From Psychromonas sp. CNPT3 (GTDB lineage Bacteria; Pseudomonadota; Gammaproteobacteria; Enterobacterales; Psychromonadaceae): 64,000 bases of DNA. A program made the position numbers and the translations under genes. Shown here in pieces: positions 1 to 64,000 of the stretch. The notes under the pieces are model-generated. The model did no database searches. It was not told the origin of the DNA and was given only the letters and a program-made list of their open reading frames with translations. Where the stretch lies: NCBI RefSeq assembly GCF_000153405.2, contig NC_020802.1, positions 2,809,883-2,873,882 on the forward strand, in the 5' to 3' direction. Positions within the stretch are counted from its first letter, which is position 1, and each line of letters starts with the position of its first letter.

Positions 1-1040
1 TCTAACACGGTATCCATTTTTATTTGCAATGATTCTGAAATGACACGCTCATAATTGAGCCTTGTACGCACAATAAACTCATCGATTGAAACGGCATCTT
101 CACCCACATTAGGCACCGCCATTCTATAACCAGGGCCCATTTCTAGCTTCAACAAATGTTTTGTGGTATTAAATAATGTATGCCCATAACCCATAGTATA
201 AACATCTTCTTGATCATAACTTGCAAATTTACTACGCTGCAGATCGGTACGTAAAAATAAGATGTTTCTTGCATCTAAAAAGTAATCACCTTGTAATTGC
301 CAGCGATATTGCTCCGTACTTATTTCATCATCTTCCGATTCGATCTCAATATTTAAATCATTATTGATATTATATATATCGTTATATGTATAATTTAATA
401 TCAAGCGCGTATATATATTTTGAGTGCGATGGTTATCGCGTTCATAATTAAAACCGAATTCAACCGATCCCGAGACATCATGAATACTCGCGTCTTCATC
501 CGCAGAAAACGCATTCACTGTGCTCGCATCTGCTAAATTCAACAGTGCAGGTTGCACTTCTATGTTTTCTTGTAGGCGCTCACTTCTAGATGTAAATAAA
601 CTATCTGTATATATCGCTGATGGTACTGACTTCTTAGTTTCTTGCAAAGATAATGAGCGCGCTTGCTGGCTCACTTTTTGATGTAATTGTGCAATGCTCT
701 TTTGATATTTATCATTTATTTTAAGAGCCAATTCTAGTTGTGCTTGCAACGCTTTGTTTTTTTGTAAAAGTGTTAGGATTTGCGTTTTTTGATGAGATTT
801 TTTTATTTCCGCTGTTTGTATTTTGGATTTGCTCACTGGAGGATGTGGCTTTTTAAAGATATAAGTCGCTTGATCTGGACTTGCTGCGTCATGATAGGGA
901 TAACCCACATAATAGAGGCTATTTTTTGCATTTTTGTCTAACAAGGGTGCTTTTTTAGCGTCACTTAAGCCGAGCCAACCGTTACATGCCAATAAGCTAA
1001 AATTAAAAAACAATATAAATGAGATGATGGAATTACCCAA
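1..1040 (-). CDS. DUF481 (YdiY-like) outer-membrane lipoprotein, 3' end missing
   Basis: Open frame running off the left edge, so the C-terminus is absent. The likely start is the TTG at 1040-1038, six bases after an AGG; a GTG at 1067 is the alternative. The first ~20 residues form a lipoprotein signal ending in the lipobox LLAC, then a Lys/Gln-rich region (about residues 75-140) that looks coiled-coil. From about residue 180 the protein is a run of amphipathic beta strands with the DUF481 pattern (alternating aromatic residues, FLRTDLQRSKF, then LEMGPGYR). DUF481 proteins are salt-induced outer-membrane barrels of unknown substrate. The lipoprotein signal plus coiled coil before the barrel is not usual for YdiY, which has a plain signal peptide. 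Identification rests on pattern, not on a search. Confidence 0.65.
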   Translation of the reverse strand, partial: MGNSIISFILFFNFSLLACNGWLGLSDAKKAPLLDKNAKNSLYYVGYPYHDAASPDQATYIFKKPHPPVSKSKIQTAEIKKSHQKTQILTLLQKNKALQAQLELALKINDKYQKSIAQLHQKVSQQARSLSLQETKKSVPSAIYTDSLFTSRSERLQENIEVQPALLNLADASTVNAFSADEDASIHDVSGSVEFGFNYERDNHRTQNIYTRLILNYTYNDIYNINNDLNIEIESEDDEISTEQYRWQLQGDYFLDARNILFLRTDLQRSKFASYDQEDVYTMGYGHTLFNTTKHLLKLEMGPGYRMAVPNVGEDAVSIDEFIVRTRLNYERVISESLQIKMDTVL

Positions 1041-1362
1041 AATACGCCTAATAGTAATAAAATACACCCAACATAAATAAAATACACCCAATTCTAAGTC
1101 AAAATTGCATTATAAAAAAGAAAATAAATCAATTTCCCGTATAAAAATTAATCGAGGATACCTACGTCATTATGTCCTTAAAATTATCTTTTGTATAAGT
1201 GTATACAATAGAATCGATCTATTTATTAACAAAGCTTGCACCTTTTCACTCTAAACAGTATAATTTGTCGCCTTAATTCAGCCAATCTTTTTGTTCCTTG
1301 CTTCTATTTGGCCCGGCTGAGCCAATTTATGAAGCTACTAACCCGTAAGGAGCGATTTTTAT
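1041..1362. promoter_or_regulatory. Divergent promoter region before rpsF
   Basis: No gene seen. It holds the start region of the leftward DUF481 gene and the promoter/leader of the rightward rpsF operon. A 15-base direct repeat (AATAAAATACACCCA) lies at 1057-1071 and 1076-1090, right upstream of the DUF481 start. The rest is AT-rich and no single promoter stands out. Confidence 0.5.
1308..1325 (+). promoter_or_regulatory. Candidate S6:S18 leader hairpin of rpsF
   Basis: A stem TTGGC/GCCAA closes an eight-base loop CCGGCTGA, 37 bases before the rpsF ATG. In many bacteria the S6:S18 complex represses its own operon by binding an rpsF-leader hairpin with a conserved CCG. The position and CCG fit; the full published motif was not modelled, so this is inference. 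Confidence 0.4.
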
Positions 1363-1755
1363 ATGCGTCATTATGAAATCGTATTTATGGTTCACCCAGA
1401 TCAGAGTGAACAAGTTAATGGTATGATCGAACGTTACACTACTTCTATTACAGAAGCTGGCGGTACGATCCATCGTCTAGAAGACTGGGGCCGTCGTCAA
1501 CTAGCGTACCCAATCAATAAACTACACAAAGCACACTATGTTCTTATGAACATTGAAGCAGAGCAAAATGTACTCGATGACTTGGAAAATGCTTTCCGTT
1601 TCAACGATGCTGTGATCCGTACTATGATCATGCGTACTAAAACAGCTGTGACTGAAGCATCTGTAGTGGCAAAAGCAAGAGAAGAACGTTCTGAACGTGC
1701 TGATCGTGCTCCTCGTGCCCCACGCCCAGAAGCTAGAACAGAAACAACTGCATAA
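1363..1755 (+). CDS. rpsF: Ribosomal protein S6
   Basis: A 130-residue protein with the S6 fold start [18 protein letters not shown] and the characteristic RRLEDWGRR-type stretch (here [15 protein letters not shown], around residues 40-55). S6 sits on the 30S platform and pairs with S18. The C-terminal ~30 residues are Arg/Ala/Glu-rich; E. coli carries a glutamate tail that RimK extends, here the tail is different and basic. A clear ribosome site (AAGGAG) precedes the ATG. First gene of the standard rpsF-priB-rpsR-rplI operon. Confidence 0.97.
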
Positions 1756-1763
1756 GAACACTA

Positions 1764-2069
1764 GTGACTGAAAACTTTTTGCGTTTATCCGGCAATATCA
1801 CTGAAAAACCTACGTTTAAAGTGAGCCCGAGTGGTGTTGAACATTGTTATTTTACAATTGAACATCGTTCTATGCAAAAAGAAGCTGAATTACCACGTAA
1901 CGTATATTGTTATATGCAAATCGTTATTAGTGGAACACTCGCTACTCAGTTAAAAAATACATTATCGAAAGGTATGCAACTTAGGATAAGTGGTTTTATC
2001 GCTTATCAGAAAAGCGCCAATAATCTTGGCAAATTAGTTTTGCATGCTCAGTACATAGAACAAATTTGA
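1764..2069 (+). CDS. priB: Primosomal replication protein N (PriB)
   Basis: A 101-residue OB-fold protein that starts with GTG, nine bases after the rpsF stop. The sequence has the PriB/SSB-like layout: NFLRLSGNITEKPTFKVSPSG, then a central EHRSMQKEAELPRNVYCYMQIVISG and a C-terminal GFIAYQKSANNLGKLVLHA. PriB binds single-stranded DNA and PriA and helps reload the replicative helicase at stalled forks. Its place between rpsF and rpsR is the usual gammaproteobacterial one. It lacks its own strong ribosome site and is probably translated by coupling to rpsF. Confidence 0.93.
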   Translation: MTENFLRLSGNITEKPTFKVSPSGVEHCYFTIEHRSMQKEAELPRNVYCYMQIVISGTLATQLKNTLSKGMQLRISGFIAYQKSANNLGKLVLHAQYIEQI

Positions 2070-2306
<237 letters not shown>

Positions 2307-2322
2307 ATAGGAGCTATATATT

Positions 2323-2775
2323 ATGGAAATTATTCTACAAGATACAGTTGCTAACCTTGGTAAACTTGGCGATAAAGTAAGTGTTAAATCAGGTTACGCA
2401 CGTAACTTCCTTTTCCCACAGCAAAAAGCTGTTCCAGCAAACAAAGCAAACTTAGAAGCTTTTGAGGCACGTCGTGCTGAATTAGAAGCTAAGCAAGCGG
2501 CGAACTTAGCTGCAGCTACAGAGCGTGGAAATGCACTTAACGCTTTAGAAGCGATCGTGATCACTTCTAAATCAGGCGATGAAGGCAAACTATTCGGCTC
2601 AATCGGTACACGTGATATTGCAGATGCAATTACACTTGCTGGTGTTGCTGTTGTTAAAAGTGAAGTTCGTCTTCCTGAAGGCGCTTTACGTAACATTGGT
2701 ACTTATGAAATTAACGTTTCTGTACATTCAGATGTTACTAGCACTCTTACAATTGAAGTTGTTGCTGCTGAGTAA
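2323..2775 (+). CDS. rplI: Ribosomal protein L9
   Basis: A 150-residue protein with the N-terminal L9 signature ([36 protein letters not shown]), the long connecting helix rich in Glu/Ala/Lys (residues ~45-75) and the C-terminal domain ending [11 protein letters not shown]9 binds 23S rRNA near the L1 stalk. It closes the rpsF operon and is followed at once by a strong terminator. Confidence 0.97.
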
Positions 2776-2800
2776 TTCACAGCCATCACTTTAAAATAAA

Positions 2801-2828
2801 ATACCTGCCATGTGCAGGTATTTTTTTA
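2801..2828 (+). terminator. Intrinsic terminator of the rpsF operon
   Basis: Perfect 8-bp stem ATACCTGC/GCAGGTAT with a five-base loop, followed by a run of seven T, 25 bases after the rplI stop. Confidence 0.92.
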
Positions 2829-3218
2829 TCTAAAATTTAACGTTAGAACGCATGACTTATTCACTCTGAAAAATAACAGCAAAAATGCGCTGAGCTTTTT
2901 AAAAGTACAAGACATAACGAAGCGTTAAAATATATCTGTCTACTCTCACCCATATTTCGATTAATTAGTCGCTATCAAAAACAAAATAAACCACAACGCA
3001 TCTATCTCTCCTAAGCCTATGACATTTAAAGTTTATTGATAAAAGTCTCAGTGTTCACACTGCCAACATTTCAGTTAAAAAGCTTTTTTAACTTTCGTTT
3101 CGTTTCGTGTATAGTATTCAAAAGCTTTCTTTTTGTATTATAGTGACGCTCACATTCATGCTCGTTAGAGAGAGCACTATCATAGAATTTATTAATCAAA
3201 ACTAATAAGTGAAACATA
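2829..3218. promoter_or_regulatory. Intergenic region with two CTTTC-type DeoR/AgaR-like sites
   Basis: No gene is seen in these ~390 bases. Near its right end are CTTTCGTTTCGTTTCG (3092-3107) and GCTTTCTTTTTG (3124-3135). The first fits the repeated CTTTC/GTTTC pattern reported for E. coli AgaR operators. The second occurs again, base for base, before the aga-type regulator at 7664-7675. This suggests that the gene at 3219 belongs to the same regulon. The link is inferred. Confidence 0.5.
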
Positions 3219-3710
3219 ATGAATCAAATAACAGACAAGGGTAATAACAAAAAAAATACAGCCTATTATTTAACTGCTTTGGTTTATCAAGGAGAAAGCG
3301 GAGAAAACAAGTTTAAGTATTCTGAAAAATATCCCAGTTATTCCTCAGTTAAAACCAGATTAAAAAAAATAGTCGAGAAAAAACGCAAACAAAAATGGGT
3401 TGTTAAAGCCGATTTTAAATCTAAACCACCTGGTGAAGGTAATGTCGAATATATGGCCACAGGTACCGATCCCCAAAGTAGTGATAAAGTGCACTGGTTA
3501 ATCTCTGCAGAGCCACAAGTTAGAATGGCCGATGGTAATGAATACTCTGAATTTGAGGACGTTACGCCTAAGCAACAGTTTCAACAACAAGAAGAAGAAG
3601 AAACTCGCGCTGAAAATAGTTCGGTTATTAAAAAAATCTTGAATAATAAATTACCGGCCATCATCACCATCTGTCTTTCTGGTGCGCTCTTCTGGATCTT
3701 TTTTGTTTAA
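3219..3710 (+). CDS. Hypothetical C-terminally anchored membrane protein
   Basis: A 163-residue protein I do not recognise. The N-terminal ~100 residues are soluble and Lys-rich, with motifs such as YYLTALVYQGESGENKFKYS and KWVVKADFKSKPPGEG. A Gln/Glu-rich linker follows (about residues 115-130). The last ~20 residues are one hydrophobic segment (LPAIITICLSGALFWIFFV), so it looks tail-anchored with the bulk in the cytoplasm. There is no signal peptide. Its promoter region carries AgaR-like repeats shared with the PTS regulator region, which may tie it to amino-sugar uptake. It stands alone. Confidence 0.7.
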   Translation: MNQITDKGNNKKNTAYYLTALVYQGESGENKFKYSEKYPSYSSVKTRLKKIVEKKRKQKWVVKADFKSKPPGEGNVEYMATGTDPQSSDKVHWLISAEPQVRMADGNEYSEFEDVTPKQQFQQQEEEETRAENSSVIKKILNNKLPAIITICLSGALFWIFFV

Positions 3711-3826
3711 TTGACTGTTTATTGTTCAAACTGACGTCCCCTAAAACTAAAACGTATTTACATGTAACGGACAGTTTTTATTAAACGACTCTCTTTTATT
3801 TTAACATTTGTTTATAAGGCTATTTC

Positions 3827-4447
3827 ATGACCACTCTCTATTTTATGCGCCACGCAGAAAGCGAAGCGAATCTTGCAGATATACTCGCATCACAACTTGA
3901 TTTTCCGCTCACAGAAACAGGAAAAAAAGATGCGCAACAAATTGCAAAAGAAGTACAACAAAACCATCCTATTGATCATATTATTTGTTCATCTCTTATT
4001 CGAGCGCAACAAACCGCTGCCCCTTTTGCTGAGTTGTTTTCATTAACACCGAGTATTGACTCTCGTGTTATTGAGCAAGATTTAGGGAAATATGCAGGGA
4101 AAACCTACGCTGAATTAGAAGATGAGCCGAAATACTGCCACGATAGAAACTTACGCTGGAATTGGGTTCCTGAAGGTAAAGGAGAGTCCTATGCGATGAT
4201 AGCGTCGCGTTTACAGCCTTTCTTTGACGATATGTTTAAAGCGGAGCAAGAGCATATTTTAATTATTACTCACGCAGTAACCTTACGTTTAATCAAGGCC
4301 ATTTTACTTAATATCCTGCCTGACTATCCAAAAGATATCGCCCATAATGGTGAGATTTGGGAAGTGAAATTAACCGAAAAAGGTAACGTTCACCACATAA
4401 AATCACACTTTTATGGTGAAAGTAAATTATTCGCAAACAAAGCTTAA
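3827..4447 (+). CDS. Histidine phosphatase (phosphoglycerate-mutase-like) family protein
   Basis: A 206-residue member of the histidine phosphatase superfamily. The catalytic RHxE motif is FMRHAES near residue 8, the usual SSLIRAQQTA follows around residue 57, and the second catalytic His is in ILIITHAVTLRL near residue 148. These enzymes form a phosphohistidine and remove phosphate from small molecules or proteins; the substrate cannot be read from sequence. It is monocistronic with its own terminator. Candidates include CobC-like or broad-specificity PhoE-like phosphatases. Confidence 0.88.
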   Translation: MTTLYFMRHAESEANLADILASQLDFPLTETGKKDAQQIAKEVQQNHPIDHIICSSLIRAQQTAAPFAELFSLTPSIDSRVIEQDLGKYAGKTYAELEDEPKYCHDRNLRWNWVPEGKGESYAMIASRLQPFFDDMFKAEQEHILIITHAVTLRLIKAILLNILPDYPKDIAHNGEIWEVKLTEKGNVHHIKSHFYGESKLFANKA

Positions 4448-4451
4448 AAAC

Positions 4452-4477
4452 AAAAAGGATCTCTTGAGATCCTTTTT
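4452..4477 (+). terminator. Intrinsic terminator after the histidine phosphatase gene
   Basis: Perfect 12-bp inverted repeat AAAAAGGATCTC / GAGATCCTTTTT with a two-base centre, starting five bases after the stop codon. Confidence 0.9.
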
Positions 4478-4618
4478 AACGATTTATCTCTCTCATTAGA
4501 TATCAACCTCAGTGTGCTGAATTTTAGTTGTTGGCCTCTCCTATTAAAGTGTTTTAGCTTTTACTTCTAATTAAGACTCCCGCTTATTTTTAGCCGAAAA
4601 AATACCTCTCTTTTAGAC

Positions 4619-4646
4619 AAAAAAACGCCCTTAATAAATAAGGGCG
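4619..4646 (-). terminator. Intrinsic terminator of the aga-type PTS operon
   Basis: An 8-bp stem CGCCCTTA/TAAGGGCG with a five-base loop, followed on the minus strand by seven T. It lies ~160 bases past the IIA stop and is the only terminator-like structure between the two convergent genes that faces the PTS operon. The rest of 4478-4807 shows nothing else. Confidence 0.75.
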
Positions 4647-4807
4647 ATAAACACTGCCGGAGAGCAATATATTAATGTTATTGATAGTTAAAATCTGTCT
4701 GCTTTAACCTATTAAAAAAGCACGTATAAGGTGCATAGCAACACCCTATACGTAGATCTTATCAATGATTCATTATTACGTGTGTTTTAAAAAATACACC
4801 TAACCAC

Positions 4808-5245
4808 TTAAATTCCGTCTTCATCTTCCTTTTGAGGCTCTTTGGATTTTTGTAATTCATCTTTCAAACTTGTCATACCACGATGCCCGGATGCAAGTGA
4901 AAATTCTTTAAAATCACTGATCGTTAATTCATCTCGCTCTAATAAACTTTCTAAAATCATTTGTAAATTACAGCCGGTAATAACTTCTACTTTTTCTTTT
5001 TCAAGCGCTATCATAGATGCGGTTCTAAATGGCGTGCCGCCTAATAAATCCGTTAAGAAAATAACCCCGTCACCACTGTCTACTTTAGCAAATGCTTTTT
5101 TAAATTGACTCTCTAATAACTCACTTGTCGACTCTTCCGGAAAATCTATCGCTTGCACTTGATCTTGTAAGCCCACGATTTGTAACATCGCTTTTTCCAT
5201 ACCACTGGCAAATCCACCATGCCCACTAATAATGACACCTAACAT
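4808..5245 (-). CDS. agaF: PTS mannose/N-acetylgalactosamine family IIA component (AgaF-like)
   Basis: A 145-residue IIA protein of the mannose PTS family. The phospho-accepting His is H9 in GVIISGHGGFASG. A typical DLLGGTPFRTAS follows near residue 68. It takes phosphate from HPr and hands it to IIB. It is the last gene of a IIB-IIC-IID-IIA operon, the order of E. coli agaVWEF. The C-terminal ~15 residues are acidic/basic and variable. The sugar (N-acetylgalactosamine or galactosamine) is inferred from IIB similarity and gene order. Confidence 0.85.
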   Translation of the reverse strand: MLGVIISGHGGFASGMEKAMLQIVGLQDQVQAIDFPEESTSELLESQFKKAFAKVDSGDGVIFLTDLLGGTPFRTASMIALEKEKVEVITGCNLQMILESLLERDELTISDFKEFSLASGHRGMTSLKDELQKSKEPQKEDEDGI

Positions 5246-5297
5246 AATTTCTCCTTTTTAAAGTAGCAGAGCGTATGCTCTGCTACTTAGCTCATTT

Positions 5298-6150
5298 TTA
5301 TAAGAAACCAGCGTATTTTCCAACAACACCTAAAACCATGGTAAAGAGGATAAGTTTTACTGGGCTCCAGCCACGTTTCACTAAAGCGTACATAAGTAAC
5401 GTATAGACTAGCGGTAAAAATGCCGGCATTAATTTATCAATAACATCGCCTTGCAATTTAACTACCGCCTCACCCGCATTGATTTCTAATGTGGTTGATA
5501 AACGCACATAGGTCGCCACTAAAGCGCCAATAACGGTAATACCTACGATAGCCGCTGCATGAGCCACTTTCTTAGTATTCGCTTTGATAAGAGGGATCGC
5601 TTTAACGCCCATACGATATGCATAATGCGCTAAGCCAAAGCGTAAGGTAAAATGCACAACGTTAAACATAATGAAGAAAACGATAGCACCCATTATGGAG
5701 CCTCGTAACGCGAGATCTGCGCCAATACCACCACAAATAGGTAAGAGTGTTAGCCAGAACATAGCGTCTCCAATACCACCTAAAGGCGCTGCTACTGCTA
5801 TTTTAGTATTTTGAATACTCGCGACATCTTGCTTAGAGCGTTCCATAGCAAGAATAATACCCATAACAAAAGTGACTAAGAAGGGATGGGTATTCAAAAA
5901 ACCCATGTGTCCTTGCATCGATTTAGCTAAATCATTTTTATTAGGTGTGGATCTTTTTGAGCGCAGGTAATAAGCCATATAACCAACCACCGGCTTGCAT
6001 ACGTTCATAGTTAAAAGAGGCTTGTAAAAGTAAAGAGCGCCACGCCATTTTATTAATATCTGCAGTGGTAAGCTCTGCGCCTACTGATTGATCTTCATAT
6101 TCATTGGCATCAATCAATGCATTTTCTTGTGTATTAGATCCCATCTTCAA
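5298..6150 (-). pseudogene. agaE: PTS IID component (AgaE-like), split by a +1 frameshift
   Basis: The N-terminal part reads from 6150 to a stop at 5943-5941: it has the IID hallmark WRSLLLQASFNYERMQ and ends LLPALKKIHT. The rest continues in the next frame down to 5298, resuming with PNKNDLAKSMQGHMGFLNTHPF and running through the membrane domain (GGIGDAMFWLTLLPI) to the normal C-terminus. The two halves join without loss of conserved sequence if one base is removed; an A5 tract (5954-5958) lies in the overlap. So this is either a one-base insertion, a sequencing error, or an unusual recoding site. The pattern at the A tract would favour -1 slippage, but +1 is needed. A downstream ATG at 6008 could start the second piece but would lack the conserved N-terminus. 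Confidence 0.8.
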
Positions 6151-6904
6151 TCTCCTCTTTCTTTACTGTCGCAGGTTCATTTTTTTTCATAAAATCAATT
6201 AAAGCCATCGCTAGCGCTGCACATGCAATCGCTAAAATAGGAAGCTCTAACCAAGCAGCAGCCACAAAACCTAAGATGAAATAAGGAATGTAAATATTTT
6301 TCATCATGATTTTCATTAAAATAGCAAAACCAACCGCAGGCATGATCCCACCGGCAACACCAAGTCCATCAATCAGATTTTTAGGTAATGCTTCAACAAA
6401 TGCGCCCGCATGCTCGGCGCCAAAATAAATCGGTAAAAAAGCACATAAGAAGTAAAACGTACCCAATACACTTAACGCAAAATAGTTAACCAGTTCAATA
6501 CCACGAGTATTACCTTCTGCCGCCATAACATCACATTTCGACATCATTGGTGACATAGCAGAGAATAATAAAGTGATACCCATTTGTACGGCAACCGCAA
6601 AAGGAACGGCAATGCCAACTGCAACTTCAGCAGAAACACCGGTAGTGATCGCAAAGGTTGCGCCCACGATAGTTCCAATAATTACATTTGGTGGCTGTGC
6701 GCCAGCAAGTGGTGCAAGACCCATCCACACTAATTCTAAAGTACCACCGACTAGAATACCTGTTTGTAAATCCCCAAGTATCAAACCAACAAGTGGTCCT
6801 AAGACCACCGGTCTGTGCATGTGTGTTAAGCCATTAAATAAATCTAAACCTGCGATAAAAGCAAGTAGACCAAGCATTAATGCCTGTATGATGCCAATTT
6901 CCAT
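6134..6904 (-). CDS. agaW: PTS mannose/N-acetylgalactosamine family IIC component (AgaW-like)
   Basis: A 256-residue polytopic membrane protein of the mannose-family IIC type, with the usual opening IQALMLGLLAFIAGLDLFNGLTHMHRPVVLGPLVGLILGD and a second conserved stretch GLAPLAGAQPPNVIIGTIVGA. With IID it forms the sugar channel in the inner membrane. It overlaps the IID start by 17 bases and follows IIB by 13, so the genes are co-translated. With IID frameshifted, transport by this complex may be lost. Confidence 0.9.
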   Translation of the reverse strand: MEIGIIQALMLGLLAFIAGLDLFNGLTHMHRPVVLGPLVGLILGDLQTGILVGGTLELVWMGLAPLAGAQPPNVIIGTIVGATFAITTGVSAEVAVGIAVPFAVAVQMGITLLFSAMSPMMSKCDVMAAEGNTRGIELVNYFALSVLGTFYFLCAFLPIYFGAEHAGAFVEALPKNLIDGLGVAGGIMPAVGFAILMKIMMKNIYIPYFILGFVAAAWLELPILAIACAALAMALIDFMKKNEPATVKKEEIEDGI

Positions 6905-6917
6905 TTTTTATTTCCTC

Positions 6918-7391
6918 TTAAAGTAATGTATAAAGATCCGTCTCTTTTTCTGTTGGAACACCTTGAATGTAGCTTTCTATGCCTTTTTCTTGCAACGCTT
7001 TAAAGGCACTAATATCGTTTTCATCGACAGAAACCGTTTTATGGATCTGCTCTTTACCTTGAATAAAATGCATATTTCCCACATTGATCCTTGATAATTC
7101 AATACCACCATTTACTAATGTTAAAAAATCACTTGGGTTTTTACAGACTAATAATATTTTTTGTCTATCCGCTGCTTTATGGATAGTATCGATGGTTTTT
7201 TGTAGGCTCCAAAAGCGAATGCCAATACCATCAGCAACAACCATTTCCATTAGATTTTGTTGTATTTCATCTTTGGCAACGACATCATTAGCCACTATCA
7301 CTAAGTTTGCATTCACAAACCCAACCCACTGCACGCCGACTTGCCCATGTACTAAACGTTCATCTATACGGCTTAACACGATATTTGGCAT
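6918..7391 (-). CDS. agaV: PTS N-acetylgalactosamine-type IIB component (AgaV-like)
   Basis: A 157-residue IIB protein. The phosphorylated His is H15 in SRIDERLVHGQVG. The sequence is strikingly like E. coli AgaV as I recall it: MPNIVLSRIDERL at the start, AADRQKILLVCK in the middle, RINVGNMH, and QGVPTE near the end. It receives phosphate from IIA and phosphorylates the sugar on entry. First gene of the operon, divergent from the regulator at 7726. No amino-sugar deacetylase, isomerase or aldolase gene lies nearby, unlike complete aga clusters. Confidence 0.9.
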   Translation of the reverse strand: MPNIVLSRIDERLVHGQVGVQWVGFVNANLVIVANDVVAKDEIQQNLMEMVVADGIGIRFWSLQKTIDTIHKAADRQKILLVCKNPSDFLTLVNGGIELSRINVGNMHFIQGKEQIHKTVSVDENDISAFKALQEKGIESYIQGVPTEKETDLYTLL

Positions 7392-7725
7392 TGCTCTATC
7401 CTTCTTTATTATTCGTTTAAATCAAAAGTTCATATTTAAAAGGCAACATATCGTTCAATTGAACCCTTAAATAAAATAAATATAACTTACAATCAGATAA
7501 CACCACAATAAAATGAAAGAAATAAAAACAAAACGAAAGTGGCTCGATAATTAGCGTTGCATCACAATAAACACAATAAAATAAAAGGAAATGAAAGGCT
7601 CGTCGCTCTTTTAAAACTTTTTTTAACTTTCTTTTTGTTCTATTAACACCGTCATTTTACTTTGCTTTCTTTTTGATAAGATAACCGTATAATGCAAAAA
7701 AAGGTTAAAAAGGTATTTTATTAAT
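7392..7725. promoter_or_regulatory. Divergent control region with repeated CTTTC operators (AgaR-type)
   Basis: Four copies of a CTTTC-led, T-rich motif are present. Two read on the minus strand (about 7516-7536 and 7580-7597) and two on the plus strand (CTTTCTTTTTG at 7627-7637 and GCTTTCTTTTTG at 7664-7675). They resemble AgaR/DeoR-family operators. A TATAAT (7688-7693) is the probable -10 for the regulator gene. The arrangement fits regulation of both the PTS operon and the regulator itself. Confidence 0.6.
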
Positions 7726-8502
7726 ATGAAAACAACAAGTGAAAGACGTGAATTGATCCTCTTTCATCTGCACCAAAAAGGCAGTGTTCAGGTCGCAGAC
7801 TTAGCAGAAATGTTTAGTGTATCCACCGTAACCATTCGCAATGATTTAGGTGCACTTGAAAAGAAAGGGATTGTAACCCGTGCTTATGGGGGGGCTTATT
7901 TGAATAAAGCAAATATTAGCCTGACGGAGTACAGTATCGATCAAAAAAGTAAATTTAATGATGTGATCAAACAACGAATTGGAAAATTAGCTGCCACGCT
8001 TATTAATGAGGGTGATTCTATTATTCTAGATTCGGGTACCACAACATCACAAATAGCAGAGCATTTACAAAATATTAAAAATGTCATTGTGATGACCAAT
8101 GGGATCAACGTTGCCAATGCCCTGATAAAATCGCCAGGCATAGAAATACTGATCACAGGAGGACATTTACGCCGTAAGTCCTTATCTTTTTTTGGTTCTC
8201 AAGCAGAGCAATCTTTGAAACAATATCATTTTAATAAATTGTTTTTAGGGGTGGATGGTTTCCATTTAGAAAAAGGTATTAGCACACATAATGAACCCGA
8301 AGCTCAATTAAATAGGGCGATGTGTGAAGTTGCAGATGAAATTATTGTGGTCACTGATTCGTCTAAATTTTCAAATATTAGTTTACATAAAATACTCGAC
8401 TCTAAACGTGTCGATACCGTGATCACCGATGATGGTATCTCTGAGAATGACTTAGCAAGTTTAAAACAACTGGGTATTAAAGTTCTCTTAGTTGAGAAAT
8501 AA
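7726..8502 (+). CDS. agaR: DeoR-family transcriptional regulator, AgaR type
   Basis: A 258-residue DeoR-family protein. The N-terminal helix-turn-helix spans about residues 6-58 (RRELILFHLHQKGSVQVADLAEMF, then STVTIRNDLGALEKKG). The C-terminal sugar-phosphate sensor domain carries the family marks DSGTTTSQIAEHL, ITGGHLRR, and KLFLGVDGFHLEKGISTHNEPEAQLNR, the last typical of the AgaR/GatR branch. It most likely represses the PTS operon until an amino-sugar phosphate appears. It is divergent from that operon and surrounded by matching operator repeats. Confidence 0.88.
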   Translation: MKTTSERRELILFHLHQKGSVQVADLAEMFSVSTVTIRNDLGALEKKGIVTRAYGGAYLNKANISLTEYSIDQKSKFNDVIKQRIGKLAATLINEGDSIILDSGTTTSQIAEHLQNIKNVIVMTNGINVANALIKSPGIEILITGGHLRRKSLSFFGSQAEQSLKQYHFNKLFLGVDGFHLEKGISTHNEPEAQLNRAMCEVADEIIVVTDSSKFSNISLHKILDSKRVDTVITDDGISENDLASLKQLGIKVLLVEK

Positions 8503-8528
8503 AGCCGTTAAGTTAAAGATGATAATAA

Positions 8529-8557
8529 AAAAAGGGTGTCTATATGACACCCTTTTT
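8529..8557 (+). terminator. Bidirectional terminator between agaR-like gene and lysS
   Basis: Perfect 12-bp inverted repeat AAAAAGGGTGTC / GACACCCTTTTT around a TATAT loop. A-tract and T-tract flank both sides, so it can serve both convergent genes. Confidence 0.9.
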
Positions 8558-8565
8558 ATATGTCT

Positions 8566-10083
8566 TTATTTATTTTGTGGACGCATATGCGGGAATAACA
8601 ATACGTCACGGATAGTATGGCTATCTGTAAACAGCATGACTAAGCGATCAATACCGATGCCTTCTCCCGCTGTTGGTGGTAGACCATGCTCTAAAGCAAC
8701 AATGTAATCTGCATCATAGAACATCGCTTCATCATCACCAGCATCTTTTTGTGCCACTTGATCTCTAAAACGTTGCGCTTGATCTTGTGCGTCATTTAGC
8801 TCTGAGAAACCATTTGCAAGCTCACGACCACCTACAAAGAATTCAAAACGATCTGTCACATCAGGATCATTATCACTACGACGTGCAAGAGGAGAAACCT
8901 CTGCAGGGTAAGCCGTAATAAAGGTAGGTTGCATTAGTTTATGCTCTGCTGTTTCTTCAAAGATCTCAGTCAGAACTTTACCCGCACCCCAATTATCTTT
9001 CAGATGAATGTTTAAACGTTTCGCAAGCGCTTGTAGTGCTTCCATGCTATCTAACTCTTCTGCTTTTATCTCATCATTGTACTCAAGAATTGACTCTTTC
9101 ATGGTCATGCGAATAAATGGTTTTCCAAAATCAAATTCTTCTTCACCATATTTAACAACGCTTGAGCCTAATACTGTTTCTGTAATATGGCGTAACATAT
9201 CTTCAGTAAGGTTCATCAAATCGATGTAATCTGCATATGCCTGATAAAATTCTATCATCGTAAATTCAGGATTATGGCGAGTAGAAGTACCTTCATTACG
9301 GAAACTGCGATTTATTTCAAATACACGTTCAAAACCACCAACCACTAAACGTTTTAAATTAAGCTCTGGTGCAATACGTAAGTACATCGGTAAATCAAGT
9401 GCATTATGGAAAGTTTCAAATGGTTTCGCCGTTGCGCCGCCAGGTATAGCTTGTAACATTGGCGTTTCAACTTCCATAAAATCACGGTCATTTAGGTACT
9501 GACGGATAGAGTTAACGATTTTATTGCGCAGTATGAAAGTACGACGAGAGTTATCATTGGCGATCAAGTCTAAATAACGTTGACGATAGCGTGACTCAAT
9601 ATCGGTTAAACCATGGAACTTATCTGGTAATGGGCGTAGCGCCTTAGTCAGAATACGAATTTCTGAAACTTTAATACTCAGTTCATTGGTTTTAGTTTTA
9701 AATAGACGCCCTTGCGCGCCAATTATATCGCCAAGATCCCATTTCTTAAATTCAGTATTATAAAAATCAACAGCCAGGTTATCACGCACCACGTAAACTT
9801 GAATACGTCCGCCCATATCTTGAATGGTTGCAAAACTAGCTTTACCCATAATACGACGCGTCATCATTCGACCCGCGATACTCACATCAACAGCAAGTTC
9901 GTCTAATTCTTCTTTTGTTTTATCATCATATTTTTCATGTAATTCATCAGAAATATTTTTACGACGGAAATCGTTTGGAAATGCATTACCCTTTTCACGC
10001 ATAGCATCAAGCTTTGCTAAACGTTGCGCTAAAATTTCACTTAGCTCTACTGTAGGTGCTTCACTTTGATTTTTCTCTGACAT
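8566..10083 (-). CDS. lysS: Lysyl-tRNA synthetase, class II
   Basis: A 505-residue class II enzyme, the usual length. The N-terminal anticodon-binding OB fold spans about residues 60-170 ([23 protein letters not shown]). Motif 2 is [26 protein letters not shown] and motif 3 is [13 protein letters not shown] near the C-terminus. It charges tRNA-Lys with lysine in the cytoplasm. It lies directly downstream of prfB, the arrangement known in E. coli and relatives, 57 bases apart. Confidence 0.97.
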
Positions 10084-10140
10084 CTTTTTCCCTTATTAAT
10101 TTATACATTGTTCAAATATGGCCATTATATGGCCATAGAC

Positions 10141-11239
10141 TTAAAGTCCTGATTTTAAGCTGGCTTCGATAAATTCATTTAACTCGCCATCAAGCACTCG
10201 CTGTGGGTTACGACTCTCAACCCCGGTTCTTAAATCTTTTATACGTGCATCATCTAAAACGTACGAACGAATTTGACTACCCCAGCCAATATCCGATTTA
10301 TTATCTTCGCTGATTTGTTTTTCTACATTTTGAATTTGTACTTCATGCTCATACAATTTGGCTTTTAACTGCTTCATTGCCTGATCTTTATTCTTATGCT
10401 GTGAGCGATCATTTTGACACTGCACCACTATATTGGTCGGTAAATGCGTAATACGTACCGCCGACTCAGTGGTATTGACATGTTGCCCGCCGGCGCCTGA
10501 CGCTCGGTATACATCAATACGCAACTCAGCAGGATTGATCACTATATCAATATTATCTTCAACTTCAGGGTACACAAAAGCAGACGCAAAAGAAGTGTGG
10601 CGTTTGCCTGATGAATCAAACGGTGATTTACGTACTAAGCGATGTACGCCGGTTTCAGTACGTAACCAGCCATATGCATATTCACCCGAGAAGCGAATTG
10701 TTGCCCCTTTTATACCAGCGACATCACCTGCCGACACTTCCATTAATTCTGTTTTATAGCCATTGGCTTCGCCCCAGCGTAAATACATGCGCAGTAGCAT
10801 ATTGGCCCAATCTTGAGCTTCCGTTCCGCCAGAGCCAGATTGAATATCCAAGTAACAAGAACAACTGTCATTTTTACCCGAAAACATGCGACGAAATTCA
10901 AGGACTTCAAGTTTTTTTTCTAATTCGAGAGTTTCATTAGCGGCCTCATCAAAGGTATCTTGATCTTGCTCATCAACAGCCAACTCAACTAACATCAATA
11001 TCTCATCACAACCGATTTCGAGTGCTTTGATAGTTTCAACGATAAGCTCTAATGCGCTACGCTCTTTACCTAATGCTTGTGCTCTCTCGGGATCATTCCA
11101 TACTTCAGGAGATTCAAGCTCACGTGTCACTTCTTCTAAACGCTCCACTTTGACATCATAGTCAAAGATACCCCCGGAGTAATTGCGCACGCTCAGAAAG
11201 CTCTTTTACTTTATGTAAAACAGGATTAATTTCAAACAT
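10141..11239 (-). CDS. prfB: Peptide chain release factor 2, with programmed +1 frameshift
   Basis: Translation starts at the ATG at 11239 ([19 protein letters not shown]...) and reads 25 codons to an in-frame TGA at 11164-11162. The site is the classic CGG GGG TAT CTT TGA C: an internal Shine-Dalgarno-like GGGGG three bases before CTT, then the slow stop. Ribosomes skip one base (the T at 11164) and resume at GAC, giving 365 residues, the E. coli RF2 length. The stop-recognition motif SPF ([11 protein letters not shown]) and the catalytic GGQ (GAGGQHVN) are both present. RF2 recognises UGA and UAA, so low RF2 favours frameshifting and raises its own synthesis. Confidence 0.97.
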
Positions 11240-11562
11240 CAAAGCCTCTATTTATTCGACGGTAAAAAGAAGACGAATTTTAACCAATATCCATTGAAAT
11301 ATATAGTCACTTAGGTACTTTTTAAACAACTTAGTACAACAAAAATATTGTTTTATATACTTTTATATAAAATCAACAGTAGAGTCAAAGACATATAATG
11401 AATATTACACTCGAACGTGCGCTTTATAAAATAAATTAGATAAGGAAAAACTCTGCATATTATTAAAAAACCGTTATTCTCTATACTATTCACCGAGGAG
11501 GCTTTATTTATATAAAATATGCATAACGCAAAATAATCCGTCTTCTCTTGTTAGGAGTTTAT
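11240..11562. promoter_or_regulatory. Divergent promoter region between prfB and the PspG-like gene
   Basis: AT-rich, no gene seen. A sigma-54 promoter would be expected if the downstream gene is a true pspG, but I found no clear GG-N10-GC element. The Shine-Dalgarno TAGGAG (11552-11557) fixes the start of the next gene. Confidence 0.4.
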
Positions 11563-11766
11563 ATGTTTGAATTAGCCGCTTTTTTACTTTCGGCCTTTGT
11601 GATCTTTATGTTTGGTATTTCCGTGCTAAGTTTAAGCATCATCGCTATTATTATGTTCGTTGGCTTTATTCTATTAAGCACTATCAGCTTTGTTTTCCAG
11701 TTTGGATTCTGGATCATCCTCGCACTTTGTCTTTATTATTACTTTTTTCATAAAGATGAAAATTAA
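11563..11766 (+). CDS. Small membrane protein, phage-shock-protein G-like
   Basis: A 67-residue, very hydrophobic protein with two to three membrane spans and a short charged tail (YYYFFHKDEN). The ATG at 11563 is preferred over an upstream TTG because TAGGAG lies six bases before it. The start MFELAAFLLSAFVIFMFGISVLSL resembles the opening of PspG (ME/LxLLFxxxFFVxLMxTGVSLLG). PspG is an effector of the envelope-stress response. The match is short and made by eye; a generic small membrane protein is the alternative. Confidence 0.5.
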   Translation: MFELAAFLLSAFVIFMFGISVLSLSIIAIIMFVGFILLSTISFVFQFGFWIILALCLYYYFFHKDEN

Positions 11767-12328
11767 ATGGATAATATTAAAGGCCAAAAATAGAAAAAAT
11801 ACACTAGAAGTTTTTACTTCTCTCACTCTAAACATATTACCTATAGATGCTTTATCCGGCGCACGCTCAGAGAGCAGTTCAAGACACAACATTTATAAAA
11901 GATATCCCCTTTCCATCAGTTACAACGCAAAAGTGATATGCGAGCTGGCAGCCTGACTTGAACTCTTCAGTGTTGTGGATATTTTCTTATAAAACATCGA
12001 TGTAGGATCACACTGCATCACTTTTACGCTAACAATCTAACGCCAATTTGGCTTGCTGATTTTGTATCTTGAAGTATCATAGCTATAGTATGCACAAAAA
12101 ATGCACTGAAAACAGATCTCAGACTAAAATCTGTCGAGAAGTGCTTGCTATAAATAGAATGAATAATAACGCATAATATAAGTACTGATTGCTCTGCAAT
12201 TAATATGATGCGATATATTAATATCTGTGGATATTATTTTTTTATGAACACATAGATCTTGATCTGAGTCCTTCATAAAAAATTATTATCTATACAATAT
12301 CAACTACTTAAATACTTTAGGAATTATA
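11767..12328. other. Non-coding stretch with nothing clear
   Basis: About 560 AT-rich bases without a credible gene, tRNA or terminator. The last ~80 bases must hold the promoter and the Shine-Dalgarno (AGGAAT) of the outer-membrane protein gene at 12329. Confidence 0.4.
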
Positions 12329-12943
12329 ATGAAAAAACAACTGTGTGCCATCGCCATTACAAGCCTTCTTAGCACATCTGCTTTCGCAGATAATATTGGT
12401 GTTTTTGCCGGTATTGATTACAGCACAACCAATAATAGTTATTCAGAAACAGATTTAAAAGACAGTAATAATTTTTCAGGCTATATTGCTTTTGAACATT
12501 TTATCCCTCTGATCCCGAACGTTAAATTAAAACATGCGACGTTAAATATTGAGCATGAAAATGCAGATCAAGAAAGTTCGATGAGCAATGCTATTTTATA
12601 TTACCAACTTTTTGATAATGGCATGTTTGAATTTGATTTTGGTTTGGCTTATACACACGCAGAAGATCTTTCTAGCCAAAATACTAATTTACTACAAGGC
12701 TACCTAGCGGCAAAAGTACAACTTCCTGGTTTACCAATGAATGTTTTCGCAGAAGGCACAACAGGCTCACTAACAAGTGATAATGCGACTGATGCTATGC
12801 TAGGTGTTGCTTATACATTCAATCCTAATTCAGTGCTTCTAAATTTCTCAGTACGTGCAGGGTACCGCATGCAAGATATGACTATTAATTCTGTTAAACA
12901 AGAAAACAAAGGCCTATTTGCCGGCGTCGAAGTACATTTTTAA
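12329..12943 (+). CDS. Outer-membrane beta-barrel protein, TIGR04219-like
   Basis: A 204-residue protein with a clean signal peptide (MKKQLCAIAITSLLSTSAFA, cut after AFA). It shows alternating beta-strand pattern and a terminal aromatic residue (GVEVHF), the mark for BAM-assisted outer-membrane insertion. The stretch FEHFIPLIPNVKLKHATL matches my memory of the TIGR04219 family of small gammaproteobacterial barrels, whose role is unknown. It stands alone, followed by a long hairpin. Confidence 0.65.
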   Translation: MKKQLCAIAITSLLSTSAFADNIGVFAGIDYSTTNNSYSETDLKDSNNFSGYIAFEHFIPLIPNVKLKHATLNIEHENADQESSMSNAILYYQLFDNGMFEFDFGLAYTHAEDLSSQNTNLLQGYLAAKVQLPGLPMNVFAEGTTGSLTSDNATDAMLGVAYTFNPNSVLLNFSVRAGYRMQDMTINSVKQENKGLFAGVEVHF

Positions 12944-12951
12944 AAAATAAA

Positions 12952-12994
12952 AAGAGTAAACAACGATGCGAAAACATGATGGTTGTTTGCTCTT
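12952..12994 (+). terminator. Long hairpin after the outer-membrane protein gene
   Basis: A 13-bp stem AAGAGTAAACAAC / GTTGTTTGCTCTT with one G-T wobble and a 17-base loop. There is no good T run, so it may be a 3' stabiliser or weak terminator. Confidence 0.45.
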
Positions 12995-13096
12995 ACCTAT
13001 CGTTCCACTCTCTCTTTTTACCTCTACTTAATACCTATTTAAGATTTTCAGCTCTCTGCCGATACGTTAACTAGTCTTTGTTTATAGGAATTACCG

Positions 13097-13714
13097 ATGA
13101 AAAAAATATTAATTTTACTTTTCATGCTCATTTATAGTACCACCGCATCTTCTGAGCTCTACAGTAAATTTGATGTTGTACAACTCTACAGCCAAGATGA
13201 ACTGAACGTTTTAATACTTAATAACAAGCACTTACAGCGCGTTAAAGCGGATGAGTGTCAATTGGTTGAAGATATAAAAGCACATGCTTTAAAAGTAAAA
13301 GAGCCCACTTATACTTTCCTCTGGGGAGATATGCTTGCTTGGGGTGTTTGTGTTGATCGAGATGTAAAATTAGGTATGTTTTATATTAATCAGTCTGCAA
13401 AACAAGGTTTATTGGCGGCCATTGAACAATTGGGCCGTTATTATGAACATGGCACATTGGTACAGAAAAATAAAACGCGGGCATTAGTTTATTACCGAGA
13501 AGCTGCACTACAAGGTTTTGTCAAAGCACAATTACGTTATATCAATCTTTTATTAGCAGGTTACGGTAGCCCTCTTGATTACCCGGATGCCTATCACGCA
13601 CTGTTTTCAAGCATTATCGCCGATAAAAGGACGCATTTAAAAGCACAAAGATTACTCGCTAAATTAGCCGACAGAATGCCCGAGCAGATTGTTCAACAAG
13701 CACAAAGACCATAA
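13097..13714 (+). CDS. motX: Sodium-type flagellar motor protein MotX
   Basis: A 205-residue secreted protein with a signal peptide (MKKILILLFMLIYSTTASS) and Sel1-like repeats (residues ~85-155). It follows Vibrio MotX closely by eye: LQRVKADECQLVEDIKAHALKVKEPTY, FLWGDMLAWGVCVDRD, GYGSPLDYPDAYH. Both conserved cysteines are present. MotX forms, with MotY, the periplasmic T-ring needed for stator assembly in sodium-driven polar flagella. It stands alone, as in Vibrio. Its presence implies PomA/PomB-type stators elsewhere in the genome. Confidence 0.92.
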   Translation: MKKILILLFMLIYSTTASSELYSKFDVVQLYSQDELNVLILNNKHLQRVKADECQLVEDIKAHALKVKEPTYTFLWGDMLAWGVCVDRDVKLGMFYINQSAKQGLLAAIEQLGRYYEHGTLVQKNKTRALVYYREAALQGFVKAQLRYINLLLAGYGSPLDYPDAYHALFSSIIADKRTHLKAQRLLAKLADRMPEQIVQQAQRP

Positions 13715-14316
13715 TACAGATGCTCCCTGTACACTAAATAAAAAAGAGTCTATTTTTAATACTTGCATCTTTACGGTTCAGCGAATGCATAAAAGTTCAC
13801 TTTAACATGCTAAAAAGAGAGATCCTTATCACATAAAATACAAAAAAATAAGCGCGAGTACATACCGATTAAATCCCTATCTAACAAAGCCGATATCTCG
13901 ACGTCAAAATAAAGACACAGACAACAAGCCAAGTTCAAAGAAAATATATCTCCCTAATCCTAGAATATGCCGTTAGCATCCAATATCTCTATTGCATTCC
14001 ATAGCGCACCTAAATAAAGCAGAATGAAAATAATCAAACTTATATCCACGATAAATTTTTTAAGGTTAACCTTACATAATAGCCCCTGTTTCATAAGATG
14101 CAAATCTCCACTTTGTTGGTTTGCGTGTTCAAATAAAACCTTGTAGATTATATGCATAACTCAGCGTTACGGGAATAACGCCGGATGCTTGTTTAATATC
14201 TTTAGAACATCATAGACGATGTAATTTATAAAAGAATGGAATATATCTAACAGCACCTTGCCAACATGGAAGTCGTGAATTTATAACTAGAATTCTAATA
14301 TAAAAGGTATTAAATA
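13715..14316. other. Intergenic region with one doubtful small ORF
   Basis: About 600 bases. The only candidate gene is a 65-codon minus-strand frame (14157 to 13960) with one hydrophobic segment (FIVDISLIIFILLYLGALW) but no convincing ribosome site; I give it about 0.2. The promoter of the porin gene at 14317 must lie at the right end. Confidence 0.4.
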
Positions 14317-15027
14317 ATGAAAAAACTAACACTCGCAATGGCTTGCACCTCTCTTTTATTGACTCCTCTCGCATTCGCTGCCGGCTCATCTTACGTCACC
14401 GGTAATGTTCAAATACATGATCGTGCTGACTTTAATGGTTCAGATACAACTTCCACATTAGAAAGTGGTCATACTTTTGACAGCGGCACGACATTATTAG
14501 TCGAATTTGATGGCATCCAATTAGGTCAAACGACACCAAATGGTGCATCGCCTGCTTATATCACATTAGGTGTTGAGCAAATGTTTAACTTAAATGATAA
14601 CCTTTGGGTTGCTGCGGGTTACCATCAATTACTACATGATGGCAAAGCAACCGAGTACCGCCCACTAGTTAAAATTGGTTATAACTTTGATAACGGCATT
14701 GCAATTTCTAACCGTACACGTTACCAAATTCAAGCATATGATGCGTACAACAGCATTGATGAAGACATCACCAATGATAAAATACGTTTTGATAATAATA
14801 TCGCTTATTCTTTCTCTGATATTGATCTTAATGTTAAATACAACAATGTATTTTACATTAACGAAGGCGATGCCAACCGTAACTCTATGGAGCACGAATT
14901 ACGCGCAACATGGACTCGTAATGGAGTTCAACCTTATATCGAATACCGTAATCAAGAAGATAGCGCTAAATACAACTATGGACACAATAACAATGTCTTA
15001 GTGATGGGTGCTTCGTACGTATTCTAG
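14317..15027 (+). CDS. KdgM-family oligosaccharide porin
   Basis: A 236-residue outer-membrane protein. The signal peptide is MKKLTLAMACTSLLLTPLAFA. The barrel has the KdgM/NanC/OmpL pattern: RADFNGSDTTSTLESGHTFDSG near the start, HELRATWTRNGVQPYIEYRNQ near the end and a terminal phenylalanine. These 12-strand monomeric porins admit acidic oligosaccharides such as oligogalacturonate or sialic acid. No lyase or transporter gene is adjacent, so the substrate is open. It may serve the amino-sugar PTS nearby, which is only a guess. Confidence 0.82.
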   Translation: MKKLTLAMACTSLLLTPLAFAAGSSYVTGNVQIHDRADFNGSDTTSTLESGHTFDSGTTLLVEFDGIQLGQTTPNGASPAYITLGVEQMFNLNDNLWVAAGYHQLLHDGKATEYRPLVKIGYNFDNGIAISNRTRYQIQAYDAYNSIDEDITNDKIRFDNNIAYSFSDIDLNVKYNNVFYINEGDANRNSMEHELRATWTRNGVQPYIEYRNQEDSAKYNYGHNNNVLVMGASYVF

Positions 15028-15041
15028 AGCCTTCCTATAAC

Positions 15042-15073
15042 AAAACCTAAGTATTATATGCTTAGGTTTTTTT
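15042..15073 (+). terminator. Intrinsic terminator of the KdgM-like porin gene
   Basis: Ten-base stem AAAACCTAAG / CTTAGGTTTT with a nine-base loop and a run of seven T, 15 bases after the stop. Confidence 0.88.
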
Positions 15074-15450
15074 ATGCCTGCAGTAATGCTTATCAACATA
15101 CATTAATAACACTACGCCAAGAAAACGTTTCTATTATCGATCCTGCACATGAAAGTTATGTGCTTATTCTCCCGCATCATTCTTCCGTTTTTTACCTCTT
15201 CTAATATTCACTGCTATATATATTTAAACTTAAAACGCGTGTTGTAACGCACTTTTTTTATGTCTTTATTTTTATTTAGTCTATCTTGGTTAAACAGGAT
15301 CATGAGTGATGATACGATCAAAGTTAGCTTAGACGACCCAAAGCGTATTTCTTTATTACGATGTAATACGGTGCTCGTTGCCCTATCATCTTTTTTCGTA
15401 AAAAAGAATAACGAGACGCATCTAAAAAAAGGCTCTATGCCTCTATAGAC

Positions 15451-15542
15451 TTATTCCAAAGGAACTAAAAAGGTTACCCGTCTTGCTTGCGTTAATTTTT
15501 CCTGTGCAATACATGAGAACTTAATTAATTCCTTTGGTATTA
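15451..15542. repeat. MITE-like dispersed repeat, short copy
   Basis: A 92-base element bounded by imperfect 14-base inverted repeats (TTATTCCAAAGGAA and TAATACCAAAGGAA read inward, 12 of 14 equal). It shares AACTAAAAAGGTTACCCGTC at the left and the TTAATTTTTCCTG..GCAATACATGA..ACTTAATTAATTCCTTTG end with the longer copy at 24357. It lacks ~73 internal bases of that copy. It is too short to code. The rest of 15074-15690 shows no gene; a 62-codon frame at 15260 has no ribosome site and ends just before the repeat. Confidence 0.75.
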
Positions 15543-15690
15543 CATAATTTATTGGACACTTTATACTCGATATAATTAAAGAAAAACAGAGAAAAAGTCT
15601 ATATCTCATACTTAGATAGTAAAGGAAATCTAATTAACAATTCAGGGAATTGAAAGGCAAACTTTAACAATTTATCAAAGGATCAATGCA

Positions 15691-16698
15691 ATGAAACACA
15701 ATTCCCCTCTCTGCTTAATGAACAATACAAAAATATTAATAGCCATCTGCCCACTTCTGCCTTTCTTTTTACAAGCAGCTGAAAATAATACCAATAATTT
15801 TTACATTGGCGCAAAGGCTGGCTGGTCAAAATACCAAGATGCATGTCTCTATGGTTACACTAAATGTGAAGAAGATTCTTTAGGTTATGGTCTTTTTGTA
15901 GGCTATGATTTTACTGATTGGTTTGCCATTGAAGGTGGCGTAACAAATCACAATGAGGTTAATTCATCATATCAAAATTATGATGTTGAGGCATTAGCGA
16001 TTAGTAGTGATCTCTCCACTAAATTTGGTTATCGATTAACCGACAATGTACAACTGTATACAAAAGTTGGGATCTCGTATCAACATATAAATAAAACAAT
16101 GTCAGATCTAGGTGACTTTTCGGGTTCAAGCTTTGGAGGACTAGTCGCCATGGGTATTGATTACAAACTAGATAATAATTGGTCTTTACGTGGTGAGTAC
16201 CAATTTATCGATGGAATAGGAGATGACACATCATTAAAAGCTGATCTCCATTTCACCTCTGTCGGGATCAAATATAGATTTTCCAGCTCAAAACAAAAAG
16301 ACATTATCCCGATCACACAACCAAAAGAAACTGTCGTCTCTGAGATCAAAAAACAACCTAAGCTACCTAAAAATATAATACTATTTTTTGATTTCGATTC
16401 ATCAGAAATCCTGCCCACTCCACTTTTACATCAGATCACGGATCAATTAGCCAAGTTTCCCAAAATTAACATTTCTATTATTGCCCATACAGATAGTGAA
16501 GGATCCGACCTATACAATGATAAATTAGCAGCGAAACGCGCGCTCGAAGTATCGAAATATTTTTTACATAAGAATATAAATAAAAACAGGATCAACGTAT
16601 TAAGTCATGGTGAAAGACTTCCAACTCATGATAATGAAACAAAAAAAGGGAGAGCAAAAAATAGGCGTGTAGAAATTACATTCTCTCATAATGCTTAA
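15691..16698 (+). CDS. OmpA-family outer-membrane protein
   Basis: A 335-residue protein with three parts. A signal peptide ends about residue 29 (FLQAAE). An eight-strand OmpA-like barrel spans ~30-200 (NNFYIGAKAGWSKYQD, FVGYDFTDWFAIEGGV, SVGIKYRFSS). After a linker, an OmpA/MotB peptidoglycan-binding domain covers ~225-335 (ILFFDFDSSEI, IIAHTDSEGSDLYNDKLAAKRA, NRRVEITF). It ties the outer membrane to the cell wall. The barrel contains a Cys pair (DACLYGYTKCEED), unusual for OmpA barrels and perhaps a loop disulfide. Length matches the family. Confidence 0.88.
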   Translation: MKHNSPLCLMNNTKILIAICPLLPFFLQAAENNTNNFYIGAKAGWSKYQDACLYGYTKCEEDSLGYGLFVGYDFTDWFAIEGGVTNHNEVNSSYQNYDVEALAISSDLSTKFGYRLTDNVQLYTKVGISYQHINKTMSDLGDFSGSSFGGLVAMGIDYKLDNNWSLRGEYQFIDGIGDDTSLKADLHFTSVGIKYRFSSSKQKDIIPITQPKETVVSEIKKQPKLPKNIILFFDFDSSEILPTPLLHQITDQLAKFPKINISIIAHTDSEGSDLYNDKLAAKRALEVSKYFLHKNINKNRINVLSHGERLPTHDNETKKGRAKNRRVEITFSHNA

Positions 16699-16997
16699 AT
16701 TTATTTTTTGTAAAATCAGGACATAGGCATTGAGAATAAAACCGACATCCTAAACTTTTAACGGATGTGTTTATCCTCGATGCGGGCTAACTGCGGATAA
16801 AACCTCAAATAGTTCTATGTCTGTCGATTAATAGCCGCTTCATTCATTTAATAATGGTTTGACGCAAATGCATCTGATCATAGATTTTTGTTTTAATAAA
16901 GGATCTGTGATCCGCTTTTCTGGCACATTTACCTCAGGCATGTGCGCGTAACAATGTATAAATCAAGGCCTAAAACATGACTAAAAGCGCATAAAAA

Positions 16998-17187
16998 GAG
17001 AGCTAAGCTCGCTAGTCGGCTTTTAAGTATTTATGCACCTATGTGTTAAATAATCAACAAAACAATACCTGCATCTCCGTATGGCCCTCTACGTGCACAT
17101 TAAAACGTACATCAGCAGACATTTTTCCTATTGATTCATAACTCCCGGTAATATTCGTAAAAAAAGCATAAAAGAAGCATAAAAAAA
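16998..17187 (-). repeat. Decayed leading unit of the tuf-tail array
   Basis: Exactly 190 bases before the first clear unit there is another GAGAGC..AAGCTCGC hairpin. Between them the sequence still aligns loosely with a tuf tail, including TAAAACGTA and ATGGCC/ACGGCC blocks. On the minus strand it can be read as a short frame MSADVRFNVHVEGHTEM..., comparable to the EF-Tu tail [13 protein letters not shown]. Identity is low, but the preserved spacing supports common origin. The preceding 16699-16997 holds no recognisable gene. Confidence 0.55.
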
Positions 17188-18744
17188 GAGAGCCTAAGCT
17201 CGCTCAACTGTGTTTAACGATTTATGAAGTGTATTTATTCAATGATGTGATCCAACACCCGCATCGTCAGTACGGCCACCTTCACGGATAGCAAAACGTA
17301 GACCGTCATCCCTTGCGCTTATTGATGCAATCAGCCTGCAACACTCACTAAAAACACATAAAAAAGGCATAAAAAAGGCATAAAAAAGAGAGCCTAAGCT
17401 CGCTCAACTGTGTTTAACAATTTATGAAGTGTATTTATTCAATGATGAGATCCGACACCAGCACCGTCAGTACGACCACCTTCACGGATAGCAAAACGTA
17501 GACCTTCGTCCATTGCGCTTATTTGATGCAATCAGCCTGCTACACTCACTAAAAACACATAAAAAAGGCATAAAAAAGAGAGCCTAAGCTCGCTCAACTG
17601 TGTTTAACGATTTATGAAGTGTATTTATTCAATGATGAGATCCAACACCCGCATCGTCAGTACGGCCACCTTCACGGATAGCAAAACGTAGACCTTCGTC
17701 CCTTGCGCTTATTTGATGCAATCAGCCTGCTACACTCACTAAAAACTATAAAAAAGGCATAAAAAAAGAGAGCCTAAGCTCGCTCAACTGTGTTTAACAA
17801 TTTATGAAGTGTATTTATTCAATGATGTGATCCAACACCAGCACCGTCAGTACGGCCACCTTCACGGATAGCAAAACGTAGACCTTCGTCCATTGCGCTT
17901 ATTTGATGCAATCAGCCTGCTACACTCACTAAAAACTATAAAAAAGGCATAAAAAAAGAGAGCCTAAGCTCTCTTCTATCATGTGTTTAACAATTTATGA
18001 ATAGTATTTATTCAATGATTGTAGAAACAACACCAGCACCTACAGTACGGCCACCTTCACGGATAGCAAAACGTAGACCGTCATCCATTGCGCTTATTGA
18101 TGCAATCAGCCTTACACATTCATTAAAACACATAAAAACTATAAAAAAGGCATAAAAAAAGAGAGCCTAAGCTCGCTCAACTGTGTTTAACCATTTATGA
18201 AGTGTATTTATTCAATGATGTGATCCAACACCAGCACCGTCAGTACGGCCACCTTCACGGATAGCAAAACGTAGACCTTCGTCCATTGCGCTTATTTGAT
18301 GCAATCAGCCTGCTACACTCACTAAAAACTATAAAAAAGGCATAAAAAAAGAGAGCCTAAGCTCTCTTCTATCATGTGTTTAACAATTTATGAATAGTAT
18401 TTATTCAATGATTGTAGAAACAACACCAGCACCTACAGTACGGCCACCTTCACGGATAGCAAAACGTAGACCGTCATCCATTGCGCTTATTGATGCAATC
18501 AGCCTTACACATTCATTAAAACACATAAAAACTATAAAAAAGGCATAAAAAAAGAGAGCCTAAGCTCGCTCAACTGTGTTTAACCATTTATGAAGTGTAT
18601 TTATTCAATGATGAGATCCGACACCAGCACCGTCAGTACGACCATCTTCACGGATAGCAAAACGTAGACCTTCGTCCATTGCGCTTATTTGATGCAATCA
18701 GCCTGCTACACTCACTAAAAACACATAAAAAAGGCATAAAAAAA
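17188..18744 (-). repeat. Tandem array of eight tuf 3'-end/terminator units
   Basis: Counting from each GAGAGC, units start at 17188, 17388, 17578, 17768, 17958, 18161, 18351 and 18554, and the real tuf tail starts at 18745. Periods are 200, 190, 190, 190, 203, 190, 203 and 191. Every unit holds, on the minus strand, a copy of about the last 30 codons of tuf, its stop region, 3' untranslated sequence and terminator hairpin with T run. Units at 17958 and 18351 (class A) are identical to each other and match the real tuf tail base for base over 122 bases. The others (class B) are diverged but alike. No unit has a start region of tuf, so these are not whole pseudogenes. Confidence 0.95.
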
Positions 18745-18761
18745 GAGAGCCTAAGCTCTCT
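18738..18761 (-). terminator. Intrinsic terminator of tuf
   Basis: Stem GAGAGC/GCTCTC with a four-base loop (extended by one A-T pair), followed on the minus strand by seven T. The same hairpin recurs in all array units; class B units carry one mismatch in the stem. Confidence 0.92.
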
Positions 18762-18794
18762 TCTATCATGTGTTTAACAATTTATGAATAGTAT

Positions 18795-19979
18795 TTATTC
18801 AATGATTGTAGAAACAACACCAGCACCTACAGTACGGCCACCTTCACGGATAGCAAAACGTAGACCTTCATCCATTGCGATTGGAGCAATAAGCTCAACA
18901 ACGAATTTAAGGTTATCACCAGGCATTACCATTTCAACACCTTCTGGAAGCTGTACAGCACCAGTGATATCTGTTGTACGGAAGTAGAACTGTGGACGGT
19001 AACCTTTGAAGAAAGGAGTATGACGGCCGCCTTCATCTTTGCTTAGTACGTAAACTTCAGACTCAAATTTAGTATGAGGAGTGATTGAACCAGGCGCAGC
19101 AAGAACTTGACCACGTTCGATTTCTTCACGTTTAATACCACGTAGAAGAACACCAACGTTTTCGCCAGCACGACCTTCGTCAAGTAGTTTACGGAACATT
19201 TCAACACCAGTACAAGTACTTTTAGCAGTGTCTTTAAGACCAATGATTTCTACTTCATCACCAATTTTAACAATACCACGTTCAACACGACCAGTTACAA
19301 CTGTACCACGACCTGAAATTGAGAATACATCTTCAATTGGTAGGATGAATGGTTTGTCGATATCACGTTTTGGAATTGGAATGTAGTTATCAAGAGCATC
19401 AGCTAGCTCAAGAATTTTTTCTTCCCATTCAGCTTCGCCTTCAAGTGCTTTAAGAGCAGAACCTTGGATCACAGGTAAATCATCACCTGGGAAATCATAT
19501 TCGCTAAGAAGTTCACGAACTTCCATTTCTACTAACTCAAGAAGCTCTTCATCATCAACCATGTCACATTTGTTCATGAAAACAACTAAATGTGGAACAC
19601 CAACTTGACGTGCAAGTAGGATATGCTCACGAGTTTGTGGCATAGGGCCATCTGTTGCAGCAACAACTAGGATACCACCATCCATTTGTGCAGCACCAGT
19701 GATCATGTTTTTAACATAATCGGCATGTCCAGGACAATCCACGTGTGCGTAATGACGTACAGCTGTATCATATTCAACATGTGAAGTAGAGATAGTGATA
19801 CCACGTTCACGTTCTTCAGGTGCATTATCGATTGATGCGAAGTCTTTTACTTCACCGCCGAATTTTTTAGCAAGAACTGAAGTGATTGCTGCAGTTAGAG
19901 TTGTTTTACCATGATCGACGTGGCCAATAGTACCAACGTTTACATGTGGTTTATTACGTTCAAATTTTTCTTTAGACAC
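18795..19979 (-). CDS. tuf: Elongation factor Tu
   Basis: A 394-residue EF-Tu, full length. G1 is [12 protein letters not shown] (residues ~16-27), G3 is DCPGHADY (~81), G4 is NKCD (~136). Domains 2 and 3 follow, ending [18 protein letters not shown]-Tu with GTP brings aminoacyl-tRNA to the ribosome. It is the last gene of rpsL-rpsG-fusA-tuf, 73 bases after fusA. No second tuf lies upstream of secE, where many gammaproteobacteria keep tufB. The 3' end has been copied into the downstream array. Confidence 0.98.
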
Positions 19980-20052
19980 AGTGTGTACCTTCTATTTCAG
20001 TTAATACCTTCCACATGCCATCACATGGAAAGATCGTAGTTTAATTTATTTT

Positions 20053-22146
20053 CTATTTCGCTTCAATAATAGCGTTAGCTATTTTTTTAGGTGCATCACC
20101 ATATTCGAGGAATTCCATCGAATATGAGGCACGACCCTGCGTTGCAGAGCGTAATGCTGTCGCATAACCGAACATTTCGGCTAGTGGTACTTTAGCATGA
20201 ACAATTTTCACGTTTCCGAGACCATCGCCCATTCCTTCAATCATGCCACGACGACGATTTAAGTCACCTACTACATCACCCAGCCAGTCATCTGGTGTTG
20301 TAATTTCAACTTTCATTACCGGTTCAAGAATAGTTGCATCGGCTTTCAATGCCCCTTCTCTAAAACCAAACATGGCAGCCACTTTAAATGCCATTTCGTT
20401 AGAGTCCGTTTCATGAAACGAACCATCAAAAAGTGTAGCGCGCACATCCAGCATAGGATAACCCGCTAATACTCCTTGATTCATTTGCTCTTCACAGCCT
20501 TTGCTGATCGCCGGGATATATTCTTTAGGAATACGTCCATCAGTAATTGCATTAACAAATTCAAACCCGCTACCCGCTTCAAGCGGCTCGAGTTTAAGAT
20601 GAACATGACCGTATTGGTGAGGTCCATCGCCTTGACGAATAAATTTACCTTCCGCTTCCACTGTTTTGCGGATAGCTTCTCGATATGACACTTGTGGGTT
20701 CCCGACATTACAATTGACATTAAATTCTCGACGCATACGTTCGACAATAATATCAAGATGTAATTCACCCATACCGGAGATAAGAATTTGTCCTGATTCT
20801 TCATTTGTTTCGACATGGAATGAAGGATCTTCTGCGCCTAACTTAGTTAGTGCAATGGTCAATTTATCTTGATCTGCTTTAGTACGAGGTTCAACTGCGA
20901 TCTGGATCACAGGTTCAGGGAAATCCATGCGCTCAAGGATAATTTTATGCTCAATCGCACATAAAGTATCGCCCGTAGTGACATTTTTAAGACCGATTAC
21001 AGCAGCGATATCGCCCGCTCTCACTTCTTTAATCTCATTACGTTCGTTAGCGTGCATTTGTACAATGCGCCCTAAACGTTCTTTACTTTGTTTGACTGAA
21101 TTATAAACATTATCCCCACTTTTCACCACACCCGAATAAACGCGAATAAACGTTAACGTGCCCACAAAGGGGTCCGTTGCAATTTTAAATGCTAGTGCGG
21201 CAAAAGGGGCATCATCATCCGCAGGACACGCAATCTCTTCTTCTTTCGCATTAAGGCCTTTTATAGCTTTAACTTCAGAAGGAGATGGTAAAAAATCAAT
21301 AACAGCATCGAGCACTGCTTGAACGCCTTTATTTTTAAAAGCACTCCCACAGGTTGCCAATACAATGTCATTGTTTAATGTACGCTCACGTAAGCCTTGT
21401 TTGATTTCTTCAATAGAAAGGTCGCCTTCTTCAAGGTACTTATCCATTAAATCATCATTGGCTTCCGCGGCGTGATCGAGCAATTCTTCATGCATCATTT
21501 CAGCTTGCTCAAGTAAGTCTGCTGGAATATCGAGATATTCAAACGTCATGCCCTGATCTGCATCATTCCACTTAATTAACTTCATTATGATGAGGTCAAT
21601 TATACCGCTAAAGTTTTCTTCTGTTCCTACATTCAAATGAATGGGTACACAAGTTGCGCCTAAGCGTTCTCGAATTTGCTCAAGTACCATCTCAAAATCA
21701 GCACCCGTTCTGTCCATCTTGTTTACAAATACGATACGTGGAACGTGGTATTTGTTCGCTTGACGCCAAACGGTTTCTGATTGAGGTTCAACCCCAGAGG
21801 CTGCGCAAAAAACAACAACCGCACCATCTAATACGCGTAACGAGCGTTCCACTTCAACAGTGAAATCAACATGTCCCGGTGTATCGATGATGTTAATGCG
21901 GTGTTTCGCAAACTGCCCTTGCATACCAGACCAAAATGTAGTCGTCGCAGCAGCTGTGATAGTAATACCACGCTCTTGCTCTTGCTCCATCCAATCCATT
22001 GTTGCTGCACCGTCATGCACCTCACCCATTCGGTGAGATAGACCTGTGTAGAACAATATACGCTCGGTTGTTGTTGTTTTTCCCGCATCTACATGAGCAA
22101 CAATACCGATATTACGATATTGGCTAATGGGTGTTGTACGTGCCAA
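20053..22146 (-). CDS. fusA: Elongation factor G
   Basis: A 697-residue translational GTPase that drives tRNA-mRNA translocation. G1 is [15 protein letters not shown] (~residues 14-28), G3 is [10 protein letters not shown]4 is VNKMDR. Domain IV has the usual [16 protein letters not shown] and [10 protein letters not shown] near the end. It sits between rpsG and tuf in the str operon on the minus strand, 71 bases after rpsG. Length and motifs are standard. Confidence 0.98.
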
Positions 22147-22217
22147 AGTGATGTCCTTTGAAATAACTAATTATTTTTTGAAACGAAAAAACGCAAGCAA
22201 TAGCTTGCGTTAAGATC

Positions 22218-22688
22218 TTACCAGCGGTAATGAGCAAACGCTTTATTTGCGTCAGCCATACGGTGAACATCTTCACGTTTCTTAACCGCAGAGCCTTTAT
22301 TATCTGCTGCATCGACTAGCTCACCAGCTAGACGTAATGCCATTGATTTTTCACCACGCTTACGAGAAGCTTCAACTAACCAACGCATTGCTAAAGCATT
22401 ACGACGAGAAGGACGAACTTCTACAGGAACTTGGTATGTTGAACCACCAACACGACGAGATTTAACTTCGACGCTTGGGCGGATGTTTTCTAGAGCACTT
22501 TCAAAAAGCTCTAATGCATCTTTTTCAGTTTTTTTAGAAGAAACTTCTAAAGCAACATATACGATTTTTTCTGAGATTGACTTTTTACCGTCAACCATTA
22601 CAACGTTAATGAATTTTGCTAAAACTTCTGATCCGAACTTAGGATCTGGAAGGATTTTACGAGTAGCTATGACGCGTCTTCTTGGCAT
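22218..22688 (-). CDS. rpsG: Ribosomal protein S7
   Basis: A 156-residue protein beginning [21 protein letters not shown], the S7 N-terminus that nucleates 30S head assembly on 16S rRNA. It carries the beta-hairpin region [27 protein letters not shown]. Second gene of the str operon; in E. coli S7 represses the operon by binding the rpsL-rpsG spacer. The 84-base spacer here could play the same role but was not folded. Confidence 0.97.
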
Positions 22689-22772
22689 CTTATTATCTCC
22701 GTGCGCTTCAGGATTTTCCCCAAAACATATTAAATTAAAATAGTGTTTGTTTGGCCTTACTTACGGGACAAC

Positions 22773-23147
22773 TTAAGACTTAGGTCTTTTAGTACCGTAC
22801 TTAGAACGACCTTGACGACGATCTGCAACGCCTGAAGTATCCAGAGCACCACGAACAGTGTGGTAACGAACACCCGGTAAATCTTTTACACGACCGCCAC
22901 GGATCAAGATAACACTATGCTCTTGCAAATTATGGCCTTCACCACCGATGTATGAAGTAACTTCATAACCGTTAGTTAGACGAACACGAGCAACTTTACG
23001 CATTGCTGAGTTAGGTTTTTTTGGAGTAGTAGTATATACACGAGTACATACACCACGTCTTTGTGGGCACGCTTCTAACGCAGGAACCTTAGTTTTTACA
23101 ACTTTGTCCTTACGTGGTTTGCGTACCAATTGTGAAATTGTTGCCAT
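22773..23147 (-). CDS. rpsL: Ribosomal protein S12
   Basis: A 124-residue protein, the usual size, from [15 protein letters not shown]. The start at 23147 is chosen over an upstream ATG at 23183 by length, family N-terminus and the GGAGC ribosome site just before it. The decoding-centre loop [18 protein letters not shown] keeps the Lys at the classic streptomycin-resistance position, and VGGEGHNL-type and [12 protein letters not shown] motifs are normal. First gene of the str operon. Confidence 0.97.
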
Positions 23148-23174
23148 TATTAAATAGCTCCTAATTTGTGTGTG

Positions 23175-23201
23175 AAAAATCAAACCCTATAATTTAGGGT
23201 T
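23175..23201 (-). promoter_or_regulatory. Hairpin in the rpsL leader
   Basis: Stem AACCCTA/TAGGGTT with a five-base loop, followed on the minus strand by a run of T, ~30 bases before the rpsL ATG. It could be a terminator of tusB, an attenuator, or a leader structure. Confidence 0.45.
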
Positions 23202-23293
23202 GCAAGAGTTTACGCTGCTTACAAATGCGAGTCAATAATTAAGCAGTTGTGATCCGGCTCAACAAATCTAATGCAGCGTAAAATTCTATTTCG

Positions 23294-23584
23294 TTACCAC
23301 GCTATGAGGCTCTTGTGCGCTAGCGTGAGAGAGACAAAATCTGTATATGAACAGCTTTTGCCTATTTTATTTTTTATGCCTCGCGCCTCTAAATCAGGGC
23401 GTAACACCATTAATCTACCCTGCTCAGAAAGCGCCTCTAATGCACTATACCATGCATGCTTTGCATGACAGGCAAATACACCATCTTCTAACAAAATCAA
23501 GCTGTCAGCATCGTTAAGCAACGCTAAACACTGTTGTAATGCCAAGCTTTGTGATGGAGACGTATGCACGCTATGTAATATCAT
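23294..23584 (-). CDS. tusB: tRNA 2-thiolation sulfur relay protein TusB (DsrH family)
   Basis: A 96-residue DsrH/TusB-type protein with the opening MILHSVHTSPSQSLALQQCLALLNDADSLILLEDGVFA. TusB is one of three subunits of the TusBCD hexamer, which passes persulfide sulfur from TusA to TusE for 2-thiouridine in tRNA. It follows tusC by one base and precedes rpsL, as in E. coli. Confidence 0.92.
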   Translation of the reverse strand: MILHSVHTSPSQSLALQQCLALLNDADSLILLEDGVFACHAKHAWYSALEALSEQGRLMVLRPDLEARGIKNKIGKSCSYTDFVSLTLAHKSLIAW

Positions 23585-23585
23585 A

Positions 23586-23948
23586 TTAAAAACTCAATAG
23601 TTGATCTTGTCGTGCCAATTGCTGTTGTAATTGATGCTTATCCAAAACACTGACCTCGATCAGTAAATCTTTTGTTTGTAAATGACGCGCTGCCAGTGCT
23701 TCGGCGCAGACATAAATATTTTCAACATCGTACAACGCTAACATTTTAAAGAGAGGCGCAAAGTTTTTTTGTAAAATTTCATCAGGATCTTGACCGATTA
23801 ATAATTGATACACCGCATCACCCATAAAAAAAACGGACAGTGACTCATTAAATGCCGATAACGCTAAGGTCAAATCAAGCGCCTCACGTCCTTGCGCTGA
23901 GCCATGAGATGCCGCGCGATTAATTATTCCAATTTTTTTTTGTTTCAT
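23586..23948 (-). CDS. tusC: tRNA 2-thiolation sulfur relay protein TusC (DsrF family)
   Basis: A 120-residue DsrE/F-fold protein starting MKQKKIGIINRAASHGSAQGREALDLTLALSAF. It matches TusC by size, start and place between tusD and tusB, overlapping tusD by four bases. It is the structural partner without the catalytic cysteine in the TusBCD complex. Confidence 0.92.
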   Translation of the reverse strand: MKQKKIGIINRAASHGSAQGREALDLTLALSAFNESLSVFFMGDAVYQLLIGQDPDEILQKNFAPLFKMLALYDVENIYVCAEALAARHLQTKDLLIEVSVLDKHQLQQQLARQDQLLSF

Positions 23949-24343
23949 AAAAATTGCACCAAACGATCTGATTTTGCACTTAGCTCTGCGAGTTGGCCAA
24001 GGCCACTTAAAGCAAAAGGAGGTTTAAGGTTAAAATGACTAAGGGCCAATTGCTCTGCCTCTACACTATCAACAATGCCTCGGCGTAATGCTGCCGACAC
24101 ACACACTTCTAATGGAAACTGATATTGCGTTGCCAAATCACACCATAATTGTTGTAAATTAACTTCATCTGTCGCGGGGCTCAGTATATAGCTACTATTC
24201 AGAACGCCTTCTTGATAAAAGAACACCCCTACAATTTCATGTCCACTTTGCAAGGCTGCGTGGCAAAACTGATAAGCACTACTGGCGCCTTGTTGTCCAT
24301 AAGGCGCACCTGAAACTAATAAGGCTATTTTTGTTTTTGACAT
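23945..24343 (-). CDS. tusD: tRNA 2-thiolation sulfur carrier TusD (DsrE family)
   Basis: A 132-residue protein of the DsrE family. The N-terminus KIALLVSGAPYGQQGASSAYQF and the active-site cysteine in FPLEVCVSAALRRGI (near residue 80) mark it as TusD, the subunit that carries the persulfide. It begins the tusDCB cluster. A MITE-like repeat ends about 14 bases upstream of its start, so its promoter may lie in or beyond the repeat. Confidence 0.93.
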   Translation of the reverse strand: MSKTKIALLVSGAPYGQQGASSAYQFCHAALQSGHEIVGVFFYQEGVLNSSYILSPATDEVNLQQLWCDLATQYQFPLEVCVSAALRRGIVDSVEAEQLALSHFNLKPPFALSGLGQLAELSAKSDRLVQFL

Positions 24344-24356
24344 AATAACTCTCTGC

Positions 24357-24521
24357 TTATACCAAAGAAACTAAAAAGGTTACCCGTCTTGCTTGTTGAA
24401 ATTATCCCTACCTGCGTTGTGAGTTTTGAAGTGAGAACAACTATCTCCTACAACTCATGCTTTGCTAGTGTTAATTTTTCCTGCGCAATACATGAAAACT
24501 TAATTAATTCCTTTGCTATTA
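24357..24521. repeat. MITE-like dispersed repeat, long copy
   Basis: A 165-base element with imperfect 14-base inverted ends (TTATACCAAAGAAA and TAATAGCAAAGGAA, 11 of 14 equal). It is the longer relative of the element at 15451, in the same orientation, with about 73 extra internal bases. It has no coding capacity. It sits in the rpoC-tusD gap; the remaining 24522-24632 bases show nothing else. Confidence 0.75.
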
Positions 24522-24632
24522 ATTTGTACGATCGCATTTTTAAAATTTATACGCACGTTTAAATAACATCATAAAACAGATATTCACATATGCCTAAGTA
24601 AATTAACCCACATTCTGGCACATAAAAAAGTT

Positions 24633-24656
24633 AAAAAAAAAGGTGCCGAAGCACCT
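24633..24656 (-). terminator. Intrinsic terminator of rpoBC
   Basis: Stem AGGTGC/GCACCT with the stable CGAA/TTCG loop, followed on the minus strand by more than six T, 24 bases after the rpoC stop. Confidence 0.92.
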
Positions 24657-24679
24657 TTTTATGATTTTATCAGTAAAGA

Positions 24680-27600
24680 TTATTCACCAAAATCAACTGC
24701 ATTTAGTAAGTCTGCTAAGTTTTTCTCAGCAGCATCTACGTCAATAACAGGATGCTCTGGTTTAGGCTCAAGTGCTTTAGCTTTCGCAGCTGCACGTGCT
24801 TTATGATAAGCAAAACCAGTACCAGCAGGGATCAAGCGACCCACGATAACGTTCTCTTTAAGACCGTAAAGTTTGTCACATTTTCCTGCAACCGCAGCTT
24901 CCGTAAGAACACGCGTTGTTTCTTGGAAAGACGCAGCCGAGATGAATGATTCTGTTGCAAGTGATGCTTTAGTAATACCGAGTAACACGTAATTAAACTT
25001 AGTCTCAGATTTACCCGCAGCTTTTAATAGACGGTTATTAATAATAACGCGTACTACTTCAGCTTGCTCACCCACTAGGAATGTTGAATCGCCGGCATCA
25101 GTGATCACACATTTACGTAGCATTTGATTAACGATAACTTCGATATGCTTATCATTAATTTTTACGCCTTGTAGACGGTAAACTTCTTGCACTTCATTAG
25201 TAATGTAGTTCGCCACTGGGCTAATACCACGTAAACGCAAGATATCATGAGGAGATTCAGGACCATCTGAAACAACCTCACCTTTTTCAATCTTCTCACC
25301 TTCGAAGATGTTTAGGTGACGCCATTTAGGGATCATCTCTTCATACGTTTCGCCATCAGCTTTAGTGATAACTAAGCGCATTTTGCCTTTAGTTTCTTTA
25401 CCAAATGAAAGCGTACCTGAAACTTCAGCAAGGATAGCAGCATCTTTTGGTATACGTGCTTCGAATAAATCCGCAACGCGTGGTAGACCACCGGTAATAT
25501 CACGTGTTTTCGAACTTTCACGAGGTATACGAGCAACCGCATCACCAACTTGCACTTGTGCACCATCTTCTAGGTTTACAATTGCATTAGCAGGTAGATT
25601 ATATTGCGCTGTTACTTTCGTACCAGGAATAAATAAGTCATTACCTTCAGCATCAACTAATTTCGCAGTTGGACGCATTTCTTTACCTGCAGTTGGACGC
25701 TGCGCTGGATCAATGATAACAATACTTGATAAACCAGTCAGTTCATCCGTTTGTTTGGTAATAGTAATACCTTCAACGAAATCTAGGAACTCAACTTTAC
25801 CCGCTACTTCAGTGATAATTGGATGTGTATGTGGGTCCCAGTTAGCGATAATTTCGCCAGCTACGATTGCCGCACCATCTAACTTCTCTAATACTGAGCC
25901 GTAAGGTAGTTTATGGTTTTCTTTAGCACGACCTAACGCATCGATAATTGTTAATTCTGTTGAACGTGAAGTTACAACAACTTTACCTTCAGAGTTAATA
26001 ACAAATTTAGCATTATGCAGTTTGATCTTACCTGTGTTTTTAACTTGTACGTTATTTTCAGAAGCAGATCGAGATGCCGCACCACCGATATGGAACGTAC
26101 GCATTGTAAGCTGCGTTCCTGGCTCACCGATTGATTGTGCAGCCATAACACCAATAGCTTCACCTTGACCAACCATATGACCACGAGCCAAATCACGACC
26201 ATAACAAGCCGCACATGCGCCAAAGTCAGTTTTACAAGTGATTACAGAGCGTACCCAAATTTCATCGACAGACGCAACTTCAATAAGATCACAAAGTTTC
26301 TCATCAAGTAATGTATTACGTTTGAAGATAACTTCATTTTTAGTGCCAGGCTTAATAACGTCACGCGCAACAACACGGCCCAATACACGTTCACGAAGTG
26401 GCTCAACGATATCGCCACCTTGAATAAGCGGTTTAATCAATAGACCGTCTTCACTGCCACAATCTCTTTCAGTAATAACAAGATCTTGTGCAATATCAAC
26501 AAGACGACGTGTTAAGTAACCCGAGTTTGCTGTTTTAAGTGCGGTATCTGCTAGACCTTTACGTGCTCCATGCGTAGAGATAAAGTACTGTAGTACGTTT
26601 AGCCCTTCACGGAAGTTCGCAATGATCGGCGTTTCAATGATCGAACCATCTGGTTTCGCCATTAGACCACGCATACCCGCTAACTGACGGATCTGAGCTG
26701 GGCTACCACGAGCACCAGAATCGGCCATCATGTAAACACTGTTGAATGATTTCTGTTCAACATATTCACCGTGGCGATCTTTAACCATTTCCGTTGACAA
26801 GTTATCCATCATCGCTTTGGCAACTTTATCATTCGTTGTTGCCCAGATATCGATAACTTTATTGTAACGCTCACCAGCGGTTACAAGACCAGCTTGGAAC
26901 TGCTCATAAATTTCAGTTACTTGCTCTTCCGCTTCTTCTACTAAATGTTTTTTAGCATCCGGAATAACCATGTCATCGATACAAACTGATGCACCTGATA
27001 ATGTTGCATATTCGAAACCGGTGTACATAAGTTGATCTGCAAAGATAACCGTATCTTTAATGCCCAGTAAACGATAACAAGCATTAAGCACATTAGAAAT
27101 TGCTTTTTTACCCATATCTAAATCGATATGTTTAAATTCAAGACCTACAGGCATAATTAACGATAAGATCGCACGACCAACTGTTGTTTCAACAATTGAA
27201 GTGGTTTCTGTACGTGATTTATCTTCTGCAATATGTACTTGCGTCATGCGCACTTTAACAATTGCTTGTAAATCTACAACGCGAGCGCGGTAAGCTTTTT
27301 CTGCTTCCTTAGCACTCTTAAACCACATGCCTTCACCCTTCGCGTTGATGTTACTACGCGTCATATAGTAAAGACCTAATACAACATCTTGTGATGGTAC
27401 AATAATCGGCTCACCATTTGCAGGTGAAAGGATATTGTTGGTAGACATCATTAAAGTACGCGCTTCAAGCTGTGCTTCAATTGTTAACGGTACGTGTACC
27501 GCCATTTGGTCACCATCGAAATCGGCGTTGTACGCAGCACAAACTAAAGGATGCAATTGCATCGCTTTGCCTTCAATTAAAACAGGCTCAAATGCTTGGA

Positions 27601-28900
27601 TACCTAATCTGTGCAATGTTGGCGCACGGTTAAGTAGTACTGGATGTTCACGAATAACCCCTTCAAGGATATCCCAAACTTCAGCACCTTCACGATCTAC
27701 TAATTTTTTAGCAGCTTTGATCGTGGTTGCAAGACCTAATGCTTCTAATTTTCCGTAAACAAATGGTTTGAATAACTCAAGCGCCATTTTTTTAGGAAGA
27801 CCACACTGGTGTAAACGCAGCGCTGGACCAACCGTAATTACAGAACGACCAGAGTAATCTACACGTTTACCAAGTAGATTCTGACGGAAACGACCTTGTT
27901 TACCTTTGATCATATCAGCAAGCGATTTTAAAGGACGCTTGTTAGATCCAGTAATAGCACGGCCACGACGACCATTATCTAATAATGCATCCACTGATTC
28001 TTGTAACATACGTTTTTCATTACGTACGATAATATCAGGCGCATTTAAGTCTAATAGACGTTTTAGACGGTTATTACGGTTAATAACACGACGGTATAAG
28101 TCATTAAGATCAGACGTTGCAAAACGGCCACCATCAAGTGGTACTAACGGACGTAAATCAGGTGGTAATACAGGTAATACTGTTAATATCATCCACTCTG
28201 GTTTATTTGAAGACTGGTGGAAAGATTCAACCAATTTCAAACGTTTAGTTAGTTTCTTACGCTTAGTTTCAGAATTAGTAGTACCCAACTCTTCACGCAT
28301 TTCTGCGATTTCATGATCAAGATCGAGTTGTTTTAATAGAGAAAATATAGCTTCGGCGCCCATTAGCGCTTCAAATTCATCGCCCCATTGCTCAAGCATA
28401 TCAAGGTATTCTTCTTCAAGAAGAATTTGACGACGCTCAAGATCTGTCATGCCAGGCTCAACAACAACAAATGATTCAAAATAAAGAATACGTTCGATAT
28501 CACGTAACGTCATATCTAGCATTAAACCAATACGTGATGGTAATGATTTAAGGAACCAAATATGTGCCACTGGAGAAGCTAATTCGATATGACCCATACG
28601 ATCACGACGAACTTTAGATTGGGTTACTTCAACGCCACATTTTTCACAGATCACACCACGATGTTTTAGGCGTTTGTACTTACCACATAAACATTCGTAA
28701 TCTTTAATTGGACCAAAGATACGCGCACAGAAAAGACCTTCACGCTCAGGCTTAAAGGTACGGTAGTTGATTGTTTCAGGTTTTTTTACTTCACCAAATG
28801 ACCATGAACGGATCACTTCAGGTGAGGCCAAACCAATTTTTATTCCATCAAACTCTTTGCTTTTATTTTGTTGCTTCAAAAACTTAAGTAAGTCTTTCAC
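24680..28900 (-). CDS. rpoC: RNA polymerase beta' subunit
   Basis: A 1406-residue beta' subunit. The N-terminal zinc ribbon is [23 protein letters not shown] (residues ~70-92), the catalytic magnesium motif is [12 protein letters not shown] (~460), and the second zinc site includes CGSEDG and [10 protein letters not shown]. The bridge/trigger region ([25 protein letters not shown]) is intact. The length is that of E. coli (1407). Co-transcribed with rpoB, 74 bases downstream, with a strong hairpin between them. Confidence 0.99.
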
Positions 28901-28927
28901 GCTATTCTCCCATAGGAGTTAAAACGA

Positions 28928-28950
28928 GGCACCTTACCCAGTAAGGTGCC
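28928..28950 (-). other. Perfect hairpin between rpoB and rpoC
   Basis: A 10-bp perfect inverted repeat GGCACCTTAC / GTAAGGTGCC around a three-base loop fills most of the 74-base spacer. There is no T run, so it is probably an mRNA processing or stability element rather than a terminator. Confidence 0.7.
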
Positions 28951-28974
28951 ACTTATTGTTAACTAAAATAAATT

Positions 28975-31900
28975 CTAGTTTTCTTCGTCTAACTCAATAT
29001 TAATGCTTAATGAACGGATCTCTTTCAACAATACGTTGAACGATTCAGGAATACCTGGCTCCATTCGATGATCTCCATCAACGATGTTTTTATACATCTT
29101 AGTACGACCATTAACATCATCTGACTTAACAGTTAGCATTTCTTGAAGCGTATACGCCGCACCAAATGCTTGTAGAGCCCATACTTCCATCTCACCGAAA
29201 CGCTGTCCACCGAACTGCGCTTTACCGCCTAGAGGCTGTTGCGTAACAAGACTGTATGATCCTGTTGAACGTGCATGCATTTTATCATCAACTAAGTGAT
29301 TCAATTTAAGCATGTACATATAACCAACAGTAACAGGACGTTCGAAAGGAATACCTGTACGACCATCTGTTAAGATCAATTGACCTGATTCAGGTAAATC
29401 GGCAAGTTTTAATAACTCACGAATTTCTGACTCATAAGCACCATCAAATGCGGGTGTTGCGACAGGCAGTCCACGATATAAATTCTTCGCTAGACGCATT
29501 ACTGCTTCATCATCAAATTCACTGATGTCAACGTGACAAGGCGCTTCACCAAACGAGTAAAGTTTCTGTATAAACTCACGCACTTTAGCCATTTCAACTT
29601 CACGTTGATTTTTGATCATACGCTCAAGTTTTTCACCTACGCCTTTACAAGCTAGACCTAAATGCGTTTCTAAGATCTGACCGATATTCATACGTGATGG
29701 AACACCTAGCGGGTTCAATACGATATCAACTGGCACACCAAATTCATCATGAGGCATATCTTCAACAGGAACGATATTTGAAACAACACCTTTGTTACCA
29801 TGACGTCCAGCCATTTTATCACCAGGCTGTAAACGACGACGAACGGCTAAGTAAACCTTAACAATTTTTTGTACACCAGGTGCTAAATCATCACCTTGTG
29901 TAATTTTACGACGTTTAATATCAAACTCTTTCTCGTAATCTGCTTTGATGTCATCATATTGTGCAATGATTTGATCTAAGTATGATTGCTGAGTTTGATC
30001 ATCAACGATGATCTCTAACCACTGCGCACGAGGCATCTGTTTAAGACGTTGCTCATCTTGTCCAGCACTCACTAAAATCTTTAATGCTTTTTCAAAGATT
30101 GCATTTTCTAAGATCTTGAATTTTTCATTAAGATCTTTCTTAGCAGATTTAAGTTGCATCTCTTCGATTTCAAGAGCACGTTTATCTTTTTCTACGCCAT
30201 CACGGGTAAATACTTGTACATCGATAACCGTTGCATAAGTAGAATTGGCAACACGTAAAGAACTGTCTTTAACGTCTGACGCTTTTTCACCGAAAATAGC
30301 ACGTAATAATTTTTCTTCTGGTGTAAGTTGTGTTTCACCTTTTGGTGTCACTTTACCTACTAGAATATCACCCGGTTTAACTTCAGCACCAACATAAACA
30401 ATACCAGACTCATCTAGTTTGCTTAGGGCAGCTTCACCGACATTCGGGATATCTGCAGAAATCTCTTCACAACCCAATTTAGTTTCACGTGCAACACACG
30501 AGAATTCTTGAATATGGATAGTAGTAAAACGATCTTCTTGCGCAACACGCTCAGAGATAAGGATTGAATCTTCGAAGTTAAAACCATTCCAAGGCATGAA
30601 TGCAATTTTCATGTTTTGACCTAGCGCTAACTCACCCATATCTGTTGACGGACCATCAGCTAACACATCACCTTTAACGATTGGCTCGCCAGGTTTACAT
30701 GTTGGACGTTGGTTAATACAAGTGTTCTGATTTGAACGTGTGTATTTAGTCAAGTTGTAGATATCGATACCCGCTTCACCAGGAAGGAGTTCAGAATCAT
30801 CTACTTTAATCACGATACGAGACGCATCTACATAATCAACAAGACCACTGCGTTTTGCAATAACCGTTACACCTGAATCTATCGCGATACGACGTTCAAT
30901 ACCTGTACCTACAAGCGGTTTATCCGCACGTAATGTTGGTACGGCTTGACGTTGCATGTTCGCGCCCATTAAGGCACGGTTAGCATCATCGTGTTCTAAG
31001 AACGGGATAAGCGATGCTGCGATAGAGATGATTTGCTGTGGAGATACATCCATGTAATCAATTTGATCGGGTGCCATAAAGGTAGTTTCACCTTCGTGAC
31101 GACATGGAATAGACTCTTCGTTCAAGAAACCATTTTCATCAATACGCGCAGATGCCTGTGCGATGACGAATGAGCCTTCTTCAATGGCTGATAAATATTC
31201 AACTTTATCACTTGGTTTGCCATCAACTACTTTACGGTATGGTGTTTCTAAGAAACCGTAACTATTAGTACGCGCAAACGTAGCTAATGAGTTAATTAGA
31301 CCAATGTTTGGTCCCTCTGGCGTTTCGATTGGACATAGTCGACCATAGTGAGTTGGATGTACGTCACGTACTTCAAAGCCTGCACGTTCACGTGTTAAAC
31401 CACCGGGCCCTAACGCTGAAATACGACGTTTATGCGTCACTTCTGAAAGCGGGTTATTTTGATCCATAAACTGAGACAGTTGTGATGAACCAAAGAACTC
31501 TTTAACCGCTGCAGAAATTGGTTTTGCATTAATAAGATCTTGAGGCATTGTTGCATCAAGGTCGCCTAATGATAAACGTTCTTTAACCGCACGCTCAACA
31601 CGTACTAAACCAACACGGAATTGGTTTTCTGCCATTTCACCTACACAACGAATACGACGGTTACCTAGATGATCGATATCATCTACAACACCATTACCAT
31701 TGCGGATATCAATCAGTGTTTTCATTACACTTAAGATATCTTCTTTAGATAAAATGCCCTTACCTTCATCGCCTTCATTACCAACACGACGGTTGAACTT
31801 CATACGACCTACTTTAGATAAGTCATAACGTTCTTCAGCAAAGAATAGGTTTTGGAATAGACCTTCTGCTGCATCTTTTGTTGGTGGCTCGCCTGGGCGC

Positions 31901-33009
31901 ATCATGCGGTAGATTTCAACTAACGCTTCTAAACGGTTAGTTGATGAATCGACGCGTAATGTATCTGACATAAATGATCCACAATCTAATTCATTAGTGT
32001 AGATAACTTCAAAAGCTTTAATGCCAGATTGCGCTAGCTCAGCAAGAGACTCAAGTGTCAATATATCATTAGCATTAATGATAATTTCACCGGTTTCTGA
32101 ACTGATGTAATCTTTTGCAGAAACTTTACCTTCAAGGTACTCAGCAGGTACTTCAAGGTGTTTAATTTTGTCTTTTTGTAATTGGCGGATATGACGTGCT
32201 GTCACACGTTTACCAGCTTCAACGTATACTTTACCTGCGCTTACGATATCAAAGGAGAGTTGTTCACCACGTAAACGATCGGCAATTAACGCCATTGAAA
32301 TTGCGCCATCTTTGATCTCAAACTTCGTTGTATCAAAGAACATATCTAAAATATCTTGCGTAGAATATTCTAATGCACGCAACATAATAGTCGCTGGCAA
32401 TTTACGACGACGATCAATACGAACAAAGAGATTGTCTTTCGGATCAAACTCAAAGTCTAACCAAGAACCACGGTAAGGGATAACACGTGCGTTATACAGT
32501 ACTTTACCTGAGCTATGCGTTTTACCTTTGTCGTGATCGAAGAATACACCTGGACTACGATGTAATTGAGAAACGATAACACGCTCTGTACCATTGATAA
32601 CAAACGTTCCGTTATCAGTCATGAGTGGCATTTCACCCATGTACACTTCTTGTTCACGAATATCTTTGATGGTACCAGCTGGTGCATCACGATCGTAAAT
32701 AACGAGGCGTAATTTTACACGCACTGACGCTGAATATGTAACGCCACGGATTTGGCATTCTTTGACATCAAAGACTGGCTCACCCAGACGGTAGCTTACA
32801 TATTGCAGTTCTGATGTGCCTGAATAGCTAGCGATTGGGAAGATGCTTCTAAAAGCGGCTTCTAAACCAACCTCTCCAGTTAAATCGACTTCGATGAAGC
32901 GTTTAAATGAATCTAATTGAATCGACAACAAGTATGGTTTTTCCATAACTTGTGGACGTTTCCCAAAATCCTTACGAATAAGTTTTTTCTCAGTATAAGA
33001 GTAACCCAT
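28975..33009 (-). CDS. rpoB: RNA polymerase beta subunit
   Basis: A 1344-residue beta subunit starting [20 protein letters not shown]. The rifampicin region reads [33 protein letters not shown], with wild-type residues at the common resistance positions. The C-terminal part has [12 protein letters not shown] and [19 protein letters not shown]. It follows rplL with a 237-base spacer that contains a terminator-like attenuator. Confidence 0.99.
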
Positions 33010-33177
33010 GTGGTTCCTTTGCTCGCTGATTAAGTGATCATAGCTACCGGACCTATTATTAGGCCTTCATTATTAGGCAGCGGCGAACATCATTTTAGTA
33101 TGTCTCAATGCTTTTTTACATTGAGTGCTTATGATCCCGTAATTAAAATAATGAAAACTTACAGAATCCTATAGCGC

Positions 33178-33208
33178 AAAAAGGCCGGTGATTAAATAAT
33201 CACCAGCC
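33178..33208 (-). terminator. rplL-rpoB attenuator
   Basis: On the minus strand an inverted repeat GGCTGGTGATTA...TAATCACCGGCC is followed by five T, ~40 bases after the rplL stop. In E. coli a partial terminator in the same place lets only a fraction of transcripts reach rpoBC; this is its probable counterpart. Confidence 0.8.
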
Positions 33209-33246
33209 AGTGCCATTTGCATGGCTAATAAGTTATAAAATATAAC

Positions 33247-33612
33247 CTATTTAAGTTCAATCGTTGCGCCGATTTCTTCTAATGTTGCTTTAAGTGTTTC
33301 AGCTTCTTCTTTAGAAAGAGCGTCTTTGATCACTACTGGGCAAGATTCAACAGTCGCTTTAGCTTCTTTCAGGCCAAGACCTGTAGCTGCACGAACTGCT
33401 TTGATTGCTTTAACTTTGTTCTCACCGAACGCAGTCATAACAACGTCAAATTCAGTTTGCTCTTCAACTGCTTCACCAGCTGCAGGGCCCGCAGCAACAG
33501 CAGAAGCTGCAGATACGCCGAATTTTTCTTCCATTGCTTCGATTAATTCAACAACTTCCATAACTGTTAACTCTGCAACAGCATCAATGATTTGGTCTTT
33601 AGTAATAGACAT
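33247..33612 (-). CDS. rplL: Ribosomal protein L7/L12
   Basis: A 121-residue L7/L12: N-terminal dimerisation helix ([31 protein letters not shown]), Ala/Gly-rich hinge (residues ~35-50) and C-terminal factor-binding domain with [17 protein letters not shown]-type sequence. Multiple copies form the stalk that recruits translational GTPases. It follows rplJ by 43 bases. Confidence 0.98.
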
Positions 33613-33655
33613 GAGTCAATTCCTACTTTTAAAAAAATTAAATAAATGACAGCGA

Positions 33656-34159
33656 TTAAGCTGCAGATTCTTCTTTCTGGTCGCGTAATGCAGCCAGTGT
33701 ACGTACAAGTTTGCCCGCAGCAGCTTCTTTGATGGTAGCCATCAATCTTGCAATTGCTTCGTCGTACGTTGGTAGTGTCGCTAAACGGTCGATTTGATCG
33801 GCTTCAATAAATTCACCTTCAAATGCCAACCCTTTTACTTCAAACGTTTCGTTTGCTTTAGCGAAGTCTTTTAAAAGACGCGCAGCAGCACCCGGATGGT
33901 CGTTTGAGAATGCAAGGATTGTAGGACCAGTAAACGTATCTACTAGACATGCAAAGTCTGTACCTTCAACAGCACGACGTGCCAATGTATTACGTATTAC
34001 ACGTAAATATACATTGTTAGCACGCGCTTGTGCGCGAAGTTCAGTCATTGCACCAACTGTTACGCCACGTGCATTGGCAACAACAGCAGACAGTGCAGCT
34101 TTTGCAGCCACATTAACTTCAGCGACAATAGCTTGCTTGTCTTCGAGTCTTAATGTCAT
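33656..34159 (-). CDS. rplJ: Ribosomal protein L10
   Basis: A 167-residue stalk-base protein beginning [42 protein letters not shown]. Its C-terminal helix binds L7/L12 dimers. L10 with L7/L12 also represses the operon by binding the leader upstream, present here as a ~280-base untranslated stretch. Confidence 0.98.
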
Positions 34160-34442
34160 TTGGTTTTACTCCTGGATTCCACTGGATTTAACTCCAGCTT
34201 AAACACCCTCGTTGCTTAAACAGAAAATAACGAGGCACTATTTGGTCATCGGATCCAGGTAGAATAATTCTTTCTGGGGTCCGGCACCATCTACGTAGGA
34301 TATTAAGTAAAATAAATTTTACCCCTACGGTCTAAGAAGGGACCTAAGGCCCTCCAAAGTAAGGCCGCAAATTATACAGATAATTTGTGACCTTGTATAG
34401 AGTGAATATCACTAAAAAGCAATATTCAATCTATACCGAAAA
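34160..34442 (-). promoter_or_regulatory. rplJ leader, probable L10 autoregulatory region
   Basis: About 280 non-coding bases between rplA and rplJ with several inverted segments. One pair is ATCCAGGTAGA / TCTACGTAGGAT-like on either side of the loop near 34250-34310. Position and length match the L10 leader of other gammaproteobacteria, but I did not fold it. Confidence 0.6.
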
Positions 34443-35147
34443 TTACGCTACCGTAGTATCAAGAGATGCTTGGTCGATTTTAATACCAGCACCCATTGTT
34501 GTAGATAGAGCAATTTTCTTCAAGAATTGACCTTTAGCACCTGATGGTTTTGCTTTTTTAATCGCAATAAGCAGAGCTTCTAAGTTTTCTTTAATTTGTT
34601 CAGCAGTAAAGTCAACTTTACCGATAGTAGAATGGATAATACCATTCTTATCGTTACGGTAACGTACTTGGCCAGATTTAGCGTTTTTAACAGCCGTTGC
34701 AACATCAGGTGTTACAGTACCCACTTTCGGGTTAGGCATTAAACCACGAGGACCTAAGATTTGACCTAGTTGACCAACAACACGCATTGCATCAGGAGAA
34801 GCAATAACAACGTCGAAGTTCATTTCGCCAGCTTTAATTTGAGCTGCAAGATCTTCCATACCTACGATATCCGCACCAGCTGCTTTCGCTTTTTCAACGT
34901 TAGCGCCTTGTGTGAATACAGCAACGCGTACTTCACGACCTGTACCGTGTGGCAATACTGTTGCACCACGAACATTTTGATCACTACGACGAGAATCAAC
35001 ACCAAGGTTGATTGCAACATCTATGCTTTCTTTGAATTTAACTGTTGCTAGCTTTTGTAAAAGTACAACAGCTGCATTGATTTCGTACTCTTTAGTAGCG
35101 TCAACGCTAGTACGGATGTTCTTCATACGTTTAGATAATTTAGCCAT
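34443..35147 (-). CDS. rplA: Ribosomal protein L1
   Basis: A 234-residue L1, exactly the E. coli length when started at the ATG at 35147 ([21 protein letters not shown]). An open frame continues upstream inside rplK but is not used. It contains the typical [15 protein letters not shown] and [16 protein letters not shown]1 binds 23S rRNA at the E-site stalk and represses rplKA. It follows rplK by four bases. Confidence 0.98.
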
Positions 35148-35151
35148 TGTA

Positions 35152-35580
35152 TTAACCCTCCACTTCCAAGCCCATTGAACGAGCAGAACCCGCAATACAA
35201 CGTACCATCGCATCAAGATCGGCACCCGTTAAATCAGTTTCTTTTATTTTAACAATTTCTTCAAGTTGTGCACGTGTAACTGTACCCACTTTGTCTTTGT
35301 TAGGAACGCCAGAACCAGACTTGATACCAGCAGCTTTCTTAAGTAAGTAAGATGCAGGTGGAGTTTTAGTCACAAATGTGAAAGAACGATCGTTGTATAC
35401 TGTAATTACTACAGGTACTGGAGCGCCTTTTTCCATTTTATCTGTTTTTGCATTGAATGCTTTACAGAATTCCATGATATTAACACCATGTTGACCAAGA
35501 GCTGGTCCAACTGGTGGTGACGGGTTAGCCATACCAGCTGAAACTTGCAGCTTGATATATGCTTGTACTTTTTTAGCCAT
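35152..35580 (-). CDS. rplK: Ribosomal protein L11
   Basis: A 142-residue L11 with the N-terminal [37 protein letters not shown] and the C-terminal rRNA-binding part ending [12 protein letters not shown]. It forms the GTPase-associated centre with 23S rRNA. First gene of rplKA; 172 bases downstream of nusG, room for a promoter. Confidence 0.98.
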
Positions 35581-35752
35581 GATAATATTACCTATGTTTG
35601 GGTATAACGCTCATTCCAAAAGGATAAGCTCCCCGGTTAAAATAAATACCTATTCTTACTTCTGAGTATATTTACTCATAAATAAAAAAGGTGCCGAATT
35701 ATACCTGTAATTCGCCACCTTCTTCAAGATATTTTTGTTGATTTTTTAAGCT

Positions 35753-36301
35753 TTAATCTTTCTCAACTTGAGAAAACTCTAAATCGACTGGTGTTGCACG
35801 GCCGAATATAGAGACAGATACTTTTAAACGACTCTTATCGTAATCCACTTCTTCAACAGTACCGCTAAAGTCAGAGAACGGTCCGTCAACAACACGCACG
35901 ATTTGACCCGCTTCAAAGAGGGTACGTGGGCGAGGAGAATCAACAGACTCTTGTAAACGATTAAGAATGTTCTCTACTTCTTTAGGAGAAATCGGAGCTG
36001 GACGCTCTTTTGTTCCCCCAATGAAGCCCATGACGCGGTCAGTATTTTTAACTAAATGCCAACTTGCATCATTCATTGCCATTTGCACTAAAACGTAACC
36101 AGGGAAGAACTTACGTTCACTCTTACGTTTTTGACCGGCACGCATTTCTACAACTTCTTCAGTTGGAACTAAAATTTCACCGAAATATTCTTCCATTTCG
36201 TTTAATTTAATATGCTCAATTAATGTTTTTTGTACGCGCCCTTCATAACCTGAAAAAGCTTGCACAACATACCATCTCATTTTTTGTACTTCATCTGACA
36301 T
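35753..36301 (-). CDS. nusG: Transcription antitermination/elongation factor NusG
   Basis: A 182-residue NusG. The NGN domain starts [19 protein letters not shown] and includes [14 protein letters not shown]; the C-terminal KOW domain contains [25 protein letters not shown]. It binds RNA polymerase and links it to Rho or the ribosome. It follows secE by nine bases. Confidence 0.98.
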
Positions 36302-36310
36302 ATTAAATCC

Positions 36311-36691
36311 TTAGATTGCTGTAGTGATGTATTCGATCACTCGAACAAAAATACCGTCTAAGCCCCATAATATCAAACCGACAATAGTTGATACAGCAAG
36401 GATTATTAAGGTTGTTTGTACTGTTTCTTGGCGTGTTGGCCAAACCACTTTACGTACTTCAGAACGAGCATCAGTCGCAAACTCGATAAATGTTTTCCCT
36501 TTTTCTGTCATCGCGGCAGAGAAAATAGCTAAGGCAGCTAAAACTAAACAAATCAAGATGCGAGCAATAATATGCACGCTTTCACCGTAAATATAATTAC
36601 CCGCAATAATAGCGACTAATAATAAAACTGTTATAACCCACTTTAATCCATCCAGTGAGCTTTTACTGCTTTCAGTATGTATTGCACTCAT
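36311..36691 (-). CDS. secE: Preprotein translocase subunit SecE
   Basis: A 126-residue SecE of the three-span proteobacterial type: two N-terminal hydrophobic segments (residues ~17-60), then the conserved amphipathic helix FIEFATDARSEVRKVVWPTRQETVQTTLII and the essential third span. SecE clamps SecY in the translocon. It is the first gene of the block; no tuf or tRNA genes are found upstream. Confidence 0.97.
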   Translation of the reverse strand: MSAIHTESSKSSLDGLKWVITVLLLVAIIAGNYIYGESVHIIARILICLVLAALAIFSAAMTEKGKTFIEFATDARSEVRKVVWPTRQETVQTTLIILAVSTIVGLILWGLDGIFVRVIEYITTAI

Positions 36692-37011
36692 AGCTTGTTT
36701 TTATCCAATGTTAAATATTCATAATATTTTGTATATTATCACTTTACAAAATATACGGTAGCACACTAAGGCGATAACCTAAATTCAGTCTCGATAAATA
36801 AACAAAGCATTATTCTCGATACTGAGGAAATAAAGCTCGATAGTATAAGGATTTTTAAGCAATTTGTAACGTGATAATCCTTAGTTTTTATAAAAAAACA
36901 TATATTTAATGATTAAACGTTATAATTTTGCTTGGATCCGTCCATATAGCATTGACGTGATACTCTTTTATTCTTTTACAAAAAATATCACTCTGTCACT
37001 AAAAAATAATA
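36692..37011. promoter_or_regulatory. secE promoter region / end of M16 protease gene
   Basis: About 320 AT-rich bases without a gene. It must contain the secE-nusG promoter; the M16 gene ends into it from the same strand. A 60-codon plus-strand frame at 36909 overlaps the protease end and is not credible. Confidence 0.4.
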
Positions 37012-39825
37012 TTAATCTTTTGTCGGCATTAATACATAGGTCTTTTTATTTTGGCCAAGCAATGCTTTGGCCAAAATATTTAAATCACTGACTTGCACTT
37101 TCTGTAAAATATTACGTTGCTCTCTTATATTCTGATAAGGCAGACGTCTAAATGCATCTTGACTAAGCGCTTCGACCCAATATTGACTATATCGCTCACG
37201 TTGGCTTTGATCTATTACCCATGTTTTTTTAGCTTGTTGCATTTCTTGCTCTGATACGCCCTTATCTCGCATTTTTTCAACCACCCTATTTGCCATTTCT
37301 GCCAAGGCATCCGAGCGGGTAGGATCACAACTAAAGTACATACGCCCTAAATAATACGCACTTGGATCTCGCACCAACATTTGTGACATACTAATCGCAT
37401 AAGTACCCGATACTTTGTCTCTTAATGCAGACTGTAAACGTTTATTCATTATCTGCTCTAATAATGACGTTTTCACCTGCATTGCAATCGACCACGTCAC
37501 TTTTCGACTGTATTGGATCTCCACCATTGCTTTATTACTGCTCGACATATAAAAGCGTTTACTTTCAGTCCCTAATTTAGGTTGTACATTTCGTTGTAGC
37601 ACTTGCATCAAAGGACGAGCTTTTTGAGGTAAGCTTGCTAACCATCTTTCAATCTGTTTTTTAACGTTTGCAATGCTTTGCGAACTCACAATTGTAACCC
37701 GCATTTGTTGCGTATCGCTGAACACTTTATCTTGCCACTGCGCAAGTTGCTTTACAGAAAAATTCCTCCATGCACCTAATTTATTAACACTTAAACGCTC
37801 ACTATGTGTAAATGCAGAGGCACTAACTAAATCTTTAAATTTTCTTTCTACGGATGATTGCTTAAGGCTTTGCAACATCCCCTTTTGCATGTTTTGTAAT
37901 TTTTGCTCACAAAATTTCGGTTGTGTCAGTTTCAAGTGCAATAATTTTAAGGCATCTTGCATCGGCCCTAATGGCGCATTTACATGAAATCCATGTGTAA
38001 TAAAGCCAACATAAGGTGTGACGCTCACATTATGTTTTTTACTCCAGCGGGCTAATTGAGAGGCACTATATTCCCCATAACCACAACGTTCACCCATTCT
38101 ACTGGCCCAAGAAATGACGCCAATTTGAGGATCAGGCTCAAGCGATGCACCGCCTTTAAATTGCACATTTATTTGGCTCCCACCTTGCAATTTCGGATCA
38201 CTAAAAAGCATCACGTTAATACCATTGCTCAATTGATATTCGAAGCTGTTTACTCCCTGCTTCAAGTGCACTTCCTTAGTGTTGGTGATTTCTCCAGCAC
38301 CCAGCGCATTAACCTTCAAGGTCAACTTAGTCGCCGTTAAATTAAAGGGTGCTAACCGAGATAAACGTATTTTTCCCCATGCATGTGAGAGTGTTGCCGA
38401 TGTGATAGTTCCCGTATCAGTACCGGGCCCCACTAACGCCACTTTATGCAGACTAGATTTTAATATATGTTGTACTGCTTGTTGAATGTTGTCTCTACTT
38501 AACGTTTTCAAAAAAACATCTAATATTTTAAATTGTTGTTTATTGTCCAGCATGGCTAATTGATAACGACTCGCTTGTAATAATTGACTCACCACGTCTG
38601 TATCTGATCCTATGTGACTCATTTTTTGACGCGCGTTAGCAAGTAACGCGCGCTTCGCATTAAGTAGCTCTTGCGCGCTCACTTTTTGCTGCGAAAGGCG
38701 TTCTAATTCAATGGATACTCGCTCAAAAGCTGATAAATAATCATTAGAAAACGGCAATACAGTCAATAGGATTTGCTTACGATAAGGACTCAACAAGTGC
38801 CCTTTCTGCCCAACATAAACCCCTTTTAAAAGGCCTTTATCCACTAAAATCGCCAAACGTTGAGCTAATATATGTAGCCATACGCTATCAAGCATCTCTG
38901 CGTGAAGCCCCTGTTTAGTGTTACTTTCAAACAATAAATCTTGCTGTAACGTTAATTGTATTAAACGTTGGCTATTTTCTTTTTCAAAAATCAATGCGCT
39001 CTGGAATTTTTTTGAACTGCTAAATTTTTGCCAACGCTGAGGATCTGCACTCGTCGCGCCTCTTTTAAGTCCTGAAAACAACTTATCTATTTCTTGATGT
39101 ACTTGTAATGCATCAAACTTACCTGAAACAATCAAAGTCATACGCTGTGGTTGATACCATTTTTTATAATAAGCAATCGCATTTTCTCGTGCCACATTAC
39201 GAATAGCGTCCAGCGATCCAATCACATTTCGATTTAGGAAACGACTGCCTTGATAGCGAAAATTTTCTAAACGTTTATTGATCAGCCCCCCAACACTCTG
39301 GCTTAAACGCCATTCTTCGATAATGATCGCACGCTCATGCTCAAAAGCATCACTATCAAAATTAAGCTGATGACTCCAATCGGCTAAAATATTTAAACCT
39401 AAAGAGAGGCTTTTCACCGAGGCATTAGCGAACGATAAATTATAAATAGTACTGTCGTAATGCGTAACCGCGTTAATGTGCACACCTAACGTGCCACCTT
39501 GTTGCTGCAGTGCATGGATCATACTTTTTTGAGGGAAGTTTTTAGTGCCTTTAAATGCCATATGCTCGACAAAATGAGCAATACCCCGTTCCGAATCAGA
39601 TTCTTGTAAAGAGCCAGCATGTACTAACAAGCGCATTTCAAGGCGCTCACTCTGACCTTTATGTAGGATGATACGCATACCATTTTCTAACTGATACTGC
39701 TCAATATCAACACGGGGTGCTAGGACGTTCGATATTTTTAATGGCACATTTTTCGACGTTTGGCAGCCAAAAACCCCGATAACACTGAGGATACAAATGA
39801 CTATGCGGATGCGATATAGAAGCAT
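37012..39825 (-). CDS. M16-family zinc metalloprotease, lipoprotein
   Basis: A 937-residue M16 (insulinase/pitrilysin, PqqL-like) protease. A lipoprotein signal ends at Cys21 (IGVFGC). The inverted zinc motif HxxEH is H84-F-V-E-H88 (GIAHFVEHMAFKGTKNFP), with the third ligand in AIIIEEWRLSQ ~75 residues on. The protein has two M16 halves; the second (from ~510, YQLSNGINVMLF) lacks the zinc motif, as in the family. It probably degrades peptides at the envelope. Alone, in the minus direction; the promoter faces the trypsin-like gene. Confidence 0.92.
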   Translation of the reverse strand: MLLYRIRIVICILSVIGVFGCQTSKNVPLKISNVLAPRVDIEQYQLENGMRIILHKGQSERLEMRLLVHAGSLQESDSERGIAHFVEHMAFKGTKNFPQKSMIHALQQQGGTLGVHINAVTHYDSTIYNLSFANASVKSLSLGLNILADWSHQLNFDSDAFEHERAIIIEEWRLSQSVGGLINKRLENFRYQGSRFLNRNVIGSLDAIRNVARENAIAYYKKWYQPQRMTLIVSGKFDALQVHQEIDKLFSGLKRGATSADPQRWQKFSSSKKFQSALIFEKENSQRLIQLTLQQDLLFESNTKQGLHAEMLDSVWLHILAQRLAILVDKGLLKGVYVGQKGHLLSPYRKQILLTVLPFSNDYLSAFERVSIELERLSQQKVSAQELLNAKRALLANARQKMSHIGSDTDVVSQLLQASRYQLAMLDNKQQFKILDVFLKTLSRDNIQQAVQHILKSSLHKVALVGPGTDTGTITSATLSHAWGKIRLSRLAPFNLTATKLTLKVNALGAGEITNTKEVHLKQGVNSFEYQLSNGINVMLFSDPKLQGGSQINVQFKGGASLEPDPQIGVISWASRMGERCGYGEYSASQLARWSKKHNVSVTPYVGFITHGFHVNAPLGPMQDALKLLHLKLTQPKFCEQKLQNMQKGMLQSLKQSSVERKFKDLVSASAFTHSERLSVNKLGAWRNFSVKQLAQWQDKVFSDTQQMRVTIVSSQSIANVKKQIERWLASLPQKARPLMQVLQRNVQPKLGTESKRFYMSSSNKAMVEIQYSRKVTWSIAMQVKTSLLEQIMNKRLQSALRDKVSGTYAISMSQMLVRDPSAYYLGRMYFSCDPTRSDALAEMANRVVEKMRDKGVSEQEMQQAKKTWVIDQSQRERYSQYWVEALSQDAFRRLPYQNIREQRNILQKVQVSDLNILAKALLGQNKKTYVLMPTKD

Positions 39826-39926
39826 CTAATATTCCTTTTCAATTTACATTTGATAACTAATAATGATAAATCGAATACATATTAGAGGATCAGATCATAT
39901 TACTAGGAGAGTTTTAACTCTCAAAT

Positions 39927-39946
39927 AGTAATTGTTATCAATCGCA
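39927..39946. promoter_or_regulatory. Possible Fur-like site between the two protease genes
   Basis: The stretch AGTAATTGTTATCAATCGCA, and nearby TAATAATGATAAAT (39858-39872), resemble Fur hexamer combinations. The match is partial, much weaker than the Fur box at 45833, and the sites may be chance in AT-rich DNA. Confidence 0.3.
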
Positions 39947-40026
39947 TTGGCAAGTATAATCCCATCTCTATCAGACCCTATGTCTAAACCCTCTCTGTAT
40001 TTACAATATTAAAGGTAAGGCTCTCA

Positions 40027-41295
40027 ATGCTCAAATCAATCCCTCTTTCTTTCTTATTTTTTGTCTCTCTAATAAGCATGACAAGTTATGCCAATAGCGA
40101 AAATTTAGGCGAAACGACACGTATTATTAATGGCGAAAACAGTAGGCAAGATGCATGGCCTTATATGGTATCCATCAGTGTTTATGGACAACATTTATGT
40201 GGTGCATCATTAATTGCAAATCAATGGATTTTAAGCGCTGCGCACTGCTTGGTTAATTCGCAAGGCCAGCGCTATCCCACCGATGTGATAAAAGCGATTG
40301 TTGGGGGCGCCAGCCCAAAATCTGCCTCTATCTCTAGTGGCGTCAATGTTAGCGCCTTATATCTGCACCCCGATTATAGTAAGCAGACAAAAAATAATGA
40401 TATTGCTTTATTAAAATTGGAAAAACCAATCCGTTTTGATACCCCTCTTCCTCATTATTTTTCACGAGTAAGTGCTGAAAACACCATAAATGCGTTAAAT
40501 ACTGGCCGACAAGTAACCGTACTAGGATGGGGATCAACCGTTGCATATTCCCCCGCAGAAGACGTCATTGCAAAATACCCCCGCGTATTACAAGAAGTGC
40601 AATTATCATTAAAAACAGAAGCTGACTTTCCTGATCTCAAGTACGCCAAACAATGTTCAGAAAACACCTTGATATGTGCGTTTACACAAGGCAAAGATGC
40701 TTGCCAAGGTGATAGTGGAGGACCTTTACTACTACAAGTAAATAATACTTGGAAACAAATTGGTATTGTCAGTCGAGGCAGAGGCTGTGCATCCAGCTAC
40801 CCAGGTATCTACACACGAGTCGCCACATATAAAAAATGGATAAACAGTTATGTACAAAATGCGACGATCACATCACATGTTGAATTTAATGCGCAACCAA
40901 TAGGTAAACAAAAAAGTAAAATAATGATGGTACGCAATAATAGTCACTATGATGCGACATTTACTTACCAAGAAGATATCAAAAACTCCCCTCAATTTTC
41001 TTTTGATTCGAGTCTTTGTGAGTATATTTCAGCACTAAGTACCTGTACTTTTAATGTCTACTTCACCCCCCTAAATACACAAAGTAAACACGCCAGCATC
41101 ACCATGACATCAACGATCCCTAACTCTGCAAGTGTGCGTAGCGAACAAACAGGTCGAGGCATCGTAATGCAGAGCAAAGCCTCTGCTGGCGCCTTGAATT
41201 TCACGTCCTTTTACTTGTTGATGATATGTTGTTTGTTTAGGTATGCTTATAGCAAAGGCGCCTTTGTTAATACCAAAGGAAAAATAACAGTCTAA
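40027..41295 (+). CDS. Secreted trypsin-like serine protease with C-terminal extension
   Basis: A 422-residue S1 protease. After a signal peptide (~residues 1-22) comes a short propeptide and the activation site R32-IINGE. The triad is H73 (LSAAHC), D125 (NNDIALLKL) and S230 (CQGDSGGP); D224 in the specificity pocket predicts cutting after Arg/Lys. The catalytic domain ends about 280. A beta-rich domain (~290-380) follows, then a hydrophobic segment (FTSFYLLMICCLFRY) and basic residues. The layout matches Vibrio VesB-type proteases that end in a GlyGly-CTERM tail, but here that tail is degenerate (ASAGALNF). Confidence 0.88.
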   Translation: MLKSIPLSFLFFVSLISMTSYANSENLGETTRIINGENSRQDAWPYMVSISVYGQHLCGASLIANQWILSAAHCLVNSQGQRYPTDVIKAIVGGASPKSASISSGVNVSALYLHPDYSKQTKNNDIALLKLEKPIRFDTPLPHYFSRVSAENTINALNTGRQVTVLGWGSTVAYSPAEDVIAKYPRVLQEVQLSLKTEADFPDLKYAKQCSENTLICAFTQGKDACQGDSGGPLLLQVNNTWKQIGIVSRGRGCASSYPGIYTRVATYKKWINSYVQNATITSHVEFNAQPIGKQKSKIMMVRNNSHYDATFTYQEDIKNSPQFSFDSSLCEYISALSTCTFNVYFTPLNTQSKHASITMTSTIPNSASVRSEQTGRGIVMQSKASAGALNFTSFYLLMICCLFRYAYSKGAFVNTKGKITV

Positions 41296-41433
41296 AAGTC
41301 AGGGGCTCTATCGGACTCTAGCTGTTTATACTGAGCAGCTTTATGGCAGGGGCACACATACGACAAGAAGAGCATTCCACGATCAGCCTTTAGACATAAC
41401 TAGACTGTCACTATAAAGAAGAAATAAATCGCT

Positions 41434-41476
41434 AAAAATGCCAAATACCAGCCACTAAACGGCTGGTATTTGGCAT
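41434..41476 (-). terminator. Strong terminator of the receptor-YddA operon
   Basis: Perfect 16-bp inverted repeat from ATGCCAAATACCAGCC with a seven-base loop, followed on the minus strand by five T, 17 bases after the yddA-like stop. Confidence 0.88.
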
Positions 41477-41492
41477 CATCTGTGTAAGCATA

Positions 41493-43205
41493 TTATGGAT
41501 TAAATAAAAGACTCGGATCTGTTTTTATACCCTCTTTTATTTTTGTCGATGCATCTAAATTAATAAATTGATCCGCAAGCGTCCATAGCTCTCGCTGATG
41601 GCTTACCATTAAAATAGCACTCTCTGGTAGAGAGCGACGAAGCATTAATAGCAAATTAACCGCCGCATCACTATCTAATGCAGAGGTTGTTTCATCGAGT
41701 AGGATCAAACTCGGCTTATTAATTAATAAGCGTGCAAACATCAGCCTTTGTTGCTCACCAACAGACAAACGTGTCGACCATGACATCGATTTATCCAACT
41801 CTTTTTGCAACTCAGATAAGCCCACTTTGTTTAATACTTCAATACACGTTGGATCGTCAATATTTTGAGTGTGCTGAGGATAGCAAAGTAGTGCTTTTAA
41901 TGATGTGGGTGCAAGATATAACTTTTGCGGGATCCAAATACAATCTTGACGTTTAATATCTCCCGTATAATGCGCCCAATAGCCACTGAGCGTACGTAAC
42001 AAACTAGATTTACCCAGTCCAGAACGCCCTTTTATCACCATCAACTCACCACTATGTAGCAATAATTCTGGCAGTTTTAATAACGGTTTTTTATCTTGAT
42101 GGTAAATTTCTATGTGCGCTTGTAAATACACTTTATGACATGGTTTAACAATGTCATTTGGAAGCTGAATAGACTCTATTTTTTGAGTGAAAACAGAAAG
42201 CCTTTCAACTGTTGCACTTAATTTTGCGATGTTTTGATAAGAATAAATAAACCAACTTAATGCGCCTGATACTTGTGTAAAAGCCATTTTCAGTTGCATC
42301 AATCCACCCAATAAAATAGCGCCTGATAAAAATTGTGGTAAAGCAAAAAAAATGGGGGCTAAACTGGAAACTTGACCATAACCGACCGTAAAGAATCCTA
42401 AATTTCTTTCTTTTAACATTAATTTATACCAATTTGTAGACACTGCCTTAAATTTGTTTTTAAGATCTTGTCTTTCCACTCCCTCACCTTTTTGGGCCGC
42501 GATAACTTCACTGTTCTCACGACATGAAATTAAACTCGCACGAAAATTGGCCTCATTTTTTTGCTGATAAACATTAAGTTGTTGTAATGATTTTCCTATC
42601 CAATGTGTAATGATCGTCCCTAAAGATGTATAAACTAAACACATCCATACCATATAGCCTGGAATACTCCACTGTATAGAAAACATTTCAAATTTAAAAT
42701 CACCCGATAATGCCCATAAGATCGCAACAAATGAGATCAACGTCAGAGTCGATCGTAAAAACGACAATAATAAATCTAATGACAGATCGATTAAAAGGTA
42801 AACATCCTCAGCAATACGCTGATCCGGGTTATCTGGCTCTTCCTGAGTCAGTTTTAAATGATAATGATGTTGCGAAGAAGATAGCCAGGATTGCACCAAT
42901 TTCCCTGTCATCCATGTTCGCCACTCGATTAACAACTTTTTTTGTAAATAAAAGCTATAGACAGAGAAAAGGATCATCGCAATGATAAGTTGAATAAATT
43001 GACTTAAAAGACGATAAATTTGACTACCATCTAATTGCTGTAACGCATTATAAAAGTCACCATTCCATTGATTAAACTGCACACTAAGCCAAACAGATCC
43101 TGCCATCATTGCAATAATGATAAGCAGTAAAAAAAAACTAGATAAACCTTTTTCGGAGAACCAAAAAGGTTTAACTAATTGCCAATATTGAGATAATAAT
43201 TTCAT
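41493..43205 (-). CDS. yddA: YddA/SbmA-type ABC transporter, fused membrane and ATPase domains
   Basis: A 570-residue half-transporter of the ABC_membrane_2 family. About six membrane spans lie in residues 15-330, with the family mark NPDQRIAEDV near 128. The ATPase domain has Walker A GRSGLGKSS, Q-loop WIPQKLYL, signature LSVGEQQR, Walker B LILLDETTS and a switch His (VSHQRE). SbmA/BacA relatives import peptides; YddA itself has no proven substrate. It lies 54 bases behind the TonB-dependent receptor gene, so the pair may carry one substrate across both membranes. Confidence 0.85.
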   Translation of the reverse strand: MKLLSQYWQLVKPFWFSEKGLSSFFLLLIIIAMMAGSVWLSVQFNQWNGDFYNALQQLDGSQIYRLLSQFIQLIIAMILFSVYSFYLQKKLLIEWRTWMTGKLVQSWLSSSQHHYHLKLTQEEPDNPDQRIAEDVYLLIDLSLDLLLSFLRSTLTLISFVAILWALSGDFKFEMFSIQWSIPGYMVWMCLVYTSLGTIITHWIGKSLQQLNVYQQKNEANFRASLISCRENSEVIAAQKGEGVERQDLKNKFKAVSTNWYKLMLKERNLGFFTVGYGQVSSLAPIFFALPQFLSGAILLGGLMQLKMAFTQVSGALSWFIYSYQNIAKLSATVERLSVFTQKIESIQLPNDIVKPCHKVYLQAHIEIYHQDKKPLLKLPELLLHSGELMVIKGRSGLGKSSLLRTLSGYWAHYTGDIKRQDCIWIPQKLYLAPTSLKALLCYPQHTQNIDDPTCIEVLNKVGLSELQKELDKSMSWSTRLSVGEQQRLMFARLLINKPSLILLDETTSALDSDAAVNLLLMLRRSLPESAILMVSHQRELWTLADQFINLDASTKIKEGIKTDPSLLFNP

Positions 43206-43229
43206 AAAATTGCATTCAGTTAACTAATT

Positions 43230-43253
43230 GAAAAGGGGTATTTTCATACCCCT
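43230..43253 (-). terminator. Terminator-like hairpin between receptor and yddA genes
   Basis: Seven-base stem AGGGGTA/TACCCCT with a six-base loop, followed on the minus strand by four T, just after the receptor stop. Probably a partial terminator that lowers yddA expression. Confidence 0.6.
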
Positions 43254-43259
43254 AGTAGA

Positions 43260-45737
43260 TTAATAATCAAAACTAACTTGTAGCCAGAATTGACGACCCG
43301 CTTCATAAGAGCGATATACGTTTCCACCACTCACAAAAGCATCTGATGCATTTTTATTATTAAGTAAATTAGTCACCTCTAACGCTAAACTCGCACCATA
43401 AGCAAACTTTGGTTGCCATTGCGCTTTAACATCCCAGCGCAAAGTATCCTCAAAATCAACCGCTTCATATTTCATCACTTGGTTGCCCGTTGCACTGTCT
43501 ATCGCATATTCATTTTCATGACGAGTGACTTGCTCACGACTACTTTGCCATTGTAATAAGTTATAGAAAGTAAGATCATATGTAGGTAACTGCGACGTCC
43601 ATTCTAAATTCACGCGCCACGGTGCATTAAAATCTGTACTCGGCAAATCATCTGCATCAATAATTTTTCCATCGTACCAAACCTTCGTTCTGTCTAACGA
43701 CATAGAAGGATCATGGAAGGCATAGCCTTGGTTAGATGGGCTATTACTGGTTGTTTTCTGCCAGACCACTGAAGCGCTCATCTGATTTAAGCTTTGGGCT
43801 ATCTCAAAAGGTACTCGGTTAGCAACGGTTAAAGCGACACTATCATGGTATGTTTTACCTTGATTATCAAAACTGCGGATTTTAGCTTCAGCGGAGTATT
43901 TATTCGCGTCTGGATATTTATAACGTGCTCGCACCTCATCGCGACCTAAACGATGTACATAATTCAACGACCAAAGACTATTGTTTATCACTTGCGCAAC
44001 GCCCAATGTTAATTCATCGTTATACGGCGTTTGCAGTTCACCCATACCTTCATAATCAGGTGTATTCGTCCACACATTCGCACTTTCACTGTTAGGAGTA
44101 CAATTCATCATACAATGTTTTAAGCCCGCATTTTGCGCTTCATACAGAGCATAAGTCAGCATTGAACGCCCGTAATAACGGCTCGCTCCCGCGCTTAATG
44201 TTGTCGAATTATCAGAGAACACGTCCCAGCTACTGCTCACTCGAGGCGCTATATTAGTTCTTTTAATAAAATCATCTCGATCAATACGCAGACCAGCACG
44301 TACCGTGACATCCCCTAATTTAAGAGTATCTTCGATAAAAGCCGCGATGTTGGTATAATTTGTCTTTTTCTCTCCGGCAAAAAAAGCATCGACACTTGGC
44401 GTCGGCATGTATGCGTTATAGGAATTTCTAAAGTACGTTTTTTTACGACTCGATTTTGCATTGCTGTGCGTCATTTCAGCGCCGGTTACGACTTGATGCG
44501 TCACGCCTGCAAGCTTCACAGGATTAAACGAAATTTTGGCTTTCAATGAGCTGTTTTGTTGCTTACTCAAAAGATCGCCCGGTCCTCCCGACGAATATGA
44601 GGTCGGATTTTTCCAGTCGCTATAATCAACTAAAGAAACAAAATTGTTTTGTTCACTTGTGCGTTTATCTTGCATGCTTTGAAAACCAGCACTCACATCT
44701 AATGTTGCAAAATCAAACATATGTTGCACTTGTAACGTCGTTGATAAACCATCATGTTTATCACTGTAATTTGACTTGGCGATACCATTCATAAATAGCT
44801 CAGCATCATAGCCTGAATAGGTCACACTTAAATCAGCCGTCGTTTTCGGGGAGACGTACCAAGTTAATTTACTAAAAATATTATCGGCCGTACGTGTTTG
44901 TGTTTGCATGCTATCTTGCATTTCAAACTCATAGAAAGTATCGCCATTTAAGTTAACTGATTTTCCACCAACACGTTGCATTGGGATTGAAGATGAACGA
45001 CGCGAAAGAGAAACAATCATACCTAAATTATCTGTGATACCCGTTTCAAAACTCACCCCATAACTATTTTTAGAATATTTCGGTTGGAAACGCGCAGGAC
45101 GACTCGCATCATTATTTTTACTGCTAAAATCAAGCTTTTCATCAACGAATAAATTATTCCAACTGGCGTCTGTAGTGCGGTAATAAACATGCGCACTCGT
45201 CTCACCTTGCCAGCGGCGACTTTTCACTTCAACGACGCCGCCGGTGAAACCACCAAACTCGACAGGGACATTCGCATCATAAACCGTCACGCTTTCAATC
45301 AGTTTGCTGTCTAAATAGAAACCTTGTTCATCCGAAGAAAGTTGACTGTTTGTTACGCCTAATTGGCCACTTGCGGGATCAATGTCATTATTGATATTCA
45401 TGCCATCTAACGTAAAGGAGTTTTGATAAGCCGTTGAACCATGAATAGAAATATCTGCTGGCTTGATTTCACCTTGTGTCATCGCATTATTAGCGCTATT
45501 TGAAAATTGTACTGCAGGATTAGTTTTCAATAAGTCAGTGACATTGCCATCGCCTGTTGGCCGTTGTTTTATCTCTTCTGATGTTAATATTTGTGTACTG
45601 CTAAGAGGGGCCTCTATTGTATCTTTAACAACGACTTCAACGTTATTTTGCATATCAGTCGCACCGACATATGCACTACAAAGTATGCCACTAAGAATAG
45701 TAAGTGGGTATTTCATTTTTTGCCTCATAAATTTCAT
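43260..45737 (-). CDS. TonB-dependent outer-membrane receptor
   Basis: An 825-residue receptor with an N-terminal signal (~residues 1-27). The plug domain spans ~35-170 with ILTSEEIKQRPTGDGNVTDLLKTNPAVQFS and HGSTAYQNSFTLDGMNINND. The 22-strand barrel ends with aromatic SFDY. A Cys pair (CMMNC, about residue 545) lies in a predicted outer loop. Receptors of this kind take up iron chelates, cobalamin or other large ligands. A strong Fur box upstream indicates iron control; the exact ligand is not readable. It is divergent from a TonB2-type energising operon. Confidence 0.9.
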   Translation of the reverse strand: MKFMRQKMKYPLTILSGILCSAYVGATDMQNNVEVVVKDTIEAPLSSTQILTSEEIKQRPTGDGNVTDLLKTNPAVQFSNSANNAMTQGEIKPADISIHGSTAYQNSFTLDGMNINNDIDPASGQLGVTNSQLSSDEQGFYLDSKLIESVTVYDANVPVEFGGFTGGVVEVKSRRWQGETSAHVYYRTTDASWNNLFVDEKLDFSSKNNDASRPARFQPKYSKNSYGVSFETGITDNLGMIVSLSRRSSSIPMQRVGGKSVNLNGDTFYEFEMQDSMQTQTRTADNIFSKLTWYVSPKTTADLSVTYSGYDAELFMNGIAKSNYSDKHDGLSTTLQVQHMFDFATLDVSAGFQSMQDKRTSEQNNFVSLVDYSDWKNPTSYSSGGPGDLLSKQQNSSLKAKISFNPVKLAGVTHQVVTGAEMTHSNAKSSRKKTYFRNSYNAYMPTPSVDAFFAGEKKTNYTNIAAFIEDTLKLGDVTVRAGLRIDRDDFIKRTNIAPRVSSSWDVFSDNSTTLSAGASRYYGRSMLTYALYEAQNAGLKHCMMNCTPNSESANVWTNTPDYEGMGELQTPYNDELTLGVAQVINNSLWSLNYVHRLGRDEVRARYKYPDANKYSAEAKIRSFDNQGKTYHDSVALTVANRVPFEIAQSLNQMSASVVWQKTTSNSPSNQGYAFHDPSMSLDRTKVWYDGKIIDADDLPSTDFNAPWRVNLEWTSQLPTYDLTFYNLLQWQSSREQVTRHENEYAIDSATGNQVMKYEAVDFEDTLRWDVKAQWQPKFAYGASLALEVTNLLNNKNASDAFVSGGNVYRSYEAGRQFWLQVSFDY

Positions 45738-45832
45738 GTATCTTCCTTGTCACATTTTCTAGGCGATACGCTTTTACTTTTTAAACTGCAACAATTTACC
45801 TTTGTCACAAGAAATATTACCGACCATTTGGT

Positions 45833-45851
45833 GATAATGGTTATCATTATT
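45833..45851. promoter_or_regulatory. Fur box in the divergent receptor / TonB2 promoter
   Basis: The 19 bases GATAATGGTTATCATTATT match 16 of 19 positions of the classical Fur consensus GATAATGATAATCATTATC. The site is ~95 bases upstream of the receptor and ~80 bases upstream of the DUF3450 gene, so it can control both directions. Confidence 0.88.
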
Positions 45852-45912
45852 ACAAGAAAGTGTTACGATTGCGACACTTAAATTTTACGTCTCTGAATTA
45901 ATCAAGAATCAA

Positions 45913-46713
45913 GTGACTAATAAAATAAATATATACATGATTGATAATGGAGACTTTCTTTTGTTTTTTTGTAGGATTAAAACGTATTTGATGTTCGCTT
46001 CTTTGTGTATTTCATTACACACTCCGAACACCTTTGCACAAAATATAGAAAAGGTATTAGCAACTGAGCGAGAAGGATTAGCATTGAGTCAACGCGCACA
46101 AGAAAAAGTAAATGTGCTAGATGATCAAGCGCAGTTTGCGCAAAGACAATATCGACAAATATTACGTGAACAGCAGCTCGCAAATAAATATCAAAGCTTA
46201 TTAAGCGCTCAAGTTAAACATGCAGAGGAAGTCCTACAAGGCATACAAAAAAAACAAAAATCACTACGTCATACGCGCATGATGCTAATGCCTTTAATGC
46301 AAGAAATGCTTAAAACACTCAGCACAATGATTCAAAGTGATACGCCATTTTTGCTCCCCGAACGACAAGCTAGATTACGTAACTTGCAACAAAAACTACA
46401 AGATCCGAGCTTAAGTTCAGGTGAACAAATGCTTTCATTACTTGATGCTTACCAAGTCGAACTGAGTTATGGCTATAGCATTGAAAGCTGGCAAGGTAAG
46501 TTTCAAAATAAATTGGTTACTTTTGTGCGAATTGGACGCTTAGGTTATTACTATTTTTCAGTTGAAGCTCAACAAGCGGCCGTATGGCAGGATAAATGGA
46601 AGCCATTACCAAAGAAATGGATCCCTTATCTGAAGCAAGCACAACAAGTTGCAAGCGGAGAGATCCCACCTCACATTCTGACTCTTCCTCGCCTTGATAT
46701 GGAGAGCCTGTAA
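45913..46713 (+). CDS. DUF3450 periplasmic coiled-coil protein of a TonB2 system
   Basis: About 266 residues from the GTG at 45913; in-frame ATGs at 45937 and 45991 are alternatives, and the true start is unsure. A hydrophobic export signal ends about residue 42 (NTFAQN). A long coiled coil follows (~45-115), then the DUF3450 signature PLMQEMLKTLSTMI, DTPFLLPERQARL, LLDAYQVELSYGYSIESWQG and RIGRLGYYY. DUF3450 genes regularly precede TtpC/ExbB genes. The protein probably sits in the periplasm and works with the motor complex. Its stop overlaps the next start. Confidence 0.85.
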   Translation: MTNKINIYMIDNGDFLLFFCRIKTYLMFASLCISLHTPNTFAQNIEKVLATEREGLALSQRAQEKVNVLDDQAQFAQRQYRQILREQQLANKYQSLLSAQVKHAEEVLQGIQKKQKSLRHTRMMLMPLMQEMLKTLSTMIQSDTPFLLPERQARLRNLQQKLQDPSLSSGEQMLSLLDAYQVELSYGYSIESWQGKFQNKLVTFVRIGRLGYYYFSVEAQQAAVWQDKWKPLPKKWIPYLKQAQQVASGEIPPHILTLPRLDMESL

Positions 46714-48002
46714 TGAACAAATATATCGGATTTCTTCTCTTTTTATACAGCTTAAGTGTGCCTGCTACCCCTCTAGATGCAATATTAGAACAGGTGAAAA
46801 AAGGCAACTTAATTGAACAAAAACAAGCAAAAGCACAAATTTATAACGCTCATATTGACGTTAAAAAAATAAATAAGCGTTTATTTAATGCCCGTAAAAC
46901 ACTAAAAAGTACTAATAATGAAAATGTGATATTAGAAGATCGTATTTTACAATTACAAGCACAAATCAAACAACGTCGGGCGCAATATCAGTCGCAACAA
47001 GAAGGTATGCAAGGAGTGTTTAAGAGCGTGGCAGATCATGGCGACATAATGCTGCAACGCACGGCAGCTTATGGTCTGTGGAAATATGATCGATCAAATT
47101 TCATACAAAAAGACAAAGGCAACATTAATAATCTGCACATTCGCCAATTATGGATAGCCTTGATTGAGCAAATTTTAATGAGCAGTAAAATAATCCAGGA
47201 TGAACAACAAATAGTGCTGACTAACGGCACCTTAACAAGCCAATATACAGTGCAATTTGGACCTTTTAATGCCTATTCTCAAATCCAAAAACAATACCAC
47301 TGGTTAACCTTTTTGCCGGGTCAAAAAATATGGCAACAAATTACCCCAGAGCCAACAACGCAAATAGATACTACAACAATGCAAATTGATCCCTCTTTTG
47401 GACAATTATTAATAAAAGAAAGCCGAGCACCTAACTGGTATGAACGTTTAAAACCAGCGGGCACCGTGGGGGTACTTATTATATTACTCGGTATTATTGG
47501 TGGTCTTATTTGTGCAATAAGAATGTGGGCTTTACACCAGGAAGAACAAAAAATACAGTTTCAATTAAAACACTCCAAAGCGCTCTCCAATAACGCGTTG
47601 GGCCGAGTTATCCTTGCAACTGAAAAAAGCGATCTCTTATCCTTAGATGCACTCCTTGATGAAGCGATATTAAAAGAAGTGCCTACCATTAAAAAAGGTA
47701 TCAGCACACTTGCTGTTATTGCAAGTATACCGCCGTTACTTGGCTTGTTAGGTACTGTCGCAGGCATGATTGAAACGTTTAGAGTGATCACGGAGCAGGG
47801 AAATAGTGATAGTCAATTGCTCGCGGGGGGCATATCCCAAGCGCTACTTACCACAGAACTTGGCTTAATGGTGGCAATACCCTTGTTGTTATTACATTGC
47901 TTGTTACGCTCAAAAAGTATTCGTTTAATTGAAATATTAGAGCAACAAAGTGCAGGGTTATTAGTACTTCGCCAACATGATTTACGAAATATAAATGAAT
48001 AG
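46713..48002 (+). CDS. ttpC: TtpC-like MotA/TolQ/ExbB proton-channel protein
   Basis: A 429-residue protein. The N-terminal signal (MNKYIGFLLFLYSLSVPA) and ~230-residue periplasmic coiled-coil extension set it apart from ordinary ExbB. The MotA/TolQ/ExbB domain lies after ~250, with spans at VGVLIILLGIIGGLICAI, then LAVIASIPPLLGLLGTVAGMIETF and LLTTELGLMVAIPLLLLHCLL. In Vibrio TonB2 systems TtpC is required besides ExbB2-ExbD2 for energising iron receptors. It overlaps the downstream exbB by eight bases. Confidence 0.88.
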   Translation: MNKYIGFLLFLYSLSVPATPLDAILEQVKKGNLIEQKQAKAQIYNAHIDVKKINKRLFNARKTLKSTNNENVILEDRILQLQAQIKQRRAQYQSQQEGMQGVFKSVADHGDIMLQRTAAYGLWKYDRSNFIQKDKGNINNLHIRQLWIALIEQILMSSKIIQDEQQIVLTNGTLTSQYTVQFGPFNAYSQIQKQYHWLTFLPGQKIWQQITPEPTTQIDTTTMQIDPSFGQLLIKESRAPNWYERLKPAGTVGVLIILLGIIGGLICAIRMWALHQEEQKIQFQLKHSKALSNNALGRVILATEKSDLLSLDALLDEAILKEVPTIKKGISTLAVIASIPPLLGLLGTVAGMIETFRVITEQGNSDSQLLAGGISQALLTTELGLMVAIPLLLLHCLLRSKSIRLIEILEQQSAGLLVLRQHDLRNINE

Positions 48003-48498
48003 TTTTATACTCAATGCTGGCTTTTTATTTTGGTGCATTATTGCGATATCCAGCATAATGTGGTGCCTGATCATTCGCTCTTATTGGGTTTTGATAAATA
48101 ATAAAAATAAAATAAGCCAATATTTTTTAACACAAAAAAACAAATACAACTCGCTGTCAAAGGCGTCAAAATCACACCTGTCTCAAACATGGCTAAATCA
48201 AGCGGATCAATACTTCAGTTATACTTTTGCCTTGATCCGTGTTTTTATTAAAATACTGCCTTTATTAGGCTTACTCGGTACCGTGGATGGCATGGTTGAA
48301 AGCTTTCAAAACATGCAACAAACCAACTTACAGTTACATTTAGCAGGCGGTATTTACCACGCTTTACTCACAACCTTAGCCGGTCTAGTAACCGCGCTCT
48401 CAGGACTTTATTTAATACACGATTTACAACAACGAAAAAATAAATATATACACAAATTAAAAATTAAATTGGAGATAACTCATGCGCTTCGGCCATAG
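47995..48498 (+). CDS. exbB: Biopolymer transport protein ExbB (TonB2 type)
   Basis: A 167-residue, short ExbB with three spans: a first one at ~10-28, then IKILPLLGLLGTVDGMVESFQNM and ALLTTLAGLVTALSGLYLI. ExbB pentamers with ExbD convert the proton gradient into TonB movement. Its size fits the ExbB2 class rather than the ~240-residue ExbB1. It overlaps ttpC (8 bases) and exbD (17 bases). Confidence 0.92.
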   Translation: MNSFILNAGFLFWCIIAISSIMWCLIIRSYWVLINNKNKISQYFLTQKNKYNSLSKASKSHLSQTWLNQADQYFSYTFALIRVFIKILPLLGLLGTVDGMVESFQNMQQTNLQLHLAGGIYHALLTTLAGLVTALSGLYLIHDLQQRKNKYIHKLKIKLEITHALRP

Positions 48499-48886
48499 CA
48501 ATGATCTCACCGATCAAGCTAATATTGATATGACACCTTTAGTTGATATCGTCTTTATTTTATTAATATTTTTTATCTTATCGGCTTCATTTCAAAAACA
48601 AAATCAAATAAAAATAGACCGACCACAAAGCCAAATAAGCGATAGCGTCACCAGCCTAGTCTTAATGGTTAGCATCGACAAACAAAATATTATTTGGATG
48701 GATAAAGAGCAAATTAAAGCGTCTTCATTAACCTCTAAAATAAAACAAAAAGCAAAAAACAGCAATAACCTCAGTGTCGTTATCCATGTCGATAAACAAG
48801 TAAGCAGTGGAAATTTGATTGAAGTAATCGATAAAATTAGAATTGCAGGAGTTAATAATGTTGCAGTTGCCACGCAAATTAACTGA
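48482..48886 (+). CDS. exbD: Biopolymer transport protein ExbD
   Basis: A 134-residue ExbD/TolR protein with one N-terminal span (MTPLVDIVFILLIFFILSASF, including the essential proton-carrying Asp in PLVDIVF) and a periplasmic domain ending IRIAGVNNVAVATQIN. It forms the proton path with ExbB. The tonB start lies inside its last codons. Confidence 0.94.
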   Translation: MRFGHSNDLTDQANIDMTPLVDIVFILLIFFILSASFQKQNQIKIDRPQSQISDSVTSLVLMVSIDKQNIIWMDKEQIKASSLTSKIKQKAKNSNNLSVVIHVDKQVSSGNLIEVIDKIRIAGVNNVAVATQIN

Positions 48887-49529
48887 GCAGCACAAATCGT
48901 CAAAATTAGTGTGGGTATTTTTAAGCTTAAGCTTTAATACTTTTTTAGTCTATCTCATGCTCTGGCTTACCTCTGCAGGCGAGATACAAAATAAAAAAAC
49001 TCAGATTTTAATGGGCGTTATTTTTTCGCCCCATCAAACTAAAAAAGAGTTAGCTCCTTTGGAGACATTATTTAAGTTAACACAAGCACCTCAATCAGCG
49101 CCTGCGCCTGCCCCCCCTATTGCATTAAATTTAGCCCTCGACGCACTTGAAAAAACATTGAGTCTCCCACAAAATATATTACTACAAACAGAAAATGCAC
49201 TGCATTTAAACAATATCAATCTAGATATTAGTGCACTGGGCGATCAAACTATGAGCCTTATGACAAATAAGATCACACAAGCAAAACCCATTTTTCAAAT
49301 ACCCCCTCAATACCCTCTTTATGCTAAACGGCACGCCATTGAAGGATTTGTAACATTAGATTTGCATATAAACGCAGATGGAAGAGTGAAAAGTATTAAG
49401 GTATTTAAAGAAAAACCGACGGGTATATTTTCTCATTCGGCCAAAAAAGCAGTACTGAGGTGGCGATTCTTAGCGCCTAAATCAACGCAATGGCAAAGGA
49501 TAACCATACGTTATGAATTGGAAAAATAG
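48858..49529 (+). CDS. tonB: TonB energy transducer (TonB2 type)
   Basis: A 223-residue TonB. The ATG at 48858 is chosen because AGGAG lies seven bases before it; an in-frame TTG at 48843 is less likely. It has an N-terminal membrane span (~18-40), a short linker with only a small proline stretch (QSAPAPAPP), and the TonB C-terminal domain (IFQIPPQYPLYAKRHAIEGFVTLDLHINADGRV). A short linker is typical of TonB2 proteins. It touches outer-membrane receptors such as the divergent one. Confidence 0.9.
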   Translation: MLQLPRKLTEQHKSSKLVWVFLSLSFNTFLVYLMLWLTSAGEIQNKKTQILMGVIFSPHQTKKELAPLETLFKLTQAPQSAPAPAPPIALNLALDALEKTLSLPQNILLQTENALHLNNINLDISALGDQTMSLMTNKITQAKPIFQIPPQYPLYAKRHAIEGFVTLDLHINADGRVKSIKVFKEKPTGIFSHSAKKAVLRWRFLAPKSTQWQRITIRYELEK

Positions 49530-50679
49530 TTTATTGTTTGTGTGCTTTTATTGCAGTTTCAGTAGCGTACTGGCCAGTACTTCACAAAATTATCAAACTT
49601 ATCAGCGCCTACAAATGCAATTACAACAAGATGCATTACACACGTTACCGGCTTTATATTTATTTGAAAAACAAGTGCAACGAGATGACATTAAAGCAAA
49701 GAAGATGTCCTATCATCTGCTGATACAAGCTTGTATCAGTTTACAACGTTACGCCTGTGCCAGCCATTATGTCGATATTATGTTAGGGATCATTGAGCCA
49801 TCCCAAAATAAAACGCAATTACTGCGTTTGGCCACACAACTGCATTATCAAATACAAGAATACAGCATGGTTATTGATAAAGCTCAGCAATGGTTAACAA
49901 GTTTAAACGCTTTAAAAAACCGCCCTTCTCATACCTTAGTTGCAGATATATATACTCTAAAATCTTATAGCTATTATTATCAATTAAACTTCGATAAGGC
50001 TCTACTTGCCATAAAAAACGCAATAAAAAACAAGGCAACTGAAGGCCGTTATTTATTTTTATTAAATATACATAAAAAAAGAAAAGATAAGGTCGAAAGC
50101 CATCAGGTATTAAAATACTTAGTCAGTCATTATCCAAATAAAAAACAATATTGGGAACAATACAGCCAATCTTTTTTACAATTAAAACAAGAAAAAAAAG
50201 CACTCGATACGTTAGGCAGTGCCTACAAAGCAAAACGCTTATCAGAGCATAACATTTTACTTTATACGCTTCTTTTATTAAAAAATAACGCCCCTAACCG
50301 CGCGGTTATTATTTTAGAAGAAAACCCTAATTTGGAAAAGAAAAAAGAATACCAGCAGTTACTTACACAAGCTTACTTAAACTCAAGGGATACGGATAAA
50401 GCAGCACTTTGGTTAGAAAAATATTCGGAAAATGATAAGATCTCAACTCAAGCTTTACTTGCTTACCAACAAGGTAAGTGGGAAAAATGCATTCAACTTA
50501 CTAAGCGTTTAGATAAGCATCATAGCAATCGAGATTATTGGTCTTTACTCCAAGCAATGAGTTATTTTGAATTACAACGATGGGAACAATCACAAAAAAT
50601 ATTTACGCAACTTTTAGAAACCCCGTATAAAAATGTTTCTAAAAGTTGGATAAAGCAAATACTCTATTTAACGCAATAA
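49513..50679 (+). CDS. TPR-repeat protein of the TonB2 operon
   Basis: A 388-residue protein with a signal peptide (MNWKNSLLFVCFYCSFSSVLA) and helical TPR-like repeats throughout (for example QLNFDKALLAIKNAIKNKATEGRYLFLL and WSLLQAMSYFELQRWEQSQKIF). A TPR gene at the end of the ttpC-exbB-exbD-tonB operon is standard in Vibrio and Shewanella; its product is probably a periplasmic scaffold. It overlaps tonB by 17 bases and ends the operon. Confidence 0.85.
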   Translation: MNWKNSLLFVCFYCSFSSVLASTSQNYQTYQRLQMQLQQDALHTLPALYLFEKQVQRDDIKAKKMSYHLLIQACISLQRYACASHYVDIMLGIIEPSQNKTQLLRLATQLHYQIQEYSMVIDKAQQWLTSLNALKNRPSHTLVADIYTLKSYSYYYQLNFDKALLAIKNAIKNKATEGRYLFLLNIHKKRKDKVESHQVLKYLVSHYPNKKQYWEQYSQSFLQLKQEKKALDTLGSAYKAKRLSEHNILLYTLLLLKNNAPNRAVIILEENPNLEKKKEYQQLLTQAYLNSRDTDKAALWLEKYSENDKISTQALLAYQQGKWEKCIQLTKRLDKHHSNRDYWSLLQAMSYFELQRWEQSQKIFTQLLETPYKNVSKSWIKQILYLTQ

Positions 50680-50726
50680 GCAGTTAGCTATCAACACGCG
50701 CAGTAGATAAAAAAGAATGCGCTTGC

Positions 50727-51845
50727 TTATGTTCTTAGTGACTGTTTGTGCATCATAAGCCATTGCGCAACCTCATCTGATGATCCTGAAAACTGTATGC
50801 GCTGCGTTTTAGACGCTAATTGATATTGATACATAGGATCATAATAATCTCTCAATATAATTTCTATCCAGCTTTGATGCGCAGCACAGCAGGCACGCGT
50901 TTTTTGAGCCTGCAACGCTTGATCAAGTAGCACTTTTAACATTTTAAAGCGCTCTAAACCTAAACGTTTATGGATCCCCCACAAGCCTTGATGTAAATAA
51001 TTTTCATAAGCCGTCCAACCCTGCTCAGCACCTAATTCGGCTTTAAATTTAAGCCACATATCCGCACAATATTGCTTGCTTAAGCGTTGCAATCGCAGCT
51101 CTAAAGGATCATCTATGATGACCATTGGCGCCTCTTGCATATTTTTAAACAAAGGCAGTGGCACCATTAATTGGCCAATCCTTTTACTTTCATCTTCTAT
51201 CACTAACGAGCCTGCACGGTTTGCTATCTGTAGGATCTTTAATGCGAGTTGATGTTCATAATTTATCTGCCGAGGCTGAGGGGTCACTTGCTTCCCAAAA
51301 CTAGAGCCTCGATGATTAGCCATTCCTTCAATATCTAATCCATTACTTAAACGTTGAATCAGTTCGGTTTTAGCGCAACCGGTATTTCCGCCTAGCACGA
51401 CAATCGGTAATTGCTCTTGCTCTTCTAAAATGCCCATCAAATAACGGCGTACGCTTTTATAACCCCCTGGAATAAGGGATATATCAACGCCATTATCTTT
51501 TAAAAACTGCACAGATAAACGCGATCTAAGCCCCCCACGAAAGCAATATATCAAAGCATTACTCTGTTGGTTTTTTAATGTGGCCCATTGCTCAATGCGC
51601 GCTGGCATCTCATTTTCAACTAATTGATAGCCTAATTTAATGGCGGCATCTTGACCTTTTTCCTTATAACAAATGCCCACCAAATGACGCTCATTATCGT
51701 TCATTAAGGGTAAATTAGTCGCATTAGGTAAAGCGCCTTGTGCAAATTCAACAGGCGCTCGCACATCGATTAAGGGAGTGTTAGCAAGTAGCATCGTTCG
51801 ATAGTTCGCCTGCTCTGGCGTTAACTTTTTCTTGTTATTATCCAT
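50727..51845 (-). CDS. mnmH: tRNA 2-selenouridine synthase (SelU/MnmH)
   Basis: About 372 residues from the ATG at 51845, just past the selD stop; an upstream GTG at 51857 is possible. The N-terminal rhodanese domain has LIDVRAPVEFAQGALPNATNLPLMN and the catalytic Cys in LIYCFRGGLRS. A P-loop follows (VVLGGNTGCAKTEL), then GMANHRGSSFG. The enzyme replaces sulfur of 2-thiouridine at tRNA position 34 with selenium from selenophosphate, using geranylated tRNA as intermediate. TusBCD in this window help make its 2-thiouridine substrate. Operon with selD. Confidence 0.95.
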   Translation of the reverse strand: MDNNKKKLTPEQANYRTMLLANTPLIDVRAPVEFAQGALPNATNLPLMNDNERHLVGICYKEKGQDAAIKLGYQLVENEMPARIEQWATLKNQQSNALIYCFRGGLRSRLSVQFLKDNGVDISLIPGGYKSVRRYLMGILEEQEQLPIVVLGGNTGCAKTELIQRLSNGLDIEGMANHRGSSFGKQVTPQPRQINYEHQLALKILQIANRAGSLVIEDESKRIGQLMVPLPLFKNMQEAPMVIIDDPLELRLQRLSKQYCADMWLKFKAELGAEQGWTAYENYLHQGLWGIHKRLGLERFKMLKVLLDQALQAQKTRACCAAHQSWIEIILRDYYDPMYQYQLASKTQRIQFSGSSDEVAQWLMMHKQSLRT

Positions 51846-51846
51846 T

Positions 51847-52902
51847 TTATACAACACTAATTAAGGGGCTTTGTGCCTCTAAAGTATGCATTGTACCAAT
51901 TTGATAAAGTTCACAGCCTACTTGTTTCGCTTTGTCTAACAAAGCCTCTTTGTGCGCGGGATCAACGGCAATTAACAATCCGCCTGATGTTTGAGGATCA
52001 CACAATATCATTTTCTGCGCTTGCGTTATCTGGCTTACCTTATTTTCATAACTCGCAAAGTTGCGATGAGTGCCTCCGGGGATAGCGCCCAAAGAAATAT
52101 AATGCTCTACACCGCCTAAAACAGGGATAGCCTTAAAATCAAGCGTTGCACCGAGTACACCCTCTTTACACATTTCCGATAAATGTCCCAATAAGCCAAA
52201 ACCGGTCACATCCGTTATCGCGTGAACAAAGGACATGTACCCTAATTGCTGCCCAAAATCATTTAATTGACACATGCTATCGCGCGCTATGTTTTTATGC
52301 TCAGCTTGTAATAAGCCCTTTTTTTCTGCGGTGCTTAAAATGCCCACGCCAATCGCTTTAGATAAAAATAAAAGGTCACCCGATTTTGCGCTCACATTTT
52401 TCTTAATATGCTCTGTTGCAACGACGCCCGTTACCGCCAAACCAAAAATAGGCTCAGGTGAATCAATACTGTGCCCTCCCGCTAAAGATATCCCTGCGGC
52501 ATGACAAACGGATCGCCCACCATCGAGTACTTGCGCTGCGATACTTGGATCTAATTTCGCAATCGGCCAACCTAAGATCGCAATGGCCATAATAGGTTTA
52601 CCGCCCATCGCATAAATATCACTTATTGCATTAGTGGCCGCAATGCGCCCAAAATCAAAGGGATCGTCAACAATCGGCATAAAGAAATCAGTGGTACTCA
52701 CAATGCTACTGCCATTACCAAGATCATACACTGCAGCATCATCATTCGTTGCATTACCAACCAGTAAATTAGGATCTGAAAAAGGAGGTAGAGAGGATTG
52801 TAAAATCTTTTGTAATACTTGTGGGGATATTTTACATCCGCAACCAGCGCCATGACTATATTGGGTTAAACGAATGCGATCATTGTTTGTGTTACTCGGC
52901 AT
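51847..52902 (-). CDS. selD: Selenophosphate synthetase
   Basis: A 351-residue SelD. The active-site loop is [15 protein letters not shown] with Cys21 and Lys24 (Cys17/Lys20 of E. coli), so it is a cysteine form and not a selenoprotein. ATP/metal-binding motifs include NDDAAVY and [14 protein letters not shown]. It makes selenophosphate from selenide and ATP. The partner downstream is mnmH; no selA or selB is in the window, so whether selenocysteine is also made is unknown. Confidence 0.97.
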
Positions 52903-53305
52903 TTTTATCTCCTAAAGCTAAAGGCGATAGCTTATTTTCATAAACCGAGCCTAAAACACTAGATTATACCTGTCGCCTTATATATGCAAAAATAGGTGTT
53001 AATCGTACAACAAAAAATAAAAATACACTGTCAAAAGGCTTATCTCCTGTATTTAATCGTATGATCTCTATTAAAAACCCTCAAAGAATAAATACAAAAA
53101 ACCTTTACACTTCAAACATTAAGAATGTTTATTGAAAAAAATCATTAACATAGAGCTGTTTTTTAGTTATATTTACATAAAATACAGATCTACATTTTGT
53201 GAAATTTAAGGTCTAAATGTAAAATTTAAGATCTAAATGTAAAATGCCATCTGAAACATTAAAATATTATCATTATCATTATCATTATCATAAGTGAACA
53301 TCCTC
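52903..53305. promoter_or_regulatory. Upstream region of the Aer-type gene
   Basis: About 400 AT-rich bases with no gene. It contains a two-copy 20-base tandem repeat at 53202-53241 (one difference between copies) and a run of four ATTATC hexamers at 53266-53289 close to the start codon. Confidence 0.6.
53266..53289. promoter_or_regulatory. Four tandem Fur hexamers (ATTATC) before the Aer-type gene
   Basis: Four uninterrupted ATTATC units, equal to GATAAT on the other strand. Three or more adjacent GATAAT-type hexamers in either orientation form a Fur site in the hexamer model of Fur binding. Being only ~17-40 bases before the start codon, it would block expression when occupied. Confidence 0.55.
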
Positions 53306-54850
53306 ATGAGCCAAGAGCAATTATTTACTGAATCTGAAAAATTATTATCAACTACCGATCTTCACGGTAATATTAAATATGCAAATGAAAATTTTTGTAA
53401 TATAGCAGGCTACCCATTAAATGAGTTAGAAGGTCAACCACACAATATGGTGCGCCACCCCGATATGCCCAAACAAGCATTTAAAGATTTGTGGTCATTT
53501 ACACAAGCGGGGAAATCATGGATGGGCCCCGTTAAAAATCTCTGTAAAAATGGGGATTATTACTGGGTTAATGCCTTTGTTACACCGATCAAAGATAGTG
53601 AAGGCAATATTTTTGAGTATCAATCCATTCGCACTAAATTAGATGCTGAGGTTGTAAACAGAGCAACACAGGTTTATAAAAAAATTAAAGCGGGTACGCC
53701 ACCGGCAGCATTAAACAGGACAACCGATATAAGTGCACTATTTCAAGGTTTTTTTATTGCGACTTTCCTGTTTTGCCTCGCAAATGCATTGCTTAGTGAT
53801 ATCAATATGTGGGTAGGTATTGCAAGTACCCTTGTCTCTGCCATTTTTTGTGCTTTATTTATACATTGGCGCACTCAATATAAAAAAATCATTACGGTTG
53901 CTATCTCTACCTTCGACAACCCTTTAATGCGCTATCTTTATACCGGAACACATGACGTTATTGGTAATATCGATTTAGCGTTAAGAATGCGTAAAGCCGA
54001 GCTGAGCGCTGTTGTTGGCCGCGTTTCTGACGTCTCTGACAGTATCACCGAAAAAGCCAAAGATGCATCAGAATGCGGGTTAAAAGTGTCGAGCATTTTA
54101 TTGCAACAACACAATGAAACAGATCAAGTGGCTACCGCAATGAATGAAATGTCTGCCACGGTGCAGGATCTGGCACAAGTCGTCGAACATGCATCAACCA
54201 CCTCACAACAAGGCCTAAAAACAAGCCAAGAAGGCCAAGATATGGTGCAACAAACTATTGTTGCTAACCATGATTTAGCAACACAGCTACAAGACGTTGA
54301 GCAACAAATCATTTTATTAAGTAATGATTGCCAATCTATTGAAACGGTCCTCAGTGAAATAAGTGGTATTGCCGATCAAACCAATCTATTGGCTTTAAAT
54401 GCAGCCATTGAAGCGGCCAGAGCCGGTGAATTTGGACGAGGCTTTGCAGTGGTTGCCGATGAAGTGCGCGCCCTATCAAAACGCACGCAACACTCCACAT
54501 TGAAAATTAATGATCTATTATCTAAACTGCAATTAAAATCAGATATCGTTAATAAATCGATGCAAAAAGGTAACGACCTCTCTGTGATCTGTATTCAACT
54601 GGCCGATAAGACAGGCGTTTCACTCGAAGCCATTACGGGTGAGATAAGTGAATTAGCCGATTTGAATATGCAAATTGCCACGGCAATTGAGGAGCAAGCA
54701 GTCGTTAGTGAGCAAATCAATATTAATGTGGTAAGTATTTCATCAATGGCATGTGACAGTGAGAAAAACAGTCGTCAATCTGTCGATTTATCCCATGATT
54801 TACTCGATAAACTCGAAAGACAGCAAGCCTTGATCTCACAATTTTCTTGA
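53306..54850 (+). CDS. Aer-type PAS chemoreceptor (aerotaxis/redox)
   Basis: A 514-residue methyl-accepting chemotaxis protein from the ATG at 53306 (a GTG at 53294 is possible). The N-terminal PAS domain (residues ~10-110) matches E. coli Aer: LSTTDLHGNIKYANENF, GQPHNMVRHPDMPKQAFKDLW, NGDYYWVNAFVTPI. Two close membrane spans lie at ~155-195. The signalling domain has the core hairpin ISGIADQTNLLALNAAIEAARAGEFGRGFAVVADEVR. Aer-type receptors sense redox state through FAD. The gene is alone with its own terminator. Confidence 0.9.
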   Translation: MSQEQLFTESEKLLSTTDLHGNIKYANENFCNIAGYPLNELEGQPHNMVRHPDMPKQAFKDLWSFTQAGKSWMGPVKNLCKNGDYYWVNAFVTPIKDSEGNIFEYQSIRTKLDAEVVNRATQVYKKIKAGTPPAALNRTTDISALFQGFFIATFLFCLANALLSDINMWVGIASTLVSAIFCALFIHWRTQYKKIITVAISTFDNPLMRYLYTGTHDVIGNIDLALRMRKAELSAVVGRVSDVSDSITEKAKDASECGLKVSSILLQQHNETDQVATAMNEMSATVQDLAQVVEHASTTSQQGLKTSQEGQDMVQQTIVANHDLATQLQDVEQQIILLSNDCQSIETVLSEISGIADQTNLLALNAAIEAARAGEFGRGFAVVADEVRALSKRTQHSTLKINDLLSKLQLKSDIVNKSMQKGNDLSVICIQLADKTGVSLEAITGEISELADLNMQIATAIEEQAVVSEQININVVSISSMACDSEKNSRQSVDLSHDLLDKLERQQALISQFS

Positions 54851-54859
54851 TAAGATGCG

Positions 54860-54893
54860 GATATTAAAAACAGCCTGCGCGGTTTTTAATATC
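54860..54893 (+). terminator. Hairpin terminator of the Aer-type gene
   Basis: Perfect 12-bp stem GATATTAAAAAC / GTTTTTAATATC with a ten-base loop, ten bases after the stop. The T run is inside the stem. Confidence 0.75.
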
Positions 54894-54986
54894 CCTTATA
54901 CCCAAGACTAAAGGGGATACCTTAAACAAAAATTCGGGAGTACCCCATAAAGAATCTTTAGCTTATATCCGTATAACGCGTATTAA

Positions 54987-55790
54987 TTACAGGCCTAAAT
55001 CAAGAAGCAGTTTCTTATCTTTATGTTGCACGTTACTCAGAAAAGGTTGATAACCCTGGGCACCGAACCAAAAATCAAAGCTATGTTGTACCGCTTGGCT
55101 GGTCATTGTTGCCCCCGTTACACCATCAATTTCATATTTTGAATTTTCTAATGCAGGCCTCTCATTGACTATTTTTATGGCCATTTCGCCTTGATCATTA
55201 AACAAAGATTTGCCAGCCCATTGCTTACGCCAACGCTCACCTTCAATTTTTCCACCTCGGCCCGGCGTCTCATATTGTTCATAATAAATCAATGATTCAA
55301 TATGCTGTGCATCGGTATTTATGCCAACAAAAGCGGACATTGTTCCTAATAATCCACCACTGCCGTGAATAGGTAGAATAAAACGCTGTAATTTTCCCGC
55401 GTCGTTAAAAACTAAATAGATACTTGCCCAGTTAGCTCGGCGCTTAATTTTTGCCACATCGCGTTTTTTTGATAAGCTTTTACTTTGCGCAGGATCTTCG
55501 CTGGCAAGGTGCTGCTGATAACCTTGGGTAAGCACATCATCAACCTCCACCAACATGCCACTATCAAGATCTAACAATCTTTTTTTAATGTAATGCTTAA
55601 AGATAAAATAACGTGCTTTATCGGTTTTTATGCCTGAGGCTAAAATCAATTTATTTTGTACAATGGCTTCTTTATTGCCATCTATGATCATATTAATACA
55701 ATAGTAACCAAGCCCTGCAAGGCCACATAAAATAATAAGGATCACCAGGGTAAGCTTTCCCTTATGGCCTTTTTTGTTGTTACTTGGCAT
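54987..55790 (-). CDS. NqrC-like FMN-binding membrane protein
   Basis: A 267-residue protein from the ATG at 55790 (GGAG ribosome site; the open frame continues upstream but is not used). One N-terminal span (LTLVILIILCGLAGLGYYCINMI) is followed by an NqrC-type periplasmic domain: GLLGTMSAFVGINTDAQHI, YEQYETPGRGGKIE and the flavin site YEIDGVTGATMTSQAVQHSFDFWFG. The DGVTGATMT motif fits the ApbE recognition pattern, so the Thr should carry covalent FMN. True nqrC sits between nqrB and nqrD; this copy ends an ABC/NosL operon instead. It likely passes electrons in the periplasm. Confidence 0.85.
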   Translation of the reverse strand: MPSNNKKGHKGKLTLVILIILCGLAGLGYYCINMIIDGNKEAIVQNKLILASGIKTDKARYFIFKHYIKKRLLDLDSGMLVEVDDVLTQGYQQHLASEDPAQSKSLSKKRDVAKIKRRANWASIYLVFNDAGKLQRFILPIHGSGGLLGTMSAFVGINTDAQHIESLIYYEQYETPGRGGKIEGERWRKQWAGKSLFNDQGEMAIKIVNERPALENSKYEIDGVTGATMTSQAVQHSFDFWFGAQGYQPFLSNVQHKDKKLLLDLGL

Positions 55791-55819
55791 ATTAAAAACT
55801 CCTTTTATCAAAAAATAAT

Positions 55820-56773
55820 TTATAAAAACACGCCATTGCGCAGATAAAATGAAACGACAAAATAGGTGCACAATACGATGAAAGCGCAATGACTAATAAA
55901 CGCATATTTTTGTAAGGCATCTGTGTTTTGTGAGGTTAAATAAGAACAAACGATACTCGAAGCACCTATAAATAGACCGCTAAATAACAACCCCCAAACG
56001 ACATAGCCAATATAATAATAATCAGCTTGAAAAATACAATAAGGGCACTGATGCGTTGGGATCTCATAAATATAGGTACAAAAAAACAAGGTAAAACTAT
56101 AATAAGAAAACAGTGAAAATAAGCAGGTAAGAATAAGAACAACGCTTTTTTTCTTTAAAAAATAAGCCAAGCCATAGAAAATAAAACTAACGTAAAAGCC
56201 GACGAGAATTTGTGAGGTTGAAAGCCCAAGCAGAAACGCATTATTTTTATTAACACCAAAAATAGCGTTACAACAGAGTACGACTTTATGTATATCTAAC
56301 CCGCTAAAAAATAAAAACTCACCAACAAACTCAGCCAGCATCAGGCCTGCCAATATAAAAAAACAACAATAGCGTTTCTTTAAAAAAGCAAAACAAGCAC
56401 TGTCGATATCAAATTTATTTAACAATAGCCATAACACACTCAACGCGACCACCGCGAGTTTGAGTTGCATGACTGGCACCCCAAATTCATTTGCACTGAG
56501 TACGCCAGCGCCACACATTGCACCGGATATTCTCTCTGATAACTGATCTAATAAACGCACAAAAAAGGGTAACAATATGATTTTAGTCGCCAATATAAAG
56601 AGGCATAACAATGAAACGAGATGATCGCTACGCTCGTAAGCATATTGCCTTTGCGTACTTTTAGAGAAATCCCAATAACGATAAATAAAGTAGCAACGTG
56701 GTAATAAACACAGCAGTAATATAAATAGCAGTAATTCTATAAACACAAAACTAAGCATTAACAAAGAGAACAT
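55820..56773 (-). CDS. Polytopic membrane protein with a CPYC motif, unknown family
   Basis: A 317-residue protein with about eight membrane spans that I do not recognise. It is rich in cysteine: GAMCGAG near residue 87, VVLCCNAIFG near 167, and HQCPYCIFQADYYY near 244, at the edge of a span. A CxxC there suggests thiol-disulfide chemistry or metal binding. It lies between the ABC ATPase (overlap one base) and the NqrC-like gene (29-base gap). By position it may be the membrane partner of the NqrC-like protein, for example an electron conduit. That is inference. Confidence 0.75.
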   Translation of the reverse strand: MFSLLMLSFVFIELLLFILLLCLLPRCYFIYRYWDFSKSTQRQYAYERSDHLVSLLCLFILATKIILLPFFVRLLDQLSERISGAMCGAGVLSANEFGVPVMQLKLAVVALSVLWLLLNKFDIDSACFAFLKKRYCCFFILAGLMLAEFVGEFLFFSGLDIHKVVLCCNAIFGVNKNNAFLLGLSTSQILVGFYVSFIFYGLAYFLKKKSVVLILTCLFSLFSYYSFTLFFCTYIYEIPTHQCPYCIFQADYYYIGYVVWGLLFSGLFIGASSIVCSYLTSQNTDALQKYAFISHCAFIVLCTYFVVSFYLRNGVFL

Positions 56774-57435
56774 CAGCGTAATTGACCTTGATCGATATAA
56801 TGCACCTGTGCGTTTGGCAAAAGCTCAGAAAACAGTGGATCATGAGTTGCAATGAGTACCGTCACACCTTGTTGATTTAACGATTTAAGAAGATTGATAA
56901 TAATGATTGAATTATCTTTATCTAAATTGGCAGTCGGCTCGTCCGCCAATAATAGTTTGGGCGAATTCACTAATGCGCGCACAATCGCGCAACGCTGCTT
57001 TTCCCCTCCGGATAAATCTTGCACATACGCATTTTTTTTATGACTAAGCGCCACTAATTCTAAATAGGTTTCAATTTTTAGCTTTGCTTGCTGCGTCTTT
57101 TTAAGTGGCACTAAGGCGCAGTAAATGTTTTCTAATACCGTTAAATTATCAAATAGATTAAATTGCTGGAAAATAAAACCAATACTTTGCTGTCTTAGTT
57201 TTGACGCATGCTTATCTGGCATTTTAGAAATTGCGCATTGATCTATTAATACCAGCCCAGAGCCAGGGCGAGTAAGGCCGCCAATAATACTCAGCAATGA
57301 GCTTTTCCCACTACCACTCACACCCGATAAAATACATATCTCTTTCTTTTTTACGTGTAAATTGATTAAATCTAAAATAGGCCCCGCATTGGCTTGAGGA
57401 TCCGGATCAAAGACAATATCTTCTAGATAAATCAT
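56773..57435 (-). CDS. ABC transporter ATPase, LolD/MacB type
   Basis: A 220-residue ATPase with Walker A LSGVSGSGKSSLLSII (~residues 36-51), Q-loop FIFQQFNLFDNLTVLEN, signature LSGGEKQRCAIVRALV and Walker B LLLADEPTANLD, His switch ATHDP. The LolD/FtsE/MacB group works with FtsX-like permeases in envelope tasks rather than classical import. It overlaps the permease gene by four bases (ATGA), so the two form one transporter. Confidence 0.93.
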   Translation of the reverse strand: MIYLEDIVFDPDPQANAGPILDLINLHVKKKEICILSGVSGSGKSSLLSIIGGLTRPGSGLVLIDQCAISKMPDKHASKLRQQSIGFIFQQFNLFDNLTVLENIYCALVPLKKTQQAKLKIETYLELVALSHKKNAYVQDLSGGEKQRCAIVRALVNSPKLLLADEPTANLDKDNSIIIINLLKSLNQQGVTVLIATHDPLFSELLPNAQVHYIDQGQLR

Positions 57436-58595
57436 TTCATTGCCTCACTCGGTGAATGCACCGCCACTTTCCAAGCGGGGTACAATGTACTGCCGATAAA
57501 AGGCACGATCAGCAGTAATGCCAATAAGAAAATATTTTCGATAGAGACATGCGCCAATAAGACAAAATCATTATTTAAGTTTTCAGTGCCCATAAAAATA
57601 CCGAGAAAGACGTTGTCGTTTACCAAAAAAACATACAAATAGGCACATGTAACGCCCAGCACAAAAGCGCTAATAGATATCAGTAGCGCGGTACATAAAC
57701 GCCAGCGAATAATATCGCTAATAGACCAGCCAATTGCCCTTAAAATTCCTACCTGTTTCTTCTGCGCACCACCTTGCACGCTCGCTTGAATATAAAAAAT
57801 CATCATAAACCCAAGAAAAGCCATTAAATATAAACAAAGAAAAAGCCCCCCTTTATATTCATAGAGATCCATGGCGTCAGAAATCGCTCGTTTTTTACTG
57901 CGCCCAGAAAGCCCAAATACGTGCAATTTCTCGATAATATTATCCACTTCATAAGGGTTGGGCACACTTAACGTGACATCGGTATATTCATCGGAGGCGT
58001 AACCGAGTAATGACTGCGCGAGCTCTATATCAATCAGGATCGTATCATTTAAAAACAGCTCTATTCCCGGCTTAAAAGTGCGATACAAAGAGACCTTCGT
58101 AAAGTGCCCCTGTTGATTTTCAAAAACGAACTTATCTTGGTAATATTGACGTTCGAATAATGCTTTTACCGCATCCGATACCAACATATTAGGCTTTGAT
58201 AAAAAATCTTTTAAATCGAAGTTTTCCACTAATGGCGCGATCGAAGAGGCAGTGTCGGCATCATAAAAATCAATCCCATTAATACTAATTTTATTACCAC
58301 CTAGATAAGCATCATAAAACCCGTAAACACGCTTATTGATTTTTTTAATACCATCAATCAATTCGATTTTCTCTATTTTATCCTCGGTTATCGCACTATT
58401 ACGCCCCGCAACTTCAAAGCTAACGACAATATCATCTTGATTTTTAACGCCCTGCAAAAAGGTATATTGCAATGAATTGGCAGTAAAAATCACGCTACTC
58501 AGTATAAAAACCAAAAAAAGATAATAACTAAATAATAACGCGTTTTTGCCTATATCACGCTTTAGCATTAAATATGAAAAATAAAAAAACTGCAT
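57432..58595 (-). CDS. FtsX/MacB-like ABC permease
   Basis: A 387-residue permease: one N-terminal span (~20-43), a ~210-residue periplasmic domain, then three spans with the FtsX core GGAQKKQVGILRAIGWSISDIIRWRL (~275-300). Partner of the ATPase at 56773. Together they are the second ABC pair of this operon, distinct from the Fet-like pair at 60.5-63.6 kb. Confidence 0.9.
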   Translation of the reverse strand: MQFFYFSYLMLKRDIGKNALLFSYYLFLVFILSSVIFTANSLQYTFLQGVKNQDDIVVSFEVAGRNSAITEDKIEKIELIDGIKKINKRVYGFYDAYLGGNKISINGIDFYDADTASSIAPLVENFDLKDFLSKPNMLVSDAVKALFERQYYQDKFVFENQQGHFTKVSLYRTFKPGIELFLNDTILIDIELAQSLLGYASDEYTDVTLSVPNPYEVDNIIEKLHVFGLSGRSKKRAISDAMDLYEYKGGLFLCLYLMAFLGFMMIFYIQASVQGGAQKKQVGILRAIGWSISDIIRWRLCTALLISISAFVLGVTCAYLYVFLVNDNVFLGIFMGTENLNNDFVLLAHVSIENIFLLALLLIVPFIGSTLYPAWKVAVHSPSEAMK

Positions 58596-58596
58596 G

Positions 58597-58848
58597 TTAA
58601 CGCCCTTTATTCTCTGCCGCGTGCTTGTTTTTAGCGTGTTGAGATTTATAAATAAAGCTTAATTTATTCGCACTTAATGCATGTAGTGAACGCTCGTTAT
58701 AACGCACAAAACTTGCATTCGTTGAAAAGGCGAGCGCCGCCGGTAAGCACGCCGGTAATTTTACATTGCGCGCAGATACGTTATAAACGCCTACTCCGGC
58801 AAGTATCAGTAGCGAGAAAAAAGAGAGCCCAATCAACTTATTTTTCAT
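58597..58848 (-). CDS. Small exported or membrane-anchored protein, unknown
   Basis: An 83-residue protein with one N-terminal hydrophobic segment (LIGLSFFSLLILAGVGVYNV) and a basic tail ending in charged residues. It contains a single later Cys (LPACLPAAL). It lies one base from the permease and directly abuts the NosL-like gene, so it is very likely real and part of the operon. No family recognised. Confidence 0.65.
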   Translation of the reverse strand: MKNKLIGLSFFSLLILAGVGVYNVSARNVKLPACLPAALAFSTNASFVRYNERSLHALSANKLSFIYKSQHAKNKHAAENKGR

Positions 58849-59991
58849 CTAATGCAATGCATCTGATTTTAATAAATCAGCCCACAAGTACACACCCGAT
58901 CCTCTATGATCAACGAGGAACTGATAAGCCTCGTTTTTATTTTCAAAAGGAATGAATTCTGCGCCCATCGGGCCACTGACATTAGAGCCGACAACAAAAT
59001 AAGCCTGTTTTGCATCTATGCCTTGTAAGGAGAAGTAATCAAGCACCACTATTTGTTTAAAATCTTCTGCTTTATAGTCATAGCCATATTTACTCGGTGT
59101 TAAATAAAACTTAACTAAATCTTTCACCCCATCAAAGTAATGGATCTTGCTATCGGTTACTCGGATCCAAGTTGCCCAATGCGGGTGTTTATACACAAAC
59201 ATGCCACAAACGGGGCATTTAGCATCTTTAGGAATAGCGCGGGATAAATCAGCTTGCAGATGAGGGGAGTGCGTAAGTACTTTATCGTGGTAATAAAGAG
59301 CCGCCATTTGTAAGCGCTTACCTTTTATTGCCGAGCAAATATTATTATCGATCATTAAAGCCTTTAATGCGCCAACATGTAAATGCTTACCTTGTTGCCC
59401 TTCTTTTTGTAATGAAATAAGTTTTGTTGCATCACACTGCGTTTTAAAAATCATTTCACCTTTGGCATACATCATTTTACTGCGTTTTTTAAAGATCCTT
59501 TTATTATCCATCGCAAAGTCGTTATCAGCATTGAGCAGCGCCGCCTTAAAGCGCGTCAATTGCCCGCCCTCTTTTTTAATAAACGCCAACGCATCATTCT
59601 TACTCGCAAAGGCAAGCTTACTGGTTATAGACATGGTGCCTTTTATATTGCTACCCAGCACATAATAAGCATCTTGAGTGTCTATAAAACGTTGCGTATT
59701 AAAATCAACAACGCGAATAGCATCTACGTGCGAAAAAGGAAACTCTTTAAGTAGCGCACTGACGCCATGTATCGAACAAACTTGTTTTTCGTCTTTGCCT
59801 TGTAAGCTCACGATATAATTTGTTTTGTAAAATTTTTTAAGATGCATACCACACAGCGTACAAAAATGTTTCTCTGAGCCAGAGTTGATAAACACATGCT
59901 TCACATGGGCCGTTGCGCCCTGCGCCAAAACGATGCCACTAAACATTGGCCCGCTCAGTAATAGGCATAATACATAGATACATTTTTTCAT
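58849..59991 (-). CDS. Two-domain NosL-like copper-binding protein
   Basis: A 380-residue periplasmic protein with a signal peptide (~1-24). Two NosL-type modules are seen. The first (~35-165) has FCTLCGMHLKKFYKTNY, and the second (~255-375) has CPVCGMFVYKHPHWATWI. Each ends with a Gly-containing conserved block: YYVLGSNIKGTM and YFVVGSNVSGPMG, then FENKNEAYQFLVDHRG. NosL binds Cu(I) through CxxCGM and Met. The middle (~170-250) contains a single-Cys stretch (GEMIFKTQCDATKL). Duplicate NosL modules with a linker in one chain are uncommon. It overlaps the TlpA-like gene by one base. Confidence 0.88.
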   Translation of the reverse strand: MKKCIYVLCLLLSGPMFSGIVLAQGATAHVKHVFINSGSEKHFCTLCGMHLKKFYKTNYIVSLQGKDEKQVCSIHGVSALLKEFPFSHVDAIRVVDFNTQRFIDTQDAYYVLGSNIKGTMSITSKLAFASKNDALAFIKKEGGQLTRFKAALLNADNDFAMDNKRIFKKRSKMMYAKGEMIFKTQCDATKLISLQKEGQQGKHLHVGALKALMIDNNICSAIKGKRLQMAALYYHDKVLTHSPHLQADLSRAIPKDAKCPVCGMFVYKHPHWATWIRVTDSKIHYFDGVKDLVKFYLTPSKYGYDYKAEDFKQIVVLDYFSLQGIDAKQAYFVVGSNVSGPMGAEFIPFENKNEAYQFLVDHRGSGVYLWADLLKSDALH

Positions 59992-60515
59992 TAAAAGTCC
60001 TTACTCTCTATTTCAACATTAGAATATTTATTTAGCGCAGTTTCAATAAAGTCACGCAGTGCAGCGTGGCTCATCATCCCTTGAAACGCTTCACGAATAA
60101 TGCCTTGCTTATCGATAATAAAAGCGGTTGGCGTGCCGATGATGCGATAGCGCTCTTGGGTTATCTGTAATTGATCTTGTAACATTCTAAAGCTCAATCC
60201 ATATTTTTTAGCCAATGTTTGTAGCGCAACGATATCCGTATCAACATTGATAGAAACAATACTTAAGGTGCTTTGATATTGTTGCGACAGTTGCTCTAAC
60301 ATGGGTAGCTCCGCCAAGCATCCCCCACAATTAATGGACCAAAAAAACAGATATTTAACGCTTTCAGGATAATCATGAAAATCAACTTGTTGACCCTGTA
60401 AATCAACAGCCGCAAGCGATGGCGCAACCTTGTCGATTGCTACAATTTCTTCCTTACAAGCACTGAGCACACAAACGCTAAGACTTAGTAGCAACATTGT
60501 TAATATTTTACGCAC
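59991..60515 (-). CDS. TlpA/ResA-like thioredoxin lipoprotein
   Basis: A 174-residue thioredoxin-fold lipoprotein. The signal ends at Cys19/20 (VCVLSAC), so it is membrane-tethered in the periplasm. The active site is WSINCGGCLAELP, and the cis-Pro loop is IIGTPTAFIIDKQG. It can reduce disulfides or deliver reducing power to a partner. Thioredoxins of this kind end the P19/Fet iron cluster (Cj1664/Cj1665 of Campylobacter). It overlaps the ATPase gene by eight bases. Confidence 0.9.
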   Translation of the reverse strand: MRKILTMLLLSLSVCVLSACKEEIVAIDKVAPSLAAVDLQGQQVDFHDYPESVKYLFFWSINCGGCLAELPMLEQLSQQYQSTLSIVSINVDTDIVALQTLAKKYGLSFRMLQDQLQITQERYRIIGTPTAFIIDKQGIIREAFQGMMSHAALRDFIETALNKYSNVEIESKDF

Positions 60516-61179
60516 TGTTTTTTACCTCACTCATTATTTTGCCGTGCTGCAATGTAATAATGCGATCGCTTTGTGCGCCCAATTCAGGGTTATGCGTCAC
60601 CATAATAATGGTGCGCCCCGCCTTATTGAGATCTTTTAACATGGCTAATATGCGCTTCTCATTTTCTTCATCTAAGTTACCGGTTGGCTCATCTGCAAAG
60701 ATAATGGGTGGCTCATTAATAAGCGCACGCGCAATACAAGCACGTTGCTGCTCACCACCAGACAACTGTTTAGGTAAATGCGTTTCGCGGTGCGACAGGC
60801 CTACATGTTGCAATACTTTACGCGCGGCGCGCTCATCGACAACGCTGTGGTAATGTTGTGCTAACATAATATTTTCAAGTACATTTAAGTACGGAATAAG
60901 ATGGAATTGCTGGAAAATCAGGCCCACTTTATTTGCCCTGAATTGGCGCTGGCTATCCTCATCTAAGCTACCAGCATCAATGCCATCTAAAATGACTTGC
61001 CCACTACTCGGTACATCCAAACAACTTAAAATGTTCAGTAAGGTTGTTTTTCCTGAGCCAGAGGCCCCCATAAAGGCAACAAACTCCCCTTTTTTTATCT
61101 GTATATCTAGATTATCTAACGCCAATACATTGCCAAACCTTTTACTCATAGCGCGTGTTTCAATAACAAATTCATGCAT
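60508..61179 (-). CDS. ABC transporter ATPase of a P19/Fet-like system
   Basis: A 223-residue MacB/LolD-type ATPase: Walker A GASGSGKTTLLNIL, Q-loop LIFQQFHLIPYLNVLEN, signature LSGGEQQRACIARAL, Walker B IIFADEPTGNLD, switch His VTHNP. It corresponds by position to Campylobacter Cj1663. It follows the permease at 61183 by three bases and would energise the FtsX pair. Confidence 0.93.
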   Translation of the reverse strand: MHEFVIETRAMSKRFGNVLALDNLDIQIKKGEFVAFMGASGSGKTTLLNILSCLDVPSSGQVILDGIDAGSLDEDSQRQFRANKVGLIFQQFHLIPYLNVLENIMLAQHYHSVVDERAARKVLQHVGLSHRETHLPKQLSGGEQQRACIARALINEPPIIFADEPTGNLDEENEKRILAMLKDLNKAGRTIIMVTHNPELGAQSDRIITLQHGKIMSEVKNSA

Positions 61180-61182
61180 CTG

Positions 61183-62352
61183 TTATTCTCCTTTTAGCAA
61201 GATAGCAACTTGTACATTAATCGCTCGCCTTACCGGTATAATGGCAGCAATGAAAGCCGAAACCATCGCTGTTATAATGGTAATAAAGCAGGCAACAAGC
61301 CTAAAATTAATACTCGATGAAAAAACGGTCTGTCCTAATATTTGCGCCAGTACATAACCGAGTAGGCAGCCCAAAATAATGGCGACCGTGGTGATAAAAA
61401 ATGTCTCAATTAAAATTTGCAGGATAATTTCTTTATTGCGCGCGCCGAGTGATTTTTGTAATGCAAACTCACGGCTACGCTCCGCTATCATGGCGGTTAA
61501 TGTGGTATTCACACACAAGGTGGTTAACGCAAATATCATCAAAGCAATAAAGGCCATTAAACCCTTTATTTTATCGAGAACTTGACCCTCAGAGGCAGAC
61601 ACTTTACGAATGGCGCTGGCATTTAATTGTGCTATTTTTGCATTTATTTGCAGCGCGAAGGCCTCGACCTGATCGTTATCATTAGCGAGGCTCATTAATA
61701 TATGTTGAAATTTATTGGCTTTATGCAGTAGCTTTTGTGCTAATGATAAGTTCACGAATAAGTACTGATCACTACTGTCTCCCGACTCAATGATCCCTTT
61801 TATTTTTAAATGTATCGGTTTTTCGTTATCGATAAGAGTAAGTAAACTGCCAACACCCACATCTAATTTTTTCGCTAAACGCTTACCGATCATTGCATTG
61901 CGCTCATCAAAATCTACCGTTACCCAAGCGCCTTGTACTTGCCAATATGGACTGATCTTAGGCAGGGCGCTAAAGTTAACTCCCACTAATACAACCTCTT
62001 GTAATGATGCGCGAACTTGCCCAAATAAATACGGGCTAGCGCCCATCACTAAGTCTTTATCTGCCAATGCCAAGACTTGTTTAAAAAGATCCATCTCAAG
62101 ATATTCGTTAGCATCTAAGGACGATCCCTTAATAAAAAAGTTAGCGCCATAAGTGCGCAGCTCTTGGCTCATCTTTGCATTGATATCAAAGTAAATAGAG
62201 GTCAAGGCAAAAATGGTCGATGATCCCACTATAAGCGCGCCGATCACCACGAGCACGCGCTGCTTACGTTGCCACAAGGCTTTAAAAATAAGCGTCCAAA
62301 GGAACACACTTTGGATTTTACTCGCAAATATGCGCATTTTCTTACTGCCCAT
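61183..62352 (-). CDS. FtsX-like ABC permease, second of the Fet-like pair
   Basis: A 389-residue permease from the ATG at 62352, which has a GGAGG ribosome site; an upstream in-frame ATG at 62418 lies deep inside the preceding gene. One span lies at ~35-55 (VLVVIGALIVGSSTIFALTS), then a periplasmic domain, then three spans with the FtsX core MIAERSREFALQKSLGARNKEIILQI. It overlaps the upstream permease by 11 bases. Counterpart of Cj1662 by order. Confidence 0.9.
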   Translation of the reverse strand: MGSKKMRIFASKIQSVFLWTLIFKALWQRKQRVLVVIGALIVGSSTIFALTSIYFDINAKMSQELRTYGANFFIKGSSLDANEYLEMDLFKQVLALADKDLVMGASPYLFGQVRASLQEVVLVGVNFSALPKISPYWQVQGAWVTVDFDERNAMIGKRLAKKLDVGVGSLLTLIDNEKPIHLKIKGIIESGDSSDQYLFVNLSLAQKLLHKANKFQHILMSLANDNDQVEAFALQINAKIAQLNASAIRKVSASEGQVLDKIKGLMAFIALMIFALTTLCVNTTLTAMIAERSREFALQKSLGARNKEIILQILIETFFITTVAIILGCLLGYVLAQILGQTVFSSSINFRLVACFITIITAMVSAFIAAIIPVRRAINVQVAILLKGE

Positions 62353-63634
62353 GTAGCACCTCCACCGGATATAACTTGGTAATATTTTTAGCGGGGAAAA
62401 AACTACCAAATAGGGCAATTAATAAGGAAACAACAATAACAACCGGCACCACAATCCAGCTAAATTCAAGTGGACTATTAAAAAGAGACCAGCCAATAAT
62501 TCGCGCCAGTAACGCCCCCGCAACGCAGCCCAGTGATGCCCCGATAAGGCTACAAATCATCGCTTCACAATAAAAAAGCCCATGGATTTCGCTGTTGGTT
62601 GCCCCTAATGACTTCATTAAACCGATTTCAGCTGCCCGTTCAATAATGGTGGTTGTCATTAAGGACGCAATACCGAGACCGGCTGCGATAAAGGCTGCTA
62701 TCGTGACAACCAACAATAACAATTGTAATTTCTCTATGACTAAGCCCTCAGAGGCAGCCACTTGCCAAATGGGTTGCACAAGCGCCCCGCTCATCGCCTC
62801 TTCTAATTGCAATGCAATCGCAGACACATAGGCAGTGCAGTACCATTTGTCATAATCGGCAGAATTTAATCCGGCTAGATCCTTACGCGCAGCTTTCGAG
62901 AGTGCATTTTCAGGCACCGTTAATGCACTGACTTGTACTTGTTGCATTTTCCCCGGCAGATTTAATATTTTCTGCACTAACGCAAGCGTTGCTATTATCT
63001 GCGAATCCTCCTCGCCACCCGTTGTCACAATACCGCTCACGTAAACCGGGTATTGTTGCTGTTTATAGACAATGTTTAACTCGCTATTAATCGATATTGC
63101 ATAACGCTTGGCAATCTCAGCACCAACTAACACTTCATTGATTTTACTATCATCAGGCCAGCGCCCTTGTATCTCCCAGAAGGGGGCAATAATTTGCATC
63201 CCAGTGTGATAATTTGGCTCATCATCGACGCCAATTTTTTTATTGAAGTAGGTACCCAGTAAGCCGATATTAGGCAGTGTTTTTTGTGCGGATTTCAAAC
63301 TGACTCGCGCGTGTAATTTTGGCGCAAAACCAATAATATTATTACGCCAAAAAATACCTTTTATTTTTCTTAGCTCTCTTGCATCTAAAAAGGATTGTCC
63401 CGATAACGGATTATAATTAATACCATTAACATGCATCGCTAACGACTCACTGGCACTTTGAATCAATATATTAGCCCCATAGGACTTCATTTCCCGCGCC
63501 ATTTTATCGCCAATGTTAATGGATACGGCAAATAACGCGCTCAGTAAGGCTGCGGATAAGAAAAAAGTAAAGATCGATAATATTTTCCGGTTACGACCAC
63601 GCCACAATGACTGTTTCAGGCAGAGTAAAAACAT
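62342..63634 (-). CDS. FtsX-like ABC permease, first of the Fet-like pair
   Basis: A 430-residue permease with the opening LKQSLWRGRNRKILSIFTFFLSAALLSALFAVSINIGDKMAREMKSYGANILIQS. The latter part is typical of the Cj1661-type proteins. The C-terminal three spans carry TTIIERAAEIGLMKSLGATNSEIHGLF. Its start overlaps the stop of the DUF2318 gene by one base. It and the next permease share the same layout and the motif KSLGA, so they look like ancient duplicates. Confidence 0.9.
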   Translation of the reverse strand: MFLLCLKQSLWRGRNRKILSIFTFFLSAALLSALFAVSINIGDKMAREMKSYGANILIQSASESLAMHVNGINYNPLSGQSFLDARELRKIKGIFWRNNIIGFAPKLHARVSLKSAQKTLPNIGLLGTYFNKKIGVDDEPNYHTGMQIIAPFWEIQGRWPDDSKINEVLVGAEIAKRYAISINSELNIVYKQQQYPVYVSGIVTTGGEEDSQIIATLALVQKILNLPGKMQQVQVSALTVPENALSKAARKDLAGLNSADYDKWYCTAYVSAIALQLEEAMSGALVQPIWQVAASEGLVIEKLQLLLLVVTIAAFIAAGLGIASLMTTTIIERAAEIGLMKSLGATNSEIHGLFYCEAMICSLIGASLGCVAGALLARIIGWSLFNSPLEFSWIVVPVVIVVSLLIALFGSFFPAKNITKLYPVEVLHGQ

Positions 63635-64000
63635 TATTTATCTCCTGTTGCTGAGGCGGTATTCTCAAGATAACGTTCAGGATCATCCCTAAAATGCGTA
63701 TAGTTTGCATCATTAATAAAGAACCATGTTTTGCCTTTGTATTTATACTGGCTACTGGCTTTCGTATTTAATAATTTGATTTTTGCAACAGGATCCCAGA
63801 CTTCTATTTCAAGGGTTTGCGTAAAGTATTGATAACCTTGAAGTAAACTTTCTTTGCTAATACGCACCTCTGTCGCATCTTGGGTGAACTGCATGGGAAT
63901 AGGGTTACAACCACCGACTTTACCGATTGAGGGGATAAAAATACGTACCCCACAGGCGAGGCAAATAACTTGATTGCCTTTTTGTACGTAGCCTTTGTCG
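63634..64000 (-). CDS. DUF2318 protein with C-terminal YHS-like domain, 5' end missing
   Basis: The frame stays open to the right edge; an internal ATG at 63894 is not the start. The visible part begins with the DUF2318 signature (VICLACGVRIF.., KVGGCNPIPM) that contains CxxC and a further Cys. After ~30 residues comes a YHS-like fold (WDPVAKIKLLNTKASSQYKYKGKTWFF, DPERYL) in which the usual Cys residues are replaced. DUF2318 membrane proteins (Cj1660) follow p19 in iron-uptake clusters. The N-terminal membrane part and the expected p19 and FTR1 genes would lie beyond the window. Confidence 0.85.
   Translation of the reverse strand, partial: DKGYVQKGNQVICLACGVRIFIPSIGKVGGCNPIPMQFTQDATEVRISKESLLQGYQYFTQTLEIEVWDPVAKIKLLNTKASSQYKYKGKTWFFINDANYTHFRDDPERYLENTASATGDK

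Follow-up and report, generated by a model that had tools for sequence, protein, structure and literature searches.

The window analyzed here, a stretch of 64,000 nucleotides from the genome of Psychromonas sp. CNPT3 (one contig of 3.05 Mb), contains tuf, an open reading frame of 394 amino acids whose product carries the EF-Tu domains (Pfam). A whole-genome protein search finds a single full tuf in this genome, which rules out a second tuf as a donor of the sequences described below. Downstream of tuf lie eight tandem units of 190–203 nt, followed by a ninth, decayed unit, and each unit consists of a spacer, a copy of about 29 final tuf codons, the 3'UTR, and the terminator (table 1). A reading of the same DNA made from the sequence only had described eight units of this size after tuf, each holding approximately the final 30 codons of EF-Tu, the 3' untranslated part, and the terminator; both the positions and the content agree with what we find, and the array is confirmed to be real. 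With unit boundaries set at the end of the terminator stem, U1 to U8 measure 191, 203, 190, 203, 190, 190, 190, and 200 nt, respectively. Tandem Repeats Finder reports one long array at 17158–18879, either with a period of 190 and 8.8 copies (score 2555) or, as an alternative call, with a period of 393 and 4.4 copies (score 2880), and the period in its other five rows for the 64 kb is 6–20.

Table 1. Coordinates of tuf and of the repeated units behind it, counted from the first nucleotide of the window.
Feature	Coordinates	Strand	Evidence
tuf (EF-Tu), only full genomic copy, source of the repeated tail	18795..19979	-	ORF, Pfam, whole-genome protein search
U0, 3'UTR and terminator stem of tuf itself	18745..18794	-	
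U1, B type (2-nt deletion before the stop)	18554..18744	-	
U2, A type, 5' part array-type and 3' part tuf-identical; same as U4	18351..18553	-	
U3, B type	18161..18350	-	
U4, A type, identical to U2	17958..18160	-	
U5, B type, 99.5% identical to U3	17768..17957	-	
U6, B type	17578..17767	-	
U7, B type, 98.4% identical to U1	17388..17577	-	
U8, B type, of the eight units the most diverged from the rest	17188..17387	-	
U9, decayed	16985..17187	-	Exceeds 300 of 300 shuffles against U2, U5, and U8

U9 outscores all 300 dinucleotide shuffles with every one of the three units used for comparison, and past it (16700–16990) no match rises above dinucleotide shuffles. The units of the array adjoin directly, with no cargo between them. 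There is no tRNA gene within the window, and a convergent OmpA-like gene lies beyond the array at 15691–16698. The stop region of tuf falls in a predicted hairpin (18745–18806, minus strand), and similar inverted repeats, judged by eye, are present at the tuf stop of several other Psychromonas.

The eight units are of two types, a distinction that the sequence-only reading had not made. U2 and U4 (A type) have a tuf-type tail, whereas U1, U3, and U5–U8 (B type) are diverged and are marked by a 2-nt deletion ahead of the stop. Given that U2 and U4 are identical and that U3 and U5 are nearly so, a block of two units has been repeated (U2U3 and U4U5). The A-type units are themselves mosaic: they have zero mismatches to tuf over the final 122 alignment columns and array-type sequence before these, and the switch from one to the other is located inside the coding tail. 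Additionally, the spacer of U2 differs from the spacers of the B units.

An order-wide protein search is nearly blind to units with a broken frame, and for this reason each tuf tail was compared with its own downstream DNA. The Psychromonas set comprised 24 genomes, among them P. arctica (G003), P. aquimarina (G002), P. ossibalaenae (G007), P. antarctica (G001), and G005, which we take to be P. ingrahamii; 22 of these were readable, the exceptions being G018, where the tuf tail was not found, and G004, whose contig ends 12 nt past the gene. Own-tail copies at E ≤ 0.01 lie behind tuf in 14 of the 22 readable genomes (G001 and G008 have a short piece only) and are absent at this threshold from the other 8, with the contigs of G008, G015, and G020 ending <450 nt downstream of tuf. 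The number of units in related genomes ranges from none to eight, and the tuf tails viewed in the Psychromonas relatives are intact. Outside the genus, 61 tuf loci (60 genomes of the order) were compared, and five of them have clear own-tail copies; these loci come from the best-scoring rows of the order-wide protein search and are not a random sample, and two further loci with short matches are not counted. The five belong to family f16 (4 of 6 loci) and family f7 (1 of 6 loci). On the tuf tree, the presence of an array requires seven changes, at least five of which are forced by supported branches, and presence is not clustered (151 of 500 shuffles are equally low). The initial DNA search also gave two distant matches (L017 and L018), which turned out to be terminators of other genes.

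The arrays are more widespread than first thought, and they are neither unique to the window nor exclusive to tuf: the view that the array is specific to tuf does not hold given arrays behind rpmE, sucD, pnp, and a tRNA-Asp gene. Clusters at other genes came to light in a search with the tuf-terminator pattern. Own-tail copies are present behind rpmE (bL31) at 6 of 24 Psychromonas loci (G007, G002, G018, G005, G012, and G011), a count in which two matches of 19–21 nt are excluded and two loci (L244 and L249) had <250 nt readable. Three full units and a piece follow sucD in G016, and degenerate own-tail copies follow pnp in G002. In stretches sampled from three Psychromonas genomes, tandem repeats spanning only the 3' end of a gene number four in G002 (310 genes), three in G016 (304 genes; inspection covered all of these but L201), and one in the window genome (371 genes; the sample included the window, and the repeat is that of tuf). 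The corresponding numbers are 1, 0, and 2 for repeats spanning only the 5' end of a gene and 2, 6, and 4 for purely intergenic repeats. One G016 stretch had been placed to hold tuf; thus, the unbiased find in that genome is sucD only. The four 3'-end repeats of G002 copy the last codons and the stop and do not always include the terminator. In G062 (f16; 317 genes), whose sampled stretches, like those of G002, are contiguous rather than evenly spaced, there is one repeat at a 5' end, one at both kinds of end, and none at a 3' end alone, and thus we claim no general 3'-end excess for that genome. In the outgroup G135 (family f2; 316 genes), the sole gene-end repeat comprises a tRNA-Asp gene and, behind it, three degenerate copies that have terminators and a spacing of 190; arrays of this kind thus occur in the outgroup as well. 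In E. coli, 49 kb around tufA gave no repeats at gene ends.

Several other repeats were seen in these genomes. The tRNA-Asp copies of G135 (L358:16834–17549) are broken by short inserts and have intact terminators, and pattern matches suggest more such clusters with a spacing of ~190 in G135, G049, and G121. In the window genome, a tandem array (L221:13120–14072) follows a 5S rRNA gene (L221:12962–13077); in the units of this array the 3' end of 5S recurs in inverted orientation (an alignment of 29 bases with two gaps). A tRNA-Leu(TAA) gene is present twice, ~400 nt apart and with a terminator after each copy, in G005 (L183) and G012 (L184); this pair is a whole-gene duplication and not a tail array. 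The repeats next to csrA in G016 (L189) proved to be tRNA-Arg genes and those close to a gene in G006 (L197) an intergenic repeat of an unrelated kind; both were likewise discarded as tail arrays. Ten bases, GCGCTATACC, are inserted in the copied tails of two genes, namely in tuf units of several Psychromonas and in the sucD unit of G016 (L218:18440–18500). We set aside the idea that this insert is a mobile piece, keeping it only as a lead, as the insert is not enriched genome-wide: GCGCTATACCW has 69 matches in 24 genomes compared with 51 for the reversed pattern. At the 30 GCGCTATACCW loci viewed, local repeats occur only at the tuf and sucD arrays, along with an unrelated 456-nt repeat near one locus (L285).

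The relation between units and their gene was examined in 19 arrays with clear terminators at both ends (11 Psychromonas tuf, 1 sucD, 2 rpmE, 4 f16 tuf, and 1 f7 tuf), a set that leaves out G001, G008, G015, pnp, and others. Mean identity between unit and gene is 19.5% at positions -130 to -90, 46.7% at -90 to -45, 68.7% from -45 to the stop, and 89.7% in the 3'UTR and terminator. For the 10 arrays that have at least two units, units of one array are on average 69.8, 78.7, 91.5, and 91.8% identical to each other in the same four bins. A fresh plain duplication would be expected to match over its whole length, unlike this gradient from 5' to 3'. The gradient has its exceptions: the window array (40, 88, 85, and 84%) has none beyond -90, unit–gene identity does not rise in the last bin in G017 and G002, and identity between units is low in the 5' bins of G006 and of the two rpmE arrays. 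Furthermore, units are on average nearer to the tuf 3'UTR of their own species. In 11 tuf arrays, 23 units are 88.8% identical to their own tuf 3'UTR and 72.7% identical to those of other species (Wilcoxon p 6.7e-5, with units of the same array not being independent), and the tuf 3'UTRs of different species are 73.1% identical to one another (55 pairs). Among 28 units, the nearest tuf is the unit's own for 18 and not for the other 10; both G007 units and one G006 unit keep another 3'UTR.

The kind of array seen here is already known from the tyrTV operon of E. coli, contrary to the earlier statement that it has no described equivalent. In E. coli (L325), RtT is present three times behind tyrV with a spacing of 178 nt; two of these repeats start with the 19 nt that end the tRNA, and after them there is a third piece of the tail. 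In both cases the 3' end of a gene and the stretch that follows it are tandemly repeated behind that gene. rtT is described as an RNA released from a tRNA transcript (PMC4986893) and is also treated in PMC2965389. The two cases differ in that the source is a tRNA gene in E. coli and the protein gene tuf in the window, in that here there are up to eight units and arrays at several genes of one genus, and in that an RNA is described for rtT whereas the window array is known here from its DNA. Additionally, no Rfam family matches the window at 16600–19000 up to E = 1, and this includes the covariance model of rtT (RF00391, RttR), which gave four matches in a control on E. coli L325. A second comparison is with Salmonella, in which gene conversion between tufA and tufB is documented (PMC5485169). 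There too homologous exchange homogenizes tuf sequences within one chromosome, but it does so between two distant full genes, whereas here one gene is accompanied by adjacent partial copies, and units are gained and lost. In the open-access literature searched, with the P. ingrahamii genome paper covered by six repeat-related keywords, we found no description of a protein-gene source, of arrays at several genes of one genus, or of such a mosaic record.

We favor the hypothesis that the window holds a birth-and-death array of a gene 3' end that is largely neutral and has been shaped by homologous exchange, and we regard this as the probable explanation. The array looks like a by-product of misaligned recombination rather than a new device, and the hallmarks of unequal exchange are present, that is, mosaic units, block duplication, variable copy number, and concerted evolution with the gene (with the exceptions given above). 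The array would have begun with a tandem duplication of the tuf end, its 3'UTR, its terminator, and some bases beyond, a first step that the hypothesis itself leaves unexplained. Homologous recombination between the tuf tail and the downstream copies, for which RecA would be the agent, probably followed, and its outcome can be read from the units. If the tuf tail crossed over unequally with a copy, a unit with an array-type 5' part and a tuf-type 3' part would be added, a crossover between units would give repeated blocks of units, and distal units would decay; the outermost unit, U9, is indeed the decayed one. Gene conversion instead of crossing-over would give a similar pattern. Such an arrangement would be tolerated because the first copy, the gene, stays whole, and extra transcription termination may be a side benefit. 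The earlier suggestion that the unit was amplified by unequal exchange is thus in accord with the mosaic units and the repeated two-unit block, but its placement between hairpins is not supported, as the readable switch lies in the coding tail. The suggestion that the array is a bank of donors for the tuf tail finds no support: the readable flow is from tuf to the array, and the tuf tails viewed are intact, although a broken tail would hardly persist in an essential gene in any case.

Four alternatives to a largely neutral array were considered. Tandem terminators could be under selection, with each unit stopping read-through toward the OmpA-like gene from an operon that is presumably heavily transcribed, as tuf generally is. 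A dedicated hairpin scan finds a terminator-like hairpin kept in all eight units, and in G016, G006, and G002 the stem of a unit differs from that of the gene on both arms with pairing kept. The 3'UTR and terminator are also the least variable part of the B units (1 of 50 columns variable compared with 9 of 87 in the tail), which could reflect constraint as well as exchange. Nevertheless, six of the eight window units have a stem mismatch (hairpin score of 15 compared with 22 for tuf, U2, and U4), 8 of the 22 readable Psychromonas genomes lack copies, and a general terminator scan lists none of the terminators of the array, a miss that we think is due to the stem extending into the T-run. We consider selection for termination possible but unlikely. 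The proposal that the units yield a family of 3'UTR small RNAs, through processed read-through transcripts or through promoters of their own, appears improbable. The nearest known case, rtT, is described as a released RNA (PMC4986893), and for both the genuine tuf 3' end and U2 the folding is better than that of shuffled sequences (z of -2.8 and -3.5). However, the two B units that were folded, U1 and U8, have no structure beyond shuffles (z of -0.2 each), and the remaining B units, having nearly the same 3'UTR, presumably lack it as well. Moreover, a consensus scan finds no sigma-70-like promoter at 16900–18950 compared with a mean of 5.8 sites in shuffles, and Rfam offers no match. We therefore rate the neutral array first, extra termination second, and small RNAs low.

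The other two alternatives are both very improbable. If mobile elements inserted at the 3' end of tuf and restored it, an array of attachment sites would result, and the units do restore tail and terminator, as some integration sites likewise do. Unlike the attachment-site arrays of integrative elements, however, the window units abut without cargo, none of six neighboring proteins tested has an integrase or transposase domain (Pfam; one of the six has no Pfam match of any kind), and a similar arrangement is found behind several unrelated genes. As for misassembly of the window genome, near-identical repeats are hard to assemble, and the copy number for this strain comes from one assembly. Against it, the units differ from one another by indels and substitutions, and other Psychromonas assemblies have arrays with different unit sequences at the same place, which makes misassembly of the array as such unlikely.

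A broader hypothesis, which we regard as unlikely, is that tandem duplication in these bacteria favors gene 3' ends that have an intrinsic terminator, by virtue of some feature of the terminator, perhaps (A/G)TG(C/T)CTG after the T-run. On this view, a single process linked to terminators would have given rise to the tail arrays of tuf, rpmE, sucD, pnp, and tRNA genes, and the additional stop signals or RNA 3' ends would have been retained for the benefit they bring. In samples of G000, G016, G002, G135, and G062, this motif follows 14 of 745 hairpin-borne T-runs compared with 2 of 11,284 other T-runs, although some of the 14 are array copies and the count in G002 is 0 of 174. The sequence TTTTTTTRTGCCTGWA is present in 67 of 119 genomes of the order and its reversed control in none, the latter not being a fair control.

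With these arrays, the oddity of rtT behind a tRNA operon of E. coli is extended to protein genes, one of which is essential, and the many natural arrays of differing age make both exchange and decay readable. They also call for caution with short "EF-Tu C-terminal" reading frames and with 3'UTR signals that recur behind genes, as both can be the debris of recombination. If gene 3' ends are truly hotspots of duplication, transcription termination would be linked to genome change.
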